A DNA stretch of 64,000 bases from Streptomyces cathayae. Its GTDB lineage: Bacteria > Actinomycetota > Actinomycetes > Streptomycetales > Streptomycetaceae. The stretch's first letter is position 1, and each line of letters opens with the position of its first letter. Made by a program: the position numbers and the translations under genes. A model generated the notes under the pieces. That model was not told the origin of the DNA, made no database searches, and saw only the letters and a list, made by a program, of their open reading frames with translations. Location: NCBI RefSeq assembly GCF_029760955.1, contig NZ_CP121682.1, positions 62,001-126,000 on the forward strand, read 5' to 3'. Positions 1 to 64,000 of this stretch are shown here, piece after piece.

Positions 1-935
1 TTCGTCAGGGCCTCCTGCACGATGCGGTACGCGGCCAGATCCACCGCCGGCGCCGGCGGCCCGGCCACACCGCGCCGCGTATACCCGACGGACAGGCCCA
101 CCCGCCCGAAGGACGCCAGCAGCTCCGGCACCTGCGCCAGACCCGGCATCGGATCCCGCGGCGCCCGCGGATCATCGGACTGCCGCAGCAGACCCACGGT
201 CACCCGGAGTTCCTCCAGCGCGGACCGACTGGTGTCCCGGATGCCCTCCAACGCGGTCACCAACTGCTCCGGCCGCCGCTCCACCAGGTGAACAGCAACA
301 CCGGCCTGCGCATTGATCAAGGCGATATGGTGCGCGACCACATCATGCAACTCGCGCGCGATCCGGATCCGCTCGGCCGCCACCCGCTGCCGCGCCTCCT
401 GCTCACGCGTCCGCTCCGCATACTCCGCCCGTTCCTCCACCGCCGCCACATACGCGCGACGCGAACGCACCCCGTCCCCCACCGCGGCAGGCAGCGCCGT
501 CCAGGCCACCATCGCCACGTTGTCCCCGAGCCATGACCGGGAGCCGAACACCACACCCGCCCCCACCAGCAGAGCGGCCGACGCCGACGCCACCACCCAC
601 GTCGTCCGCCGGTCGGTCCGGACCGCCACGGTGTAGACGGACACAATGACCGGACTCGTCACCAACGGACTCTCCCGCACCCCGAGCACCTGAAAACCCA
701 CCCCGCACACAAGCGCGACGGCCAGGACACCGAACGGGTGACGACGACGCCACAACAACGCAAAACAACAGACCCCCGCCAGCACCACAGCAGCCGGACG
801 GACCGCCACCCGGTGCTCCTGCGGGATGACGGAGGCCGCCGCCACCGACAGCACGAACAACACCACCGGCCCCAGCACATCCAGCGTCCCGAGCGGAGCA
901 CCCGCCCCCCGCCGCCAACCGCTGATCACCACCAT
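1..935 (-). CDS. Two-component sensor histidine kinase (3' part beyond window)
   Basis: Membrane sensor kinase of the NarL/DesK type. The ATG at 935 reads towards the window edge; 311 codons are visible, so the ATP-binding domain lies outside. Residues 20-150 carry several hydrophobic segments (for example around VLFVLSVAAA and ASAALLVGAG). A charged linker follows, then the phospho-acceptor helix with ARELHDVVAHH, in which His197 is the expected phosphorylation site. The LHDxxxHH pattern is that of HisKA_3 kinases, which pair with LuxR-type response regulators; the partner should be the next gene leftwards. The family call is firm; the stimulus cannot be read. Confidence 0.85.
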   Translation of the reverse strand, partial: MVVISGWRRGAGAPLGTLDVLGPVVLFVLSVAAASVIPQEHRVAVRPAAVVLAGVCCFALLWRRRHPFGVLAVALVCGVGFQVLGVRESPLVTSPVIVSVYTVAVRTDRRTTWVVASASAALLVGAGVVFGSRSWLGDNVAMVAWTALPAAVGDGVRSRRAYVAAVEERAEYAERTREQEARQRVAAERIRIARELHDVVAHHIALINAQAGVAVHLVERRPEQLVTALEGIRDTSRSALEELRVTVGLLRQSDDPRAPRDPMPGLAQVPELLASFGRVGLSVGYTRRGVAGPPAPAVDLAAYRIVQEALT

Positions 936-1124
936 GCCACCACCGTAGAACCGACACCCGGACACCGCCGACCCAGCCGACACCGAACACCACCGCGGAG
1001 ACATCCGATCGGGCGATGACAACGACAACCCGCACAGCCCCACCACCACCCCAGGACCCGGCACAGGACGGCCGAATGCCGATACCCGACGCCAAGGCTC
1101 GATCCCGAAGCCCCGGAGCCTGAG

Positions 1125-1868
1125 CGGGCTCTTTGAAGACGCCGCGATACAGATCCAGGCGAAGCCGGTGGGCAGCGGCCCGCCCACCTCCAGTCGGGAG
1201 GTGTGGCTCCCGTCCGCCTGCCGCTGGGCCCGCAGGAACACCGCGCCTTCTGCCGGTGGCTTCTTGTGGAGGCTGTGGGCGAGGTCGAATAGGTGGGCGA
1301 CAAGCAGGACCTTGACGCCGGAATCGAGAAGGGCGCGGGTGATCTGCCGGGCGATCTCGGCCCCCTCTCGCTCGTTGGTCGCCGCGAAGGACTCGTTGAA
1401 CAGCACCATCGCCCCGGACATCACGAGGTCCGCGATGCCGCTCATCCGGGACAGCTCCTCGTCCAGCTTGCCGCTCTCCATCTCCGCGTCCTCCTCGCGC
1501 CAAAAGTGCGTGAACAGCCACGCACGGACGTCCGCCGCGAAGGAGTAGGCGGATACGAACATGTCCGCCTGCATCATCAGCTGCGCCACTCCGACGCTGC
1601 GCAGGAACGTGGATTTGCCGCCCGCATTGGCCCCGGTGATCACCAGCAGTGGCACCCCGTCGGCGTCGACGTCGTTGCCGACCACCCGCTCCTTGCGGCG
1701 CAGACTCAGGCGGGGGTCGTAGAGGCCGCGGCAGCTCAGGGCGGGCGCTCCAGCGGGCAGAGCTGTGGGGAAGGGGAAGCAGAGCGGCTCCTGCTCGGCC
1801 GCAAGCCGCTGATGGAGGTGCAGGCAGCCCACGTAGAAGCCGAGTTGGGTGCGGTTCCTCTCGAGTGA
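1125..1868 (-). pseudogene. Truncated, frameshifted MutS-family ATPase
   Basis: C-terminal part of a MutS-like DNA mismatch-repair-type ATPase. Reading leftwards from about 1868 the frame gives ERNRTQLGFYVGCLHLHQRL, then the Walker A region ITGANAGGKSTFLRSVG (about 1610-1640), then ELSRMSGIADLV, the Walker B-like VLFNESFAATN and VLLVAHLFDLAH, all typical of the MutS ATPase fold. The expected C-terminus LDLYRGVFKEP is only found one frame over, near 1130-1165, so there is an indel just before it. The N-terminal half (clamp and lever domains, roughly 300 residues) is missing; sequence at about 1870-1910 instead looks like the tail of an IS gene. Non-functional remnant. Confidence 0.75.
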
Positions 1869-1985
1869 CGGCCGCGATCAAGTGGTGAGGTCGTAGTTCC
1901 GCTGGTGAGTGCATCAGGCGGCATGCCGAAAACCATGCGGCGGGGAACCGCGCCGCGTCGGGCCACTGGGCCGGTGAGCAACGCC

Positions 1986-2636
1986 ATGGCTGAGTACGAA
2001 GCGGATACCGAACAGTTGAAGCGAAGGATCTACCTCGGCCTGCGTCAGGACAATCTCGACCCACAGCAAGTCGTCGCCCTCGCCTGCGAACTGCTCGACT
2101 GGTTCCACCGCACCGACGCCGTCCTGGAGGCCGTCGAACGGAATCCGGCCGAGGTGCCACGGTCGGAGATGACAGCCCTGGCCTGGCGCATCCTGGACGA
2201 CGTGGGTTTCGAGCCGGGCTTCGACCTCGCCCCCGAGCGTTTGGAGACGTTGCGCGACGCGCTGCGGATCATAGCCCGCGACCTGCCCACGCGTGGGATC
2301 GAGGGCGAACCGGAGATCGAGGTCCTGGAGGACTGGTTCCCCGCGGGAGCCGGTGTCCGCCTTGCCGACGGTGAAAGGCTCAACCGGGGCGGCCACATCC
2401 TGCCGAGCATGTGCGACGACCCGACCATGGCACTGACCAGTCTGACGACCATGATCCAGGAGAGCCTGCTCGAACAGACCTGGCAGGTCTGGCCGGTGTG
2501 CCCCCGACATGACCTCGGCGTCCACGGCTCGAAGCGGGAGCGCGAGGTTGTGTGGTGGTGCGCGGGCGATGACGGACGCATGCTGGCGCCGGTCGGCGAA
2601 CTCGCCCACGCTCTCGGCCGCCGTCGCCCCAAGTAG
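1986..2636 (+). CDS. Hypothetical protein, 216 aa
   Basis: I do not recognise this protein. The ATG at 1986 (MAEYEADTEQLKRRIYLGL) is chosen because the sequence becomes strongly protein-like there; an in-frame start exists 27 codons earlier but its product looks like junk. It is acidic and helical with many Leu/Glu/Arg residues in the first 130 residues, followed by a segment rich in Trp and Cys near the C-terminus (WPVCPRHDLGVH, WWCAGDDGR), which could form a small metal-binding unit. It stands alone between a MutS remnant and an IS remnant. Codon use is normal for the window, so it is probably a real gene. Confidence 0.65.
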   Translation: MAEYEADTEQLKRRIYLGLRQDNLDPQQVVALACELLDWFHRTDAVLEAVERNPAEVPRSEMTALAWRILDDVGFEPGFDLAPERLETLRDALRIIARDLPTRGIEGEPEIEVLEDWFPAGAGVRLADGERLNRGGHILPSMCDDPTMALTSLTTMIQESLLEQTWQVWPVCPRHDLGVHGSKREREVVWWCAGDDGRMLAPVGELAHALGRRRPK

Positions 2637-2678
2637 GGCTGGCGGTGGGGTGCAGTTCGTTTCGAACGACCGCCGGGA

Positions 2679-3010
2679 TCAGGCGGTGCGTGCGTAGTTC
2701 CGCTGGTCGGGTGCGAGGGAGAGGCGTTCGTGTTCGCGGGCGGCGTGGTAGCGCCAGTAGGGGTCGAGGTCTCCGTTGGCAAGGACGGCACGCAGTCGCA
2801 GTACGGCTTCCGCTCCGAGCCGCGGACGGCTTCGGTCACCGCGAGTCGCCGTAATCCCGTCGAGTGCCGCCCGCCGGCAGCGACAGCGCAGCGTCGGCGG
2901 GGTGGACGTTGCCCACGCCTCGGCCCCGGTGGGCGACTCTGGCGACCCGGACCATACCGAACACGGGCGGCTGCCTCGCGCGCTTCCAACTCCTCGAACA
3001 GCGAGCCCAT
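2679..3010 (-). pseudogene. Transposase-associated remnant (ISKra4-like tail)
   Basis: A degenerate leftward IS-gene remnant. At 3010 a Met begins [18 protein letters not shown], a start I have seen in streptomycete IS-linked proteins. At its other end the frame reads [18 protein letters not shown] then [13 protein letters not shown] and stops at 2679, which resembles the C-terminus of ISKra4-type transposases. The two ends lie in different frames and the middle is far too short, so the gene has lost most of its body. A second trace of the same tail (QRNYDLTT-stop) sits at about 1875-1905. The family name is tentative. Confidence 0.4.
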
Positions 3011-3381
3011 CCGCCATCCCTCCTCCGCTACCACGGTAGAGACGAACGGCCCCGAACACAGCCCCGTTCAGCGCTCTTCCAGCTCAACCCTTCCCTTCAG
3101 AGGACCGCACCCCATCTCGAACGCGTTCGCCATACCCAGGTACGCCAGTCGCAGCAGCACGACCGATCATCCTGCCGCGCCCACCGCCGCCGCGCGACAG
3201 CGGCGACTCGATCGGCCACGGCCAGCACCCCGAAACCCGCTCCCACCTGTATGGATGAGGTATTCAGCAAGGGCCGGGCCCTCCGCCACGGAATGAGCAG
3301 GGTCGCTGTGCCACTGCCGCAGGGGAACCAGGCGAACCGCGCCACCATCTTCCCCAGGAGTCCACGGAAGGGGCGGAACGA
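3011..3381. other. Intergenic region, no gene seen
   Basis: No convincing coding sequence. About 30 bp at 3229-3260 (cacctgtatggatgaggt...) resemble, with some mismatches, a stretch at about 11560-11530 on the opposite strand; both would read PTC(M/T)DEVF. The meaning is unknown; it may be a short dispersed IS-end sequence. Confidence 0.4.
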
Positions 3382-3883
3382 GTGGGTACGGACACGGACA
3401 CCCTCAGGCCACTGCCGGAGTCGCTCCGGGAACATGCCCGGCGCCTCGGGGGAGAAGGTCGCCTTCCAGGACCGCCGTACGCGGCGGACCTACCGGGACC
3501 TGGAATGCAGGACCGGACGGCTGGCCGGACATGTGGCGGGGCTCGGCCTGGCGCGGGGCGAACGGGTGGCCATCCTGCTCGGCAACCGTGTCGAGGCGGT
3601 CGAGAGCCTGCTCGCCGTCACCCGGGCGAGCGGGGTGGGGGTGCCGCTGGATCCCGGGAGCTCAGGGGCGGAGTTGGCCCGTCTGCTGGAGGACTGTGGT
3701 GCGCGCGTGCTCATCACCGATGAGGCCCGGCTGACGCATCGGCGGGGACTGCTGTCCCGCTCCGGGCTGATCGTGGTGGTGGAGGAGGTGCGACAAGGCG
3801 GAGGAGCAAGCAACGCGACCAAGGCCGTCTCTTCCGGCACCCGGCAACCGGTGCGGCGCCGCCGACACCTGTTCACCGTGTGA
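3382..3883 (+). pseudogene. Acyl-CoA ligase / PKS-loading-type AMP-binding N-terminus, frameshifted
   Basis: Start of an AMP-forming acyl-CoA ligase. The GTG at 3382, with AAGGGG upstream, gives VGTDTDTLRPLPESLREHARRLGG; after a G5 run near 3452 the homology continues one frame over as EKVAFQDRRTRRTYRDLE and GRLAGHVAGLGLARGERVA. The hydrophobic nucleotide-binding core follows (VGVPLDPGSSGAELARLLED). Removing one G restores a single frame. The AMP-binding signature and the rest of the enzyme (about 350 residues) are absent. The N-terminal style is that of CoA-ligase loading domains at the front of type I polyketide synthases; no PKS gene is in the window. I call it a leftover of a deleted biosynthetic gene. 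Confidence 0.6.
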
Positions 3884-4113
3884 TTCGCGCGCATCCTCAC
3901 GATGAGTGGTGTCTTCACCGGCACCGTCGGGATCGCCCTCGGTGGACTCCGCGACCGCGCCTGCGGCAGTCGTCATCGGCCCCGCGGCTGCCTGCGCCCC
4001 GCCCCGGCACTGCGGGACGAGCCACAGGAGGAGGCAAAGCCGGCCGCGTCATCGCCCCGGCCGCCGGAACACAGCAAGCGGTCCGTCGCCCGGCAGCTCG
4101 GCATTGTCCCGCG
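3884..4113. other. Intergenic region, no gene seen
   Basis: GC-rich sequence with short open frames on both strands but no ribosome-binding site, conserved motif or hairpin that I can defend. It joins the ligase remnant to an IS integrase tail. Confidence 0.4.
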
Positions 4114-4275
4114 TCAAGTAACCGGCAGGTTTTCGAGATCTGGAAAGTTGGGGACGAGCGGGTCGGCGGCGCCGGCGTGGACGTCATAGGGCCGGTTCCA
4201 GGCCAGCGCCTCGTGTGGTCGGACGGTGTTGCACTCACGCCGGTACTCCTCGGGGGGCCGGGGGGCGTGGAGCAA
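4114..4275 (-). pseudogene. Integrase-type (rve) transposase, C-terminal fragment
   Basis: Last 50 or so codons of an IS3/IS481-type DDE integrase, read leftwards to a TGA at 4114. The frame gives PPEEYRRECNTVRPHEAL, then AWNRPYDVHAGAADPLVPNF. The N-T-V-R-P-H-E-A-L block is the usual end of the rve catalytic core, with Glu as the last acidic residue. The fragment is cut at its 5' side, where IS256-like DNA begins. Confidence 0.65.
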
Positions 4276-5640
4276 TGCTCAGGACTTGTGGATCGGCTCT
4301 CCGGGGAGAACGCACGAGGGGCGTACCTTCCCGAGTGAGTGATCAGCAAGTCACCGAGTAGGCCCGCGTTCGCAGCGCGGGTCGGGAAGGCACGCCCATG
4401 CTCAGCGTAGTCAACGACAACGGCACCACCTCCACCGGCTTCCTGATCGACGACATAGTCCGCGAGGGCGCCCGGCGCATGCTCTCCGCTGCGCTGGAGG
4501 CGGAAGTCGACCAGTACACAGCCGAGTCGGCCGACCAGAAGGACGGGCGAGGCCGCCGTCTGGTGGTGCGCAACGGCTACCACCGCGAGCGTGCTGTCAC
4601 CACGGCCGCCGGTTCCATCGAGGTGAAGGCGCCGCGGGTGAACGACAAGTGCGTCGACGAGGCCACCGGGGAGCGGATGCGGTTCTCCTCGAAGATCCTG
4701 CCGCCGTGGTGCCGCAAGTCGCCCAAGGTCAGCGAGGTGCTGCCGCTGCTGTACCTGCACGGCCTGTCCTCCGGCGACTTCGTGCCCGCCCTGGCGCAGT
4801 TCCTCGGCAGCTCGGCCGGGCTGTCGCCGGCCACCGTCACGCGGCTGACCAAGCAGTGGCAGGACGACCACGTCGCCTTCCAGGCCCGTGACCTGCACGA
4901 GTCGGACTACGTGTACGTGTGGGCCGACGGCGTGCACCCCAAGGTCCGCCTCGGCCAGGCCCACTCCTGCGTGCTCGTCCTCATGGGCGTGCGCCCCGAC
5001 GGCACCAAGGAACTGATCGCGCTCGCCGAGGGCCTGCGCGAGTCGGCCGAGTCCTGGGCCGACCTGCTGCGCGACTGCCGCCGGCGCGGCATGCGAGATC
5101 CCGAGCTGGTCGTCGGCGACGGCGCCATGGGACTGTGGAAGGCCCTGGCCGAGGTGTTCCCCGCCGCCCGGCACCAACGCTGCTGGGTACACAAAGTCCG
5201 AAACGTGACGAACGCCCTGCCGAAGTCCGCGCAGCCGGGCGCGAAGAAGGCCCTGCAGGAGATCTACAACGCCGAGGACCGCGACCACGCCCTCAAGACC
5301 GTGAGATCGTTCGAGAAGGCGTACGGCGCGAAGTGGCCCAGGGCCGTCAAGAAGATCACCGAAGACGTGGACGAACTCCTCGCGTTCTACGCGTTCCCCG
5401 CCGAACACCGGATCCACCTGCGCACCACGAACCCGATCGAGTCGACCTTCAGCACAGTCCGGCTCCGGACGAAGGTCACCCGCGGTGCCGGCAGCCCGGC
5501 CGCCGCCCTGGCGATGGGGTTCAAGCTCGCCGAGTCCGCCCAGGCCCGCCGGCGCGCGATCACCGCACCCCGTCTCGTCGCCCTCGTCCGGGCCGGAGCC
5601 CGCTTCGAGGGCGGTCAGCTCGCGAACGCCCTGAGGCGGT
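4276..5640 (+). mobile_element. IS256-family insertion sequence (right end lost)
   Basis: The left part lies immediately next to the broken integrase and precedes the transposase by about 120 bp. No sequence matching the inverse of the left end could be found after the transposase, and the next gene (glyoxalase-like, GTG at 5647) starts almost at once, so the right terminus appears deleted. Boundaries are approximate. Confidence 0.55.
4398..5640 (+). CDS. IS256-family transposase, 3' end altered
   Basis: DDE transposase of the Transposase_mut (IS256) family, about 410 residues of homologous sequence. The ATG at 4398 gives MLSVVNDNGTTSTGFLIDDI, followed by VRNGYHRERAVTTAAGSIEV, the usual N-terminal recognition region. 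Catalytic landmarks are VYVWADGVHPKVR (first Asp), VVGDGAMGLWKAL (second Asp), the C/H motif HQRCWVHKVRNV, and TTNPIESTFSTVR (Glu). The family-like sequence ends at about ARFEGGQLA. The open frame then continues to 5816 through unrelated DNA that belongs to the next gene, so the native stop and right inverted repeat are gone. It could still encode a fusion protein, but mobility of the element is unlikely. Confidence 0.8.
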
Positions 5641-5646
5641 GGCCGC

Positions 5647-6066
5647 GTGAGCCGGCCGACCAGCGGCACGCTGCATCACATCGAACTCTGGGTGCCGGAC
5701 CTCGACCACGCGCTCACCTCTCTCGGCTGGCTGCTGGAGGCACTGGGCTACACCCTCACCCAGAGCTGGGACAACGGCCGCAGCTGACACCTCGGGCCGA
5801 CCTACCTGGTCCTTGAGCAGTCCCGGGCCCTCGCCGCCGACCGGCACGACCGATGCCGGCCAGGGCTGAACCACCTGGCCTTTCACGTCGAGGACGACAG
5901 CACGGTCGAGCGGCTGGCCACCGACGCGGCGAACCACGGCTGGCACCTGCTGTTCCCGGACCGGCATCCACACGCCGGCGGCGAACGGCACTACGCCGCC
6001 TACCTGGAAAACGACGACGGCTTCGAGGTCGAACTCGTCGCGATCACGTCACCACAGCGAAAGTGA
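5647..6066 (+). pseudogene. Glyoxalase/VOC-fold protein with in-frame stop
   Basis: Vicinal-oxygen-chelate fold protein of about 139 codons. The GTG at 5647 gives MSRPTSGTLHHIELWVPDLD, with the typical beta-strand H-x-E pattern. A TGA at 5785-5787 interrupts the frame after SWDNGRS, where relatives normally have Trp; one base change from TGG explains it. Beyond it the frame reads HLGPTYLVLEQS, GLNHLAFHVEDD and, at the C-terminus, YLENDDGFEVELVA with the metal-ligand Glu. Everything except that codon is in register, so the inactivation is recent. The IS256 right end was probably lost upstream of this gene. Confidence 0.75.
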
Positions 6067-6875
6067 GAGCAACCGATCCACAGGTCTTGACGATTGCTCG
6101 TTTGGAGAGCAATCGTGAAGCCACAGCGGTCGGGGTCGGTCCCCGGCCCGGACTCCGCCGCCTCGACCATGGCCCGACGCAACAGCTGGTAGAGGGGCAG
6201 CAGGGACCACATCTCCTGCTCGACACCGACCAGGTCGCCCGAACGCAGGACTCGCCCCTGCAGAATGGTGTGACGCAACGTGTAGTAGGCGCTCTCGTGC
6301 TCCCAGCGCTCGTGATAGAGGCGCACGAGACGGTCGGCGGGGTAGCGCTGGGCGTTCAGCAGGGTGGTCACCAACCGGTAGGAGCCGTCGAAGCCACTGC
6401 CGTCCGTGCAGGCGACGCGCACCCGGGACTCGATGATGCGCACGGCGACACCGCCGATGACCGAGAGATGCGAAGAGTCCGCGAGCGGCTGGAGGACCGG
6501 CGGGCGGCGGCGCCGGCTGATGCGGCCGACGACGCGTGCGCCGGTGGCGTGCACGGCGGCGAGGAAGTCATTGCCGTCGAAGCCCCGGTCCCACAGCACC
6601 AGCATCTCGGGGCTCAGGTGATGCAACAGTCGGGTGGTGTAGGAGGTCTCGCCCTCCCGGGCGGGGCCGAACACTGCACCGATCACCGCGCGCGTCCCGG
6701 TCTCGACCAGCGTCATCAACTCGATCTGGGGATAACCGCCGTGCGGACACCGCCCCAGCCAGCCCCGGTTACGCCCGCTGTCCGGCACCTTGCCGGCAGC
6801 GAACCTCCCGGCAGCCACGGCAACCGTACGGGTGATGGCCGTCACCGGGACGGGCAGGACATGATGAGACAGCAA
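6067..6875 (-). pseudogene. IS4-family transposase lacking its N-terminal catalytic segment
   Basis: The TTG at 6875 starts LLSHHVLPVPVTAITRTVAV, the normal N-terminus. After about 28 residues the frame jumps straight to KVPDSGRNRGWLGRCPHGGY. In full-length relatives roughly 100 residues lie between these, including the block with the first catalytic Asp. Remaining landmarks are LVLWDRGFDGNDFLAAV (second Asp) and the IS4 signature YHERWEHESAYYTLRH with its Glu. The C-terminus (FTIALQTS) then runs out of the family sequence at about 6110. The frame is open throughout, so the deletion was in frame, but the enzyme cannot be active. Confidence 0.7.
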
Positions 6876-6940
6876 CGGGGCTCCTCGGATACAAGCTGTC
6901 TTGGTCGACTGCCTGTACCAACGAGCCCCGTTGCTCTACG
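6067..6940 (-). mobile_element. IS4-family element, internally deleted and 3' truncated
   Basis: The outer end is at about 6940, where an inverted repeat agcaacggggctc (6871-6883) faces gagccccgttgct (6923-6935), a terminal hairpin just before the transposase start. The other terminus runs directly into the broken glyoxalase gene and no matching inverted repeat is seen, so the element is truncated there. Confidence 0.6.
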
Positions 6941-6984
6941 TCGGGCCCGCTTTCAACGGGGTTGCGTGACCTGCGAAAACGCTA

Positions 6985-7273
6985 ACTACCCGGCCTTGGG
7001 GAAACTTCACTCGCAGCGCGTCCGTGTCGACCGTGCCCTGCTGTGCCTCGGTCGGCGCCGGGCCGCCGACTTCCTTCTCATCGGGTGGGGCGAGGGCGTT
7101 GAGCCGGAAGCCGGCGGCGAGCAGGTCTTCCACAGGGATGAGCCAGCCGCGGTCGTCGTAGAGCACGGCCCGGGCAGTTTGCTGGCTTCCCGGCGGCGCC
7201 GGATCGTCGTACGGCTCACGCCGCACGCGGCGCCGGCTTCGCTCTGGGCCAGCAGGGGGCGAGAGGTGCTCAT
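6985..7273 (-). pseudogene. Small HTH DNA-binding protein, frameshifted
   Basis: The ATG at 7273 gives MSTSRPLLAQSEAGAACGVS then RTTIRRRREASKLPG, a helix-turn-helix of the kind found in actinomycete plasmid or integrative-element control proteins. Immediately afterwards the sensible reading continues in another frame as AVLYDDRGWLIPVEDLLAAG and PDEKEVGGPAPTEAQQG. One base has been lost near 7168. The 3' end runs into the IS4 element. I infer a relic of an integrated element regulator. Confidence 0.55.
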
Positions 7274-7490
7274 GCTCCGTATCGTCCCTGGCCGCCGTCT
7301 CTGTTTGAAATCTCCCTGAGTGCGTCGGCGTGGTGGGGCTGGGACGGCAGGGCGTCGTTGTCCGGATTCATGATGGGGTGCCCGAGCAAGTATGGGAAAG
7401 CGGGGTGTTCGGGGTGGGATGCTGCAGACAGAACCCCGGCCCGATTCCAGCGGGCCGGGGTCTTCATGTTGTGCCGGGGTGGCGGTTGGA
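7274..7490. other. Intergenic region
   Basis: Contains a probable terminator for the leftward gene at 7491: the stem ccccggcccg (7434-7443) pairs with cgggccgggg (7453-7462), so the hairpin spans 7434-7462. No gene seen. Confidence 0.4.
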
Positions 7491-8351
7491 TCAGCGTCCG
7501 CCGTATCCGTTGTTCCCGCCGTGTTCGTTGTTCCCGTCGTGTCCGCGGAAGTGGTGGATGACTCGGAAGCTGCCGACTACTCCGTTCTTGACGAAGACGC
7601 CGCCCTCGACGTGGCGGGGGTGCACGCCGTTGCTGGAGCTGTGCGGTCCGACGGTGGCGATGGGGGCGCCGTTGTCGCAGGTGGCTCCGCGGAAGACCTC
7701 GACGGTCCTCCGGCTGTCGTTGCGGATGTTCAGGCTGCGGGAGCCCAGGCCGCTCACGACGGTGATGCAGTCGCCCGGGGCGGCCGAGTAGGAACGCTCG
7801 TTGATGTGGATCCGGCCTCCGAAGCCCCGGTCTCCGTTGTCGCTGCCTTCGAAGTCCCGGTCTTCGTTGTCCTTGCCCTCGTAGTCCTTGCCGGAGTCGC
7901 CGCCCTCGTTGCCCTTGCCCTCGTTGTCCTTACCGGAGTCGCCGCCCTCGTTGCCCTTGCCCTCGTTGTCCTTACCGGAGTCGCCGCCCTCGTTGCCCTT
8001 GCCCTCGTTGTCCTTACCGGAGTCGCCGCCCTCGTTGCCCTTGCCCTCGTTGTCCTTACCGGAGTCGCCGCCCTCGTTGCCCTTGCCCTCGTTGTCCTTA
8101 CCGGAGTCGCCGCCCTCGTTGCCCTTGCCCTCGTTGTCCTTACCGGAGTCGCCGCCCTCGTTGCCCTTGCCCTCGTTGTCCTTACCGGAGTCGCCGCCCG
8201 TGGGGGCCGCGGCGGGGGCGGCCGCCTGCTGGACCGCGGGGGCGGCCTGGGCCGGCTCGTAGGCGGACGCCGAGGCGTAGGTGATACCGGTGGCGGCCAG
8301 GGCCGCGGCGGCCGCGACGGCCGCGGTAACGACGTTGGGACGGGTAATCAT
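7491..8351 (-). CDS. Secreted repeat protein, 286 aa
   Basis: Exported protein of unknown function. The ATG at 8351 with AGGAGA upstream gives a signal peptide MITRPNVVTAAVAAAAALAA followed by TGITYASASA, with probable cleavage after ASA. An Ala/Pro stretch leads into eight copies of a 14-residue repeat (GGDSGKDNEGKGNE; the last copy differs at two positions), which is acidic, Gly-rich and surely disordered. The C-terminal ~120 residues (GRIHINERSYSAAPGDCITV ... SFRVIHHF) form a folded beta-rich module with two Cys that could pair, then a Gly/Asn-rich tail. Two truncated relatives occur at 12.7 and 18 kb. A cell-surface role is an inference from the signal peptide and the repeats only. Confidence 0.7.
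   Translation of the reverse strand: MITRPNVVTAAVAAAAALAATGITYASASAYEPAQAAPAVQQAAAPAAAPTGGDSGKDNEGKGNEGGDSGKDNEGKGNEGGDSGKDNEGKGNEGGDSGKDNEGKGNEGGDSGKDNEGKGNEGGDSGKDNEGKGNEGGDSGKDNEGKGNEGGDSGKDYEGKDNEDRDFEGSDNGDRGFGGRIHINERSYSAAPGDCITVVSGLGSRSLNIRNDSRRTVEVFRGATCDNGAPIATVGPHSSSNGVHPRHVEGGVFVKNGVVGSFRVIHHFRGHDGNNEHGGNNGYGGR
7866..8201. repeat. 42-bp direct repeat, 8 tandem copies
   Basis: Seven near-perfect copies and one diverged copy of a 42-bp unit within the coding sequence of the secreted protein. Each adds 14 residues in frame, so copy number can change by slippage without breaking the frame. The array is continuous without spacers, so it is not a CRISPR array. Confidence 0.9.
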
Positions 8352-9289
8352 CACGCGCTTCTCCTGTCTCGGGAAATCGGCCGGCCAGCCGACTCGTGAT
8401 GAACGTACTGGCCGATTCCCATATCTGCCATATCGAGACATAGGGGAAAGTCGGCAGATTGACTCCAATCGGGTTACAGTGGGGTGCTTGTGTGCCGTGT
8501 CATGGCGTGCTGACGGGTAACCAGATGACTTTTCCTGTAGTGGGCTTGATGCCCCGATACTCCGTCCGGGGGAATTTGCCGGCGCCTGCTCACCCTCACC
8601 GCAGCGTGTCGTTCGTTGACACATCAGGTGAAACTGGTATTCCCGTGGTGCTGCCGGGCGGCGGGCGGGCCCGTGTGACGTGGTGCCGTTTGCAGGGTGA
8701 GGTTCCTGCAGAACGTCCCGGTGGAGGCGAAGACCTGACGCTGGCTCCAGGTCTTCGTCACCATGCTCCTGCGGCCGGCCGGCGGGCCCACCCGAGTGTC
8801 TTGGAGGCGTGCTCGCCACCCGCAACGGGCCCCGTTCATGGTGCGGTGGGGCTCGATGGGCGAACCGGAACCTGGTTCATCGGGCTGGAGGCGGGACTTT
8901 CCAGCATGATCCATCCCGTGTTCGAGTCCTGGGTCAACAGATCCCACGTGCCACCGCGCGAACAGGCCAGGAACATGATGCCCCTCGCCGCGAGCCGATC
9001 GCGGACCCAACGGGGCCGGCGTGTCCGGTACCCGGCCCCTTCGCGCTTCCCCGCTCACCCGTCCGCCCCCTTCGCCGGCATCCGCACCGGCCGGCGAGCG
9101 GACGGTGCGGACATGCCGCCTTCCACGTCGCCGACGGCAGGCGGCATGCTGCCATGAATCTGGGTGGACGGCGGCAGAAGCCGTCCCCGGCTTCCCCATC
9201 CAGGCCCGGAGCACCGGACCCGCCGCACCCACGCCCGAGCCGACCCCGAACGCCGACGCTCAGCTTGATGTCACCGTAGAAGCTCCGCT
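8352..9289. other. Long intergenic region, partly duplicated at 18.2-18.8 kb
   Basis: No gene is convincing. The part from about 8360 to 8925 can be aligned along its length with 18205-18785 (for example gttcctgcagaacgtc at 8702 and 18572), both upstream of a copy of the secreted repeat protein. This suggests that a promoter or leader region was duplicated together with the gene. The part near 9256-9289 may be the displaced 3' end of tpg (see that entry). Confidence 0.5.
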
Positions 9290-9820
9290 CACTGAGCTGT
9301 TTCCAATCTCATTTTGAGGTGTTGAGGTGGAGAGTGAAAACGGCCTGGACGAGGGTGGCGATGCGGTCGGTGGGCAGCAGTGTGCCGTCGAGGATCACGA
9401 ACGATTTGCGCGCCGCTGTCCGGGGGCAGTGGCAAGGTCCGGAGCGAGCGCCGCGAGGATCTCGACGACCTCCGCCACATAGCGGTGCACCGTGGCAACC
9501 CCGACGCCGAAACCTGCCGCGAACTGGGAGTATGTGTGTCCGCAGCGCAGATGGGCCAGCACGAGCAGGGCCTGCCGGCCTGACGGAAGCCGACGCCACC
9601 GCGTGCCGCGTTCACGACGTCGGGCGCTCAGCAGACCGGACAGGAACCGCAGGGTGGAACTGGACAGATCGAGTCCCGATGGGTAGACAAGCACACGAAG
9701 CTCCGGGCGGACAGGTTACTCTTGGTCGACAACCCATCTACCAGGAGCTTCGTCTCTTCCCCCTACCCGGCTCCCACGCCAACTCGGCCTGACACCAGCC
9801 AGGTTGGAAACAGCTCAGTG
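9290..9820 (-). mobile_element. IS5-family deletion derivative (~530 bp) with 17-bp inverted repeats
   Basis: Bounded by cactgagctgtttccaa at 9290-9306 and its exact inverse at 9804-9820. Inside are the two ends of an IS5-family transposase without its middle, so this is a non-autonomous, MITE-like derivative. It lies within the 3' end of the tpg remnant. Confidence 0.7.
9310..9694 (-). pseudogene. IS5-family transposase, internally deleted and frameshifted
   Basis: The GTG at 9694 gives MLVYPSGLDLSSSTLRFLSG and the HTH-containing N-terminal domain (RLPSGRQALLVLAHLRCGHT). A one-base loss in a C run near 9435 shifts the frame before ARKSFVILDGTLLPTDRIA, which contains the first catalytic Asp. 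This is fused directly to TLVQAVFTLHLNTSK-stop, the normal last residues. The second Asp and the Glu (about 130 residues) are missing. In relatives both sides of the join encode a similar CGCATC-CC stretch, which would fit deletion between short repeats. Confidence 0.7.
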
Positions 9821-9821
9821 A

Positions 9822-10330
9822 ACTCCACCTCCAGGCCGTGGGCGCGCCGACCGCCGTCACGGAAATAGATTTCGCCCAACCCTTCCGCTGCGATATCCCG
9901 CAGCTGCTGCTCGGTGGCGCCGGCGTCCTGGGCGGCGAGAGGGCGGGCCGCGTGCTGCGGGGGCAGGGCGAGGGTGAGATGGCGGATGTGGGCGTCGTCG
10001 GTGGTGCCGAGCGCGGCGGTGAAGCCGAACCGAGCACGGGTGTCGACGACCAGGTCGGTACTGGTGGCGGCCTGGCGGCGGGCTTGGGCACGGATACGGG
10101 GCTGCCGGCGGGCGCGCACTGCATCCTCCAGACGCTGCGCGAGGCCGGCGGATCTGGTCTTTGACGTACCCCTCCACAGTGCGCTGCGAGACGCCGAGCG
10201 CGCCGGCCACCGCGCGGGTGCCCTTGAGCTGCCTGACCGGGTGACTCATCTGCACTCCAGCCGACTTGGGGACGGGGCGGGTGAACGCTCCTTGGACGGC
10301 GCAGCGCAGGCCGTCTCCGACGATGCCCAT
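9822..10330 (-). pseudogene. tpg: Telomere terminal protein Tpg, frameshifted and IS-interrupted
   Basis: Tpg is the protein covalently bound to the 5' ends of linear Streptomyces replicons, where it primes end-patching. The ATG at 10330 gives MGIVGDGLRCAVQGAFTRPV, PKSAGVQMSHPVRQLKGTRA and LGVSQRTVEGYVKDQIRRP, the conserved HTH-bearing N-terminus. A small deletion near 10150 shifts the frame; homology resumes with LAQRLEDAVRARRQPRIRAQ, TDLVVDTRARFGFTAALGTT and YFRDGGRRAHGLEVEFTEL. An IS5 derivative then replaces the last ~10 residues. The usual partner gene tap was not found. Inactive here, so a working copy must be elsewhere if the replicon is linear. Confidence 0.75.
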
Positions 10331-10873
10331 GCGGGGCTCTCCGTTCATGACCGGCTGTGTGGGCCACTGAGCGGCGTTCCCGACCGGGCCGGGGTAGCTT
10401 GGCCCGCCACAGCCGGGAACGGGCCGTGCAGCGGCATGTGGCATGCAGCTTTGGCGGAGCCAGACCACACCCCTGCTTCAAACTACGGGCCGGATCAACT
10501 TCGTAACCAGACCACACGGGGACGTCAGCCGATTTGCCCGCAGAACAACAATTCCTTTCACCGGCCTGACAGCACCTCAAGTGGAAACTCTTCCAGGGCA
10601 AGCGCGCTAGACCAATGAAAGTTAATGGCGCATCACTGATGGAGAATGTATGACTCCCATCAACCGGTGAAACCACATGATGCGCCACGGGAAAAAATGG
10701 ATGTCGTCCATCAAGATGCGGTCTCCAGCACCTGCTAATAAGCTCGCTGAGTGGCCGGGTGTTGATGGCCCGAAGCCGGGCGCAGCAGCCGCCCCTACCC
10801 CGCCCAGCGGAAACGAAGACTTCCGCAGTCCAAACCTCTGCAGGGTTCACGTCTCCACGGGAGGAAGGTTGCG
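10331..10873. other. Intergenic region, no gene seen
   Basis: Promoter and leader space between the divergent tpg remnant and the fasciclin gene. I see no coding sequence or strong hairpin. The fasciclin ribosome-binding site gggaggaag lies at 10859-10867. Confidence 0.4.
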
Positions 10874-11452
10874 ATGAGGTTCACCTGCATGCGTACAGCA
10901 AAATCCACTGCGGCAGCTGTGGTCGCTATCCCACTCGCGCTTGGAGGTCTGGCGTCGCAGAGCCACGCACAGGATGCGTCTCCCAGCCCGTCGGGGACGT
11001 TCGGTCCCGGCTGTTCGGCGCTCTCCCAGAAGGCCGACACATCCAAGGACAAGCTCATAGAGGCTGCGGCCGCATACCCGCAACTCAGCCAGCTGGTCGC
11101 AGCCGCGGCCAGGGCAAACCTGATCGGCACCCTGGACGGGAAACCCAAGGTCACCATCTTCGCTCCCAACAACCAGGCTTTCCAGAAGGTGCCCGCGTCG
11201 CAGCTTGACTCGCTGCTCAGCAATCAGGGGCAGCTGAAGAAGGTGCTGACCTACCACGTGGTGGACAAGCAGATCACCCCGAACGAGCTCCCCAAGGGCT
11301 CCTTCACGACGGTAGAAGGCAGCAAACTGACCACGTCGGGCTCGGGCACCGACTTCAAGGTCAACGGCAAGGCGAACATCGTCTGCGGCAACATCAAGGC
11401 CGCGAACGCCACCATCTACGTCATTGACACAGTCCTCCAGCCACCGTCCTGA
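10874..11452 (+). CDS. Secreted fasciclin-domain protein
   Basis: Exported protein of 192 residues. The ATG at 10874 follows GGGAGGAAG by six bases. Residues 1-32 form a signal peptide (KSTAAAVVAIPLALGGLASQ, then SHAQD). From about residue 55 there is a single FAS1/fasciclin domain: LIEAAAAYPQLSQLVAAAAR, VTIFAPNNQAFQKVPASQLD, VLTYHVVDKQITPNEL and, at the end, IKAANATIYVIDTVLQPPS, which match the conserved H1 and H2 boxes. FAS1 domains mediate adhesion or bind surface polymers. The gene stands alone, with an IS integrase remnant downstream, and is intact. Confidence 0.88.
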   Translation: MRFTCMRTAKSTAAAVVAIPLALGGLASQSHAQDASPSPSGTFGPGCSALSQKADTSKDKLIEAAAAYPQLSQLVAAAARANLIGTLDGKPKVTIFAPNNQAFQKVPASQLDSLLSNQGQLKKVLTYHVVDKQITPNELPKGSFTTVEGSKLTTSGSGTDFKVNGKANIVCGNIKAANATIYVIDTVLQPPS

Positions 11453-11657
11453 CTCATGGCTCTCGTTCCGGGTGAGTCAGGCGAGGAGCCCTCGGGCTGT
11501 TTCGGTGGCGATGCCTGTCAGCGGCGGACCGTTAAGCGTGTCCTTGCCGAAAACCTCATCCGTGCAGGTGGGAGGAGGTGGACGGCCTTCGCGATCGACG
11601 CTCACTCCAGGACGCTTCTGGCGCTGAAGCCGATCAGCTTGGCAACGGGATCGTCCA
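11453..11657. other. Intergenic, possible short coding tail on minus strand
   Basis: Reading leftwards, 11560-11457 gives PTCTDEVFGKDTLNGPPLTG then IATETARGLLA and a stop, which looks protein-like but is too short to identify. Part of it repeats a sequence at about 3230-3260. Confidence 0.3.
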
Positions 11658-11744
11658 TGCTGCTGCGACTGGCCTACCTGGGCGTGAGCGATGCGCTCGC
11701 GCTGCTACGCCTACTGCCGGTCAGGGGCCGGGACAAGGACATTG

Positions 11745-12616
11745 AGGGTTTTCAGCAGTGCCGCTCCAGGGTGAGGACGGCCTTGGTGATTGACGTCATG
11801 CGATTTGGGCTGCATCGGGCTCTGCGGAAGATTCGCCAGGATTTCAGGCGGGCGATTCCTCGTTCGACGGGTACGCGGGCGGCGGACAAGGCCCGGTTGA
11901 CCGTCTGCTCGGTCGGGGTGAGTTCGCCCTGGGGCGGCCGGCGTTTGGGGGTGGTGACCCACTCGCCCGCGCCGATGTAGGCCATGTCGGCGAGGACGGG
12001 GACGCCCTGGCGCCCGCAGATTCTGATGATCTTGTGGGTGCGGGCGGCGGTCAGGTCGTGCGTCCGGCCGGGCAGGGCGGGTGAGAGCCACAGCGTGCGA
12101 CCGGCCGGATCCGCGATGACCTGCACGTTCACGCCGTGCCGCTTGTGCTTCGTCGAATAGTCCGCGCGTCCGTCGCCGACCCGGTCGCACTCGGCGAGCG
12201 TGCCGTCCAGGAGAACGTAGTCGGGGTCTGTCTCGCGTAGGACCTTCAGCAGGCCCGGCGCTTTGGCGGCCAGGTGCTCGACGACCGTGGTGACGTAGGC
12301 GTGGGCGGTGCCGACGGAAATACGGAAACCCGCGGCGAGTTGAGCCAGGGGGTCGTGCCGGCGCAGGTATGCCAGAGCGATCACCGCACGCTCGGACGGC
12401 CGGAGTTTGCAGCGTCGGTCACCCTCACGGGTGACGATCAGCATCGTCACCCACTCCACGAGTGCGTGCGGCAGGTCGAGTGCGGCAGGATACGGGATCA
12501 ACAGGGCTCCTGAGCTGGAGAGTTGAGACCTAGACATCTCTCTTAACGGCACGGGAGCCCTGTCCGTTGCCTACGGTCCCGCCGTCACCCGTCCGGGGGC
12601 CACCCTGAAAACCCTC
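11745..12616 (-). mobile_element. Intact IS5-family insertion sequence, 872 bp
   Basis: Ends are agggttttcag (11745-11755) and its inverse ctgaaaaccct (12606-12616). A 5-bp target duplication cattg occurs at 11740-11744 and 12617-12621. The single transposase gene has no lesion, so this is probably the most recent and possibly mobile IS in the window. Confidence 0.85.
11752..12537 (-). CDS. IS5-family transposase (intact)
   Basis: DDE transposase of 261 residues. The ATG at 12537 gives [20 protein letters not shown]. The N-terminal HTH region is [20 protein letters not shown] and [16 protein letters not shown]. Catalytic residues are in [13 protein letters not shown] (Asp), [14 protein letters not shown] (Asp) and [13 protein letters not shown] (Glu); the block [16 protein letters not shown] between them is typical of the DDE_Tnp_4 group. 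The stop lies seven bases inside the left inverted repeat. Neighbouring DNA is its target, an older integrase gene. Confidence 0.88.
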
Positions 12617-12660
12617 ATTGAAATCCTGGCCCTGCGGCATCAGGTCACGATGCCGGACGA

Positions 12661-12960
12661 AGATGCCGCCCTCGACGTGGCGGGGGTGCACGCCGTTGCT
12701 GGAGCTGTGCGGTCCGACGGTGGCGATGGGGGCGCCGTTGTCGCAGGTGGCTCCGCGGAAGACCTCGACGGTCCTCCGGCTGTCGTTGCGGATGTTCAGG
12801 CTGCGGGAGCCCAGGCCGCTCACGACGGTGATGCAGTCGCCCGGGGCGGCCGAGTAGGAACGCTCGTTGATGTGGATCCGGCCTCCGAAGCCCCGGTCTC
12901 CGAAGCCTCGGCCTTCGTTGCCCCTGCCGGAGTCGCCGCCCAGGGGGGCCGAGGCTCATC
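12661..12960 (-). pseudogene. Fragment of the secreted repeat protein gene (copy B)
   Basis: From 12665 to 12902 the sequence is identical, base for base, to 7599-7836 in the complete gene. It covers the beta-rich C-terminal module (GRIHINERSYSAAPGDCITV to HPRHVEGG). Neither a signal peptide nor a repeat array follows upstream: after GDRGFG the reading passes through RGNEG-like codons and ends in other DNA. The complete identity points to recent copying or gene conversion. Confidence 0.8.
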
Positions 12961-13163
12961 CCACCAGCCTCCGTCCGGCGTGTCGACGCGCAGCGGCAGG
13001 CCCGCCGTGACCGCACTCGCCCGGAGGTCCGTGATGAAGTCCTCTACGGCCAGGCCGTGGTGGCGGCGCAGGTCGACCCGGCCGGGGCCGGCGCCCGGAC
13101 AGTCGACGGCCCCTTCCGGGCGGCAGCCGCGAAGCTCCTGGGGGGTTGCGGGTCTCCGCCGTT
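12961..13163 (-). pseudogene. Unidentified coding fragment
   Basis: Reading leftwards the frame gives VDLRRHHGLAVEDFITDLRA and SAVTAGLPLRVDTPDGGWW, which has normal protein texture, but no start, no stop of its own and no family I recognise. It lies between the MerR-like gene and the copy B fragment and probably lost its 3' end when that copy arrived. Confidence 0.35.
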
Positions 13164-13502
13164 TCAGGCCGCGGTCGTCGGGTTGGCCGATTCGGCGGTG
13201 CGGCGGTATTCGGCGTTGAGGCGCTGGGCTTCTTCGAGCTGGTCCTCGAGGATGACGATGCGGCAGGCGGCCTCGATGGAGGTGCCGTGGTCGACGAGTT
13301 CCCGGGCGCGGGCGGCGATGCGCAGCTGGTAGCGGGAGTAGCGGCGGTGGCCGCCCTCGGAGCGCAGCGGGGTGATCAGGCGGGCGTCGCCGAGGGCGCG
13401 GAGGAAGCCCGGGGTGGTGCCGAGCATCTCGGCGGCCCGGCCCATGGTGTAGGCGGGGTAGTCGTCGTCATCGAGACGGCCGAAGGAGTCGTCTGCGGTC
13501 AC
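13164..13502 (-). CDS. MerR-type HTH regulator, small
   Basis: DNA-binding protein of 112 residues. The GTG at 13502 is preceded by AGAGAGG and starts VTADDSFGRLDDDDYPAYTM. The winged-helix MerR region is YTMGRAAEMLGTTPGFLRAL, then ARLITPLRSEGGHRRYSRYQ, in which the HRRYS/T wing is diagnostic. A coiled helix ends the protein (LEEAQRLNAEYRRTAESA), so it should dimerise. There is no effector domain, so what it senses is unknown. A perfect 14-bp inverted repeat lies in its leader at 13529-13559. The gene appears intact amid pseudogenes. Confidence 0.75.
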   Translation of the reverse strand: MTADDSFGRLDDDDYPAYTMGRAAEMLGTTPGFLRALGDARLITPLRSEGGHRRYSRYQLRIAARARELVDHGTSIEAACRIVILEDQLEEAQRLNAEYRRTAESANPTTAA

Positions 13503-13528
13503 TTGCACCTCTCTGTGGAACGCGTGGA

Positions 13529-13559
13529 GGGGCCCTGGTGCCATTGGCACCAGGGCCCC
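13529..13559. promoter_or_regulatory. Perfect 14-bp inverted repeat upstream of MerR-type gene
   Basis: ggggccctggtgcc (13529-13542) and ggcaccagggcccc (13546-13559) separated by att. It lies 27 bp upstream of the GTG of the regulator. It could be an operator for the regulator itself, a leader hairpin or a terminator of an upstream transcript; no T-run follows on either strand. Confidence 0.55.
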
Positions 13560-14188
13560 GAAGGAACTGCTACACCATCTGCCGGCCCTGATCCTGCGCC
13601 GGCCTCCTGTTTCCGCAGACCCGACCGAGAAGCTGACGGGAGTGCGGGGATCGCGGTTGCTTGACCGGAGACCACCTCACTATCGATGTCCTGCGGTACC
13701 CGGGCTCAAGACTTCGACCCGGGCGATCCTGATGGCGCCTGGCTCCTCCGTTCTTCCCTCTGGGATCAATCACTTACCTACTGCTGGTCCTGCTGGTCCT
13801 GCGAACTGCTGGTGGCCTGTGACAGCGCCACTCTTCGGCAGCCAGCCCCGTCGCCGGTCCTGCGTCTGCTCTGGCTTGGAACCCCACTGCCGAACCTCCC
13901 GGTGCGCGCGTCCGCAGCCGACGCCTTCACCGAGGTACTGCTCACTGACTTCACTGCGGGGTCCTGCGCACTGCACTTACGGGTACTGCGCACGGCGGCC
14001 CCTGATCACTGCGGGCCACCCGGTCCGGTCGTCAGTCCCGTCGCCGTCCTGCAACCGCTCTGGCTTCGAAACTCCACCACCGCACCGTCCTGCATCCTGC
14101 AACTGCGGGTACTGCTGCCCGGCAGTTCGTCTCTGCCGGGCCCTGTTGATCTCGACTACAAGAGAAACCATAACCACACCACCACCCA
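13560..14188. other. Intergenic region with degenerate direct repeats
   Basis: No gene I can support. A segment at 13848-13885 (ccgtcgccggtcctgcgtct...) recurs in degenerate form at 14038-14075 (cccgtcgccgtcctgcaacc...), and the nearby motif cgggtactg occurs at about 13980 and 14107. These look like diverged copies of a roughly 190-bp unit of unknown role. Confidence 0.4.
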
Positions 14189-14386
14189 ATGTCTACTCCG
14201 ACCGCCATAGATTTCCGCGCGTTCACCGGTGAGGTAATCGACCTCGAACAGCGACGGGGCAGGCGCACGCCCGTCACCGCCCGGTTGACGGGCCAGGCCG
14301 GGGCACCAGCACCACGTAGACAGGACCCACGAGCCGGCAGGGGAGCAAAACCGCCCCCGGGGGCAACGAGCGTCACGAAACGGTGA
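14189..14386 (+). CDS. Small basic hypothetical protein, 65 aa
   Basis: The ATG at 14189 gives MSTPTAIDFRAFTGEVIDLE followed by QRRGRRTPVTARLTGQAG. The first 35 residues have good coding texture and codon bias; the remainder is Pro/Arg-rich. It has no clear Shine-Dalgarno site. I do not recognise a family. It may be a genuine small gene or the 5' end of a lost one. Confidence 0.4.
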   Translation: MSTPTAIDFRAFTGEVIDLEQRRGRRTPVTARLTGQAGAPAPRRQDPRAGRGAKPPPGATSVTKR

Positions 14387-14463
14387 CTGCTCCCCCATAC
14401 CGGCACAGCCGTCTCATCGAACCGCTGACCTCAGCACACCTGTTACCGCCCAGGGGGACGACG

Positions 14464-14899
14464 TGAGCAGCCCATACACCGCACCACAGCCACCGCGCCC
14501 CGGTGAACGCGTAAACGCTATGTGCTTCCCGCTCTTGGCCTGGCCTTCCTGATCGGCCTGGGAGCAGGGTCCGGCTCCGACTCCCAAGCCGATGACGCCA
14601 GACCGGCCTCCGCCACGCCGCAGCCGACGGCCACCGTCACCGCCACGATGACCGCCACCGCGGAGGCTGACCCTGCGCCCACGGCCACCGAAACCGTCAC
14701 CGCTCAGCCCCCTCGGGTAGCGGCGGTGGTGGCAGCGACGACAACAGCGCGGAAAGCGGCAGCGGCGCCGGGAGCGTCTACTACGCCAACTGTGCGGCAG
14801 CCCGTGCCGCGGGAGCCGCACCCGTCCACCGCGGCGAGCCCGGCTACGGCCGTCGTCTCGACCGCGACGGCACCGACTGCTGTGACCCAGCGCGGTAGA
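14464..14899 (+). pseudogene. Excalibur-domain membrane protein, two frameshifts
   Basis: The GTG at 14464 (VSSPYTAPQPPRPGER) starts the gene. Near 14515 the frame shifts to YVLPALGLAFLIGLGAGSGS, one membrane segment, followed by a Thr/Ala linker. Near 14705 it shifts again to GSVYYANCAAARAAGAAPVH then RGEPGYGRRLDRDGTDC, a clear calcium-binding Excalibur motif (DxDxDGxxCE type), here ending CCDPAR. Two indels and the altered last Cys-Glu mean it is not functional. Confidence 0.65.
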
Positions 14900-15308
14900 T
14901 GGCGGATCATGCCCTCTTCGGCGCAGGTCACGGGCGTGCAGAGCAAACCGGTTGGCGGACCTTGAGGGTGATAGTCGGCGGATCACGGCACGGCCAGCGC
15001 CCGGCCAGCCAGTGCCGCTGGTCAGCACACCAACTGAAGGCACGGGCCGTCCGCGAGGTCGACCACGGAGAGCCGGACAAGCCCCGCACCGGGCACACAT
15101 GAACCCGGACGCGCTAGTTGGAACCAGTAGGGCTCGGTGAGCTGATGGGTTCTGACCTGTGGGACATGCATGTTGGCACCAAGTGGTCATGCCTCTTGCA
15201 ACCAACCGCGAGTGGGCTCACTCCGGTACTGGTTCGGGAGGCGGGCCTGGGATAGAGACAGAAGGCCGAGGCTCAGATTTTCCTGAAACGCTCTGAGAGA
15301 CTCCTTAA
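14900..15308. other. Intergenic region, no gene seen
   Basis: GC-rich DNA between the Excalibur remnant and an IS5 element. The minus strand at 15305-15187 reads LRAFQENLSLGLLSLSQARL to a stop, which may be the tail of a lost gene cut by the IS, but I cannot assign it. Confidence 0.35.
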
Positions 15309-16160
15309 GACCGTGTCCTATGTGGTGAGTCGGATGAGTCGCTTGTAGCAGCACAGGGCGGCGGCGAGGCCGAGGAAGGCCAGGTAGTTGCGGGGATGGC
15401 GTTCGTAGCGGTGGTTGAGTCGGCGGTATCCGGTCAGCCAGGACATGGTCCGTTCGATGACCCATCGGCGGCGCCCCAGCCGTTCGCTGGACTCGATGCC
15501 CTTGCGGGCGATGCGCACGCCGATGTGCTTGCCCCACAGCCATCGCCGCAGGTGGGGGACATCGTATGCCTTGTCGGCATGCAGGCGTTGGGGCTTGACG
15601 TACCGGCCGCGGTGGGGGTCGTGTCTCGTTTGGTGACCCTCGACCATCGGCTTCAGCGCGAGGCTGTCGTGGGTGTTCGCTGCGGAGAGGCAGCCCGTTC
15701 GCGCCCGACAGGACGTGCATCTTGGAATCTGGCTTGCCCCGGTCCACGGGGCTCGGGCCGGTGAGTTCGCCCCTTTTTTGGCCCTCACGTGGGCGGAGTC
15801 GAGCACGGCCCGGGACAGGTCGAGCAGGCCGGCGTCGTCCAGGCGGTGCAGGATCTCTTCGTGCAGCCGGCCCCACACACCGGCCCGCGACCAGATCTGG
15901 AACCGGCGGTGGGCGGTCGACTTCGAGATGCCGAAGCACGGGGGCAGCGCCCGCCAGGCACAGCCAGACACCAGCACGTAGATGATCGCGGCGAACAGCG
16001 TCTCATCAGGCGTGTCCGGTGTCCCGCCGCCCTGCGGACGTACCTTCGACGGCGGGATCAGCGGCTTCGCGATCTCCCACAGTCCGTCCGGAACAATCCA
16101 ACTCCACGTATCCCGCCCCATGATGAGCCCAACGACCGACTCACCACGTAGGACACGGCC
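15309..16160 (-). mobile_element. IS5-family insertion sequence, 852 bp, ttaa flanks
   Basis: Imperfect ~25-bp terminal inverted repeats (gaccgtgtcctatgtggtga at 15309 and the inverse of the sequence ending at 16160 with two mismatches). The 4-bp sequence ttaa flanks both sides (15305-15308 and 16161-16164) and may be the target duplication. Its transposase is damaged. Confidence 0.75.
15318..16121 (-). pseudogene. IS5-family transposase with a frameshifted middle segment
   Basis: An open frame of 267 codons starts MGRDTWSWIVPDGLWEIAKP and ends CCYKRLIRLTT. Catalytic surroundings AVLDSAHVRAKK, AANTHDSLALKPM and WVIERTMSWLTGYRR are present. Between the first two, the frame reads non-homologous ANSPARAPWTGAS, while the conserved GELTGPSPVDRGKPDSKMHV is found in the -1 frame. 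The shift occurs at AAAAAAGGGG (15770-15779 on the minus strand), a classical slippery run. A deletion of about 14 bp near 15690 then returns the frame. No single reading gives a complete enzyme, so I treat it as inactive. Confidence 0.7.
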
Positions 16161-16418
16161 TTAAGGACGGGCACTGACAAAAGCCGGAAAATGGAACAAT
16201 TCTGCGAATTCGATGGGAGTGCCCAGGCGTCGGGCGGCCCCGCCCGTGCGGGATCAGGCGGCGACGCGGTGCTGGGCGAGCTTGTCCAGCGTGAGCGGCC
16301 ACTCCCTCAAGGCTCCGCCCTGTTTTACGCCGACCGCTCGTCGAACGCTGCGCCAAATGGCCTCTCCTGCGGCTCACTTCGGTTGCCCGATGGGGCAGTG
16401 CAACCTTGTGAGCTGGTT

Positions 16419-17558
16419 GTGAGTCTTCTGATCGATCACTTTCGTGATCGGACCCACGAGGAGACCATCATCAGCGCCATACGCAAGACCCTCACCGCTA
16501 CCGCCGTCGTCGGTGCCGTACTCGCGGGCTCCGCTGCCTGCGGAACGGCGGAGCAGCTTTCCGCCGGCCAGAAGCTCGACCATGCCTTCGAGCAGCTCGG
16601 CAAGAAGAAGACGCTCTCTTTCCAGCTCGACCTGGACACCGACGTCACGTCTCTGAAGGCGCTGGACGCCAAGTCCGACCCCGCCCCCGGCGAGGAGATC
16701 CCGGATGAGGCCGCCGAGTTGATGAGCGACGCGACGATCACGGTTACCGTGCAGTCGAAGAAGCCGCTCGACGAGTCCGGCGAGAAGGACCTCGTCGGCA
16801 TGGCCATGAAGATCAGCAATCCGGAGGGCGATCTCGCTGAGTACCGGATGATCGACGACTACATCTACGTCCGTGCCGACGTCGACACCATCGGCAAGAT
16901 GATGGGCAGCCCGCTACCGGCCGCTGAAGACCTGCCTCCGCAGGCTCAGTCCTTCAAGAGCGTCCTCGAGGGCAAGTGGGTGAAGTTCAGCGCCAAGAAG
17001 ATGGAGGAGGTCGTCGCCGAGGGCCAGGAGGACCAGGGCGGTCCCGCGCCCGCCCCGTCCCTCGACGCCAAGACGCAGAAGAAGCTCGTGGGAGCCCTCC
17101 GGACGGTCGTCGCCCGTGAGGTGAGCTTCAAGACGGCCGACAGCGAGAACGGCACCGAACACATCACCGCCACGGCTCCCTTCCGCACGCTGATCACCGA
17201 ACTGCTCGACGAGATCCGCCCGCTGACGAAGGACCTGCCGCCGGGCATGGAGCTGCCGACGGACAAGGACCTCAAGGACGCGCCCGACACCAAGGTGACG
17301 GCGGACTTCACACTGAAGAACGACGAGTTGACTGAGGTGAATGTGGACCTTGCCGCGTTGGCCGAGGACGCCAAGGTCAAGAAGTTCGGCCTGATTGTGC
17401 GGATGAGCGACGGCACCAAGCCCACCGCTCCGGCCGGTGCCACCGAGCTGGACCTGCAGGAACTCATGGAGGGCTTCTTCGCCGGCCCGGCGATGGACGA
17501 CTCCGAGTGGGACGAAAGCGACTACGCCGACCCGGACTTCCCGGAGGACGAGTTCTGA
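16419..17558 (+). CDS. Secreted lipoprotein, LppX/LprG-like length
   Basis: Exported lipoprotein of about 360 residues. The lipobox is LAGSAAC with the lipidated Cys a few residues before GTAEQLSAGQKLDHAF; the signal helix is TLTATAVVGAVLAG. The mature part has repeated beta-strand/charged patterns (SFQLDLDTDVTSLKALDAKS, YIYVRADVDTIGKMM) and a very acidic C-terminus (DDSEWDESDYADPDF). The start is uncertain. A good Shine-Dalgarno GAGGAG at 16458-16463 is followed by ATC ATC where an ATG would be expected (16466), and the nearest in-frame GTG is at 16419. It resembles actinomycete lipoproteins that carry lipids between membranes, but that is inference. Confidence 0.7.
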   Translation: MSLLIDHFRDRTHEETIISAIRKTLTATAVVGAVLAGSAACGTAEQLSAGQKLDHAFEQLGKKKTLSFQLDLDTDVTSLKALDAKSDPAPGEEIPDEAAELMSDATITVTVQSKKPLDESGEKDLVGMAMKISNPEGDLAEYRMIDDYIYVRADVDTIGKMMGSPLPAAEDLPPQAQSFKSVLEGKWVKFSAKKMEEVVAEGQEDQGGPAPAPSLDAKTQKKLVGALRTVVAREVSFKTADSENGTEHITATAPFRTLITELLDEIRPLTKDLPPGMELPTDKDLKDAPDTKVTADFTLKNDELTEVNVDLAALAEDAKVKKFGLIVRMSDGTKPTAPAGATELDLQELMEGFFAGPAMDDSEWDESDYADPDFPEDEF

Positions 17559-17661
17559 TCGCACCGAGCGCTGACGGGGCCGGACGCCGCAATCGCATGG
17601 TGAGTGACCGCACAGGTGCTTTCTGCCCGCCCGTGGCTCCCGGGTTCCGTACCCGGGCGGC

Positions 17662-17850
17662 ATGCGTGTGCGCCCCACTGTGAGCAGGCTCCCTGCCGAG
17701 GACTTGTCACCTGGCACCACGGATCTGGAGCCGGTCGCCGAGGGGCTGAGCACCAGCGGGGTGCTGGTGCTCAGCGGGGCGGGCATCTCTACGGGGTCGG
17801 ACATCCCCGACTATCGGGGCGAGGGCGGGAGCCTGAACCGGTACTGTGGG
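17662..17850 (+). pseudogene. Sir2-type deacetylase, N-terminal fragment
   Basis: Starts MRVRPTVSRLPAEDLSPGTT and continues LEPVAEGLSTSGVLVLSGAG then ISTGSDIPDYRGEGGSLNRY. GAGIS and the IPD-YRG motif are the NAD-binding start of sirtuins. After about 60 residues the homology ends and, from 17913, the sequence belongs to another copy of the secreted repeat protein gene. The rest of the enzyme is lost. Confidence 0.7.
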
Positions 17851-17873
17851 TGCCGAATAATCATTCGGCCTGG

Positions 17874-18200
17874 TCAAGCAGTATGTCGGTACTCGCGGAG
17901 GGCTCCGCCGAGCAGGCTGCGGGAGCCCAGGCCGCTCACGACGGTGATGCAGTCGCCCGGGGCGGCCGAGTAGGAACGCTCGTTGATGTGGATCCGGCCT
18001 CCGAAGCCCCGGCCCTCGTCAGCTCGGCCTTCGTTGCCCCGGCCCTCGTTGCCCTGGCCGGAGTCGCCGCCCATGGGGGCTGAGGCAGGGGCGGCCTGGG
18101 TCGGCCCGTAGGCGGACGCCGAGGCATAGGTGATACCGGTGACGACCAGGCCGGCGGCAATCGCAACGGCCACGGTGACGATGGTGGGACGGGTATTCAT
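17874..18200 (-). CDS. Truncated relative of the secreted repeat protein (copy C)
   Basis: The ATG at 18200 gives the signal peptide MNTRPTIVTVAVAIAAGLVV, TGITYASASA, close to that of the 7.5-8.35 kb gene. The repeat array is reduced to GNEGRGNEGRADEGR. The folded module starts identically (GRIHINERSYSAAPGDCITV); 17913-18012 equals 7731-7830 base for base. After GLGSRS the reading leaves the family and ends LGGALREYRHTA. Only a third of the module remains, so the product is probably not functional, though it could be exported. Confidence 0.55.
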   Translation of the reverse strand: MNTRPTIVTVAVAIAAGLVVTGITYASASAYGPTQAAPASAPMGGDSGQGNEGRGNEGRADEGRGFGGRIHINERSYSAAPGDCITVVSGLGSRSLLGGALREYRHTA

Positions 18201-19395
18201 CACGCGCTTCCCCTGTCTCGGGGATCGGCCGGCCGGCCGACTCGTGATGAACGTACGGACCGGTTCTCATATCTGCCATATCGGGAGGTAAGGGGGAGTC
18301 AGTGGATTGACTCAGATCAGGTCACAGGGAGCGCTTGGATGCCGCGTCATGATGTGTTGACGGGTGATCAGGCAACTTTTTCCGCAGTGGACTTGACGCC
18401 TCGATACGCCGCTTGGGGGACTTTGCCGGTGCCTGCTCACCTCTGGCCGCAGCGTGTCGTTCATTGGCACATCGGGTCAAACCGGCACCCCCGTTGTGCT
18501 GGGTGGCGGGTGGGGCGCTCGAGTACGCGGGCGGACCCTTGATGTGACGTGTTGCCGCCCGGAGGGTGACGTTCCTGCAGAACGTCTCGATGAAGGCGAA
18601 GACCTGACGTTGGCCTCAGGCGGGCATCACTGTGCACCTGAGGCCGGCCGGCGGGTCCGTGCGAGCGTCCTGGAGACGTGTCCGCCGCCCGTAGCGGGCT
18701 CTGTTCATGGTGATGTGGGCGGCTCGTCCGGCGGACCGGAACCTGGGTCATCGGGCCGGAGGCCAGGTGTCATCGACCTCGCCTCCTGGGCGAGGTGGCC
18801 CGGCCGACACGGCGAATGCGACCCCGGCCGACGACGACCAGGCTGTACGGCTGCGCGAGGCCCACGAACACCACCTGCAAAGCACGGTCGCCTTTCGTCG
18901 GGATTCACGAGGCCAGTGATCACCGGCTGCCTCCGGAACCTACCGGCCATCGCTGTGCCTGGAGACGAACGAAGCCACCCGGCCACGCCGCCACCCGAGG
19001 CCAGCCCCCGAGCACCGCACCGAAATGCACCACCCGCTCCGCCGTCCAAGATCAGGTCACCGGCATCGCCGGACGGTCCACCACGGCCTGGCCCCCGGTC
19101 CGAAGCACAAGCCCACCACACCCCGGCGCGCCACCACCCCCACCGCGGGCCGCCCGGCCGGCAAGCAGCGGGCGCGTAGGGTCGCGCGCCGACTCGTCAC
19201 TGGGGCCGTGCAACTGCCGCCGCTCTGCGGCCGCCGGCGGCCGCAGAGCCGCCGTACACCTCACCGACGACTCTCGCGTGTTGCTCGTAGCACTTGAGGA
19301 TGACCCGGCACCCATAAGGAGACTGATTTCGCGGCTCATGCGGAACCTCCTCATGCCGTCGCCGTCTTGATCACCAAGGCGACCGGAGGAGAGTT
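18201..19395. other. Long intergenic region before the isoprenoid operon
   Basis: The part to 18785 mirrors 8360-8925. The rest is very GC-rich without a defensible gene. A 26-bp perfect palindrome lies at 19223-19248 (ctctgcggccgccggcggcc...), a strong hairpin. The next gene starts at 19399 with GGAGGAGAG in front, so its promoter should lie between the palindrome and 19385. Confidence 0.45.
19223..19248. terminator. 26-bp perfect palindrome (hairpin)
   Basis: ctctgcggccgcc followed directly by its inverse. It would form a very stable stem in RNA from either strand. No T-run follows, as is common for streptomycete terminators. Function inferred from structure only. Confidence 0.4.
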
Positions 19396-19398
19396 TTG

Positions 19399-20532
19399 AT
19401 GGCCAGTCAGGTAAGTGGGACGCAGCAGGTGAAGGCTTCCGCGCCGGAGTACCAAGGGGCGCTCGGGTCGCTGTCGGTGAACGCCTCCCTGCCCGAGGTG
19501 CTCGCCCGGGGCGTCGAGGAGCTGCGGGCGGCGGAGCAGGCCGGCGACCGGCGGGAGATGGCCCGCTGCGGGCTGGCCGTGGCGGAGGCGTACCGGAGAC
19601 TGGGGCGGATCGAGGAGGCCGACCGGGCGTGGAAGGCGAGCTACCGGGCAGCGCGTTCGGCCGGCCACGAGGGCGCCATGGCGTGGGCCCTGTGGAGCGG
19701 GGGCACGCTGGCCCGGCAGCGGGGGGCGTTCGCTCTGGCGTACCGGTTGCTGCGGCTGGCGGCCGAGACGGGCAAGCGGGGCGGTGACGTCGTCGTACGG
19801 GGCTATTCGCTGGCGGGGCTCGCCGAAACGGGGCGCATACAGGGGGACTACGAGGCTGTGGGGAGGCTGCACGAGCAGTTGCTGGCCGAGGCCCGCCGTC
19901 GCGGTGAGGCACGGCACACGGTGTGGGCGCTGGAGGGCATCGCGCAGATGCATCGCAACACCGGTTCCTATGACAAGGCGCTGGCGCTGTTCGAGGAGGC
20001 GGCCGAGACGGCGTTGCGTGCGGAAGACCGGCGCGGGTGGGCATGGGCGCTGCGGGGCATCGCTGATGTGGTGTCCGTGTGCGACGGAGAAGTGGAGCGT
20101 GCCCTGTCGCTGCTGTCGCAGGCGGAGGAGGCCTGCCGGGAGATGCAGTTGTCGAGCGCCCTCGCCTACAACCACAAGATGCGGGGCAACGTGCTGTACC
20201 GGGCTGGTCGTTACGCCGAGGCCCGGGAGCTGTACGCGCGGGCGCTGGAGGAGTTCCGTGAGATCGAGGAGCCGCGGGGGACGGCACTGTCGCGACTGGG
20301 GCTGGTCAAGGCACGCGCCCGGCTGGGCCGGGACACTGCGCGCAGTGCCGCCGAGCTGGCGGAGCTGCGCTCGGTGCTCGACCGCATCGGGCTGCGGCAC
20401 GCCCGGGAGATGGTGGAGAAGGCGGCGGCTGAACTGGGCCTGGGGCCGCTGCCGGACGAAGGCCGGAGGCCGGTGCTGCCGGCGGGCGGGGCGGAGGCGT
20501 TGCAGGCGGCCGACGTGGAGGGGCTGCGATGA
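19399..20532 (+). CDS. Tetratricopeptide-repeat protein
   Basis: Cytoplasmic helical-repeat protein of 377 residues. The ATG at 19399 follows GGAGGAGAG by six bases. From residue 35 onward it is made of TPR-like helix pairs (AYRRLGRIEEADRAWKASYR, GSYDKALALFEEAAETALRA, AGRYAEARELYARALEEFRE), about seven in all. There is no catalytic or DNA-binding motif. The stop overlaps the start of the polyprenyl diphosphate synthase (ATGA at 20529-20532), so the two are made together; a scaffold or partner role for isoprenoid synthesis is the natural inference. No signal peptide. Confidence 0.8.
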   Translation: MASQVSGTQQVKASAPEYQGALGSLSVNASLPEVLARGVEELRAAEQAGDRREMARCGLAVAEAYRRLGRIEEADRAWKASYRAARSAGHEGAMAWALWSGGTLARQRGAFALAYRLLRLAAETGKRGGDVVVRGYSLAGLAETGRIQGDYEAVGRLHEQLLAEARRRGEARHTVWALEGIAQMHRNTGSYDKALALFEEAAETALRAEDRRGWAWALRGIADVVSVCDGEVERALSLLSQAEEACREMQLSSALAYNHKMRGNVLYRAGRYAEARELYARALEEFREIEEPRGTALSRLGLVKARARLGRDTARSAAELAELRSVLDRIGLRHAREMVEKAAAELGLGPLPDEGRRPVLPAGGAEALQAADVEGLR

Positions 20533-21638
20533 GTTCCTCCTTGTCGTCGGTGTACTCCCCCTCCGGCTCGGTGGACGCTGCCGCGCCGGGAGTGTCGCAC
20601 GGTCACGGCGCTGCGGCGGACGGTGTCCTGAAGCGTTGTCGTGAGCTGGTGCGGCCGGCGCTGGTGGAGGCGGTGGGGCGGCTGCATCCCTGGACCGGTG
20701 AGATGGCGGCGTACGCGCTGGGCTGGAGCGATGCGGTCGGGACGCCGGATCCGGGCGGCTCCGAGGGCAAGGGTGTGCGGCAGGCGCTCGCCGTGCTGGG
20801 GGCCGAGGCGGTGGGAGCGGACGGCGGCGCGGCTGTCGCGGGAGCGGTGGCTGTGGAGCTGGTGCACACGTTCTCCCTGCTGCACGACGACATCATGGAC
20901 GGTGACCACCTGCGGCGGCAGCGCCCGGCGGTGTGGAAGGCATATGGGACGGGTCCGGCCGTCCTGGCCGGTGACGCGCTACTGGCTCTCGCCGTGCAGT
21001 ACCTGACCGAGACACCAGGGCCCTGGACGGGGGAAGCGGTCCGGCGGTTGGGGGAGACGCTCAACGCGCTCGTGCACGGGCAGGCGGAGGACCTGCGATT
21101 CGAGCGGCGTCCGTGGAGCGGGACCGGTGCGGTGGATCCTGGACAGTACCGGTCGATGGCGGAGGGCAAGACCGGGGCCTTGCTGGGGTGTGCGATCGCG
21201 CTCGGTGCGGTGCTGGGTGGTGCGCCTGCCGGGAGCGTGGCGGTGCTGGAGCAGGCTGGGCGGCATCTGGGCGTGGCCTTCCAGGCGGTGGACGACCTGC
21301 TGGGCATCTGGGGTGAGCCGGCGGTGACGGGCAAGCCCGTCCACGGCGACCTGCGGCTGCGCAAGAAGACCTACCCGATACTCGCGGCGCTGGCCGGGGA
21401 CGGACCGGCCGCGCGGGAACTGGCGGTACTGCTGGAGGCGCCCGGGTTGCTGGACGGCGCGGCTGCGGCGCATGCCGCCATGCTGGTGGAGGAGGCGGGC
21501 GGGCGGGCCGCGGCCCGCGAGGAGGCGCGCCGGCATCTGGACGCCGCGCGCCACGGTCTGCGCGGGGTGTCCCTCACGCGGGGCGCGGTCGAGGATCTGG
21601 ACGCGTTGTTCGTCTGCCTGCTCGACCGCAGTTGGTGA
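20529..21638 (+). CDS. Polyprenyl (GGPP-type) diphosphate synthase
   Basis: Chain-elongating trans-prenyltransferase of 369 residues. The first aspartate-rich motif is DDIMD (Asp120-Asp124) in HTFSLLHDDIMDGDHLRR; the second is VDDLLGIWGE (Asp255-Asp256), followed by GKPVHGDLRLRKKTYPILAA. Small residues rather than bulky aromatics precede the first motif, compatible with C20 or longer products. It uses IPP and an allylic starter with Mg. It is coupled to the TPR gene and followed, after 300 bp, by a YceI-type isoprenoid-binding protein. No terpene cyclase is adjacent. It is a second such enzyme besides CrtE 8 kb away. Confidence 0.87.
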   Translation: MSSSLSSVYSPSGSVDAAAPGVSHGHGAAADGVLKRCRELVRPALVEAVGRLHPWTGEMAAYALGWSDAVGTPDPGGSEGKGVRQALAVLGAEAVGADGGAAVAGAVAVELVHTFSLLHDDIMDGDHLRRQRPAVWKAYGTGPAVLAGDALLALAVQYLTETPGPWTGEAVRRLGETLNALVHGQAEDLRFERRPWSGTGAVDPGQYRSMAEGKTGALLGCAIALGAVLGGAPAGSVAVLEQAGRHLGVAFQAVDDLLGIWGEPAVTGKPVHGDLRLRKKTYPILAALAGDGPAARELAVLLEAPGLLDGAAAAHAAMLVEEAGGRAAAREEARRHLDAARHGLRGVSLTRGAVEDLDALFVCLLDRSW

Positions 21639-21951
21639 AGCGTGCGCCACTCGAAAAGCCGTCGCCACAGGTTCGGACTGCCTCACCGCCATCCGTCTCC
21701 TCCTCGACGACCAGCGTCAGCAGGCCTGAAAACACCATGGCTAAAAGGAAGTTGACGTTGTCCATGCCTCATGGACACAGACAGAGGCGTGGCGTCACCA
21801 TCGACTACGGAACGGAGCCGCTCGCTTGACGGATCCATGCAGACAGGTCGAAAAGGATCAGGGTAGCTGCCTATTGCATCCAAAGCCTCGGGGGTGATCG
21901 AATGTGCGTCCGGCGATCGGTGTTCTTGACGTTACGCAGAGGGTGTCGCAC
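21639..21951. other. Intergenic region, possible tiny gene
   Basis: A 30-codon frame at 21737-21829 (MAKRKLTLSMPHGHRQRRGV) could be a tiny basic peptide, but it has no ribosome-binding site and I do not list it as a gene. No other feature seen. Confidence 0.3.
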
Positions 21952-22830
21952 ATGATGGGCCGCTGGTTGGCAAGCCGAACGAAACCGCATCAGACGGGCC
22001 CTCTGGCAGCTGTGCGGACTCCCTCGAATGCCGGGGTGCTGAACTGCCGGGTCCTCAGCCCGGCCGGTGAGCCGGTGCCGAACGCCCGATGCGCGGTCAG
22101 CGACACCGCGGGACGCACCCTGGTCGAGGGCGGGACGGATCCCTTCGGATCGTTCGTGGCCACGGTTCCGGCGGGAGAGTACCGGCTCACGGTGTCTGCC
22201 GAGGGATACCTGCCGTACCGGGTGCCGTGCACGGCCACCGAGAATTCCCTCGCCTCGCTCGGCGATGTGACCCTGCAGGCGGCGCAGCCGCTGGAGTTGC
22301 CGGCGCCGGGCGACTGGGAGATCGATCTGGCGCACTCCTCGATCTCCTGCACCGCGCGGCACATCGGGGTGGCCCGGGTACACGGCCGGTTCAACTCCTT
22401 CGCGGGGGTGGTGCGGATCACCGACGACGCGGCGCAGACGGCGATGCACGTGGTGATCGACGCGGGGTCCATCGACACCAACGTGAGGATGCGCGACGAC
22501 CATCTGCGGTCGGCGGACTTCCTGGACGTGGCGCAGTTTCCGACCATCGAGTTCTACAGTGACCGGTTCGTGCCCCGGGGCGGCAACCGGTGGGACGTCA
22601 TCGGTGAACTGTGGCTGCGCGGGGTGGCGCGTACCGTCACGCTGGACATGGAATACCTCGGGCTCGGCGACGGCATGCAGGGCGAGGCCCGGGCGGTCTG
22701 CCGGGCCACTGCCGCACTGCACCGCGACGACTTCCAGGTGAGCTGGCAGACGATGCTGGCGCGGGGTATCGCCGCCGTCGGCCCCACCATCCGGGTCGAC
22801 ATCGACGTGCAGGTCGTACCGCAGAGCTGA
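21952..22830 (+). CDS. YceI-family protein with carboxypeptidase-regulatory-like domain
   Basis: Protein of 292 residues with two domains. Residues 25-115 (VLNCRVLSPAGEPVPNARCA, GEYRLTVSAEGYLPYRV) form a beta-sandwich of the carboxypeptidase regulatory type. Residues 120-292 are a YceI lipocalin-like barrel (WEIDLAHSSISCTARHIGVA, VHGRFNSFAG, LRSADFLDVAQFPTIEFYSD, RGIAAVGPTIRVDIDVQVV). Known YceI proteins bind a long polyisoprenoid in the barrel. The ATG at 21952 is used because CAGAGGG lies seven bases before it. Lack of a clear signal peptide suggests a cytoplasmic protein. Its position beside a polyprenyl synthase makes a lipid-carrier role attractive. Confidence 0.82.
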   Translation: MMGRWLASRTKPHQTGPLAAVRTPSNAGVLNCRVLSPAGEPVPNARCAVSDTAGRTLVEGGTDPFGSFVATVPAGEYRLTVSAEGYLPYRVPCTATENSLASLGDVTLQAAQPLELPAPGDWEIDLAHSSISCTARHIGVARVHGRFNSFAGVVRITDDAAQTAMHVVIDAGSIDTNVRMRDDHLRSADFLDVAQFPTIEFYSDRFVPRGGNRWDVIGELWLRGVARTVTLDMEYLGLGDGMQGEARAVCRATAALHRDDFQVSWQTMLARGIAAVGPTIRVDIDVQVVPQS

Positions 22831-23768
22831 CCGGCGGACCTGCCACCTCGCCCGCGCCCGCGCTGCAGGCGAACCGCCCCGGGTCTCGCACCGTTCCGTG
22901 CCCCGTCTCGGTCGGGCGGTCCGTGGGCGAGGTCTGGAGCGAGGCGACGGCCGTCTTGGGGCTCACCGCCCGACGAGGTCAGCGGGCGCACGGCTGAGGT
23001 CTTCGCGACCGGAGGCCAAACGCCCTGGGCGACAACGCCCCCGCACAGAGCCACGACGGCAGACGGTTCATCCACGTCCGCGACCGTCGACGGGGGCGGC
23101 CCCGGTCACCGACGTACGAGGCCGATCCGCTTTCCGGGACGGCCCGCACTCTCGGGAAGGCGCACACGGCCCTGAAAACGACCCTGAGACACCGCCCTGC
23201 CCGGTAGTGGACGATCATTGTTCTCGCAGGTCTTGACCAGCTGCCGGTGCGGGCCTGGCCTCACATCGCCGCTCATCCCGCTGCGGGAGAGCACCGGGTC
23301 AGCCGGACCCGGGCGCCGGAGGAGCAGCACCTCCCCGGAAACGCTCAGGCGTCCCTACCGCTCGGACAGGCACCTCTGAAAAACAAGTGCTCCTGCGCCT
23401 CGCCCATGGTGCAAGCCGCGAACTTCCGCGGCTAGGCTCTCAGACCCCATGACAGAGGGGAAGCTCCGCTCGGCAACGCGGACTTCTGCTCGTGCCCGAC
23501 TCCTGAGGACCTCTGATGGCTTTCTCGTTACCCCGCCGCCGGCCGCCCGTCGTCCGCCGGCATCCCGACTGAACTCCGGCTTTCCCACCGCGGCCCTGCT
23601 GGGCCCACACCCCCTGAAGGCGTGTTCGGCGTGCCCGGCATTCTCGTCGGCCGCCCCGCCACTCATGCCGGTTCTTTGTGCTCACTCGCTCCCCCCATAC
23701 GTGTGCGGCCGCCTCCCAGGACACGCCTGTCACGGCCCGCACGCACCAAAGATCCACGAGGTTCGCAC
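22831..23768. other. Long intergenic region, no gene seen
   Basis: About 940 bp without convincing coding sequence. Short open frames on both strands lack ribosome-binding sites and family features. It probably holds the promoter of the permease gene and decayed DNA. Confidence 0.4.
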
Positions 23769-25253
23769 ATGCACGACAGCAGCAAAGCCGCCCCGACCGC
23801 CGCCCCGGCGCCCGGGGCGGAGCCCGGACAACCCCTATCCCCCGCAGGCGATCAGCACCTCTCCCGGCAGTTGTCCAACCGGCACATCCAGCTGATCGCG
23901 ATCGGCGGCGCCATCGGTACCGGCCTGTTCATGGGCTCAGGCAAGACGATCTCACTGGCCGGCCCCTCCGTGATCTTCGTTTACATGATCATCGGCGCGA
24001 TGCTGTTCTTCGTGATGCGGGCGATGGGAGAGCTGCTGCTCTCCGACCTGCGCTACAAGTCCTTCGCCGACTTCGCCTCGGACCTCCTCGGACCGTGGGC
24101 CGGCTTCTTCACGGGCTGGACCTACTGGTTCTGCTGGATCGTCACCGGTGTCGCCGACGTCATCGCGATCGCCGGGTACGTGTCCTACTGGTGGGGAGGG
24201 CTCGCGCTGTGGATCCCGGCACTCGCGGCGGTCGTCCTGCTGATCGTCCTGAACCTGCCCACGGTGAAGGCGTTCGGTGAGACCGAGTTCTGGTTCGCAC
24301 TGATCAAGATCATCGCCATCGTGACACTGATCGTCGTCGGATTCGGCATGGTACTGGGCGGCTTCCAGGCACCCGGGGGCACCACCGCGAGCTTCTCCAA
24401 CCTCTGGAACGACGGCGGCTTCTTCCCCACCGGCCCCATGGGGTTCGTCGCGGGATTCCAGATCGCCACCTTCGCCTTCGTCGGCATCGAACTGGTCGGC
24501 ACCACTGCGGCGGAGACCAAGAACCCGGAACGGAACCTGCCCAAGGCGATCAACTCGATCCCGGTCCGCGTGATGCTGTTCTACGTGGTGGCCCTGATCG
24601 CGATCATCTCCGTCACGCCCTGGCGTCAGATCAGCGCGGACCGCAGCCCCTTCGTCGTGATGTTCACGCTGGCCGGCCTCGGCATCGCCGCCTCCGCGAT
24701 CAACTTCGTGGTGCTGACCTCTGCCGCCTCGTCCGCGAACTCGGGCATCTACTCCACCTCACGGATGGTCTACGGCCTGGCCCAGGAGGGCGACGCGCCG
24801 GCCCGGTTCGGCCGGCTCACCCCCAGGAAGGTGCCGGTCAACGCCCTGCTCCTGTCCGGTCTCTTCCTGCTCCCCGGTGTCGTCATGGTCACCATGGGCG
24901 ACTCGATCATCGAGGCCTTCACGCTGGTGACCACCATCTCGGCCCTGCTGTTCATGTTCGTCTGGTCGATCATCCTGATCTGCTACCTCGTGTACCGCAG
25001 GCGCCGTCCTCACCTGCACGAGGCCTCGACGTTCAAGATGCCCGGCGGCGTCGTCATGTGCTACGTCGTACTCGCCTTCTTCGCGTTCCTCGTCTGGGCA
25101 CTGACCCAGAAGGAGGACACCCTGCAGGCACTGCTGGTGACCCCGGTGTGGTTCGTCATCCTCGGCATCGCCTGGGCAGTGCTCCGCCACCGCCGCCGTC
25201 AGGCCGGGCAGCCGGCGTCCCCGGCAGGCTCCCCGGAACAGCCCCTGCACTGA
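23769..25253 (+). CDS. Amino-acid permease (APC superfamily, CycA-like)
   Basis: Inner-membrane amino-acid/proton symporter of 494 residues. The ATG at 23769 opens a Pro/Ala-rich cytoplasmic tail, then RQLSNRHIQLIAIGGAIGTG, the signature of the AAT family with the GAIGTGLF substrate loop. Twelve hydrophobic segments can be counted. Conserved points include ELLLSDLRYKSFADF, FVGIELVGTTAAETKNPER and SANSGIYSTSRMVYGLAQEG. The closest family type is the D-Ala/D-Ser/Gly transporter CycA or related aromatic permeases; the exact substrate cannot be read. The gene is monocistronic and ends before the strong hairpin at 25405-25448. Confidence 0.85.
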   Translation: MHDSSKAAPTAAPAPGAEPGQPLSPAGDQHLSRQLSNRHIQLIAIGGAIGTGLFMGSGKTISLAGPSVIFVYMIIGAMLFFVMRAMGELLLSDLRYKSFADFASDLLGPWAGFFTGWTYWFCWIVTGVADVIAIAGYVSYWWGGLALWIPALAAVVLLIVLNLPTVKAFGETEFWFALIKIIAIVTLIVVGFGMVLGGFQAPGGTTASFSNLWNDGGFFPTGPMGFVAGFQIATFAFVGIELVGTTAAETKNPERNLPKAINSIPVRVMLFYVVALIAIISVTPWRQISADRSPFVVMFTLAGLGIAASAINFVVLTSAASSANSGIYSTSRMVYGLAQEGDAPARFGRLTPRKVPVNALLLSGLFLLPGVVMVTMGDSIIEAFTLVTTISALLFMFVWSIILICYLVYRRRRPHLHEASTFKMPGGVVMCYVVLAFFAFLVWALTQKEDTLQALLVTPVWFVILGIAWAVLRHRRRQAGQPASPAGSPEQPLH

Positions 25254-25404
25254 GACGACCTCACCGCATGAGGGGCCCGCAGGCCCGCCACCCGAGGCGG
25301 AGCCGATCCGTCTCATCCGCCCGAACTGCCCGGCCTCTGGCTGCGTGGGGTGACGGGTTGTACCGGCCGGGGAGGGGCGCGGTCGTCGTGTGGTCGCGGG
25401 ACGG

Positions 25405-25448
25405 CGCCGCCGCCCTCCCGGAACCTCGGTTCCGGGAGGGCGGCGGCG
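25405..25448. terminator. 21-bp perfect stem hairpin
   Basis: cgccgccgccctcccggaacc (first 20 bases at 25405-25424) and its exact inverse at 25428-25448 with a two-base gap. It lies 150 bp after the permease stop and 137 bp before the reductase start. It should end the permease transcript. Confidence 0.7.
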
Positions 25449-25584
25449 TGTCCGGAGCCGGTGGTGCCCGTGTCGCCCAATATCTCTCACGGGATGCCGG
25501 ACGGTGGAATCCGTCGCTCAATGGATGAAGGGCTTCGCGCCGTCCGACGATGAACGAGTGTGCGGGGAAAGGCTGGGACACGGG

Positions 25585-26574
<990 letters not shown>

Positions 26575-26916
26575 CCGGGGCACGGCAGCATCTGCCAGGT
26601 TCTGCGTCTGGCGGCGGCGCGGCTCGTTCGCGCGGATCCGACTGATCCTCGCACACCGACGCGGACCGTCTCCTACGAGACGGTCACATCGCGCTCGGAC
26701 ATCTGCTCCTCGACTTCCCGGAGCGACAGCGGGAACCGGCCGCGACGGCTGTCACCCGTTCGGTCCCGTCCGCGCGCGGGTGCCGTCCCGGGACCGTCCG
26801 TGCGCTCCCCGGCCGGCCTCCGGCTCCACCGCCGCCGGCGACACCACGCCGTACACCTGTGCGCCATACTGTCCCAAAAGGCGCGAAACGTCCGGCGAGT
26901 TCATGGAGGCGGACCC
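26575..26916 (-). pseudogene. IS6-family transposase N-terminal fragment within intergenic DNA
   Basis: Reading leftwards from about 26755 the frame gives SRRGRFPLSLREVEEQMSER then DVTVS, stop, ETVR. This is the N-terminal helix region of IS6-type transposases (F-x-L-SLREVEE...GVxVSYETVR). The stop is TAG where relatives have TAC for Tyr, so one base change broke it. Only about 60 codons are left (26640-26760). The remaining DNA to 26916 contains the ribosome-binding site TGGAGGCGG of the next gene. Confidence 0.55.
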
Positions 26917-27870
26917 ATGCAGGACAACGCCGAGCACGACGAGGACCCCGTCGAGGAGCACGACCTGGACGACGGCGAACCCAGCGCCGAGGACGAGGTG
27001 GCCACGGCCCACGAAGACACCGACGTTCTCGGTGATGAGCCGGCCGGCAGGCGCGCGGCGGCCGGCGCGTCTCCTGACGTCTTCCTCGACGTTCCGGTGC
27101 TGAAGGTCGACGAGATCGACTTGGACGTGGAGGACCTACGGGCGCATGTCTCGCTGCAGGCCGAGGTGCTGGACCTGTTGAAGTTGAACGTGGGCGCCGC
27201 CGTCACGCTCGGCCGGGTGCACCTGGGTATCTCGGGTGTGGAGGCGCAAGCCCAGCTCAAGGTGCGTCTCGACAACGTCGTGACGATTGTCAACCGGGTG
27301 CTGACCACACTCGATCGCAACCCGGAGATCGTCCAGGAGTTGGCACGCGGGGTCGGTTCCGCCGTCCAGGACGTCGGCGGTGGCGCCCGCCGAGCCGTGG
27401 GTGAGCTGGGCACGGGCGCGGGACGGGCCGTCGAGGACGTCGGCCGGGGCGCCGGGTCCGCCGTACAGGACGTGGGACACGGCGCCGGTGGTGCGGTCGA
27501 CGACGTGGGACGCGGCGCCGGGAGGGCCGTGCAGGACGTCGGCGGTGGCGCCGGGAGGGCGATGGAGGGCGTCGGCGCCGGGGCGGGCCAGGCCGTCGGT
27601 GATGTCGGTGAGCATGCCGGGGAGGTGGCCGAGGCCGCGGGCGGCACCGCGCAGAAGGCCGCCGAGGACGTCACCGGGGCGGCAGGCGACACCGCAGGCC
27701 GGACGGGGCCGACCGGATCAAGCGCGTCACGCGGGCCCGCCGCCGGGGATCGGGACCGGACCGCCCGGAGCGAGAGCGGCACCCGCCCGCGCCGGGCCCG
27801 CGACGAGGACGGGAAGGAGGCACCTCGGCCCACCCGCCGCACCGCCCGGAAGCGGGACGAGCCGCCCTGA
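26917..27870 (+). CDS. Protein with nine 11-residue repeats, 317 aa
   Basis: Soluble hypothetical protein. The ATG at 26917 follows GGAGGCGG. Residues 1-50 are strongly acidic; residues 55-140 form a conserved helical block (DVFLDVPVLKVDEIDLDVED, SLQAEVLDLLKLNVGAAVTL, LDNVVTIVNRVLTTLDRNPE) that I have seen in other actinomycetes without a known role. From residue 145 to 243 nine tandem 11-mers follow, of type GAGRAVEDVGR (33-bp DNA repeats, 27349-27645). An Ala/Gly region and a basic tail (RRARDEDGKEAPRPTRRTAR) end it. The 11-mer pattern recalls LEA-type amphipathic helices, which protect membranes or proteins under stress. That parallel is inference. Confidence 0.7.
   Translation: MQDNAEHDEDPVEEHDLDDGEPSAEDEVATAHEDTDVLGDEPAGRRAAAGASPDVFLDVPVLKVDEIDLDVEDLRAHVSLQAEVLDLLKLNVGAAVTLGRVHLGISGVEAQAQLKVRLDNVVTIVNRVLTTLDRNPEIVQELARGVGSAVQDVGGGARRAVGELGTGAGRAVEDVGRGAGSAVQDVGHGAGGAVDDVGRGAGRAVQDVGGGAGRAMEGVGAGAGQAVGDVGEHAGEVAEAAGGTAQKAAEDVTGAAGDTAGRTGPTGSSASRGPAAGDRDRTARSESGTRPRRARDEDGKEAPRPTRRTARKRDEPP
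27349..27645. repeat. 33-bp tandem repeats, nine copies
   Basis: Coding repeats inside the preceding gene, each encoding 11 residues with Gly-Ala-Gly at the start and Val-Gly near the end. Copies differ by several bases, so they are older than the 42-bp array at 7.9 kb. Confidence 0.75.
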
Positions 27871-28161
27871 ACGGCTGACACCCCCGGGCCGCAGGACGCC
27901 GGCCGGCCCGCCACCGTCGGAGGCCAGGACCCTGAACCAGACATCTCGTTCCAGGCGACGGTCCGGTCCGAGCACCTCTGCTTCACGGAAGCACCACGGA
28001 CAGCCGTCCGTTTCCCCGGCACCGGCGAACGTGAGTCGACATCCCACAGCGACCGGGTCAACCTCCCCGACGGAGTTGTCCCCGGCCGACGGTACGACAA
28101 CGTCACTGTCGCCTACCGTCTCGAAACCCGACTCACCCCCCGGCACGAGGGGCGGATCTGA
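27871..28161 (+). CDS. Hypothetical protein frame without a standard start
   Basis: Directly after the TGA of the repeat protein, and in the same frame, the sequence reads QDPEPDISFQATVRSEHLCF, TEAPRTAVRFPGTGERESTS and LPDGVVPGRRYDNVTVAYRL, ending at a TGA (28161). The texture is clearly protein: a small beta-rich domain of the kind found as a stand-alone ~90-residue streptomycete protein. No ATG, GTG or TTG lies between the upstream stop and this block. Either the start codon has mutated, a rare codon is used after GGAGG at 27919-27923, or it is made by read-through. I lean towards a recently broken gene. Confidence 0.45.
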   Translation, partial: TADTPGPQDAGRPATVGGQDPEPDISFQATVRSEHLCFTEAPRTAVRFPGTGERESTSHSDRVNLPDGVVPGRRYDNVTVAYRLETRLTPRHEGRI

Positions 28162-28441
28162 GCGCCTGGCCGTCTCCTGACGGCTCGGCACCTGCCCGGT
28201 CCGGGCATCTGCGTCACCTTCCCCGGGTGCGCTGCTTGCCGCCGCTGTGGCTTCTCACGCCTGTCCAAAGTGGCCGGGGACGGGCACGCGGGGCACACGG
28301 CCATGAGACCTACGTCGATGGGCCGGTGGAGTGAGCGGTTCCACGGACGGGTGCCGCGCCGGGCATGGATCACACGCATCCACACCGGGCGCCCGGCACA
28401 CACTGGTGTGCCGGTGACCGAGAGCGAGAAAGGGGCGGAGC
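28162..28441. promoter_or_regulatory. Probable crtEIB promoter region
   Basis: Leader DNA of the rightward carotenoid operon; the crtE ribosome-binding site is GAAAGGGGCGGAG at 28427-28439. I cannot identify a specific sigma-factor promoter with confidence. Confidence 0.4.
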
Positions 28442-29584
28442 ATGCCTGGACCAGGACCGACGGTGGCCGAACCGGCGGGGCGCGCCGACGGCCCGCTCAC
28501 CGCCGCGGATGCCACCAGGGCCGTCGAGACGGTGCTCGGAGCTGTCCTCGACGCGCGACTGCGCCGGGCCGGTGACGTGGACGCGGTGTTCGCCCGTGAC
28601 CTGGCCGGTCCTGTCACCGCGTTCGTCCGCCGTGGCGGGAAGCGGCTGCGCACTGCGTTCGCGTGGTGCGGCTGGCGGGCCGCGGGCGGTGCGGGCGACG
28701 CCACGGCGCTCCTGCGGACGGGGGCCGCGCTCGAACTGTTGCAGGCGTGCGCTCTCATTCACGACGATGTGATGGACGGGTCGCCGCTGCGCCGGGGCGG
28801 GCCGGCGATGCACGTGGGCCTGGTCCGCATGCACCGCACGGCGCGGATGACCGGCTCGCCGGAGTCCTTCGCGACGTCCGCCGCGGTGCTCGCCGGTGAT
28901 CTGGCGCTGGCGTGGGCCGACGATCTGCTGACGGAGGCGGCACTCGGCTCGCCGCACGGACCGCGGCTGTACCGCGAGTGGCAGGCGATGCGCAGTGAGA
29001 TGGTCGCCGGTCAGTACCGCGACATCCACGCCCAGGCGACCGGCGCGTCCGGCGTGGACGACGCGTTGACCATCGCCACGCTCAAGAGCGCTCTGTACAC
29101 GGTCGAGCGGCCCCTGGCGCTGGGTGCTTCGCTGGCCGCCGCCGACGAGTGGACCGTCGCATCGCTGCGCTCCGCCGGCCGATGCGCGGGGCTGGCCTTC
29201 CAGCTGCGGGACGACCTCCTCGGGGCCTTCGGCGACCCCGAGCTGACCGGCAAACCGACCGGTGACGATCTGCGTTCGCGCAAGCTCACCTATCTCCTCG
29301 CCGTGGCCCTCAGGCTGGCCGACGCCGCCGGGGACGAGGAGGCCGCGGCCGTGCTCGCCCCCGGCGCCGCGACCCGGTCCGACGACACCGTGGAGCGGAT
29401 GCGCAGGGCACTGGAGCGGACCGGAGCCCGGGCCCTGGTGGAGTCGAAGATCGAGGACCTGGCGGCCGCCGGCCTGCGGCACTTCGCGAGGACCGGTGCG
29501 AGCCCCGCGGTGCGGGAGGAGTTCGCCTCGCTGGTCGAACGGGCGTCGGGCGTCGTCCCGGGCCGCGGGAAGGAGAGCACGTGA
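28442..29584 (+). CDS. crtE: Geranylgeranyl diphosphate synthase CrtE
   Basis: Makes the C20 precursor for carotenoids from IPP and farnesyl or shorter allylic diphosphates. 380 residues from the ATG at 28442. First Asp-rich motif DDVMD (Asp108-Asp112) in LLQACALIHDDVMDGSPLRR; second RDDLLGAFGD (Asp257-Asp258), followed by GKPTGDDLRSRKLTYLLAVA. The FVRRGGKRLRTAF block binds IPP. First gene of the operon: its stop overlaps the crtI start (GTGA at 29581-29584). The gene order E-I-B is that of streptomycete isorenieratene clusters, which supports the name. Confidence 0.93.
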   Translation: MPGPGPTVAEPAGRADGPLTAADATRAVETVLGAVLDARLRRAGDVDAVFARDLAGPVTAFVRRGGKRLRTAFAWCGWRAAGGAGDATALLRTGAALELLQACALIHDDVMDGSPLRRGGPAMHVGLVRMHRTARMTGSPESFATSAAVLAGDLALAWADDLLTEAALGSPHGPRLYREWQAMRSEMVAGQYRDIHAQATGASGVDDALTIATLKSALYTVERPLALGASLAAADEWTVASLRSAGRCAGLAFQLRDDLLGAFGDPELTGKPTGDDLRSRKLTYLLAVALRLADAAGDEEAAAVLAPGAATRSDDTVERMRRALERTGARALVESKIEDLAAAGLRHFARTGASPAVREEFASLVERASGVVPGRGKEST

Positions 29585-31170
29585 GGACGGTGACCGGACG
29601 GACCGACCATGTCGTCGTGGTGGGCGCGGGCCTCTCCGGCCTCGCCTGCGCCCTCCACCTGCTGGGCGCGGGCAGACGGGTCACCGTCGTCGAACGGGAC
29701 GCCGTCCCCGGCGGCCGGGCCGGCCGGATGCGACTCGGCGCATACCGGCTGGACACCGGCCCCACGGTGTTGACCATGCCCCAACTGGCCGACGAAGCCT
29801 TCGCGGCCGTCGGCGACAGTCTCCACCAGCGCGTCGAACTGGTGGCCCTGCACCCCGCCTACCGGGCGTGCTTCGCGGACGGGACCTCCCTCGACGTGCA
29901 CACCGACGGTGCGGCGATGGAGGCGGAGGTGCGGCGCTTCGCCGGACCGGCGGAGGCGGCGGGCTACCGCAGGCTGCGGACCTGGCTGGAACGGCTGTAC
30001 CGGGCGCAGATGCGGCGCTTCATCGACACCAACTTCGACTCGCCCTTCCAGCTCCTGCATCCGGACCTGGCCCGTCTGGCGGCACTCGGCGGCTTCGGGC
30101 GGCTGGACGCCGGGGTCGGCCGCTTCCTCTCCGATCCCCGTCTGCGCCGTGTCTTCTCCTTCCAGGCCCTGTACGCCGGAGTCGCCCCCGCCCGGGCCCT
30201 CGCGGCCTACGCGGTGATCGCCTACATGGACACCGTGGCCGGCGTCTGGTTCCCCAAGGGCGGCATGTACGCGCTGCCCCGCGCCATGGCCGAGGCGGCG
30301 GCCGACGCCGGTGCCGATCTCCGGTGGTCGGCCGACGTGAGCACCCTGGAGCGGTCGGCGGGCCGGGTCACGGCAGTACGTCTGACGTCGGGTGAGCGAA
30401 TCGCCTGCGACGCGGTGGTGCTGAGCTGCGAACTGTCCGCCGCTCACCGGCTCCTGGGGCGCGCACCCCGGCGCCCGGTACGGCTGCGTCACTCACCGTC
30501 CGCGGTGGTCCTGCACGCCGGGACCGACCGTACCTGGCCCGGTCTGGCCCATCACACGCTCTCCTTCGGCACGGCCTGGGAGCGCACGTTCGACGAAATC
30601 ATCCGCGCGGGGAAGCCGATGAGCGATCCGTCCCTGCTGATCAGCCGTCCGACCGCACACGATGCCACCCTGGCGCCGCCGGGCCGGCACCTCCACTACG
30701 TCCTGGCCCCCTGTCCGAACACCACCGTCGGACCTTCGGCCGCCGCCTGGCGGGACCTGGGCCCGCGTTACCGCGACAGCCTGGTCGCCGAGCTGGAGCG
30801 GCGGGGCCTGGAGGGTTTCGCGGACAGCGTCGAGGAGGAGATGCTGGTGACCCCTCTGGACTGGACGGCACGAGGTCATGCGGCGGGCAGCCCTTTCTCG
30901 GTCTCCCACACGTTCGCCCAGACCGGCCCCTTCCGTCCGCGCAACCTTGTACGAGGGCTGGACAACGTCGTGCTCGCCGGTTGCGGGACCACCCCCGGCG
31001 TCGGCGTCCCGACGGTGCTCCTCAGCGGCAAGCTCGCCGCCGCTCGCGTCACCGGTGGCGCCGCGGGCGTCAGCCGCCGCGCCTCCCGGCACCGGCCGGC
31101 TTCGGCGGTGCCCGCTGTCCCGTCCGTGCCGTCCGTGCCGTCTGCGGAAGGCGCCGATGACCCGTCGTGA
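29581..31170 (+). CDS. crtI: Phytoene desaturase CrtI
   Basis: FAD-dependent desaturase that converts phytoene to lycopene in several steps at the membrane surface. 529 residues; the GTG at 29581 overlaps the crtE stop. The dinucleotide-binding motif is [20 protein letters not shown] (residues 11-30), followed by [20 protein letters not shown]. The C-terminal bacterial-type phytoene dehydrogenase signature is [20 protein letters not shown]. Internal blocks [20 protein letters not shown] and [20 protein letters not shown] are typical. The last ~40 residues are a Pro/Ser/Val tail with PSVPSVPS repeats outside the fold. The crtB start lies inside its 3' end. Confidence 0.93.
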
Positions 31171-32155
31171 ACTGGACGCCGCCGGGATCACCGATCCCAC
31201 GCTCCGCGCGGCCTACGCCCGGTGCCGACGGCTCAACGCGCGCCACGGCAGAACCTACTTCCTGGCCACTCGGCTGTTGCCGCTGGAACGCCGCTCGGCC
31301 GTGCACGCGCTGTACGGGTTCGCCCGCTGGGCGGACGACATCGTGGACGACCTGGACCGGAGCCGTACCTCCGACGAGCGCGACCGGTTGCTGAAGCGCC
31401 TGGAGAGCGACCTCGCGCACGGGCTGCGCACCGGCGGCGGGGACGAGCCCGTGGTGCGGGCCCTGGCCGACACCGTCGGCCGGTTCCGCATCGAGCCCGT
31501 GCTGTTCGCCGACTTCCTGGCCTCGATGCGTGCCGACCTGACCGTCACCGACTATCCGAGCTACGCCGACCTGCGGGCCTACATGCACGGCTCGGCCGCG
31601 GTGATCGGGCTGCAGATGCTCCCGGTGCTGGGCACGGTCGTACCCCGCGAGGAGGCGGCGCCGCACGCGGCGGACCTCGGGGTGGCGTTCCAGCTCACCA
31701 ACTTCCTGCGGGACGTGGGCGAGGACCTGGACCGGGGCCGCGTCTACCTGCCGGCGGACCTGCTCGCCGCTCACGGTGTGGACAGGCCGCTGCTGGAGTG
31801 GAGCCGTCGCACGGGGCGGCACGACCCGAGGATCCGGGCGGCGCTCGTCGCCGCCGAGGCGATGACCCGGGACGTGTACCGGTCGGCGGAACCGGGCATC
31901 GCCATGCTCGACCCGCGGGTGCGCCCCTGCATCCGCACCGCCTTCACGTTGTACGGCGGCATTCTCGACGCGATCGCGGACCACGATTACAGCGTGCTGC
32001 ACCAGCGTGCGGCGGTGTCCCGGGCTCGGCGCGCGGCCACCGCCGCAGCGGGTGCCGTCCGGGTGGCCGGCGCCCGGTGGCGCGGCCGCGCGCCGTGTCC
32101 GCCCCGGGTGGCGGGTGGCACGTCGTACGAGCGGAAGGGGCAGGGCAGTGGGTGA
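31157..32155 (+). CDS. crtB: Phytoene synthase CrtB
   Basis: Condenses two GGPP molecules head-to-head to phytoene. 332 residues from the ATG at 31157, overlapping crtI by 14 bases, with GGAAGG in front. Motif one is [14 protein letters not shown] (Asp60-Asp65); motif two is [20 protein letters not shown] (Asp186 to Asp190). [18 protein letters not shown] is the usual substrate-cavity helix. The last ~45 residues are basic and of low complexity. Eight bases overlap with the next gene, so all four genes of this operon are translationally coupled. Confidence 0.93.
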
Positions 32156-33152
32156 CCGATCGGGCGAGCGCTGGACATCGCCGTTGCGGCGGCACCGTGG
32201 CCCGGACTGGGCGGCGCAGGCTCCGACGTGGCGGCAGGCGCGGCCGGCCGTGATCGCCGAAGCGCTCGAGCGGGCGTCCGCACGGCCCTTCGGCAACTGG
32301 TTCGTGGTCGGCGCCTCACGGGACGTGCGCGTCGGCGGGCGCCCGTGCGGTCGGACGGTGGGGGGCGTCGAGATCGTGCTGTGGCGCTCGGAGGCGGGGG
32401 CACTGCACGCGGGTCCGGGCGTCTGCCCGCACCTCGGGGCGCCTCTGCGGGACAGCCGGGTGGTCTGCGGCACGCTGGTGTGCCACTGGCACGGACTGGC
32501 CCTGGACGGTGGTGCGTTCGCCGGCTGGAGTCCCTACCCCGCGCACGATGACGGGGTGTTGGTCTGGGTACGTCTGGACACGGTGGGCGGTGAGGCGCCT
32601 TCGGACCGTCCCGCGGTGCCGGTGCGTCCCGCCGTGGACAGCGCGGTGGACGCGGTCTTCACGGCGGTCGGACGGTGTGAGGCGCAGGACGTCGTCGCCA
32701 ACCGGCTCGACCCGTGGCACGGCTCGTGGTTCCATCCGTACTCGTTCGTCGACCTGACGGTGGTGCGGGAGCCGCAGGGTGACGAGGACGACGCCTTCGT
32801 CGTCGACGTCTCCTTCCGGGTGGCGGGGCGCCTGGTGGTGCCCGTGCGGGCCGAGTTCACCGCGCCCGGTCCGCGTACGGTCGTCATGCGCATCACCGAC
32901 GGCGAGGGGGCGACGTCCGTGGTGGAGACCCATGCCACGCCGCTCACCGGCGAGGCCTGCCGGCAGCCGCGGACCACCGTGGTCGAGGCGGTCGTCGCCG
33001 CCTCCGGGCGGCGCGGCTTCGGACTGGCCCGGGGGGCCGCCCCGGTACTGCGCCCGCTGATGCGGCGTGCGGCCGGGCGCCTGTGGCGCGATGACATGGC
33101 GTACGCCGAGCGTCGCTGGGCGCTGCGCAGTACCGGACGGTTCCCGGGGTGA
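32148..33152 (+). CDS. Rieske [2Fe-2S] oxygenase-like protein, fourth gene of crt operon
   Basis: 334 residues from the GTG at 32148, with GGAAGGGGCAGGGCA before it. Near the middle of the N-terminal half is a Rieske cluster site: CPH (Cys93, His95) and CHWH (Cys112, His115), separated by 16 residues. The segment before it ([14 protein letters not shown]) resembles Rieske domains of ring-hydroxylating oxygenases. The C-terminal domain has [15 protein letters not shown], possibly iron ligands, in a START-like fold. The place after crtB is where other streptomycete clusters have crtV; whether this is that gene I cannot decide, so I give no symbol. An oxidative or demethylating step on the carotenoid is conceivable. 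Confidence 0.75.
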
Positions 33153-33161
33153 GTTCGTCGG
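33153..33161. other. Junction of convergent crt operons (9 bp)
   Basis: The rightward crt operon and the leftward one end nine bases apart. No terminator hairpin fits between them, so the transcripts probably overlap at their ends. Confidence 0.6.
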
Positions 33162-34730
33162 TCACGGGTGCGTGCGACGCCCCGCGAGTGCGCCGAGGGC
33201 CCGCAGCGCGGGGGAACGGCCCGCCCGCGGGACCGTCCACAGCACCTGACCGCGGACACCCCAGCCGTCGAGCAGCGCGCCTGCCGCCAGGAAGCCGGTG
33301 GTGGCGGCGCGTTCCATGAGCGCGACCGGGAGGTCGCAGCGGATCGCGTCGCCGGCCAGCGTCACCCGTGGGTGGGGGGTCCGCACGGTGGGGCGCCGGT
33401 GGTGGGAGCCGACGGGGAAGAGCGGGCAGTCCGAGCGCCACTCGTGCCGGGCGTCGACGATGCGTGCCTTCCGGGTCTCCGGGTACACCTCGTGGAGGCG
33501 GTGGACGAGCGTGCTCCGCACTTTCTCCGGTGCGGCGCCGGCAGCGAGGGCGTAGGCGTGCAGTTCCACCACCGAGCCCCGGTTCCGGGCGGCCCAGCGC
33601 GCCGCCTCGTCCTCGTAGCGTTCCAGGACGCTGATGTTGTCCAGGCCGCCGTATCCGCTGGTGCCGAGGAAGCCGGGGCGGTCGGCGCGGACCGGCCGGT
33701 CGAGCCAGAGCCGGGAGACGAGGAACGGCGGTGCCGTACGCAGGGCGGCGATGTCGTCGCGCCAGGGGGCGGTGCCCAGGCCGGGTGAGGCTGCGACGAG
33801 CCGGCGCAGGGCGCCGGGGTCGAGGGCGAGCACCGCTGCCTCGTGGGGGTGTGCGGCGGTGTCGGTGCGCACGGTCACTCCCCCGGCGTCGTGGGGTCGG
33901 ACGCCGTGCACGGGTGTGCCGGTGCGAAGGGTGGCTCCGAGGCGCTGGAGGTAGTCGCCCAGCGGCTCCCAGAGTGCCTGCGGGAAGGGGGCGTCCGGTA
34001 CGTCGAAGAGCAGTCCCTCCGCCGAGCCGAGGAAGTAGATGTGGAACATCAGCAGCAGTTCCGCGGCGGACAGTTCGCGCGGATCGGCGAAGAAGCTGCG
34101 CGAGAACACCTCGAACGCGAGGTGGTGCGCGGCCTCGGGGAAGCGGACGCTTTTCAGGAACGTCGTCGCGCTGACGCCGTCGAAGCGTTCGTAGACGTCG
34201 GGCACCCGGACGTCGAGGAGGGGCAGCGCCGCCCGCGCGTCCATGGTGGCCAGGTCCCGCCAGCCGAAGGCGGGGCTCAGGGCGACGAATCCCAGTGCGC
34301 TGAACGGCGGGGTTCTCGGGACCCGGGCAAAACTGTCGCTCAGGCCGCCGCTGTGCCGCAGGGGGTAGTCGGGCAGCGGGGTGAGCCGCGCGAGATCGGG
34401 GTCGGTCCGCCGAAGCAGGCCGCGCAGGTTGTAGTACTGGCGGAAGAAGGCGTGGAAGCCGCGGCTCATGGTCGCCGTGGAGCCGTCGGCCAGACGGGTC
34501 CGGCGTCCGGCGAGCCGGCCGCCGAGCGCTTCCTCCCGTTCGTAGAGCGTGACCCGGGCGCCGCGCTCGGCCAGCAGAACAGCTGCGGCGAGACCGGCGA
34601 TTCCGCCCCCGACCACGGCGACCGACGGCGCGTCCGCCCGCTCGAACCGGTTCCGGCCGGGTGCGGGCATCAGCACTTCGGCCTTGCGGTCGCGGCCCCG
34701 CCGGGCGCCACCGTGCGAGCGGGGGCTCAC
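33162..34730 (-). CDS. crtU: Carotene desaturase/methyltransferase CrtU
   Basis: Turns the beta-ionone rings of beta-carotene into aromatic phi-rings (isorenieratene type) by desaturation and methyl migration. 522 residues from the GTG at 34730, which overlaps the crtT stop (GTGA). FAD motif VAVVGGGIAGLAAAVLLAER (Gly41-Gly43 within it), then GGRLAGRRTRLADGSTATMS and the typical GFHAFFRQYYNLRGLLRR. Later blocks include FFADPRELSAAELLLMFHIY, WLDRPVRADRPGFLGTSGYG and, near the end, HPRVTLAGDAIRCDLPVALM. An alternative start is Met21. Last gene of the leftward operon. Confidence 0.9.
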   Translation of the reverse strand: MSPRSHGGARRGRDRKAEVLMPAPGRNRFERADAPSVAVVGGGIAGLAAAVLLAERGARVTLYEREEALGGRLAGRRTRLADGSTATMSRGFHAFFRQYYNLRGLLRRTDPDLARLTPLPDYPLRHSGGLSDSFARVPRTPPFSALGFVALSPAFGWRDLATMDARAALPLLDVRVPDVYERFDGVSATTFLKSVRFPEAAHHLAFEVFSRSFFADPRELSAAELLLMFHIYFLGSAEGLLFDVPDAPFPQALWEPLGDYLQRLGATLRTGTPVHGVRPHDAGGVTVRTDTAAHPHEAAVLALDPGALRRLVAASPGLGTAPWRDDIAALRTAPPFLVSRLWLDRPVRADRPGFLGTSGYGGLDNISVLERYEDEAARWAARNRGSVVELHAYALAAGAAPEKVRSTLVHRLHEVYPETRKARIVDARHEWRSDCPLFPVGSHHRRPTVRTPHPRVTLAGDAIRCDLPVALMERAATTGFLAAGALLDGWGVRGQVLWTVPRAGRSPALRALGALAGRRTHP

Positions 34731-35458
34731 CGGGTCCGCTCCCCTGTCGTGGTGGAGCCGTTGCGCGCGAGGAACGTGTGCACGATGCCGGTCTGCCAGC
34801 CGGCGACGGGCGCGGCGCGCACACCTGTGAAGCCGGCCCGCGCCAGCCGGTCGGCGAAGGCGGACGCGGTGTCGAAGGCGAGGACGCTGCGCCACAGGTG
34901 GTGGTACAGGGCGCGGTCGCCGGTGAGCGTGCCTGTCGGGACGATCACGCCTCGGCACACGGCCGTCCACAGGGCGCGGTGAGCCGGTGAGCCGGTGAGG
35001 CTGTACTCGTGGACGGCGAGGCGCCCACCCGGCCGCAGCAGGCTTCGGACCGCGGCGAGGACCCGGTTCGGGTGGATGACGTTGCGGAACAGGTAGGCGG
35101 CGAACACCGCGTCGAGCGGGCCTTCCCCGGCCTTCGCCATTTCCTCGGCGGTCAGGTGCAGGAAGCGCACACGATCGGGCCAGGGTTTGGCCCGTGCGCG
35201 CCGCAGCATGCCCGAAGAGGCGTCGACGGCCGTGATCCGGGCCCGGGGCGCGGCCCGCAGCAGGGCCCGGGTGGAGGTGCCGGTGCCGCAGCCGAGGTCG
35301 AGGACGTGCAGTCCCGCTCCGCCGTCCGGCAGCCGGAGCCGCCGGGCCGAGCGGAGCAGGTCGGTGCGGTAGCCGGGGTGGAGAGCCGTGAGGCGGTCGT
35401 AGGTGGGCGACGCGTGGTCGAAGGCGCGTGCCAGATCGTGGTCGCGCAGCAGTGTCAT
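34727..35458 (-). CDS. crtT: Methyltransferase CrtT
   Basis: Class I SAM-dependent methyltransferase of the UbiE/COQ5 type, 243 residues from the ATG at 35458, which overlaps the crtY stop (ATGA). SAM-binding motif LHVLDLGCGTGTSTRALLRA (about residues 50-69), then ITAVDASSGMLRRARAKPWP, LDAVFAAYLFRNVIHPNRVL and RSLLRPGGRLAVHEYSLTGS. It is part of the usual Y-T-U order in Streptomyces; the methylated compound has not been firmly assigned in such clusters, as far as I know. Confidence 0.88.
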   Translation of the reverse strand: MTLLRDHDLARAFDHASPTYDRLTALHPGYRTDLLRSARRLRLPDGGAGLHVLDLGCGTGTSTRALLRAAPRARITAVDASSGMLRRARAKPWPDRVRFLHLTAEEMAKAGEGPLDAVFAAYLFRNVIHPNRVLAAVRSLLRPGGRLAVHEYSLTGSPAHRALWTAVCRGVIVPTGTLTGDRALYHHLWRSVLAFDTASAFADRLARAGFTGVRAAPVAGWQTGIVHTFLARNGSTTTGERTR

Positions 35459-36681
35459 CGGGGGCCCTCTTCGGATCGTGGGGCGGGGCGGGCGCGGCGC
35501 GGCAGGAAGGGGAGTTCGAGGGCGGTTCGGAGCATCGGGCCGACCGGGGTCCGCAGTCCGATGCCCCACTCCTCCAGGGGTGAGGTGGCACCGTCGAGGA
35601 AGCGCAGCAGCCGTTCCGGGGGCGTACGGCGGAACAGGGTGGTGAAGAAGTCGGGGCCGTGGATCCGTCCGGTGTCCAGGGCCCGCAGCAGGACCGCGTC
35701 CATGGCCAGCGCACGGCGTCCGTGAGGTGCGGGCACTGCTGCCGTGCGCCCGTCGCGCAGGGCCGCGGCGATGCCCCTGCTCTGCCGCTGCACCGCGGCG
35801 AAGGTGTAGCCCGTGGCGGGGCGGGTGGCGCCGCCCGCCGCCCCGATGCGGAAGACGGCGGGTCCGGCGCGCCGGGGGAAGCGCGCGTCGGTCATGGGGA
35901 TCACTCCCTGCTCCGCCGCGTCCACCGTGAACGCGCCGAGCTTCAGGATCTCGCGGCCGTAGTGGCCGAGCGCCGCCTCGTACTCCTCGGTGGACAGCGG
36001 GGTCCGGGAGAACTCGGTGTACTCGACGAGCGCCCGGTCCGGTGCCAGCGGGAGGACGTAGCCGAAGGCGAGGCCGTGGCGCGGTTGCGGCACCCGGAAG
36101 TCCATCAGGTCGGCGACCTCGGGATCGAACCGGTTGTCGTCGGTGCGCACGAACCAACCGCGGAAGTGCTGCAGCAGGTGCGTCCGGGCCGGTGGCAGAG
36201 CGTGCAACGGGCGGGAGTCGAACACGTGGCGGGCGCGCAGCGTCAGTGTCCGTCCGTCGGGTGCCGTGCACCGGACTTCCGCGCCGTCGGGCACGTCGCG
36301 GATCGTGTCCGCCGTCGCACGCAGCAGGTGCGCACCGGGAGAGCGGGCGAGTCGGGCGTGCACCCAACGCTCGAACGGTGCGGACCGCAGCATGCGATAG
36401 CGCAGGGGGGCCGGGTCGACGGTGACCTCGCTGCCGTCGGCGCCGCGGACGCGCAGCCGGGACCAGGAGGCGGTGACCACCTCGTCGAAGTCGCCGGGGC
36501 CCTGGTCCCAGTAGCACCAGGTCCGTTCGGGCGGACGTGTCGGTCCGTCCGGCGGTTCGACGACGGTCACGGTGGTGGTGCCGGTCGTCGTCAGCCGGTA
36601 CGCGAGACTGAGGCCGGCCGCGCCGCCGCCGACGATGAGCACATCGGACGGGCCGGCGGGAAGTGCGGGGGGCCGGCTCAC
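35455..36681 (-). CDS. crtY: Lycopene cyclase CrtY
   Basis: FAD/NAD-binding lycopene beta-cyclase that closes both ends of lycopene to give beta-carotene. 408 residues from the GTG at 36681. The N-terminal nucleotide-binding motif is VLIVGGGAAGLSLAYRLTTT; PERTWCYWDQGPGDFDEVV and HVFDSRPLHALPPAR are conserved cyclase blocks, as are QHFRGWFVRTDDNRFDPEVA, LMDFRVPQ and VEYTEFSRTPLS. IGAAGGATRPATGYTFAAVQ near residue 290 is the active-site region. The start overlaps the stop of the oxidoreductase remnant upstream (GTGA, 36678-36681). Confidence 0.92.
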   Translation of the reverse strand: MSRPPALPAGPSDVLIVGGGAAGLSLAYRLTTTGTTTVTVVEPPDGPTRPPERTWCYWDQGPGDFDEVVTASWSRLRVRGADGSEVTVDPAPLRYRMLRSAPFERWVHARLARSPGAHLLRATADTIRDVPDGAEVRCTAPDGRTLTLRARHVFDSRPLHALPPARTHLLQHFRGWFVRTDDNRFDPEVADLMDFRVPQPRHGLAFGYVLPLAPDRALVEYTEFSRTPLSTEEYEAALGHYGREILKLGAFTVDAAEQGVIPMTDARFPRRAGPAVFRIGAAGGATRPATGYTFAAVQRQSRGIAAALRDGRTAAVPAPHGRRALAMDAVLLRALDTGRIHGPDFFTTLFRRTPPERLLRFLDGATSPLEEWGIGLRTPVGPMLRTALELPFLPRRARPAPRSEEGPR

Positions 36682-37217
36682 CGGGCCCGCCGTTCGGCGA
36701 TCGCACCACCGGGAACACCGGTGGCCCCGGGCGCCGGGCCGGTCAGTGCCTCTTGGGCGGCGCGTGTACCCGAGGCCGGGGCTCCCTGGACCGAGCCGGT
36801 CGCACGGTGGTCGCCGCACACGTGTCTCCCCGGTCCGAAGCGGGTCGTGCGACTGAGCAACCGGGGCGGCGGCATCGCGGGCAGCGCCCCCACGACGGTG
36901 TACGCGGTGACCCGGTGCCGGCCGCTCGTTCCGGTGCCGTGCAGATCGGCCAGGCGTCGCAGCACGGCGTCGCTCGTGCCGGGCTCGTCCGTGCCCGGCA
37001 GGGAGCTGGAGACCAGCGCGGTCCCGGGCGGTGCGTGGACGGGCAGACGAAGGGGCCCTCGGACCATGTCCCGCCGGTCCGTTCGCGTTCGGCCGCCCGG
37101 TCCGTCGGAAGCCTCCGGCGGAACCACGCGGCGTCCCGCACGGCACAGGTCCGACGCGCAGGCGAGGCCGGCACCGGCCACGACGGTGTCCGGTGCCCCG
37201 CGCTGACGGTCGCTCAC
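36678..37217 (-). pseudogene. FAD-dependent amine-oxidase-like protein, large internal deletion
   Basis: An open frame of 179 codons from the GTG at 37217 (Shine-Dalgarno GAGGAGAGAGGAG). It begins TVVAGAGLACASDLCRAGRR, a damaged FAD motif (a normal one would be GAGLAGLACALDL), then EASDGPGGRTRTDRRD, as in flavin amine oxidases. It then passes quickly to the C-terminal part: SSSLPGTDEPGTSDAVLRRL, GALPAMPPPRLLSRTTRFGP and GRHVCGDHRATGSVQGAPAS. Roughly 250 residues of substrate domain are missing, yet the frame is kept and the stop still overlaps the crtY start. The enzyme must be dead; the frame may survive because crtYTU translation depends on it. Confidence 0.7.
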
Positions 37218-37560
37218 GGTTCTCCTCTCTCCTCCAAGGCGTTGTGCGTCCAGCGGATCACGTCGTACCGGCGGATGCCAGACGCCACCACGGCCGAGTG
37301 CGCCGACGGCAGCGAGCCGTCACTCCGACAGCACCGACTCCACCGCCGCGACCGCCTCCGCGAGGCCCGAGGGACGTGGCGGACCGGGCAGGGCGTGGCC
37401 TGCCCGGCCGGGCTCCGGCGTCAGGAGGACCGGCCGTCGACACGCGCCCCGCACCCCCGCTCCCCCGCGGCCGCGTGCTGCGCCAGTGGCCGGCTCGTGG
37501 TGGCGCACGACGTCGGCCTCGGCGCTCGTGCCCGAGCGGTGGGCGTGACCGGACGGGGCG
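37218..37560. other. Decayed region upstream of crtYTU operon
   Basis: No intact gene. The minus strand near 37400-37320 reads LPGPPRPSGLAEAVAAVESV to a stop, the tail of an unrecognised protein. The promoter of the leftward crt operon should be within the first 200 bp. Confidence 0.4.
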
Positions 37561-37886
37561 CCATGGTGGTTTCCGCGGACGCTGCCGTGGCCGGCCGGTA
37601 CCGCTTCGGCCCGGCTCCCGGGAGTGCACGGGGGATCGGCCGTGCTCGTCGGACATGTGGGCAGCGGGACCGGAGACCTCGGTGAGTTCGCCGCGCTGTA
37701 CGGCGTACGAGCCGGCGACGGGGTCGAGGTGCGACGCGCCGGCGCGGAGCCGGTCGTCCACCGCGTCGTCTCACGTCCGACGGTGCCGGAGGACGAACTG
37801 CCGTCCTCCGTCTTCCGCCGGGCGATCGTCCCGGTGTGCGTCCTGTCCTCTACGGCGCCGTTCGGCTGTCGGGCGGGAGGCATCCG
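37561..37886 (+). pseudogene. Class E/F sortase-like remnant
   Basis: Rightward frame HGGSAVLVGHVGSGTGDLGE, FAALYGVRAGDGVEVRRAGA, EPVVHRVVSRPTVPEDELPS, as in actinomycete sortases (V-GHVD...L--GD-V-V...). The catalytic His is in GHV. Where the TLxTC motif with the catalytic Cys should follow, the frame gives VPVCVLSSTAPFG, so the Cys is displaced or lost. The N-terminal membrane anchor is missing and the end runs into the convergent ligase gene. The family call is moderate. Confidence 0.45.
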
Positions 37887-38981
37887 TCAAGGCGTACCGC
37901 CGACTTCGACGATCATCTCGACGACGGCGCCGAGACCGCCCTCGACGAAGACCTGGCGCTGTTTGTCCGCGCCTGTGCCCTGTTGCAGCAGACGGTGGAC
38001 GAGTGAGGTCACCTCGCGGGTGTCACCGGCCGCGTCCAGCGCCGGACCCACATGGTCCAGCAGCCCGTACACCACATCGCCCGCGCGCCGACGCCGGCCG
38101 GCCGGGTCGATCAGGTCTCCGCTCAGCCCGTGCCGTGCTGCCTGCCACATCGCCACCTGCAACATCTCCGGAGCGGGATCCGCCGGCGGACGGCCCGAGA
38201 TCGCTTCGTGCAGCGCGGTGTCGGCCAGCGCCCGGGTCAGGCCGGCCAGCATGACCGCGTCGTCCGTGCGCAACTGCACGTCCAGACAACGGATCTCGAC
38301 CGTGGGATAGTTCTCGGACAGCCGGATCTGCCAGTACAGCTGACCGGTGTCGTCGATCACCCCGGTCGACAGCAGTCGACGCACGCGTGCCTCGTAGTCC
38401 GCCACGTCGGCGAAGCGCGGCGGGATGCCGCTGACCGGCCATCGGCCGAAGACGACGGTGCGCCAGCTGGCGAAGCCGGTGTCCCGTCCCTCCCACAGCG
38501 GCGAGTTCGCCGCCATGGCGGTCAGGGACGGCAACCACACCCGGATCCGGTTCAAGATCTCCGTCCCCATCCGTCGGCTGGGGACGCCCACATGCACGTG
38601 CATGCCGCTGACCGTCTGCTCCGCCACCAGTTGCGGAGCCTGCCGCTGCATCGCTTTGTAACGGGTCTGGTCGGTGATCGGCACGGGGGTGTCCTCGCGG
38701 AACGGCGGCGTGCCGCTGGCCATGATCCGGTAGCCGCTCTTCTCCGCCGCACCGGCCACGGCATGCCGCAGCCGCAGCAGGTGGCCACCGGCCTCCTTCA
38801 GCGTGGCGCACACGGGCGTCGCCACCTCGATCTGCGCCTGCGAGATTTCCGGCTGGATCTCTTCCCCGGCGACGAAGGGCTGCAGGCCCGCAGCGGCCCT
38901 GACCCTTTCCGCGTGCGGAGCCAGCCGACCGGTGACCGGGTCGACCAGCAGGTACTCCTCTTCAATGCCGACGGTCGTCAT
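37887..38981 (-). CDS. Carboxylate-amine ligase, YbdK/GCS2 family
   Basis: ATP-dependent ligase of the glutamate-cysteine ligase 2 group, 364 residues. The ATG at 38981 is preceded by GGAAGGATCGGCG. It begins [20 protein letters not shown], with the Mg/ATP-binding Glu cluster. Further motifs are [69 protein letters not shown] and [21 protein letters not shown]. coli YbdK shows weak gamma-glutamylcysteine synthetase activity; the true product in actinomycetes is unknown. Transcribed leftwards, alone. Confidence 0.88.
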
Positions 38982-39278
38982 CGCCGATCCTTCCGTTCCC
39001 GCGACCAACCGCTTCGGCAGGGAGCCGCATGCTGCAGCCCTGTCCCCCGCGCCCGACGACCCCCCGATCCACCGAAGGATGCCCGCACCGGGTGCCACGA
39101 AAACCGTGTGCCAAACACGGCTGTGCCGCCCTGCCGCCCGGCGACTCGCCTCCCGGGCGTCGGCCCGTGCGGAACCACCGGCGACGCCGCCCTCACGAGG
39201 CGACAGGCCGCCGCTTCAGGCCCGGGGCATAGTTGAAGCTGAGGGACAAAGACCGGTGGACGTGACAGGAGGGCACGT
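38982..39278. other. Divergent promoter region
   Basis: Divergent start region between the ligase and the PAS-phosphatase gene. No gene seen. Confidence 0.4.
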
Positions 39279-40520
39279 GTGACCACACCACGGATCGATT
39301 ACCGGGGGCTGTTCGCCGTGACGCCCAGCCCCTACCTGGTACTGGATCCCGATCTGGTGGTCGTCGACGTCAACCAGGCGTATCTGCGGATCACGGGCCG
39401 GACCCGCGAGGAGATGATCGGTCGGCACCTCTTCGAGGTCCACCCCGACAATCCGGCGGATCCGGACGCCGACGGAGTGCGCAATCTGAACGCTTCCTTG
39501 CAGCGGGTCCTGCGGACGAAGGAACCGGACACGATGGCGGTGCAGAAGTACGACGTCCCGGTGTCCGGACATCCCGGAGTGTTCCAGGAGAAGTGGTGGT
39601 CGCCCGTCAACACCCCCCTCCTCGGACCTGACGGACAGGTCGAATGGCTCCTCCACCGGGTGGAGGACATGACCGAGTTCATCCTGACCCGTCCCCTCCG
39701 CTCCGAACCGGAGGATCCGGAGAGTGAACACAGGGCACTGGAGTCCGAACTGTACATACGGGCACAGGAACTCCAGCGCCTCAACGAGGAACTCCGCAAC
39801 GCACATGCCCGGGAACGCCACATCGCCCTCACCCTGCAGGAGGCCATGCTGCACTCCCCGGACCTGGCCGCTCACCGGGAGATCGCCGTGCGTTACCTGC
39901 CCGCCGCCCGCTCGCTCAACGTCTGCGGCGACTGGTACGACGTGGTGGATCTGTCCGAAGACACGTACACCGTGGCGGTCGGCGACGTGGTCGGCCACGG
40001 CCTGGAGGCCGCCGCCGTCATGGGGATGCTCCGGAGCGCACTGTCCGCGGCCGTGCGCGCCATCCACGCACCCGGCGCAGCCATGGACGTCCTGAGCCGG
40101 TACGCCGGAACCTTCGAGAGCGCACTGGCGACAACCGCGGTCAAGGCCGTCATCGACACCCGCCGTCAGCACATCACCTACACCAGCGCCGGCCACCCCC
40201 CGCCCGCCCTCTCCCGTACGGACGGCACGGTCGTCCTGCTCGACCAGGCCACCGAGCCACCGTTGGGCGTCCCGGTCGGCCGGCACCCGCGCGCCCAGGC
40301 CACGGTTCCCTACACCCCGGGCGACACCCTCGTGCTCTACACCGACGGGCTCACCGAACGTCGCGGCGAGGACATCGACGCCGGGCTGCAGCGCCTCACC
40401 GACGTCCTCGTCCGCCACGCCCGCCTGAGCCCCGACCGGCTGGCCGACGTCCTGCTCACCCGTCTCGGCGTGGCCGACGGCAGAGACGACGACGTCGCCC
40501 TGATCGTCATCCGCCTGTAG
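39279..40520 (+). CDS. PAS-domain SpoIIE/PP2C-type serine phosphatase
   Basis: Signalling phosphatase of 413 residues. The GTG at 39279 has AGGAGGG before it. Residues 10-130 are a PAS fold (GLFAVTPSPYLVLDPDLVVV, YLRITGRTREEMIGRHLFEV). A coiled coil (ESELYIRAQELQRLNEELRN) links it to a PP2C_SIG domain: LNVCGDWYDVVDL, VAVGDVVGHGLEAA, TYTSAGHPPPAL, LVLYTDGLTERR and GRDDDVALIVIRL carry the metal-binding Asp residues. Such enzymes dephosphorylate STAS-type anti-anti-sigma factors; a STAS gene lies 1 kb away, and a second phosphatase follows it. Confidence 0.9.
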   Translation: MTTPRIDYRGLFAVTPSPYLVLDPDLVVVDVNQAYLRITGRTREEMIGRHLFEVHPDNPADPDADGVRNLNASLQRVLRTKEPDTMAVQKYDVPVSGHPGVFQEKWWSPVNTPLLGPDGQVEWLLHRVEDMTEFILTRPLRSEPEDPESEHRALESELYIRAQELQRLNEELRNAHARERHIALTLQEAMLHSPDLAAHREIAVRYLPAARSLNVCGDWYDVVDLSEDTYTVAVGDVVGHGLEAAAVMGMLRSALSAAVRAIHAPGAAMDVLSRYAGTFESALATTAVKAVIDTRRQHITYTSAGHPPPALSRTDGTVVLLDQATEPPLGVPVGRHPRAQATVPYTPGDTLVLYTDGLTERRGEDIDAGLQRLTDVLVRHARLSPDRLADVLLTRLGVADGRDDDVALIVIRL

Positions 40521-40684
40521 ACGGGCCTCCGGCCGGAGCCTGCCGCCCGGTGCCGGTGTCGATCTCGCGGCCGATCCGATCGCACCCCCTCGCCCCATTC
40601 GCCTCGTTTCACCCCATTGACCTCATTGCTCTACGTTGGATGTGAGGCAGCTCGTCGAGTCCCGCACTGATCGAGGTGACGGTC

Positions 40685-41167
40685 ATGTCAGTCAGCACAC
40701 CGCACAGCAACACCGCTGCCACACCGGGCGAGCAGGAGAAGGCGACACGGCAAGGCCGCAGGGGCGCCGGCATCCCCGCGGAGAACCGCGGCAGCACCAC
40801 CATCGCGGACACCGTCGTGGCGAAGATCGCGAGCATGGCCGCCCGGGAGGTTCCCGAGGTCTACAACCTCGGCGCGGGTGTGGCCCGGGCGTTCGGCGCG
40901 ATGCGTGAACGCGTGCCCGGCGGGAGCAGCAGCATCACCCAGGGAGTGAAGGTGGAGGTCGGTGAGCGGCAGACCGCCGTGGACCTGGACCTCGTCGTCC
41001 ATTACGGCGCGGCCATCGCGGACACCGCCGCAGACGTGCGCACCAACGTCATCACCGCGATCGAGCGCATGACCGGTCTGGAGGTCGTGGAAGTCAACAT
41101 CGCCGTCGACGACGTACGGCTGCCGGACGAGGAGGAACCCGAGCAGAGCGGCAGGCGCGTTGCGTGA
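40685..41167 (+). CDS. Asp23/Gls24-family envelope stress protein
   Basis: 160-residue protein of the alkaline-shock (DUF322) family. The ATG at 40685 lies just after GAGGTGACGGTC. The conserved region is GSTTIADTVVAKIASMAARE, VPEVYNLGAGVARAFGAMRE, QGVKVEVGERQTAVDLDLVV and HYGAAIADTAADVRTNVITA then GLEVVEVNIAVDDV. In Gram-positive bacteria these proteins associate with the membrane and are induced by cell-wall or alkaline stress. The neighbouring STAS/phosphatase genes suggest sigma-B-like stress control. No signal peptide. Confidence 0.88.
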   Translation: MSVSTPHSNTAATPGEQEKATRQGRRGAGIPAENRGSTTIADTVVAKIASMAAREVPEVYNLGAGVARAFGAMRERVPGGSSSITQGVKVEVGERQTAVDLDLVVHYGAAIADTAADVRTNVITAIERMTGLEVVEVNIAVDDVRLPDEEEPEQSGRRVA

Positions 41168-41241
41168 CGCGGTCCGCGGAAGGGGGACGCAGACGCCGCG
41201 GCTCCGCTCGTTCACGCGCTGGGGCCCGCGCCGGGGCCAGG

Positions 41242-41523
41242 TCAGACCGAGCACGCGGTCACGACTGCGGCCACCACCGTGACCACCGCCGCCACCGGCA
41301 CCATCAGCACGCGAATCCGGTCGAGCCAGGACGCCCTCCGGCACCGTCGGCACGAGGAATCGATTCTGCTCGGCACCGGGGTCCGTGTGTCGTGCGCGGC
41401 ACGGTCGGGGACCGCCAGGAGGAGCTGCCTGCACCACGGACAGTCGGCGTCAGGGCTGTCCGGCCAGGGGGCGGCCAGAGGTGGCGGGAAGGGTTCCGGG
41501 CCTCTGTGCCGGTCGCCTCTCAT
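41242..41523 (-). CDS. Small zinc-ribbon-like membrane protein, 93 aa
   Basis: The ATG at 41523 is one base after the stop of the STAS gene, so the two are coupled. Residues 25-60 contain CPWC and CRRC, a possible four-Cys metal site. The C-terminal ~25 residues (IRVLMVPVAAVVTVVAAVVT) form one membrane span, ending ACSV. I do not recognise the family. It may be a membrane partner in the stress circuit; that rests on its place only. Confidence 0.5.
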   Translation of the reverse strand: MRGDRHRGPEPFPPPLAAPWPDSPDADCPWCRQLLLAVPDRAAHDTRTPVPSRIDSSCRRCRRASWLDRIRVLMVPVAAVVTVVAAVVTACSV

Positions 41524-41524
41524 A

Positions 41525-41866
41525 TCACTCCGTCATCGCGCATTCCGCTGAGCCGTGGATCGGGAAGACCTGGTGCGGGCCGGTGACACGGAAGTTCCGG
41601 AGCACTTCCGGATCCGTGCTCACCCGCCGCGGGTCGCCGGTCCGCGACCGGGTCCGCCTCCGGATTCCGGCGAGTGCCCCCAGGCCCGTCGAGTCCTTGA
41701 ACGTCACCCCGGTCAGGTCGCCGGCGCGGCGTCGGTGGCCTGCCCCAGGACGGTGGACCACGTGGTCCCTGATGCGCGGCACCGTGCGGACGTCGATCCC
41801 GCCGTGGATCTCCACGGCGGTCCAGTCGTCCTCTTCGCGGTGGCCGGTGCGGAATTCGGGCTGCAT
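41525..41866 (-). CDS. STAS-domain anti-anti-sigma factor
   Basis: About 113 residues from the ATG at 41866 (MQPEFRTGHREEDDWTAVEI). The STAS signature is DLTGVTFKDSTGLGALAGIR, with the Ser of DST as the expected phosphorylation site, and the end DPEVLRNFRVTGPHQVFPIH is typical of BldG/RsbV-like proteins. Between IRDHVVH and DLTGVTF, the reading HRPGAGHRRRAG does not look like the usual L-x-LGQAT stretch, which is present in another frame; two small indels may have scrambled it. It may therefore be weakened. It would release a sigma factor from an anti-sigma kinase and be reactivated by the SpoIIE phosphatases beside it. Confidence 0.7.
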   Translation of the reverse strand: MQPEFRTGHREEDDWTAVEIHGGIDVRTVPRIRDHVVHRPGAGHRRRAGDLTGVTFKDSTGLGALAGIRRRTRSRTGDPRRVSTDPEVLRNFRVTGPHQVFPIHGSAECAMTE

Positions 41867-42096
41867 GGCTCGCCTAACGGTCATGCCCTGGGGAGAGGTT
41901 TCGGGTGGTGTCCACCGCACGCGCGTTCTGCCGGGGAGTCGGCGCGAGGCTGCGACGGCGCGCCCCACCCGTCGTCCGGCACCTCTCGCAGCGCACGGTT
42001 CCGGCCGATGGGGTACCCAGATGTGGGGCGGCCCGGGGGAACGGTGGTCGCCGTGGACGCACCTCGGACATCCGTCCGAACGATGAGGGAGAGGCC
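41867..42096. other. Divergent promoter region
   Basis: Lies between the STAS gene (leftward) and the second phosphatase (rightward). The ribosome-binding site for the latter, GAGGGAGAGG, is at 42085-42094. No other feature seen. Confidence 0.4.
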
Positions 42097-43968
42097 ATGA
42101 GCGCGCCCGATGAGGCTCTGCAGCCGGGCTTCCCCCACGCGGTCCTGCACGCCCTGGGCACCGGCGTCTTCACCGTCGACACCTCGGGGCGCATCACGTT
42201 CGTCAACCCGTGGACCGAGCGGCTGCTGGGCCGGCCTGCGGCCCGGATGATCGGCCGGGACGCGCACGATCTGCTGCACCGCCGTCCCGACGGTGGCCCG
42301 GTGCCGCGTGACCAGTGCTCGATCATGGCCCTTCTGCGAAGTGGCCGACCCGCCGAGGAGGGCAGCGACGAGTACTTCCTGCGGGACGACGGCACGACCG
42401 TGCCGATCATCTGGGCGACCACTCCCCTGCTGCTGGCGGGCCGCCGAGCCGGACTGGTGGTCGTCTTCAACGACTTCAGTCTGCATCGCGACGCGGAGGA
42501 GCAGGCGGCGGCGCACACCGCGGCTCTGGAGGCCCTGACCACCCGGCTGAACCTGGTGGCGGACGTCTCGTCGGTGTTGATGTCCGCCACGGCGACTCCC
42601 CAACGGATCGCCCAGTTGCTGCGGTTGCTGGTTCCCGCGTTCGGTGACTGGGCCGCGGTGGATCTGCGCTCCGAGCGGGACAGAGCCGCCGGGACGCTGG
42701 AGCGGGTCGCCGTGCGCAGTCACACCCATCCTCGGCGGGCGCGGCGGCTGGAGGGCCCTCTGCCGCCACCGCCGTCCGGGTCCCGTCCGGCAAGGGCACG
42801 CACCACGGGCGGTGACGACACCGTGCTGCTGAGTGCCGCCGAGGTGCTCGGCGACCCGGGCGCCCCGCTCGCCGCCACCCACCGACCGCTGTTCGACCGG
42901 CTCGGGGGACGCTCGGCCCTCGTGGTGCCGCTCCGTGCCCGGCGGCGCCACTACGGCATGCTGACCGTGGCCCGCGCCGGGGACTCCCCCGATCTCACGG
43001 ACAGCGAGATCCTGCTGCTCAACGACATCGGCCGGCGCCTGGCCCTGGTGCTGGACAACGCCCGCCTCTACCACGAGCAGCGGAACGTCGCCGAGACCAT
43101 GCAGCGCCAGCTGCTCACCCCCCTGCCCCAGGTCGACCACCTGCGCATGGCCGCCCGCTATCTGCCGGCGCAGCGCGCCATGGAGATCGGCGGCGACTGG
43201 TACGACGCGTTCCTGCTCTCCGACGGCGTCGTGGCGCTGGTGATCGGGGACGTGGTCGGCCACGACCTCGAGGCGGCCTCCCACATGGCCGAGGTCCGCA
43301 ACATGCTGCGCGCCCTGGCCTGGAACCACCGGGAGCCGCCCAGCGTGATCCTGCAGGACCTGGACGAGGCGGTGACGAACACCAGCGACGCCCCCATGGC
43401 CACGCTCGTCTTCGCCCGGGTCGAAGGCCCGGAGGGAGGCCCCTGGCAGCTGCACTGGGCCAATGCGGGGCACCCCCCTCCGCTGCTGGTCACCGACGAG
43501 GGGGACACGCACTTCCTGACCAGCCACGGACCGCTGATCGGCATGAGCGCCGCCCTGCATCTGGGGCTGGAGTGGCCGGACACGTATGTGGAGCTTCCCC
43601 CCGGTTCCACGCTGCTGCTCTACACCGACGGCCTCGTGGAGAGCAGGGGCCGCCCGATCGATCTCGGCATGGCCAAGCTCCGCCACCACGCCTCCATGCT
43701 GACCGGGCGCACGGTGGACGGCTTCTGCGACGAGCTGCTGGCCCGCATCGACCCGAGCGGCGACGACGTCGCCCTGCTCGCCCTGCGGCTGCCCCCCGCC
43801 GGTGCGGGCGCGCCCGGCGACAGCCGACCGCCACCGCCGCCGCAGTCCCCGTACAGCCCCGCCGCCCCGAACCGGGCCGCCCCCGGCTCCGTCCAGCTGG
43901 ACGCCCCGGTGGAGGACCCCACGCGCGGTGCCCGGGAGGAGTCCCCGGGCGGCTTGCCCACGGAATGA
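42097..43968 (+). CDS. PAS-GAF SpoIIE/PP2C-type serine phosphatase
   Basis: 623-residue signalling phosphatase. The ATG at 42097 gives MSAPDEALQPGFPHAVLHAL. Residues 15-130 are a PAS domain (GVFTVDTSGRITFVNPWTER) with EEGSDEYFLRDDGTTVPIIW. Residues 150-330 form a GAF domain (PQRIAQLLRLLVPAFGDWAA to LDNARLYHEQR). The PP2C_SIG domain begins near residue 340: MEIGGDWYDAFLLSDG, VIGDVVGHDLEAASHM, HWANAGHPPPLLV, LLYTDGLVESRG and SGDDVALLALRL. The last ~50 residues are a Pro-rich tail. No kinase domain is fused. It is probably a second input to the same STAS switch as the 39.3 kb enzyme. Confidence 0.9.
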   Translation: MSAPDEALQPGFPHAVLHALGTGVFTVDTSGRITFVNPWTERLLGRPAARMIGRDAHDLLHRRPDGGPVPRDQCSIMALLRSGRPAEEGSDEYFLRDDGTTVPIIWATTPLLLAGRRAGLVVVFNDFSLHRDAEEQAAAHTAALEALTTRLNLVADVSSVLMSATATPQRIAQLLRLLVPAFGDWAAVDLRSERDRAAGTLERVAVRSHTHPRRARRLEGPLPPPPSGSRPARARTTGGDDTVLLSAAEVLGDPGAPLAATHRPLFDRLGGRSALVVPLRARRRHYGMLTVARAGDSPDLTDSEILLLNDIGRRLALVLDNARLYHEQRNVAETMQRQLLTPLPQVDHLRMAARYLPAQRAMEIGGDWYDAFLLSDGVVALVIGDVVGHDLEAASHMAEVRNMLRALAWNHREPPSVILQDLDEAVTNTSDAPMATLVFARVEGPEGGPWQLHWANAGHPPPLLVTDEGDTHFLTSHGPLIGMSAALHLGLEWPDTYVELPPGSTLLLYTDGLVESRGRPIDLGMAKLRHHASMLTGRTVDGFCDELLARIDPSGDDVALLALRLPPAGAGAPGDSRPPPPPQSPYSPAAPNRAAPGSVQLDAPVEDPTRGAREESPGGLPTE

Positions 43969-44016
43969 GGGCGTCGACGTCTGCGGCGGGGAGAGGATCG
44001 AAGAAAGGGAACCGAA

Positions 44017-44226
44017 ATGGCCGAGCAGTTCGACGTCGGAGACCCTGTGCGGTGGAACTCGGAAGCCGGGCACGTGGAAGGCGTCATCGTCAAGAAACAC
44101 ACGCATGACGTGGAGTACAAGGGGCATACGCGCCACTGCTCGAAGGACGATCCGCAATACGAGATCAAGAGCGACAGAACCGGTCACATCGCCCTACACA
44201 AGGGGGGAGCGTTGACGAAGCGGTAG
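44017..44226 (+). CDS. DUF2945 (HVA1/TUDOR-like) small protein
   Basis: 69 residues from the ATG at 44017. The sequence FDVGDPVRWNSEAGHVEGVI, HTHDVEYKGHTRHCSKDDPQ and YEIKSDRTGHIALHKGGAL matches the DUF2945/hypervirulence-associated TUDOR-like domain. It is small, soluble and of unknown role; in bacteria it is often near DNA-repair genes. Here it precedes DUF488 and an alkyltransferase-like gene, which fits that pattern. Confidence 0.85.
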   Translation: MAEQFDVGDPVRWNSEAGHVEGVIVKKHTHDVEYKGHTRHCSKDDPQYEIKSDRTGHIALHKGGALTKR

Positions 44227-44305
44227 GAAACGGATTCGCGCCTTCGAGGCGCGCTCCGGTCGGCGGAACGATCGGAGAACGGTGCGATCCGGGTGGGATT
44301 TCGAG

Positions 44306-44833
44306 ATGAGGAACCGCATCCATACGGTCGGGCACTCGACACGCGACTTCGACGACGTGCTGAAGATGCTGCGTGACAACGGCGTCACCTGCTTGGTCGA
44401 TGTCCGCTCGTACCCGTCCTCGAGGAAGTACCCGCAGTGGAATCAGGCGGCGATCGTCGACGCTCTGCCGTCCGATGTCGCCTACCGCTGGATCGCCGGG
44501 CTCGGCGGCCGACGGTACACGCCCAAGGGCGTACCGAGCGAGAACGGTGCATGGCGAGTGAAAGCATTCCGTGATTACGCCGACCATATGGCCAGTGATG
44601 AATTCGCAGAAGGCCTGAACGAACTCCTCGAACTGGCTGAGCAGGAACGGCCGGCCATCATGTGCAGCGAGGCGGTGCCCTGGCGGTGCCACCGCAGGCT
44701 GGTCTCCGACGCGCTGATCGTCGCCGGCGCGGAGGTGGTGCACATCCTGTCGGGCACGACGTCGAGGCCGGCCGTCCTGAACGAGCACGCGCGGGTCCGC
44801 GACGGGCACCTGACCTACCCACCGATTGATTGA
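44306..44833 (+). CDS. DUF488 family protein
   Basis: 175 residues. The ATG at 44306 (MRNRIHTVGHSTRDFDDVLK) matches the usual DUF488 start; a GTG eight codons earlier is also possible. Conserved blocks are CLVDVRSYPSSRKYPQWNQA, YRWIAGLGGRRYTPKGVPSE and PAIMCSEAVPWRCHRRLVSD with the C-x5-WRCHR motif. The function is unknown; the Cys, Arg and His cluster suggests a nucleic-acid-related or hydrolytic site. The end overlaps or abuts the next gene. Confidence 0.85.
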   Translation: MRNRIHTVGHSTRDFDDVLKMLRDNGVTCLVDVRSYPSSRKYPQWNQAAIVDALPSDVAYRWIAGLGGRRYTPKGVPSENGAWRVKAFRDYADHMASDEFAEGLNELLELAEQERPAIMCSEAVPWRCHRRLVSDALIVAGAEVVHILSGTTSRPAVLNEHARVRDGHLTYPPID

Positions 44834-44840
44834 GACCGCC

Positions 44841-45125
44841 GTGAGCCTGGTCGACGACGTCCGGGAGGCGGTCCTCGCCATCCCGGCCGGCTCCGTCGCC
44901 TCCTACGGGGACATCGGCAGGAGGATCGGTGCCGGCCCACGGCAGGTGGGGCGCGCCATGAGCCTGCTCGACGAGAGTGTGCCGTGGTGGCGCGTCGTCC
45001 ACGCGGACGGGACACCCGCCTCCTGCCATGACGGAGCGGCACCGGAACTGCTCAGCGACGAGGCCACTCCGATGCGTGGCCGGCGCGTGGACATGCCGCG
45101 GGCACGGTACCGCTGGACCGCGTGA
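44841..45125 (+). CDS. Alkyltransferase-like (ATL) DNA-repair protein
   Basis: 94 residues with the DNA-binding fold of O6-alkylguanine transferases: AIPAGSVASYGDIGRRIGAG, QVGRAMSLL and DESVPWWRVVHADGTPAS. In the active enzymes the motif is PCHRV; here it is PWWRV (Trp49, Trp50), so the acceptor Cys is absent. Such ATL proteins recognise alkylated guanine and hand it to nucleotide excision repair. The GTG at 44841 is my start; a TTG at 44826 overlapping the DUF488 stop is an alternative. Coupling to DUF488 suggests a joint role. Confidence 0.85.
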   Translation: MSLVDDVREAVLAIPAGSVASYGDIGRRIGAGPRQVGRAMSLLDESVPWWRVVHADGTPASCHDGAAPELLSDEATPMRGRRVDMPRARYRWTA

Positions 45126-45332
45126 CGCCTTCCCGCGTGTGCCCGCCGGCTCCGGGCCGCCGTTCCACGGTGCGTCCCGCCCGGCCGCTGTCCGTTGTCG
45201 GCGCGCCCGCGGTGGAGCGGGCGCCGTGAGCGCGGCGAGCAGGCGTTCGGCGGCGGCACCGAGGACAGCGCGGACGGTCCGCACCAGCAGCAGCGCCCAC
45301 CGGAAGCCGCGGCCCGGGGGCGGCGAGGCAGG
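45126..45332. other. Intergenic region, convergent genes
   Basis: Convergent ends of the ATL gene and the leftward reductase gene. No gene is evident. Confidence 0.4.
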
Positions 45333-46310
45333 TCAGGGAGGCTCGAGGATCAGCCGGCCGCGCACCTCGCCGGCCTCCAGCCTGCGGTGGGCCTCCGCCG
45401 TCATCGACAGCGGCAGGCGGTCGGCGATGCGTGGGCGCCATCGCGTTCTGCGCAAGAGGCCCACGACCCCCTCTGCCGCCTCCGCGAGATCACTCGCCGT
45501 GGCATTGCTGACGGCGAAGCCCACGATGCTCGCGTCCTTGGGGTACAACCGGCCCAGGGGCAGCGTGTCGGGCCCGCCGCCGAGTCCGGCCATCGCGACC
45601 AGGCGCCCGCCCCGGGCCAGCAGGTCCACGGCGTCGGCGAGCACTCCGTGTCCGGACGTGTCCAGGTACACGTCGTAGCCCTCGGGCGCCGCCCGGCGCA
45701 GGTGCTCGCCGAGGCCGGGCGCCCGGTAGTCGAGGACCTCGGTGGCGCCCAGAGCGTGCACCGCCGCGGCATCCTCGGCTCGCGCCGTGCAGACCACACG
45801 CGTTCCGGCCGCGGCGGCCAGGGCCACGGCGGCGCCGCCCACGTTGCCGGCTCCGCCGCCGATGTACACGCTCTCCCCCGGCCGCAGCCGCCCGTGCCGG
45901 AAGAGTGCCAGCCAGGCCGACGCCGCGGGGTGGGCGGCGGCAACGAGGTGTTCCGTGGTGATGTCGGAGGGGGCCGGGTAGAGCCGTTCGGCGGCGACCG
46001 TCGCGTACTGCGCGGCGGCTCCCTGCCGGCCGGCGTGGCCCAGGCTGTTGCACCACACCCGTTGCCCCGGGGTGAAGCCCACCGCGCCGGTCCCGGCCGA
46101 GGCGACCTCGCCCACCAGGTCGCGGCCGAGGACGAACGGGAACGGGAGCGGCGTGGCGTAGGCACCGGACCGCACGAAGGTGTCGACCGGGTTGGCGGAC
46201 ACGGCCCGGACGCGGACGAGCACGTCGGTGGGACCCAGCGGCGGGACGGGGAGGTCGCCGTAGTGGATGGCGTCGGCCGGGCCGACGGAGTCGATATACG
46301 CAGCCTGCAT
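45333..46310 (-). CDS. Zinc-free MDR-family NADPH:quinone reductase
   Basis: Medium-chain reductase of 325 residues from the ATG at 46310 (an upstream GTG at 46340 is possible). GroES-like domain: RVRAVSANPVDTFVRSGAYA, PFVLGRDLVGEVASAGTGAV. Rossmann domain: YIGGGAGNVGGAAVALAAAA then VVCTARAEDAAAVHALGATE and VYLDTSGHGVLADAVDLLAR. It lacks the structural-zinc cysteines, which places it with quinone oxidoreductases (QOR). The end GEVRGRLILEP is typical. Monocistronic; substrate unknown. Confidence 0.88.
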   Translation of the reverse strand: MQAAYIDSVGPADAIHYGDLPVPPLGPTDVLVRVRAVSANPVDTFVRSGAYATPLPFPFVLGRDLVGEVASAGTGAVGFTPGQRVWCNSLGHAGRQGAAAQYATVAAERLYPAPSDITTEHLVAAAHPAASAWLALFRHGRLRPGESVYIGGGAGNVGGAAVALAAAAGTRVVCTARAEDAAAVHALGATEVLDYRAPGLGEHLRRAAPEGYDVYLDTSGHGVLADAVDLLARGGRLVAMAGLGGGPDTLPLGRLYPKDASIVGFAVSNATASDLAEAAEGVVGLLRRTRWRPRIADRLPLSMTAEAHRRLEAGEVRGRLILEPP

Positions 46311-46491
46311 CACGTCGGGGACTGTGCCGATCACGCCCACAGGCTACGGACCGGACGCCACGGGCCGGTCCGGGCCACGCCGCCTGCCGGATTTCGGGAG
46401 ACAGGAGAAGACAGAAGAAAACAGGAGAGGAGAGTGAGCTCCCGCTGGACGTTCGTCGCCGCTGCCGGGCGTCCCGCCTCGCCCCCTTGTC
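46311..46491. other. Intergenic region
   Basis: Short A/G-rich stretch (gagacaggagaagacagaag) at 46398-46430, otherwise nothing identified. Confidence 0.4.
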
Positions 46492-47052
46492 TCAGTGTCC
46501 GGGTGCGGCTTCCCGGGGCCAGCGGCCTTCTATGTGCAGTTGGATGAGCGCGGCGTGGGAGAGCGGGGTGGAGGGATCGGCGACATCGCCGTTGGTGGTG
46601 TAGTCCAGCAGTACGACATCCTGTTTGTCGCGGAGCTGCTCGACCAGATCTGCCACGCGGTGTTCGAGGACCCAGCGGTAGGCCGGCAGGTAGATCCGGC
46701 GCCGGGCCGTCTCATAGGGCAGCAGCCGGTCGCCGTGCAGACCGGTGCGGTGCCCCTGGACGGGGCCGTACCGACGCACCGTCCGCTTCAGTCCCTTCAT
46801 CGCCGTGATCTCGAGTTTCGCCGGGTCGACGTCGGACTGCCGGAAAACCTTGAGGGCCTGCCAGATCCCCTCCACCGACTGGCCGGTCACACCGTCGCCG
46901 AAGGGGACCGGGATGCCTCCGTGCGGGTAGAAGGGGCTCAGCCGCACCCACGGCTGCGGCGCCCTGGAGGTCACATCGATGATCTCCACACCGGGGAACG
47001 CGGCGGTCAGCGACGCCATCGCACGGCGACGGCTGGCAACACGGATCGGCAT
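46492..47052 (-). CDS. Hypothetical protein (DUF6939-like), 186 aa
   Basis: The ATG at 47052 is preceded by CAGGAG at six bases and gives MPIRVASRRRAMASLTAAFP. The protein contains VEIIDVTSRAPQPWVRLSPF, YPHGGIPVPFGDGVTGQSVE, GIWQALKVFRQSDVDPAKLE and RRRIYLPAYRWVLEHRVADL. It resembles a small family (DUF6939) found in actinomycetes and their phages; the function is unknown. Codon use is normal and the frame is intact. It stands alone. Confidence 0.7.
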   Translation of the reverse strand: MPIRVASRRRAMASLTAAFPGVEIIDVTSRAPQPWVRLSPFYPHGGIPVPFGDGVTGQSVEGIWQALKVFRQSDVDPAKLEITAMKGLKRTVRRYGPVQGHRTGLHGDRLLPYETARRRIYLPAYRWVLEHRVADLVEQLRDKQDVVLLDYTTNGDVADPSTPLSHAALIQLHIEGRWPREAAPGH

Positions 47053-47169
47053 CTGACGGCTCCTGCTCAGGGTGACATGAGCGCCAAGCATCCCCCACCC
47101 CACTGACATCTCCCCGGCGCACAGGACGCCACCGAGGAGCCGTCACGTTTCGCTCGTGTACCACGGTGG

Positions 47170-47464
47170 TGTCGTCAGGTGAGTTGGACACGGCCCATCA
47201 GTCCGGTGGTGGTGAAGGCGCCCAGCAGTTGGTCGCGGCCCTCGTGAAGTGGGCCCGGCTGTCGAAGTGGACGGCGGTGTCCACGGGGCCGAAGCGGTCT
47301 GCGATCTCCTGGACCAGACCGAGCTGGGCACTGTCTCCGCTGACATAGACCGTGGGCAGACCGTCACCGGTCAGGACGAAGCCGACGACCTTCCCGACGA
47401 TCGGTTCAAGGTCCTCGCGCGCCCCGGGGCCGTGCGGGCGGGCACGGCCCCGGCCTCCTCGGCA
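47170..47464 (-). pseudogene. MBL-fold metallohydrolase fragment
   Basis: The leftward frame REDLEPIVGKVVGFVLTGDG and LPTVYVSGDSAQLGLVQEIA, DRFGPVDTAVHF is the C-terminal part of a metallo-beta-lactamase-fold hydrolase (the GFVL...VYVSGD strand pair). After TAVHF the reading loses the family (SRAHFTRAATN); a plausible tail TTTGLMGRVQLT is in another frame. The N-terminal HxHxDH metal site is absent. Broken remnant. Confidence 0.6.
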
Positions 47465-47663
47465 CACCGTCCGCGGCAAACCAGTGGCTGGTCGACCACG
47501 GCTCGGCCCCGGCGGATGCAGGACTGCAGGAGATCTGCGCGGCACGGATGCGCTCCCTACGCGAGCACGTACGGGGCCTCCTCGCCGCCCCTGGTGCTCC
47601 GCCCGTTGCGGCGACCGCGCCCGCGCCTACGCCCGCCACACCCGGGCCACAGCCGACTGAGCC
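47465..47663 (+). pseudogene. CGNR zinc-finger (ABATE) regulator, internally deleted
   Basis: Rightward: NQWLVDHGSAPADAGLQEIC then AARMRSLREHVRGLLAA is the N-terminal ABATE region. In a second frame the same stretch runs into RPWCSARCGDRARAYARHTR and stop, the CGNR zinc finger that normally ends the protein. Only about 25 bases separate the two parts, so roughly 100 codons have been lost. Not functional. Confidence 0.55.
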
Positions 47664-47880
47664 GCTGTTTCAGGAAGCCCCCACCCTGAAAGGACGGCCG
47701 CCCACGTGGCGCGCGCAAGACGCCGCCGAAGAGTTCCCTTCCTGCCCGGAATCATCCCGTCCTGCGCCACACGCCCTGCGCGCCCCGCACCGGACTGGCC
47801 ATGGCTGGTCCTTCGCAACAGCTCACTCCGAAACCCACCCCGGAGTCACTTCAGACCCCGACAGCACGTCGGGGCGGCTC
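47664..47880. other. Intergenic region, no gene seen
   Basis: Downstream flank of the leftward desulfurase-like gene. No coding sequence defended; a GC-rich stretch near 47860 (acagcacgtcggggcggctc) has no perfect hairpin. Confidence 0.35.
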
Positions 47881-49086
47881 TCAGGAGCGCAGGAAGTCCG
47901 CCAGGCCCTCCACCAGCCTGTCGACGTCCCCGGCGTGGGTGTAGGGCGCGAGGCCGACGCGCAGGCCGCCGGTGTCGCCCAGGCCCAGTTTCCGGGAGGC
48001 CTCGATGGCGTAGAAGGAGCCGGAGGGCGCGTGGACGCCGCGGTCCGCCAGGAACGCGTAGGCGTCCGTCGTGCTGCGGCCGTCGAAGGTCAGCAGCAGG
48101 GTGGGGGTGCGGTCGGCCGCGTTGGAGTGGACCCTGACGCCGTCGAGGGTGCTCAGTTCCTTGTCCATCCGGGCCCGCAACGCCTCCTCGTGCTCCTCGA
48201 GCGCCGCGAACCCCGCGGCCAGCCGCTCGCGCCGGGTTCCCTCGGCGTCCGTGTCGAATCCGGCGAGGAAGTCGACGGCGGCGCGGGTGCCTGCGAGGAA
48301 CTCATAGGGCAGTGTGCCGAGTTCGAAGCGTTCGGGCACCGTGTTCGTGGAGGGCAGGAGCTTGTCGGGGTACAGGGTCTCCAGCAGTTCGGGGCGGGCG
48401 GCGAGAACGCCGTGGTGCGGGCCCAGGAACTTGTAGGGCGAGCAGGTGAAGAAGTCCGCGCCCAACTGCGCGACGTCGACCAGGGAATGAGCGGTGTAGT
48501 GCACGCCGTCGACGTATGTGAGCGCACCGGCCTCGTGCGCCAGACGGGAGATCTCCGCAATCCGGGGACGCGTACCGATGAGGTTGGAGGCCGCGGTCAC
48601 GGCGACCAGCCGCGTACGCTCCGACAGGACGGCCGCGATGTCGTCGGGGGTCAGTTCCCCGGTGACCGGATCGAAGTCGGCCCAGCGGACGGCGATCCCC
48701 GCCCGAGCCGCCGCCTGGATCCAGGGCCGGATGTTCGAGTCGTGGTCCAGCCGGGTCACGACCACCTCGTCCCCCGGTGACCAGGTCCTGGCGAGGACGC
48801 GGGAGAAGTCGTAGGCGAGCTGTGTGGCGCTGCGCCCGAAGACGATCCCCGCCGGGTCGGCGGCCAGCAGGTCGGCCATGGCCCGGCGGCTGCCGGTGAC
48901 GATGGTCTCGGCGTTGCGCTCCCCCGCCACACGGTGGCCGCGGTTCGACAGCGGGAGGGACAGGGCGTCGGTGATGGCCTGGATGACGGGCCGGGGTGTC
49001 TGCGAACCACCGGGGCCGTCGAAGTGGGCGATCCCGGCGGCCAGCGCGGGGAACTGCGCGCGGATGGCGTCGATGTCGTACGTCAC
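47881..49086 (-). CDS. Cysteine desulfurase-like PLP enzyme (class V aminotransferase)
   Basis: 401-residue PLP enzyme; GTG start at 49086. FDGPGGSQTPRPVIQAITDA is the N-terminal block; VVVTRLDHDSNIRPWIQAAA holds the conserved D-H-D-SN; TYVDGVHYTAHSLVDVAQLG binds PLP through Asp and His; the Schiff-base Lys is Lys219 in CSPYKFLGPHHG. Unlike IscS/SufS, no mobile-loop Cys motif is clear, so it belongs to the 'cysteine desulfurase-like' (TIGR01976) group of unknown substrate. It is followed upstream by an 8-bp repeat tract and the nitrilase gene on the same strand. Confidence 0.85.
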   Translation of the reverse strand: MTYDIDAIRAQFPALAAGIAHFDGPGGSQTPRPVIQAITDALSLPLSNRGHRVAGERNAETIVTGSRRAMADLLAADPAGIVFGRSATQLAYDFSRVLARTWSPGDEVVVTRLDHDSNIRPWIQAAARAGIAVRWADFDPVTGELTPDDIAAVLSERTRLVAVTAASNLIGTRPRIAEISRLAHEAGALTYVDGVHYTAHSLVDVAQLGADFFTCSPYKFLGPHHGVLAARPELLETLYPDKLLPSTNTVPERFELGTLPYEFLAGTRAAVDFLAGFDTDAEGTRRERLAAGFAALEEHEEALRARMDKELSTLDGVRVHSNAADRTPTLLLTFDGRSTTDAYAFLADRGVHAPSGSFYAIEASRKLGLGDTGGLRVGLAPYTHAGDVDRLVEGLADFLRS

Positions 49087-49137
49087 GAGAACTCCCGTTC
49101 GGTCACTTGCGCGAAGGTGGTGCGGCCGTCGGTGGTC

Positions 49138-49206
49138 GATGAATCGGCGAATCGGCGGATCGGTGAATCGGTGAATCGGTGAATCGGTGAATCGGTGAAT
49201 CGACGG
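49138..49206. repeat. 8-bp tandem repeat tract (ggtgaatc)
   Basis: From 49162 five successive copies of ggtgaatc, preceded by variants (gcgaatcg, gcggatcg). The tract lies 50-120 bp upstream of the start of the desulfurase-like gene, between it and the nitrilase gene. Copy number of such tracts can change by slippage and so alter spacing in the leader. Confidence 0.8.
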
Positions 49207-49260
49207 ATCACAGCCTCCTGGACGCTGACGAGCGTCTCATCCGGCGGCCGCCGGACGCGA

Positions 49261-50220
49261 TCAGCCTCCGGTCACGGTCGGACGGGGCGACTCGTCGACG
49301 TGGAGCGTGAAGACGTCGGGGCGGGCGTAGTGGCCGACGGGATCGAAGTCGAAGCGCGCCCTGGCGAGGTCGTCGAGGTCGAGTTCGGCCGTCAGGATGC
49401 CCTCGCCGTCGCGGAGCGGCCCGGCCAGGACGTCGCCGAGCGGGGAGACGATGACCGAGCCGCCACCGATCAGGACCGTGTCCGGCGCGTCGCCCTGGAC
49501 GGGGCGGAGGTCGGCCGGCAGGGCGTCGCGGCGCAGGTACTGGCAGGCGCTGAGGACGAAGCAGCGGCCCTCCAGGGCGACATGCCGCATGGTGGACTGC
49601 CATGCCTCGCGGTCGTCCACCGTCGGCGCGCACCACAGGTCGACGCCCTTGGCGTACATGGCGGTGCGCAGCAGAGGCATGTAGTTCTCCCAGCAGATGG
49701 CCGCGCCGAGGCGGGCCGTGCCGGTGTCGACGACGGGGAGGGTGGAGCCGTCTCCCTGCCCCCACAGGTAGCGTTCGCCCGCCGTGGGCATCAGCTTGCG
49801 GTGCAGGCCCAGGTAGCCGTCGGGACCGAAGAAGAGCGCGACGCAGTAGAGGGTGCCGCCGCTGCGCTCGACGGCGCCGACCACGGCGTGGCAGCCGAGT
49901 TCCCGGGTGACGGCGGCCAGTGTCCCGACCTCCGGTCCGGGAACCTCGACGGCCGCGGCGTGGTAGCGGCGGAAGAGGTCGCGGCCCTCCGGGGTGCGGC
50001 TGCCGACCGTGATGCCGAAGTCCAGCCCCTTGGGGTAGCCGCCGAGGTACGCCTCGGGCAGCACGACCACCCGGGCGCCCCGGCCGGCGGCCTCGCGGAT
50101 GAATCCCTCCGCCCGGGCCAGCGCGGTGGGCGTGTCGAACAGCGGGGCCGCCGCCTGGACGACGGCGACAGTCACGGTGCGACGGGGCCCATCAGGCGCG
50201 ACGGGGGCGGCAGCAGTCAT
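49261..50220 (-). CDS. Nitrilase (carbon-nitrogen hydrolase)
   Basis: 319-residue nitrilase, ATG at 50220. The catalytic triad is visible: Glu56 in VVLPEAYLGGYPKGLDFG, Lys142 in GLHRKLMPTAGERYLWGQGD, Cys176 in LGAAICWENYMPLLRTAMYA. The sequences around Lys and Cys are those of true nitrilases rather than amidases, so it should turn an organic nitrile into an acid and ammonia. A LysR gene diverges 49 bp away and probably controls it. The desulfurase-like gene downstream may share its transcript. Confidence 0.9.
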   Translation of the reverse strand: MTAAAPVAPDGPRRTVTVAVVQAAAPLFDTPTALARAEGFIREAAGRGARVVVLPEAYLGGYPKGLDFGITVGSRTPEGRDLFRRYHAAAVEVPGPEVGTLAAVTRELGCHAVVGAVERSGGTLYCVALFFGPDGYLGLHRKLMPTAGERYLWGQGDGSTLPVVDTGTARLGAAICWENYMPLLRTAMYAKGVDLWCAPTVDDREAWQSTMRHVALEGRCFVLSACQYLRRDALPADLRPVQGDAPDTVLIGGGSVIVSPLGDVLAGPLRDGEGILTAELDLDDLARARFDFDPVGHYARPDVFTLHVDESPRPTVTGG

Positions 50221-50269
50221 GCGTCGACGGTAGGAACCCTCGCCCTCGTCCGGCAAACTCATCTTTGCG
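50221..50269. promoter_or_regulatory. Divergent nitrilase/LysR promoter with small inverted repeat
   Basis: tcatc-tttgc-gatga (50259-50273) is a short inverted repeat overlapping the LysR start codon, compatible with an autoregulatory LysR-type site. Confidence 0.4.
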
Positions 50270-51187
50270 ATGATCGACATCTATGAGACCGAATTCCGCA
50301 AGGCCGACCTGAACCTGCTGGTCGTCTTCTCCGCTCTGATGCGGGAGCGCAGCGTCACCCGGGCCGCCGCCGCCCTGCATCTGAGCCAGAGCGCCACCAG
50401 CGCCGCCCTGGGCCGGCTCCGCGGGCTGTTCGACGACGAGTTGTTCACCCGCACCGGTGGCGGTGTCGAGCCCACACCGCGCGCCGTCGAACTGGCCCGC
50501 CGCATCGAGCCGGCCCTCGGACTGATCCACGGCGTGGTCACCGACCGGGACCGCTTCGACCCCCGCACGGCCCGGCGCGTCTTCACCCTGGGCATGTCCG
50601 ACGACCTGGAGGCGGCGCTCATGCCGGGGCTGCTGGCCGCCACCGCCGGACTGCGGGGGGTCCGGCTCGCCGTACGGCAGGCCAACCGGAACACCGTCAC
50701 CGGCATGATCGACCGGGGCGAGATCGACCTCGGCGTGGCCGCCGCCCCCGCCCACGGGGCCGATCACCGCAGCCACGACCTGTTCGACTCCGGCTACACC
50801 TGCCTGTTCGACCACCGCCTGCTGCCCCTGGGGACCCCGATCACCCTGGACGACTATCTGGCCCACCCGCACCTGCTGATCTCCTACGACGGCCGGCGCG
50901 GCATCGTCGACGACATCCTGGAGGCACGAGGGCTGGAGCGCCGGGTGATCGCCTCCACCACCCACTTCGCCGGAGCCGCTCTCCAACTCCCCGCCCTGCC
51001 CGCCCTGGTCACGCTCCCCACCCACGCGGCCACCGTCTACGCCGGGGCCCTGGGCCTGACCACCTCCCCGCCGCCCCTGCCGATGCCCACCTACACGGTC
51101 AGCTCGGTCTGGCACGGCACCCTCACCGACGATCCCGCCCATCTGTGGCTCCGCCGCCTCGTCGAGGACGCGGCCCGCCTCTCATGA
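50270..51187 (+). CDS. LysR-family transcriptional regulator
   Basis: 305 residues, ATG at 50270. The winged HTH is in residues 13-70: LNLLVVFSALMRERSVTRAA, LSQSATSAALGRLRGLFDDE, LFTRTGGGVEPTPRAVELAR. A periplasmic-binding-protein-like effector domain follows (RVFTLGMSDDLEAALMPGLL, LVTLPTHAATVYAGALGL). Its type is close to NodD/NahR-like regulators, which bind small aromatic or organic acids. Divergent from the nitrilase gene, it most likely senses the nitrile or its product. Confidence 0.9.
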   Translation: MIDIYETEFRKADLNLLVVFSALMRERSVTRAAAALHLSQSATSAALGRLRGLFDDELFTRTGGGVEPTPRAVELARRIEPALGLIHGVVTDRDRFDPRTARRVFTLGMSDDLEAALMPGLLAATAGLRGVRLAVRQANRNTVTGMIDRGEIDLGVAAAPAHGADHRSHDLFDSGYTCLFDHRLLPLGTPITLDDYLAHPHLLISYDGRRGIVDDILEARGLERRVIASTTHFAGAALQLPALPALVTLPTHAATVYAGALGLTTSPPPLPMPTYTVSSVWHGTLTDDPAHLWLRRLVEDAARLS

Positions 51188-51264
51188 CGGCGCCCGCGGT
51201 CCTGAACCGGGCGCCGTCATGAGAGGCGGGCCGCGAAGGCCACACGCCGGTCAGGCCGGACTGT

Positions 51265-52389
51265 TCACGGCACCAGTTCCCAGTCCTTGACGTCCGCGAG
51301 CGGCCCGAGGGTGTCGGGGCGCATCTCGGTCGCGAACTCGCGGCCGTCACGCACCCGGTGGGGCCAGTCCCGCTGCGCGAGGGCGCCCTTGCCGAGCGCG
51401 ACGACGTCGGCGGCCCCGGAACCCAGTGCGGCACGGGCGGCCTTCGGGTCTCCCAGGCCGCCATTGGCGATCACCGGCAGTCCGCTGAACTTCTTCGCGA
51501 GCTCGGCCAGGGTCTCCGTACCGGTGGGGAAGGCGGGCTCGAGCGCCTTGTGCTCGGTGGTGTGCAGGAAGTGCGCGCCGGTGCGGGCCAGGGTGGTGAA
51601 GATGATCTCGGCCTCCTCGGCGCCGCCGGCCCAGCGGTGGTGGAAGTCGCTGACCTTGGACTGGGAGATGCGGATGCCGACCGCGATCTCGGAGCCCACA
51701 GCCTGGAGCACCTCGTCCACGACCTCGGCCGCCAGGCGTACGCGGTTCTCGACGCTGCCGCCGTATCCGTCCTCGCGCCGGTTGAGGTAGTCGGTGAGGA
51801 ACTGGTCGAGCAGATAGCCGTTCGCGCCGTGCACCTCCACGCCGTCGAAGCCCGCTGCGGCTGCGCGGCGGGCCGCGTCAGCGAAGCCCCGGCGGATGTC
51901 CGCGAGTTCACGGGTGTCCAGGGCCCTCGGTGTGGCGTAGGGGCCGCTGCCCCGGTAGAAGGAGAGCTGCTCGCCGCGCGGGGCCACGGCGGAGGGGCCC
52001 ACCGTCGCCTGGTGGAAGCGGTTCCCCTGGGACTGTGCGCCCGCGTGCATGAGCTGGGCGAATATGGCGCTGCCCGCCGCGTGCACGGCCTCGACCACCG
52101 GCCGCCATGCCTCGCCCTGGGCCGGCGTCGCGAGCCCCGGCTGGTGCAGGTACCCCTGGCTGTGCTCCGTGTCGGGGTAGACGCCCTCGGTGATGACCAG
52201 CGCGAAACCGCCACGGGCGAACCCGGCGTAGTAGCGCGCGTTGCGGTCGGTGACCATGCCGTCCTCGGTGGCGCTGATCCGCGTCATGGGGGCCAGGGCG
52301 GTGCGGTTGTCCAGGCGGACTGTGCCGAGGTCGAGGGGTGTGTACAGCAGGTCGTCGGTCGCGCCGTGCTGCGAGGTGGGGTCGTTCAA
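51265..52389 (-). CDS. Old-yellow-enzyme-type NADH:flavin oxidoreductase
   Basis: FMN-dependent ene-reductase of 374 residues. The start is TTG at 52389, preceded by CGGAGAAACCC. TIM-barrel blocks: NRTALAPMTRISATEDGMVT, FAQLMHAGAQSQGNRFHQAT, FDGVEVHGANGYLLDQFLTD (the HGAN motif that binds the flavin and substrate), RREDGYGGSVENRVRLAAEV and LPVIANGGLGDPKAARAALG. It reduces activated C=C bonds. A divergent ArsR-type regulator lies 177 bp away. Confidence 0.9.
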   Translation of the reverse strand: MNDPTSQHGATDDLLYTPLDLGTVRLDNRTALAPMTRISATEDGMVTDRNARYYAGFARGGFALVITEGVYPDTEHSQGYLHQPGLATPAQGEAWRPVVEAVHAAGSAIFAQLMHAGAQSQGNRFHQATVGPSAVAPRGEQLSFYRGSGPYATPRALDTRELADIRRGFADAARRAAAAGFDGVEVHGANGYLLDQFLTDYLNRREDGYGGSVENRVRLAAEVVDEVLQAVGSEIAVGIRISQSKVSDFHHRWAGGAEEAEIIFTTLARTGAHFLHTTEHKALEPAFPTGTETLAELAKKFSGLPVIANGGLGDPKAARAALGSGAADVVALGKGALAQRDWPHRVRDGREFATEMRPDTLGPLADVKDWELVP

Positions 52390-52566
52390 GGGTTTCTCCG
52401 TTGCGCCTGGGATCGTGTGCGGCAGTTCTCGACTCGGTCCGACCGGTGCGGCACGTGGTCACGCGTACCCGCACAGCCACGGGTCGTCCGTGGACCACCG
52501 ACGAGCCATTGTCGGAATTTTTTCGTACTACGAGATTCAACGTACCACGGGGCGTAGACTCCCCAT
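52390..52566. promoter_or_regulatory. Divergent OYE/ArsR control region with direct repeats
   Basis: Two copies of cgtac(t/c)acg at 52524-52532 and 52541-52549, 17 bp apart, just upstream of the ArsR start. They could be half-sites for the regulator. An A/T-rich stretch (aattttttcg) at 52516-52525 is unusual in this GC-rich DNA and may be part of a promoter. Confidence 0.45.
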
Positions 52567-52962
52567 GTGTCCACTCATGTCAGGCGTGCGCCCGCCAAAA
52601 AGGCCCTCCCCCACCCCGATCTGCGCGAGGTCCCGGTGGACCTGGTGCTGCGCGCCCTCGGCGAGCCGCTGCGGCTGGGCATCGCACGCTCCCTCGCGCG
52701 GGCCGGCCACCCCATGAACTGCAGCGCGTTCGGGCTGTCGGTGTCCAAGTCGACCTCGACGTACCACTTCAAGGTCCTGCGGGAGAGCGGCGTCATCTCG
52801 CAGTTCGAGGAAGGCACCTCGCGCTACAGCGAACTGCGTGAAACGGAACTGGAACAGCGCTTTCCCGGACTGCTGACCGCCATCCTGACCTCGGAGGAAC
52901 CCGTCACCACGGAACCCTCGGTGCCACAACGGGCACAGTCGGGGCCGCGGCCCGCTCGGTGA
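52567..52962 (+). CDS. ArsR-family winged-helix regulator
   Basis: 131 residues, GTG at 52567. The HTH domain reads VDLVLRALGEPLRLGIARSL, NCSAFGLSVSKSTSTYHFKV then LRESGVISQFEEGTSRYSEL, with the winged hairpin. SKSTSTYHFKVLRE is the recognition helix of the ArsR/HTH_20 type. There is no ELCVCDL metal box, so it probably senses redox or a small organic molecule. It is divergent from the OYE gene, which such regulators often repress. Confidence 0.88.
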   Translation: MSTHVRRAPAKKALPHPDLREVPVDLVLRALGEPLRLGIARSLARAGHPMNCSAFGLSVSKSTSTYHFKVLRESGVISQFEEGTSRYSELRETELEQRFPGLLTAILTSEEPVTTEPSVPQRAQSGPRPAR

Positions 52963-53161
52963 GCGGGCCGCGGCTTCCCGTGGAAGGCGCCGGGAACCGC
53001 CCGGTCCGGCGCTGCGGGGCGGATCGCCACGGTCGGTGCGGCGGAAGACGTCCTGCTGGGCGCGCTGTTCGACGTCACCCCCTATTCTGGCCTCGTGCCC
53101 GGTGGGGACCCGGCACGAGGCAGCAGGGCGGCTGCACGCCGGACTGGGGGGAAGTCGGCCG
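52963..53161. other. Intergenic region
   Basis: Lies between the ArsR gene and the small membrane protein gene. No feature beyond GC-rich short frames. Confidence 0.35.
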
Positions 53162-53527
53162 ATGAACTGGATCTGGTGGGTACTCGTTCTCTTCTGGACG
53201 GGCGGTTTCGCGTGGGCCGCCGACAACGTCCGCACCGCGCTGCGCAACCGGCACGAGCGCAAGCTCGAACTGCTGGAGGCGGCGAAGCAGGAACGACTGG
53301 CCGTCGAAGCGGCGCACAAGCCCCCGGAACCGGTGTGCGGGTGCACCCACCACCTCGCCAAGCACGACAGACAGGGGCGGTGCCACGAACGCGTCGAGGT
53401 GCCGACGGCCTGGGACGAGAACAAGAAACCGTTGCGTTACGAGGCCGGGGAGTGCAACTGCCAGCAGTACGTCGGGCCCCAGCCGCTGTCCCAGGTCTAC
53501 GCGGAGGAGCTGACGGACCGGGCGTGA
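53162..53527 (+). CDS. Small membrane-anchored Cys/His protein, 121 aa
   Basis: The ATG at 53162 gives MNWIWWVLVLFWTGGFAWAA, one N-terminal membrane span. A charged helix follows (LRNRHERKLELLEAAKQERL), then CGCTHHLAKHDRQGRCH and, later, CNC: Cys and His are spaced as in a small metal-binding site. I know this as a recurrent streptomycete hypothetical without a role. A Shine-Dalgarno GGGGGAAG lies at 53147-53154. Confidence 0.7.
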   Translation: MNWIWWVLVLFWTGGFAWAADNVRTALRNRHERKLELLEAAKQERLAVEAAHKPPEPVCGCTHHLAKHDRQGRCHERVEVPTAWDENKKPLRYEAGECNCQQYVGPQPLSQVYAEELTDRA

Positions 53528-53540
53528 GGTGGTCACCCCC

Positions 53541-53572
53541 GGGCTCCGGGCTCCGGGCTCCGGGCTCCGGGC
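53541..53572. repeat. 7-bp tandem repeat (gggctcc), four copies
   Basis: Intergenic tract just after the small membrane protein gene and about 65 bp before the ASCH gene. Confidence 0.75.
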
Positions 53573-53634
53573 CATAATGATCGCCCTGGAGCGGACCGCG
53601 GCCGACGCGGGTGATCGAGTGAGGTGACGCGGCG

Positions 53635-54072
53635 GTGTGGCCACGTGTCGACGGTATGCGCGCGATGGAACTCGGTACCCCCGGTGACCTGCGGACCGAG
53701 CTGAACTCCCTTGTCCTGGGAGGGCGGAAGACCGCCACGACCGGTCTGCTGGCCGAGTACGTCAAGGAGACCGAGGGGCTGGAGTTCGTCGGCGAGCGGC
53801 TGGCCCTGGTGGACAACGACGGCCACGCCGTCGCCGCCATCGAGATCACCGGAGTGGAGCTGACCTCCTTCGGCGAGGTCGGCTGGGAACACGCCGCCGC
53901 CGAGGGCGAGGGCGACGCCTCCCTGGAGGAGTGGCGCGCAGGGCACCGCCGTTTCTGGGAGCGCGAGGGCACGCCGGTTCAGGACGACACGCCCGTCGTG
54001 TGCCTGGCCTTCCGCATCGTCCCCGCCGCCGGCCCGGCCACACCCGGATGCGCGAAGTCCCCGCACCGGTAA
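53635..54072 (+). CDS. ASCH-domain protein
   Basis: 145 residues from the GTG at 53635 (a later ATG at 53656 is possible). The ASCH fold is seen in ELNSLVLGGRKTATTGLLAE, FVGERLALVDNDGHAVAAIE, ITGVELTSFGEVGWEHAAAE and SLEEWRAGHRRFWEREGTPV, with the GRKTATT motif. ASCH domains bind RNA or modified nucleosides; some hydrolyse N4-acetylcytidine. The molecular role here is unknown. Single gene. Confidence 0.85.
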   Translation: MWPRVDGMRAMELGTPGDLRTELNSLVLGGRKTATTGLLAEYVKETEGLEFVGERLALVDNDGHAVAAIEITGVELTSFGEVGWEHAAAEGEGDASLEEWRAGHRRFWEREGTPVQDDTPVVCLAFRIVPAAGPATPGCAKSPHR

Positions 54073-54195
54073 CACCGGTAAGCCCCCCGGGGGCTCCTCG
54101 ACGCCCCCCGCCGAGCACGTCCGACACCGACGCGCGTCGCGGCCCGGGTGATCCGCCGAGCCGTGGGTGACGACGAGGCCGCCTCCGGGAACGGG

Positions 54196-54780
54196 CTACT
54201 TGCTGACGGCGAAGCGCATCAGGGCGTGCTCGTCGCCCTGCTTGATCTTGCCCGTCTCATTGATCACTTCGAGCTTCCACGTGCCACCGACCCGGATCGC
54301 CTTGGCCACGGCGCAGCCGTTGTCCTGGGTGAGCATGCTCGGCCAGATGTCGGCGACCTGCTGGGAGCTGCCTCCGCTGGCGTCGTAGACCTTGAAGCTG
54401 ATGTTGCGTGCCTTCTGGAAGGAGCTGCCCTTCTTGTACGCGGCGGCGATGAACACGATCGACGTGATGTGGGACGGGAGCCGGGCGAACTCGACGGTCA
54501 CGGTCTCGTCGTCCCCGTCCCCGTGCCCGGTCTGGTTGTCGCCGCTGTGCACCATGGAGCCGTTGCCCATGGGGTCGAGCGAGTCGAGGCCGGCGAGGCG
54601 CACCGGGTCCCCGCCGTGCATGGCGATGGCGATCAGGTCGAGGTCGGTGCCGGTCTTGTGGCGCAGCTTGCCCAGCAGCCCGCCGCTGCTGCCCGCGGTG
54701 GGGTCCCAGGAGGCTCCGATGGACAGGTGGGTCACTCCGTCCAGGTCCGCCGGGCCGTCTTCCTTCGTAAGAGTGATCAT
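54196..54780 (-). CDS. TerD-family stress protein
   Basis: 194-residue calcium-binding beta-sandwich protein of the tellurium-resistance/stress (TerD) family. The ATG at 54780 gives MITLTKEDGPADLDGVTHLS. LDLIAIAMHGGDPVRLAGLD is the beginning of the Ca site; VHSGDNQTGHGDGDDETVTV is the diagnostic SGDN...GDGDDE motif. FARLPSHITSIVFIAAAYKK and KAIRVGGTWKLEVINETGKI complete the fold. Streptomycetes carry many copies; they are linked to stress and development. Monocistronic. Confidence 0.92.
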   Translation of the reverse strand: MITLTKEDGPADLDGVTHLSIGASWDPTAGSSGGLLGKLRHKTGTDLDLIAIAMHGGDPVRLAGLDSLDPMGNGSMVHSGDNQTGHGDGDDETVTVEFARLPSHITSIVFIAAAYKKGSSFQKARNISFKVYDASGGSSQQVADIWPSMLTQDNGCAVAKAIRVGGTWKLEVINETGKIKQGDEHALMRFAVSK

Positions 54781-54926
54781 GCCTGGGTCATCCTTTGTGA
54801 AGAGGGATTACAACCACAGAGTGTGCCTGGTGCCCCGGTGGTTCCCCGCGAGGGGTCCCCAACCGGCGCATATGGCCTCTCTTGACCGCTCTTCGGTGTC
54901 CGGCCCGGTCCCGATGCCCGCTTCGG
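54781..54926. other. Intergenic region
   Basis: Leader of the TerD gene. Nothing else seen. Confidence 0.35.
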
Positions 54927-55529
54927 TCACCCCCGGTCGGCCGAGGTGCGCGTCACATCGTGGTGGCCGCGCAGGTGACGGGCCGCGTCGGCCGCGCCGG
55001 TCCCGCTGATCAGTACCGCGGTCCCGGGCGCCCGGCCGTCCGGCCCGCTGTCGTCGGGAGGGCTCCCGGGGCCGTGCAGCACCGTCGCCCGTACGGCACC
55101 GGACGCGAGGGTGATCCCGAGGACGCGGCCCCCCGCACGGTCGGGCAGGGTGACACGCAGGGAGGCGTCCGGTTCCGCCCGGGCCGTGGCGGCGCACCAG
55201 ACCGCCGCCGCGGTCAAGTCCCAGCCGCCGGGTAGCTCGACGGAGACGGTGGTGTCCGCACCGCCCAGTGGCCGCCAGCCCTTCGGCCGCGCACCGCGCA
55301 CCGCCGCCGCCCGCCACAGCGTGTCCAGGTCGGCCGCGTGCACGGTGCGGCCGACCCGGTCGCTGAGCAGATATCCCGCGGACAGCCAGGACCTGACCCG
55401 CAGTCCGGACCCGGGATCCAGGAGCTGCCCGGTCCGTGCCGCCCGGTCGGCGAGGACCGACCGGGTGGGCGGGGCCAGGACGTCCTCCCAGCGCGGCACG
55501 GAACGGCCACTGCCACAGGCTCCGCACAT
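54927..55529 (-). CDS. Hypothetical protein with N-terminal CxxC, 200 aa
   Basis: The ATG at 55529 gives MCGACGSGRSVPRWEDVLAP, with a CGAC pair at the very start. The body contains VLADRAARTGQLLDPGSGLR, VHAADLDTLWRAAAVRGARP and SVELPGGWDLTAAAVWCAAT. It appears to be a conserved actinomycete protein; the N-terminal Cys pair and 'DTLWRAAA' helix recur in relatives, but no function is known to me. The gene is complete and codon use is normal. Confidence 0.7.
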   Translation of the reverse strand: MCGACGSGRSVPRWEDVLAPPTRSVLADRAARTGQLLDPGSGLRVRSWLSAGYLLSDRVGRTVHAADLDTLWRAAAVRGARPKGWRPLGGADTTVSVELPGGWDLTAAAVWCAATARAEPDASLRVTLPDRAGGRVLGITLASGAVRATVLHGPGSPPDDSGPDGRAPGTAVLISGTGAADAARHLRGHHDVTRTSADRG

Positions 55530-55579
55530 CGGAACTCACCCGCCTCTCACGAACTCGGAACGCAGAGCACCCGACACAC

Positions 55580-56329
55580 TCACGGCATGACGTCGCCGCT
55601 GTTGGGGCCGAGGGTCTGCCCCACGTAGAGGTTGCCGCCCGGATCGCTGGCCAGCAGGACGGCGGTGGGGGCGACCTCCGCCGGGACCCCGAAACGGCCG
55701 AGGGGCAGTTCGGCCTGCTTGGACTTCTTCCAGTCCTCGCTGATGCCGTCCACCAGCGGGGTGAACACCGGGCCGGGTGCGATCGCGTTGACCAGCACTC
55801 CCTTCGGGCCGACCTCCCTGGCCAGCGCCTTCGTCAGGCCGATGACACCGGCCTTGGCCGCCGAGTAGTGCACCAGGCCCTCGCCGCCCTTGATGCCGAG
55901 CTGGCTGGCGATGTTGATGACCCGTCCGCTGCCGCGGGCGACCATGTGCGGCACCGTCCACCGGCAGCACAGGAAGACGCTGCGCAGGTCGACGGCTATC
56001 ATCTCGTCCCAGGTCTCGACGTCCATCTCGACCAGCGGAACCTCGGTGAGGATGCCCGCGGAGTTGACCAGGACGTCGGGCGCGCCCAGGGCGGTCACAC
56101 AGGTCTCCACCATCTGCCGGGTCTGCTCCGCGTCGGTCACGTCGACGACCGCGGTGGCCACCTCCGTGCCCTGCGCAGTGAAGCGCTCGCCGAGTGCGGA
56201 GAGCCGGTCGGCGTCGCGGTCGGCCAGGAAGAGCCGCGCGCCCTCGGCCGCGTAGGCCTCGGCGATCGCCGAACCGATGCCGCTCGCCGCGCCCGTCACC
56301 AGCGCGACCTGTTGTTCGAGGACTCCCAT
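55580..56329 (-). CDS. Short-chain dehydrogenase/reductase (operon gene 5)
   Basis: 249-residue NAD(P)-dependent SDR. The ATG at 56329 gives MGVLEQQVALVTGAASGIGS, with the TGxxxGIG cofactor loop. The acidic FLADRDADRL after strand two suggests NAD rather than NADP. VLVNSAGILTEVPLVEMDVE, RVINIASQLGIKGGEG and VHYSAAKAGVIGLTKALARE give the catalytic Ser, Tyr and Lys. The end APTAVLLASDPGGNLYVGQT is usual. Distal gene of the LacI-linked operon, 104 bp after the second SDR. Confidence 0.9.
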   Translation of the reverse strand: MGVLEQQVALVTGAASGIGSAIAEAYAAEGARLFLADRDADRLSALGERFTAQGTEVATAVVDVTDAEQTRQMVETCVTALGAPDVLVNSAGILTEVPLVEMDVETWDEMIAVDLRSVFLCCRWTVPHMVARGSGRVINIASQLGIKGGEGLVHYSAAKAGVIGLTKALAREVGPKGVLVNAIAPGPVFTPLVDGISEDWKKSKQAELPLGRFGVPAEVAPTAVLLASDPGGNLYVGQTLGPNSGDVMP

Positions 56330-56433
56330 GCCCGTTCACCTTTCTCGCCGCGGCTCTGTCCGCTGCCGCTTTCGTTCACTGCTGTCTGATGTACTGCCGC
56401 CCGGCCCGCCGCCGCCCGGCCCGCGTCAGTCGG

Positions 56434-57237
56434 TCACTCCGGCCAGCGGACCGTGAGACCGCCGTCCACGATCAGTTCCTGACCGGTGATGTACGCGGCG
56501 TCGTCGCTGGTGAGGAAGCGGATCGCGCGGGCCACCTCGTCGGCCTCGCCCACCCGGCCCGCGGGGATGCTCCGACCGGCCCGCTCGAGCCCGGCGGGTC
56601 CCAGGGAGTTCTTCTCGTCCAGCGACTGCGGGGTCTCGATCAGCCCGGGAATGACGGTGTTGACCCGGATGCCGCGCGGGGCGAGTTCGGTCGCCAGCGA
56701 CCGGCACAGCCCCAGCACCCCGCTCTTGGCGGCCGCGTAGTGGGCGTGGTCGTCCCAGCCGTACACCCCGCCGGCGATGGAGGAGACCGCGACCATGGAG
56801 CCGGGGCCGGTCATCACGGCGGCAGCGGAGCGGAAGGTGCGCAGCACACCGGTCAGGTCGACCGAGAGCATGTCGTTCCAGGCGTCGTCGTCGAGGTCCG
56901 CCAGGGCGGCCCGGCGCAGCACGCCGGCCCCGGCCACCGCGATGTCCAGCCGCCCGTACGTCTCGACGGCGGCTCGGGCGAGGGCGTCGACCTGCCCGCT
57001 GTCGCGGACGTCGACGGCGACGGCGGTGCAGCGGCCGCCGGCGGCCTCGACCAGCCGGACGGTCTCGTCGGCGCTGTGCGGATCCTTGGGGTAGAAACCG
57101 ACGACGCTGTGGGCCCCGGCGCGGGCGTACGCCACGGCCAGGGCTCGGCCGATGCCGCTCGCGCCGCCGGTGATGACGGCGACCTTGCCGGCCAGCCCGT
57201 CGTCGCGGGCCGGTGCGGTGAGCTCGGTGGAGGACAT
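56434..57237 (-). CDS. Short-chain dehydrogenase/reductase (operon gene 4)
   Basis: 267-residue SDR. The ATG at 57237 gives MSSTELTAPARDDGLAGKVA followed by VITGGASGIGRALAVAYARA. Catalytic Ser is in VAVSSIAGGVYGWDD, Tyr and Lys in HAHYAAAKSGVLGLCRSLA. The C-terminus DDAAYITGQELIVDGGLTVR is the standard SDR end. VVGFYPKDPHSADETV after strand two suggests NADP. It lies 79 bp after the transporter stop. It may oxidise or reduce a hydroxy acid from the substrate processed by this operon. Confidence 0.9.
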   Translation of the reverse strand: MSSTELTAPARDDGLAGKVAVITGGASGIGRALAVAYARAGAHSVVGFYPKDPHSADETVRLVEAAGGRCTAVAVDVRDSGQVDALARAAVETYGRLDIAVAGAGVLRRAALADLDDDAWNDMLSVDLTGVLRTFRSAAAVMTGPGSMVAVSSIAGGVYGWDDHAHYAAAKSGVLGLCRSLATELAPRGIRVNTVIPGLIETPQSLDEKNSLGPAGLERAGRSIPAGRVGEADEVARAIRFLTSDDAAYITGQELIVDGGLTVRWPE

Positions 57238-57316
57238 GTCCTGCCTTTCGTGGAGTCCCCGGTGCGTGGCGGGTGCGGGCCACCACGCACCGGGGAGGGA
57301 GGGGGAAACGGTCGGC

Positions 57317-58708
57317 TCAGTGCTCCGCGGCCGCGAGCGCGGGCTCGTCGTCCGTGTCCTGGCTGACCTTGTTGGCACCGAGCATCAGCACACCGGAGAG
57401 GAACATCCCCAGGGCGCCCGCGACGAACGCGGCCGTGGTGGCGCTCGCTCCGAAGCCGATGATCGCGCTGAGCAGTGCCGAGCCGGCGACCGCGCCCGCG
57501 GGGCCCATCACGTGGGCGGTGTTGGAGCCGATGCCGCGGACCCGGGCCGGGAACGACTCGCCCATGTAGAAGACCATGGCGGAGTACGGGCCGAGGAGGA
57601 AGAACAGTCCCAGGGCGTACATCGGGATGACGTACGCGGCGCTGTCCGGTCCGAAGAGCATCGCCGTCATCACGATGCCGCCGATGGTCCAGCCGACGAT
57701 GATGGTCGTCCGCCGGCCGATCCGGTCACCGAGGTACCCGTGAGTGAGGTAGCCGAGGAAGCCGGCCATGTTGGCCAGGATGAGCACGACCAGCGCGCTG
57801 GAGAACGAGACGCCCTTGCCGTCGGTGAGGATGGTGGTGCCCAGCACCGAGAAGACCTGGATGCCCATCCAGTTGAACAGCCACGCTCCGGACAGGCACA
57901 GGGTGTGCCGGCGCAGGTCCGGGGCGAAGAGCTGGCGCAGACCGGACTCGTTGTCCCGGCTGATGTCGAGGTCGTACAGCTTCGCCAGTTCGGTCGCGTC
58001 GGCGTCGCGTCCCTCCTTGCGCAGTTCCCGCGTCCGCTTGAGGGCGACGAAGGAGGGCGACTCACGGAGCTTGGACCCGGCGACGAGGATGACGACGACC
58101 GGGAAGGTGGCGAGGAGGAAGATCCAGCGCCAGCTCATGACCGGCAGCAGTACGGCGGCGAACGCCGCGGCCAGCAGGGCGCCGACCGGCCAGCCGCTCT
58201 GCACCAGGCTGAACATGAAGCCGCGGCGCCGGCTCTTGCCGTACATCTCGTTGAGGTAGACGCCGTTGACGACCTCCTCGGAGTAGCCGAGGCCGGAGAT
58301 GGCCCGGGCTCCGATCAGCGAGGCGGCGCCGCCGACCAGTGCCGTGAGGCCGGAGGAGAGCGCGGCGCCCGCCGTGGTGACGATCAGGCTCGGCTTGCGG
58401 CCCCAGCGGTCCAGCATCGGCCCGACCAGCAGGGACACGACGAAGGTGCCGACGGTCACGCCGGTGGCGATCGCCGTGGCCTGTCCGGTGGTCCAGCCGA
58501 ACGTCTCGGAGATCTTCGGCAGCAGGGTGCCGAAGAGCACGAAGTCGTAGACGGAGAAGACCCAGGCCAGGAAACAGACCACGGTGGTGGTCGTGATGGT
58601 GCGCCGGCTGAGCGTCGGGGGGCCCTTGAACAGGACCTCGTCCGAGGGTGCTCCGCTGCGCGGCCATTCGCTCTCGTGGGCTATGTCGGTCTGCTGCACG
58701 GTGGTCAT
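57317..58708 (-). CDS. MFS transporter (metabolite:H+ symporter type)
   Basis: 463-residue membrane transporter with 12 segments. The ATG at 58708 lies within the stop of the upstream gene (ATGA). [20 protein letters not shown] is the D-R-x-G-R-K loop between helices 2 and 3; the second copy is [40 protein letters not shown] and [20 protein letters not shown] are typical of the sugar/aromatic-acid porter group (AAHS or MHS-like). It should import the compound degraded by the operon. Confidence 0.9.
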
Positions 58709-59598
58709 CTGCTGTCCTCCTTCTGGCGCGGGTTGCGGGCGGCGAAGTCGTCCGCGATCTGGTCGAAGGTCACCCAGCGGACGCCTTCGTGGGAGTTGAT
58801 GTGGTCGATCAGCCGCTCCAGCATCAGCAGCACCTGGGGGCGGCCGGCCACGTCGGGGTGGATGGTCATGGTGAAGGCCGCCTGGTCCATCTCCCGGTAC
58901 ACCCAGTCGAACTGGTCGCGCCACATCTCTTCGATGTCACGGGGGTTGACGAAGCCGTGGCTGTTCGGGCTGGCCTTGATGAACATCATCGGAGGCAGGT
59001 CGTCGAGGTACCAGTTGGCCGGGATCTCGATGAGGTCGGTCTCCTGGCCGCGCACCAGCGGCTTCATCCAGGTCTCGGCGGGCGCGCTGTAGTCGATCTT
59101 CGTCCAGGTGTCGCCGACCCGCACGTAGTACGGCTCGAAGTCGCGGTGCATCAGGGAGTGGTCGTACTTGATGCCCCGCTCGAGCAGCAGCTCGTTGGTG
59201 ACCGGGCTGAACTCCCACCAGGGCGCCACATAGCCGGTCGGACGGCGGCCGGAGCGGTTCTCGATCAGCTCGATGCAGCGGTCCAGGACCGCGGCCTCCT
59301 GCTCACGGTTCATGGCGATCGGGTTCTCGTGGCTGTAGCCGTGCACGCCGATCTCGTGGCCGGCGGCGACACAGGCGTCGAACTCCTCCGGGAAGGTCTC
59401 GACGGAGTGGCCGGGCCAGAAGAACGTCTGGGTCAGGCCGCGGCGTCGGAACAGTTCCAGCAGGCGCGGTACGCCGACCTCGCCCGCGAACAGACCGCGG
59501 GAGATGTCGTCGGGCGAGTCCTCGCCTCCGTAGGAGCCGAGCCAGCCGCCGACCGCGTCGACGTCCACTCCGAAGCCGACAAGAATTTCCTTGGTCAT
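58705..59598 (-). CDS. Polysaccharide-deacetylase-fold amidohydrolase (imidase/PuuE-like)
   Basis: 297-residue cytoplasmic NodB-fold enzyme. The ATG at 59598 is chosen because AAGGAG is six bases away; the ATG six bases earlier has no room for a ribosome site. Metal-site pieces are [20 protein letters not shown] (Asp12, Asp14) and [18 protein letters not shown] (HxxxH). [36 protein letters not shown] and [20 protein letters not shown] are as in PuuE allantoinases and cyclic-imide hydrolases rather than sugar deacetylases; no signal peptide supports that. Its stop overlaps the transporter start. An asparaginase gene precedes it. Confidence 0.82.
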
Positions 59599-59703
59599 CG
59601 ACATCTCCTTTGATGACGTTCTGGGGATGGGGTGGGTGGTTGGGTGAGGGCGTGTCAGTAGGTCGAGGTGGGGCGGGTGCCGGGTGGTGCGGGGCGCTCG
59701 GGC
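59599..59703. other. Spacer between asparaginase and amidohydrolase genes
   Basis: G/T-rich 105-bp spacer with the ribosome-binding site of the next gene (aaggag on the minus strand). No terminator hairpin seen, so the operon is probably continuous. Confidence 0.4.
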
Positions 59704-60699
59704 TCAGGAGCCGGACGGTGGGTCCTCTCCGGCGAGCCAGGCACGGACCAGTGCTTCGGGCGAACGGCCGGGTACGGCGCTCGCGGCGGCCAGCAGCAGC
59801 CGGGCCTGCCAGGGGCTGAGGTCGTCGGCGAACACGGCGCCGGCCCGGTGGAGTTCGGTGCCGCCGCCCGCGTAGAGGGGTGCGACGGGACCGGAGTGCA
59901 CCCGTGAGCAGATCAGCACCGGGTGGCCCGAGGCCACCGCCTCGGCGACCGCCTCGACCAGTTCCGGCCCGGCGTTGCCCGCGCCGACCGCCGCCACCAC
60001 GACCCCCGCGGCGCCGGCGTCCAGGGCGGCCCGGACGAACAGTCCGTCCGCGCCGGGATAGACCGGCACCACGTCCACCCGGGGCAGGTCGGGGAGGTCG
60101 AGATCGAGGGGGAACCGCGGGCGGGGCCTCGGCTGCGACAGCGGTACCACGCGCCCGTCCACGACGCGGAGCACCGGTCCACGGCCGGGCGCGGTGAAGG
60201 CGTGCGCCGACATGGTGTCGCTCTTGCGCACCCCGCGGGCGGGGAAGGCGAAGCCGTCGAAGACCAGCAGCGGGCCCTGCCCCCGGGCCGCTTCGTCGGC
60301 GGCCACGGCCAGGGCGTCACCCAGGTTGGCCGGACCGTCCGCGGCTCGGTCGTCGAAGGGGCGCTGGGCACCGGTCAGCACGATCGGCCGCGGGTCGTCG
60401 AACGCCAGGTCCAGCAGGAAGGCGGTCTCCTCCATGGTGTCGGTGCCGTGCGTCATCACCACCCCGTCGGCCCCGGCGTGCAGCGCGCCGCGCACCTCAC
60501 GGACCAGTGTCAGAAGGTCCGCGGTGCCGAAGGCGTAGCTTCCCCGGGTGACCACGTCCCGTGTGCTCACCTCCACGCCGGCCGGCAGCGGACCGACCGA
60601 CGCGACCAGTTCCTTCGCGAGCACGGTCGCCCGGCGGCCCTCCACCCCGCCCCGGCTCGCGATGGTGCCGCCGGTGGCCACGACCTGGATTCGACGCAT
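59704..60699 (-). CDS. L-asparaginase-like amidohydrolase
   Basis: 331-residue asparaginase/glutaminase-fold enzyme. The ATG at 60699 gives MRRIQVVATGGTIASRGGVE: the nucleophile Thr12 lies in TGGTIAS. The second signature is MTHGTDTMEETAFLLDLAF (Thr86, Asp87). RPIVLTGAQRPFDDRAADGP, ARGVRKSDTMSAHAF (Lys) and VVAAVGAGNAGPELVEAVAE complete the active site. No signal peptide, so it is cytoplasmic. It might hydrolyse asparagine or a half-amide released by the imidase-like enzyme next to it. First gene of the leftward operon. Confidence 0.88.
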   Translation of the reverse strand: MRRIQVVATGGTIASRGGVEGRRATVLAKELVASVGPLPAGVEVSTRDVVTRGSYAFGTADLLTLVREVRGALHAGADGVVMTHGTDTMEETAFLLDLAFDDPRPIVLTGAQRPFDDRAADGPANLGDALAVAADEAARGQGPLLVFDGFAFPARGVRKSDTMSAHAFTAPGRGPVLRVVDGRVVPLSQPRPRPRFPLDLDLPDLPRVDVVPVYPGADGLFVRAALDAGAAGVVVAAVGAGNAGPELVEAVAEAVASGHPVLICSRVHSGPVAPLYAGGGTELHRAGAVFADDLSPWQARLLLAAASAVPGRSPEALVRAWLAGEDPPSGS

Positions 60700-60720
60700 G
60701 CACCCTCTCTTCGCCGTGTT

Positions 60721-60755
60721 GCAAACGATTGCGGTGAGGCTACGCAAACGATTGC
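60721..60755. promoter_or_regulatory. Two LacI-type operator-like sites
   Basis: gcaaacgattgc occurs at 60721-60732 and again at 60744-60755, start-to-start 23 bp (two helical turns). GCAA...TTGC with a central CG resembles the palindromic targets of LacI/GalR regulators. They lie just upstream of the asparaginase start and 190 bp from the LacI gene. Confidence 0.7.
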
Positions 60756-60938
60756 TCTTTGGTCAATGGTTGTCGGACACTCGTCTGGCCGGGGCGTTCG
60801 GGAATGTGCGAGGCTCAGGGACGCCAGGACGGCGAACAGCCGTCCGAACCGAGTGGATGCCGCTTCGGACAGGACCCCACAGGATCCGAGGACGTCCGAG
60901 CGGGATTCGAGCAGGATCCGAGAAGAAGGGCAGCGGGA

Positions 60939-62051
60939 GTGGAGCGTCATGGAGCACGGGCGGGGGCCGGTCCGCGGACCGGTCGTGCCCCGGTCACCCT
61001 CGCCCAGATAGCCCGGCAGGCGGGCGTCCACGTCTCCACGGTGTCACGGGCGCTGAGCCAGGACGACAGCGTGCGGGGCGGGGTGGCCAGCGAAACCGCC
61101 ACTCAGATCCGGGCGCTCGCCGAGGAACTCGGCTACCAGCGGGACCCCACCGGGGCCGCACTGCGCACCGGTCGCTCCCGGATGCTGGGGGTGCTCGTGC
61201 CCCGGTTGACCGACATCGTGCTGGCCACCGTCTACGAGGGAATCGACGCGGCCGCGGCGACCGCCGGCTACCACACCGTGGTCGCCAACACCGGCGACGA
61301 CTGCGAGATGCAACGGCGCCGGGTCGACGCGCTGCTCGCCCGGCGCGTCGACGGCCTGGTGCTCGGGGACGCCCGCTCCGACTCCGACCTCGTGGCCGAA
61401 TTGGCCAAACGGCGCATTCCTCTGGTGCTGGTGTCCCGCCGACTGCCGGGCAGGGTGTCGGTGACCACCGACGACGTCCGCGGCGGACGGCTGGCCGGCG
61501 AGCACCTGCTCGGCCTCGGTCACCGGCGGGCCGCGGTGGTGGCCGGAGAGCCCTACGCCAGCACCGGGGCCGAACGCACCCGGGGCTTCCTCGACGCCTT
61601 CGCCGAGGCGGGACTGCCGATACCGGAGAGCCACGTCGTCCACTCCCGCTTCGACGTGCCCGGCGGCCGGGCCGCCGCCGAGCGCCTGCTGAGCCTGCGG
61701 CCGATGCCCACCGCGGTCTTCGCGGTCAACGACTTCGCGGCGATCGGCGTGATGGCGGCGGTCCGGGACGCCGACCTGACGGTCGGCCGGGACGTCGCGG
61801 TCGTGGGCTACAACGACGTCGCACTGGCGGCGGCTCTCCCGGTGCCCCTGACCTCCGTGCGCTCACCGATGTACCGGATGGGCGAACTGGCGGCGACGAC
61901 GCTGGTGAACATGCTCGAGGGCAAGCCCGTCCGCTCCCGGCGCCTGCGCCCCACCCTCGTGGCCCGTGCCTCGACCCTCGGCGTCGCGTCCCCGGAGCAG
62001 GGCCTGCGCGAAGAGCGGGGAGCGCCCGTGCCGTCCGGCGGCGGCGCGTGA
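60939..62051 (+). CDS. LacI-family transcriptional regulator
   Basis: 370 residues from the GTG at 60939. The HTH is VTLAQIARQAGVHVSTVSRA (about residues 19-38), followed by the hinge YQRDPTGAALRTGRSRMLGV. The ligand-binding domain has LVPRLTDIVLATVYEGIDAA, VDGLVLGDARSDSDLVAELA, RRAAVVAGEPYASTGAERTR and TAVFAVNDFAAIGVMAAVRD. It ends with LARASTLGVASPEQ and a loose tail. It faces the five-gene operon and the paired operator-like sites, so it most likely represses that operon until its substrate is present. Confidence 0.9.
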   Translation: MERHGARAGAGPRTGRAPVTLAQIARQAGVHVSTVSRALSQDDSVRGGVASETATQIRALAEELGYQRDPTGAALRTGRSRMLGVLVPRLTDIVLATVYEGIDAAAATAGYHTVVANTGDDCEMQRRRVDALLARRVDGLVLGDARSDSDLVAELAKRRIPLVLVSRRLPGRVSVTTDDVRGGRLAGEHLLGLGHRRAAVVAGEPYASTGAERTRGFLDAFAEAGLPIPESHVVHSRFDVPGGRAAAERLLSLRPMPTAVFAVNDFAAIGVMAAVRDADLTVGRDVAVVGYNDVALAAALPVPLTSVRSPMYRMGELAATTLVNMLEGKPVRSRRLRPTLVARASTLGVASPEQGLREERGAPVPSGGGA

Positions 62052-62181
62052 CAGCGGGATGCCAGCGGGATGCCAGCGGGAGACATGCCGAACGGTGAGC
62101 GGAGGCCGCTGGAATGGTCCCGTACCCACACGGCGGAGGCAGCCGGCCACGGCGGTCCGCCCTGACCCATCAGGAGTCACC
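62052..62181. promoter_or_regulatory. Leader of the RiPP precursor gene
   Basis: Includes a short direct repeat (gcgggatgcca / gcgggatgcca at 62054-62075) and the ribosome-binding site AGGAG at 62172-62176. Confidence 0.45.
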
Positions 62182-62352
62182 ATGAACAAGGACCTGAGCA
62201 CCCTCGCGGACGAGATCCTCGAGCTCGAGGCCGAGACCTTCGAGATCTCCGACTACTCGGACGCCAGCGAGGTCGTGCTGGCCGGCTGCACCAGCACCAG
62301 CTCCACCTCGACCTCCAGCTCCACCTGCAGCACCACCTCCTGCTCCGCCTGA
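62182..62352 (+). CDS. RiPP precursor peptide with Cys/Ser/Thr-only core
   Basis: 56-residue peptide. The ATG at 62182 is five bases after AGGAG. Residues 1-35 are an acidic leader: MNKDLSTLADEILELEAETF then EISDYSDASEVVLAG. Residues 36-56 form the likely core: Cys36, Cys49 and Cys54 plus 17 Ser or Thr and a final Ala, nothing else. This layout (LxLExETFEISDY leader, Ala-Gly before a Cys/Ser/Thr core) is that of precursors annotated as thiazolylpeptide-type bacteriocins, which undergo Ser/Thr dehydration and Cys cyclisation or thioether formation. No modifying enzyme is in the window; the next gene is an AfsR-type regulator. The product type is inferred. Confidence 0.8.
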   Translation: MNKDLSTLADEILELEAETFEISDYSDASEVVLAGCTSTSSTSTSSSTCSTTSCSA

Positions 62353-62373
62353 CACACGTCCGGTGCGGCAGAC

Positions 62374-62418
62374 GCCCGGCCGGTGTCCCTCCCCTCAAGG
62401 GGCGGGCTCCGGCCGGGC
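62374..62418 (+). terminator. Terminator after the RiPP precursor
   Basis: gcccggccgg (62374-62383) pairs with ccggccgggc (62409-62418), with an inner stem ccccTcaAgggg, followed by tttcgt. It starts 21 bp after the stop codon. Placed between precursor and later genes, such a partial terminator would raise precursor levels over enzymes. Confidence 0.75.
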
Positions 62419-62430
62419 TTTCGTCGTGCC

Positions 62431-62470
62431 CGTCCTGGCCGCACGGCCGGACACCTGTGCGGCCAGGACG
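62431..62470. promoter_or_regulatory. Second inverted repeat downstream of the RiPP precursor
   Basis: cgtcctggccgcac (62431-62444) and its inverse gtgcggccaggacg (62457-62470), 12-nt loop. It may be a second terminator or an operator before the regulator gene. Confidence 0.6.
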
Positions 62471-62882
62471 GCGACGGTCGCCGCGAAACCTCATGGTAGG
62501 TAAACCCCTACAACCGCGTGCTCGCTTTGTCGGAAGCGTCCGTTCCGAGCCGACACCGACAGCACCGTTTACCAGCAACAAGGCTGTCTTTAGAGGCATT
62601 TGACGATCCCCCAGCGGCAGTAATCCACCTGGGGATCTCTTCAGAACTTCCTCTTGACCGTCGGTCTACGCCAGTAGACACTCACCACTGCCACAAGGCC
62701 GATGGACGCCCTGCTCACCGACTTCACATGTGCTCGTGCCCGCTCTCGTCAGAGTGCGGGCAGAGGTTCTGTACCAGTCTCCCTCCCGACCAGGGGCGGA
62801 CCCGGTGACAGGACACCGCTTCTCGAAGCGGGCCATGGCAGGCCGGTGCGGCAGATCTTCGAAGGTCAACGGGGGAATACTC
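62471..62882. other. Leader of the AfsR-type regulator
   Basis: About 410 bp relatively rich in A+T for this genome (for example ctgtctttagaggcatttga at 62582). No gene defended. It should hold the promoter of the regulator; the ribosome-binding site is GGGGGA at 62868-62876. Confidence 0.45.
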
Positions 62883-64000
62883 GTGCGTTTTCAGCTGCTC
62901 GGCCCACTCAGCATCACCGACGGTTGCGATGTGGCCGTCCTTCCGCCGGCCAAACCGACGTCACTGCTGGCGGCGCTGCTGGTCCGCCCCGGCGAGGTGG
63001 TCCCGACGCAGCGTCTCCGGCAGGCCGTCTGGGGCGACGAGCAGCCGGCGACGGCGAAGGCGGCCCTGCAGAGTTGCGTCCTGCGGTTGCGCCGCCTCTT
63101 CGCGAAGTACGACATAGAGGAACAGGCGGTGGTCGCGGTCGCCGGGGGCTACCGTCTCCCGGCCGACGGCGACACCCTGGACCTGCTGCACTTCCGTGGC
63201 CTGGTGGCCGAAGCGGCCGGAGCGGGAGAGTCCGAACTCCCCTTGCTGCGCACGGCACTCGACCTGTGGCAAGGGCCGCTTCTCGCCAACGTCCCCTCCG
63301 AACTGCTGCACCGCGACGAGGTGCCCCGGCTGGTCGAGGAGCGCCTGCGCGTCCTGGAACGCGTCTGCGAGATCCAGTTGGCCCGGGGACAGTCCCGCGA
63401 GGTCCTGGTGGACCTCTGGGAGGCCACGCGCACCCACCCCCAGCACGAAGGTCTCGCCGCCCAGTTGATGCGGGCGCTGTACCGGGCGGGGCGGCAGATC
63501 GAGGCGCTGGCCGAGTACCGGAGGATCAGGACGCACCTCCGGGAGGAGCTCGGCGTCGACCCCGGCGCGGAACTGCAGGGCCTGGAACTGGCCATCCTGC
63601 GGGGCGACGAACCCCGGGGCCCGGCCCTGGAGGCCGCACCGCTCACCCTCACCCCGCACGCGGCGCCCGCGGTGGCCGACGCCGCGCCCGGCGCTCCTGC
63701 GGCCCGGGGGGAGAACACCCCCTCCGGCGGGCCCGTCCTCCCCGGCGACGGCCGTCCGCCCTCCGGGCCGGCGCATCCGCCGGGGCCCAGGCTGCCCCAT
63801 GTCCCCGGCTTCACCGGCCGCACCCGTGAGACCGCCGACCTGGTGAGCCACCTGAGCGGCGAGGACCGAAGGGACGGGCGGACGGACGCCGACCCGGTGA
63901 TCGCGGTGATCTCCGGAGGCCCGGGGATGGGCAAGACCGCGCTGGCCCTGCACACCGCGCAGTTGGTGGCGGACCGGTACCCCGCGGGGGGCGTACTGCT
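62883..64000 (+). CDS. AfsR/SARP-type regulator with NTPase domain (3' part beyond window)
   Basis: Starts with GTG at 62883 (VRFQLLGPLSITDGCDVAVL). Residues 1-92 are the OmpR-like DNA-binding domain of SARPs (LRQAVWGDEQPATAKAALQS, YRLPADGDTLDLLHFRGLVA). Residues 95-240 are the bacterial transcriptional activation domain (LAQLMRALYRAGRQIEALAE, LREELGVDPGAELQGLELAI). After a Pro/Ala linker an NB-ARC-type ATPase begins: FTGRTRETADLVSHLSGED and Walker A SGGPGMGKTALALHTA near residue 345. The frame is cut at the window edge. Position beside the precursor suggests it activates the RiPP cluster. Confidence 0.9.
   Translation, partial: MRFQLLGPLSITDGCDVAVLPPAKPTSLLAALLVRPGEVVPTQRLRQAVWGDEQPATAKAALQSCVLRLRRLFAKYDIEEQAVVAVAGGYRLPADGDTLDLLHFRGLVAEAAGAGESELPLLRTALDLWQGPLLANVPSELLHRDEVPRLVEERLRVLERVCEIQLARGQSREVLVDLWEATRTHPQHEGLAAQLMRALYRAGRQIEALAEYRRIRTHLREELGVDPGAELQGLELAILRGDEPRGPALEAAPLTLTPHAAPAVADAAPGAPAARGENTPSGGPVLPGDGRPPSGPAHPPGPRLPHVPGFTGRTRETADLVSHLSGEDRRDGRTDADPVIAVISGGPGMGKTALALHTAQLVADRYPAGGVL

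Follow-up and report, generated by a model that had tools for sequence, protein, structure and literature searches.

Which product arises from a precursor peptide whose C-terminal part is built almost only of Cys, Ser and Thr? This question was raised by a small gene near the right-hand end of the window, that is, the whole 64,000-nucleotide stretch of Streptomyces DNA analysed here (G000:C1:62001-126000; the genome comprises 7.6 Mb in two contigs). The gene stands at the head of a cluster which probably makes a linear azole-containing peptide (LAP) of the goadsporin kind from the all-Cys/Ser/Thr core. The features are collected in Table 1.

The precursor gene and its surroundings

The open reading frame (window 62182-62352) begins with ATG at 62182, ends with a stop codon at 62350-62352 and codes for a 56-aa peptide. 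It was located precisely where an earlier note, made from the letters of the window, had read a peptide ending in 21 residues of 3 Cys, 17 Ser/Thr and 1 Ala; the core contains 3 C, 10 S, 7 T and 1 A. The acidic leader described in that note was also confirmed, with 10 Asp/Glu against 1 Lys/Arg and Ala-Gly at its end. To the NCBI thiazolylpeptide precursor models the peptide scored 41.7 bits (TIGR03892, cut-off 25) and 32.2 bits (NF033400, cut-off 30). A run of Cys, Ser and Thr by chance was ruled out by the homologues and by a comparison of frames: the last 21 residues of the precursor hold 20 such residues, the runner-up among the window's 815 stop-to-stop frames (40 aa or longer) holds 12, and the best score in 20 first-order Markov copies of the window was 9-11. 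Six distinct DNA versions of the own-type core with the last 16 leader codons differed only at third codon positions, with no change of amino acid.

An 88-nt stretch containing the hairpin at 62374-62418 folded at -55.5 kcal/mol (z -4.18 against 200 shuffles). A simple terminator scan reported no terminator at this hairpin, probably because of its short T run. The SARP gene starts with GTG at 62883, about 530 bases 3' of the precursor gene. The claim that a terminator and an AfsR/SARP regulator follow at once was thus upheld for the hairpin with its UUU and for the presence of the regulator, but not for the distance, nor by the scan. Upstream of the precursor gene lies an asparaginase gene according to a Pfam scan, and another upstream gene, judged by eye from its sequence, we take as that of a LacI-like regulator.

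Table 1. Features of the cluster. Genes downstream of the window were read in locus L009 (window coordinate = L009 + 61499); other positions are those of the window.
Feature	Position	Strand	Basis
Ribosome-binding site AGGAG	62172..62176	+	sequence; ends 5 bases 5' of the start codon
Precursor leader, 35 aa, acidic, ...FEISDYSDASEVVLAG	62182..62286	+	sequence, models, conserved in homologues
Core peptide CTSTSSTSTSSSTCSTTSCSA and stop	62287..62352	+	sequence, alignment; leader/core boundary putative
Strong hairpin with UUU behind it; may act as terminator or attenuator between the precursor gene and the operon 3' of it	62374..62418	+	folding
SARP-family regulator	62883..64000 in the window, on to 64796; L009 1384-3297	+	Trans_reg_C and BTAD, weak NB-ARC
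F-like protein: TOMM leader-binding domain (TIGR03882), weak C-terminal YcaO	L009 about 3335-5722	+	profiles
Fused cyclodehydratase CD1	L009 about 5712-7664	+	profiles
SagB-type dehydrogenase, model matched in two stretches	L009 7725-9383	+	profiles
LanB-N	L009 9403-12309	+	PF04738; PDB 6ec7 at 2e-36
LanB-C	L009 12297-13430	+	PF14028; TIGR03891 87.7 bits, cut-off 48.45
PqqD-like and M50 protease	L009 13427-14554	+	profiles, motifs
ABC ATPase, DrrAB-type pair	L009 14615-15586	+	profiles
ABC permease, DrrAB-type pair	L009 15583-16338	+	profiles
Second fused cyclodehydratase CD2	L009 16335-18293	+	profiles
M20 hydrolase	L009 18355-19665	+	HACGHD and EE motifs

Genes downstream and the class of product

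The biosynthetic genes, all on the forward strand, extend to 81164 in window numbering, 17 kb past the end of the window. The earlier note had called this the front of a RiPP cluster and had pointed to the sequence on its right. The 15 kb in that direction contained a LanB-type dehydratase, cyclodehydratases and a flavoprotein dehydrogenase, which bore the prediction out. The two YcaO proteins scored 301.9 and 324.6 bits against TIGR03604 (cut-off 219.25) and the SagB-type dehydrogenase 121.3 bits (cut-off 78.4); TIGR03882 and TIGR03605 were also above cut-off in the cluster. Both a YcaO cyclodehydratase with a leader-binding domain and a SagB-type dehydrogenase are therefore present. LanB is split, with PF04738 and PF14028 on separate adjacent genes. 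The structure matched by LanB-N, PDB 6ec7, we take to be TbtB (see passages of PMC10676384). Frames past the M20 gene encode a molybdopterin oxidoreductase, a SpoIIE phosphatase and a protein with no Pfam match, and look unrelated to the cluster. Elsewhere in the genome, another YcaO gene lies at G000:C1:617696-618757.

The F-like protein consists of a leader-binding part fused to an apparently degenerate YcaO half. Nine F-like rows kept 23 of the 72 positions that are invariant in 18 aligned cyclodehydratase rows, two of which are incomplete CD2 rows (L052, L053), and did not keep 9 of the 10 polar invariant positions listed from position 280 onward. The loss of most invariant positions hints that the YcaO half is not an active third enzyme.

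We examined what LanB-C is likely to do. It carries the motifs YGG..AE and HM..NR. Among elimination-type relatives, that of G173 has both motifs in full and that of G088 has HM..NR and AE without YGG; both motifs are absent from the pyridine synthase of G838 and from the pyridine-synthase-like protein of G173. The dehydratase MadB also has YGG..AE, and the LanB of L042 and L043 have neither motif exactly. The labels in this comparison are partly inferred, the 333-aa protein of G838 and that of G173 being called eliminases from nearby pyridine-synthase-type genes, and the 333-aa frame lacks its C-terminus and is uninformative on HM..NR. A family profile gave 55 and 66 bits on these putative eliminases (G838, G173) and 34 and 22 bits on the pyridine-synthase types. 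The predicted fold of LanB-C is nearest to the pyridine synthases TbtD/PbtD. With the fold ambiguous, we take LanB-C as a putative eliminase on the strength of its motifs and the need for such an enzyme.

These data bear on whether the product could be a thiopeptide, in which two dehydroalanines would be joined to a pyridine macrocycle by a [4+2] cycloaddition, catalysed by LanB-C or by the product of a gene outside the cluster. The fold speaks for this reading, as do the thiopeptide origin of both precursor models and the finding that, of the elimination-type proteins compared, a single one has the full motif pair; thiopeptide clusters also typically contain F proteins and split LanB, according to passages of PMC4603692. 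However, the cluster contains a single PF14028 protein (the other two of the genome lie at 1.32 Mb), while LanB-N needs an eliminase. LanB-C reached 95.8 bits against NF045556 (TbtD/PbtD), far below the cut-off of 325, and its motifs are absent from the two pyridine-synthase types compared. No separate pyridine synthase beside the elimination protein was found in the cluster by PF14028, NF045556 and the motif comparison, nor was a [4+2] cycloaddition enzyme, the latter provided that LanB-C is the eliminase. A thiopeptide, as the precursor name would have it, is thus not preferred; the fold result keeps it alive as an unlikely option.

The LanB parts, and three Cys amid many Ser/Thr, would agree with a class I lanthipeptide that bears at most three thioether rings. 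However, no LanC was found in the cluster, and the only PF05147 match of the genome (G000:C1:1319714-1320844) lies 1.2 Mb away beside a LanB pair. In addition, the Cys positions shift between relatives, from 1, 14 and 19 in the own-type core to 4, 10 and 19 in the commonest other type, and swap with Thr, which cannot act as a thioether nucleophile. Together with the two cyclodehydratases and the dehydrogenase, this makes a lanthipeptide very improbable. Of the structures that the earlier note had offered (a long run of dehydro-amino acids, three thioether rings or azoles), dehydro residues with azoles hold up as an option, and the rings were discarded for want of a nearby LanC. The distant LanB/LanC genes form a separate locus of class I lanthipeptide type (G000:C1:1318860-1321812).

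The gene content is consistent with the following route to a goadsporin-kind LAP. The SARP protein would switch the operon on. The leader would be bound by the TIGR03882 leader-binding domains of the F-like protein and of the two fused cyclodehydratases, which would cyclise Cys and Thr, and Ser in some places, to azolines, and the SagB-type enzyme would oxidise these to azoles. LanB-N may then transfer glutamate from Glu-tRNA to Ser, and LanB-C, as a separate protein, would eliminate it to leave dehydroalanine (Dha) directly before azoles. The membrane protease has HELAH and PLDG motifs and a weak PqqD-like N-terminal match, and it resembles the daptide protease model with a score below cut-off. 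According to the passages of PMC10036551 that concern it, leader removal in daptides falls to MpaP, an RRE-dependent intramembrane peptidase. These motifs, this likeness and the reported role of MpaP suggest that the PqqD-M50 protein cuts off the leader here. The DrrAB-type ABC pair would export the product and the M20 hydrolase may trim it. Our best guess is that the product is an exported antibiotic or signal.

The residue pattern of the core

The core comparison covered 112 of 122 peptide rows (78 distinct DNA sequences) and 43 of 51 database proteins, with 23 unique cores; P0046, with a longer core, was out of register and set aside. Rows were retained if they had only Cys, Ser or Thr at most sites, a filter that cannot show the exclusion of other residues and has no bias of Ser against Thr or Cys. 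Among the 78 DNA sequences, Ser was the sole residue at sites 3, 5, 6, 8, 11, 12, 15 and 18, and Thr at sites 2, 7, 9, 13, 16 and 17. With the database proteins added, sites 2, 4 and 14 showed repeated exchange of Cys and Thr, and sites 7, 13, 16 and 17 a single exchange each. Cys and Ser replaced each other at sites 1 and 10, sites 4 and 20 held any of the three residues, and Ala or Gly replaced Ser at site 12 in some proteins. The core columns thus sort into Ser-only and Thr/Cys-type sites.

Unless two bases change at once, a switch between TCN and AGY codons goes via Thr or Cys. By parsimony, the eight Ser sites needed 18 such switches without a change of amino acid, and the six Thr sites needed no change to Ser, although it is one base away; the tree was built from the same 111 bases and the switch counts are rough. 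In this core, Ser and Thr are therefore not interchangeable. Site-specific modification would enforce this, whereas a mere linker rich in Ser and Thr would not.

In the commonest core, a Thr/Cys-type site follows directly on each of seven Ser (1, 3, 6, 8, 12, 15 and 18), and the core of our genome, with Cys at site 1, has six such pairs. Azole formation uses the carbonyl of the preceding residue; with an azole at Cys1, the product would keep at least Gly(-1). In goadsporin, according to passages of PMC5303826, the residues that become the two dehydroalanines are Ser immediately preceding an azole; the azoles at these sites have to be formed first, and GodF is inactive on the unmodified precursor. 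Applied to the core pattern, this rule predicts repeated Dha-azole pairs in the product. The unmodified 21-mer has a calculated [M+H]+ of 1976.74; with -20.03 Da for every azole and -18.01 Da for every dehydration, nine azoles and six dehydrations would bring it to about 1688.4, given cleavage behind Ala-Gly. Taken to its end, the rule would give a nearly fully modified ladder in which one 21-residue chain bears as many as seven Dha-azole pairs (six for the core of our genome) and few ordinary residues, kept site by site in many Streptomyces species; we put this forward tentatively, as possible rather than probable.

The residue roles might also be assigned otherwise within an azole- and dehydro-containing LAP, with Thr giving dehydrobutyrine, Ser giving oxazoles at many sites and only Cys giving thiazoles. 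Both enzyme types act on Ser and Thr in known systems, as passages of PMC10676384 report, and Ser occurs at sites 1 and 10 where relatives carry Cys. However, the sites of Cys/Thr interchange suggest one shared modification, and Cys cannot become dehydrobutyrine; in goadsporin, too, it is Ser that is dehydrated before an azole. We regard this assignment as improbable and prefer azoles at Thr/Cys-type sites with Dha on Ser.

Occurrence and relation to known systems

The peptide is no isolated oddity: of the 392 genus genomes searched, 66 carry it (a tally that takes in our genome and some weak hits), and the precursor family is already auto-named in databases by the NCBI models. A protein search returned 51 homologues, 21 with a named organism: 19 Streptomyces, 1 Micromonospora and 1 Nonomuraea. 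An alignment-based search found the precursor in 75 of 297 family genomes and 5 of 17 genera, the own genome and a few weak matches again included. A phylum-wide search matched 8 of 396 genomes, five of the own genus and three others at just 20-21 bits that were not counted. The precursor scan of the genome contigs gave one confirmed locus among the matches listed.

We compared 21 loci by tblastn with the proteins of the cluster. The same gene set was present in 17 (L050-L066), some of them without an edge gene where the stretch ended. L049 has an incomplete but matching set, L067 and L068 show edge genes only, the chosen region covering just the cluster edges, and L069 (G088), whose LanB pair is more distant, was rejected as a different cluster. 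The cluster is real and common to many Streptomyces species. The precursor gene lies 5' of the SARP gene in L050-L054, as in the window, and on the opposite strand between CD2 and M20 in 13 loci (L049, L055-L066); its position thus differs between own-type loci and the others. That M20 adjoins the precursor in those 13 loci suggests that it belongs to the pathway. Divergent relatives have neighbouring precursors with other Cys/Ser/Thr cores, three in L122 (G838:C4:2206850-2207600) and two in L067 (G036), a hint of multi-component products. A plasmid of Streptomyces sp. NBC_00316 (L176, NZ_CP108024.1) carries a related LanB/YcaO cluster with a 42% identical LanB-C. At about 8164-8430 lies a frame resembling a precursor, which the plasmid's gene table, itself incomplete, does not list; its last 26 residues are exclusively Cys, Ser and Thr, so pure cores of this type recur.

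Among characterised systems, goadsporin and the spongiicolazolicins come nearest, and the type of chemistry is known. The passages on the god cluster of Streptomyces sp. TP-A0584 (PMC5303826) describe a cyclodehydratase, a flavin dehydrogenase, a split LanB glutamylation/elimination pair and a linear product with azoles and dehydroalanines, as predicted here from the genes; it has no [4+2] enzyme according to PMC4603692, as would hold for the present cluster with LanB-C as the eliminase. In contrast to goadsporin, our cluster has two fused cyclodehydratases with an F-like protein, a SARP, a PqqD-M50 protease and an M20 hydrolase, its core has only Cys, Ser and Thr before the last Ala, and neither an acetyltransferase (GodH) nor a peptidase-bearing ABC protein (GodB) was seen among the cluster proteins scanned. 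Spongiicolazolicins A and B of Streptomyces sp. CWH03 (29 and 28 residues), likened here by description only, are called goadsporin-related in passages of PMC8838263, PMC11583998 and PMC10676384, which describe linear peptides containing azoles and a number of dehydro residues.

Coryneazolisins, again by description in passages of PMC4603692, share a core almost only of Cys/Ser/Thr, two D proteins, LanB-like dehydratases, the lack of a cycloaddition enzyme and highly similar precursors. They differ in having one discrete and one fused D protein, Ile within the core and Corynebacterium as host, and those passages give no known product. Thiopeptides such as thiomuracin (Tbt) share the TIGR03892 precursor model, a TbtB-like glutamylation protein (passages of PMC10676384) and an F-like leader-binding protein, but a separate pyridine synthase is missing from the cluster here. 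Nostatin A and dehydrazoles have Dha (or Dhb) directly before azoles but proteusin-type leaders, and dehydrazoles use a DUF4135 (LanM-like) dehydratase, as passages of PMC11583998 and PMC10676384 state; the Pfam scans made of cluster proteins gave no DUF4135 match.

A literature search, with most subscription journals outside its reach, returned no description of the product or function of the cluster, and the label 'thiazolylpeptide-type bacteriocin' used in databases is probably misleading as to the class of product. This is thus a frequent RiPP cluster, by the 392 genus genomes sampled, with no product or function found in print. Its core offers an unusually clean test of how Ser and Thr are shared between cyclodehydratase and dehydratase. 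Since the sites sort into Ser-only and Thr/Cys types, site-by-site masses of two natural variants would test the azole-first, Dha-before-azole rule. If the ladder is true, the moving Cys/Thr register would be a natural read-out of azole sites, and the conserved chain would be more in keeping with a conserved extracellular signal, or with a drug against a conserved target, than with an arms-race toxin.
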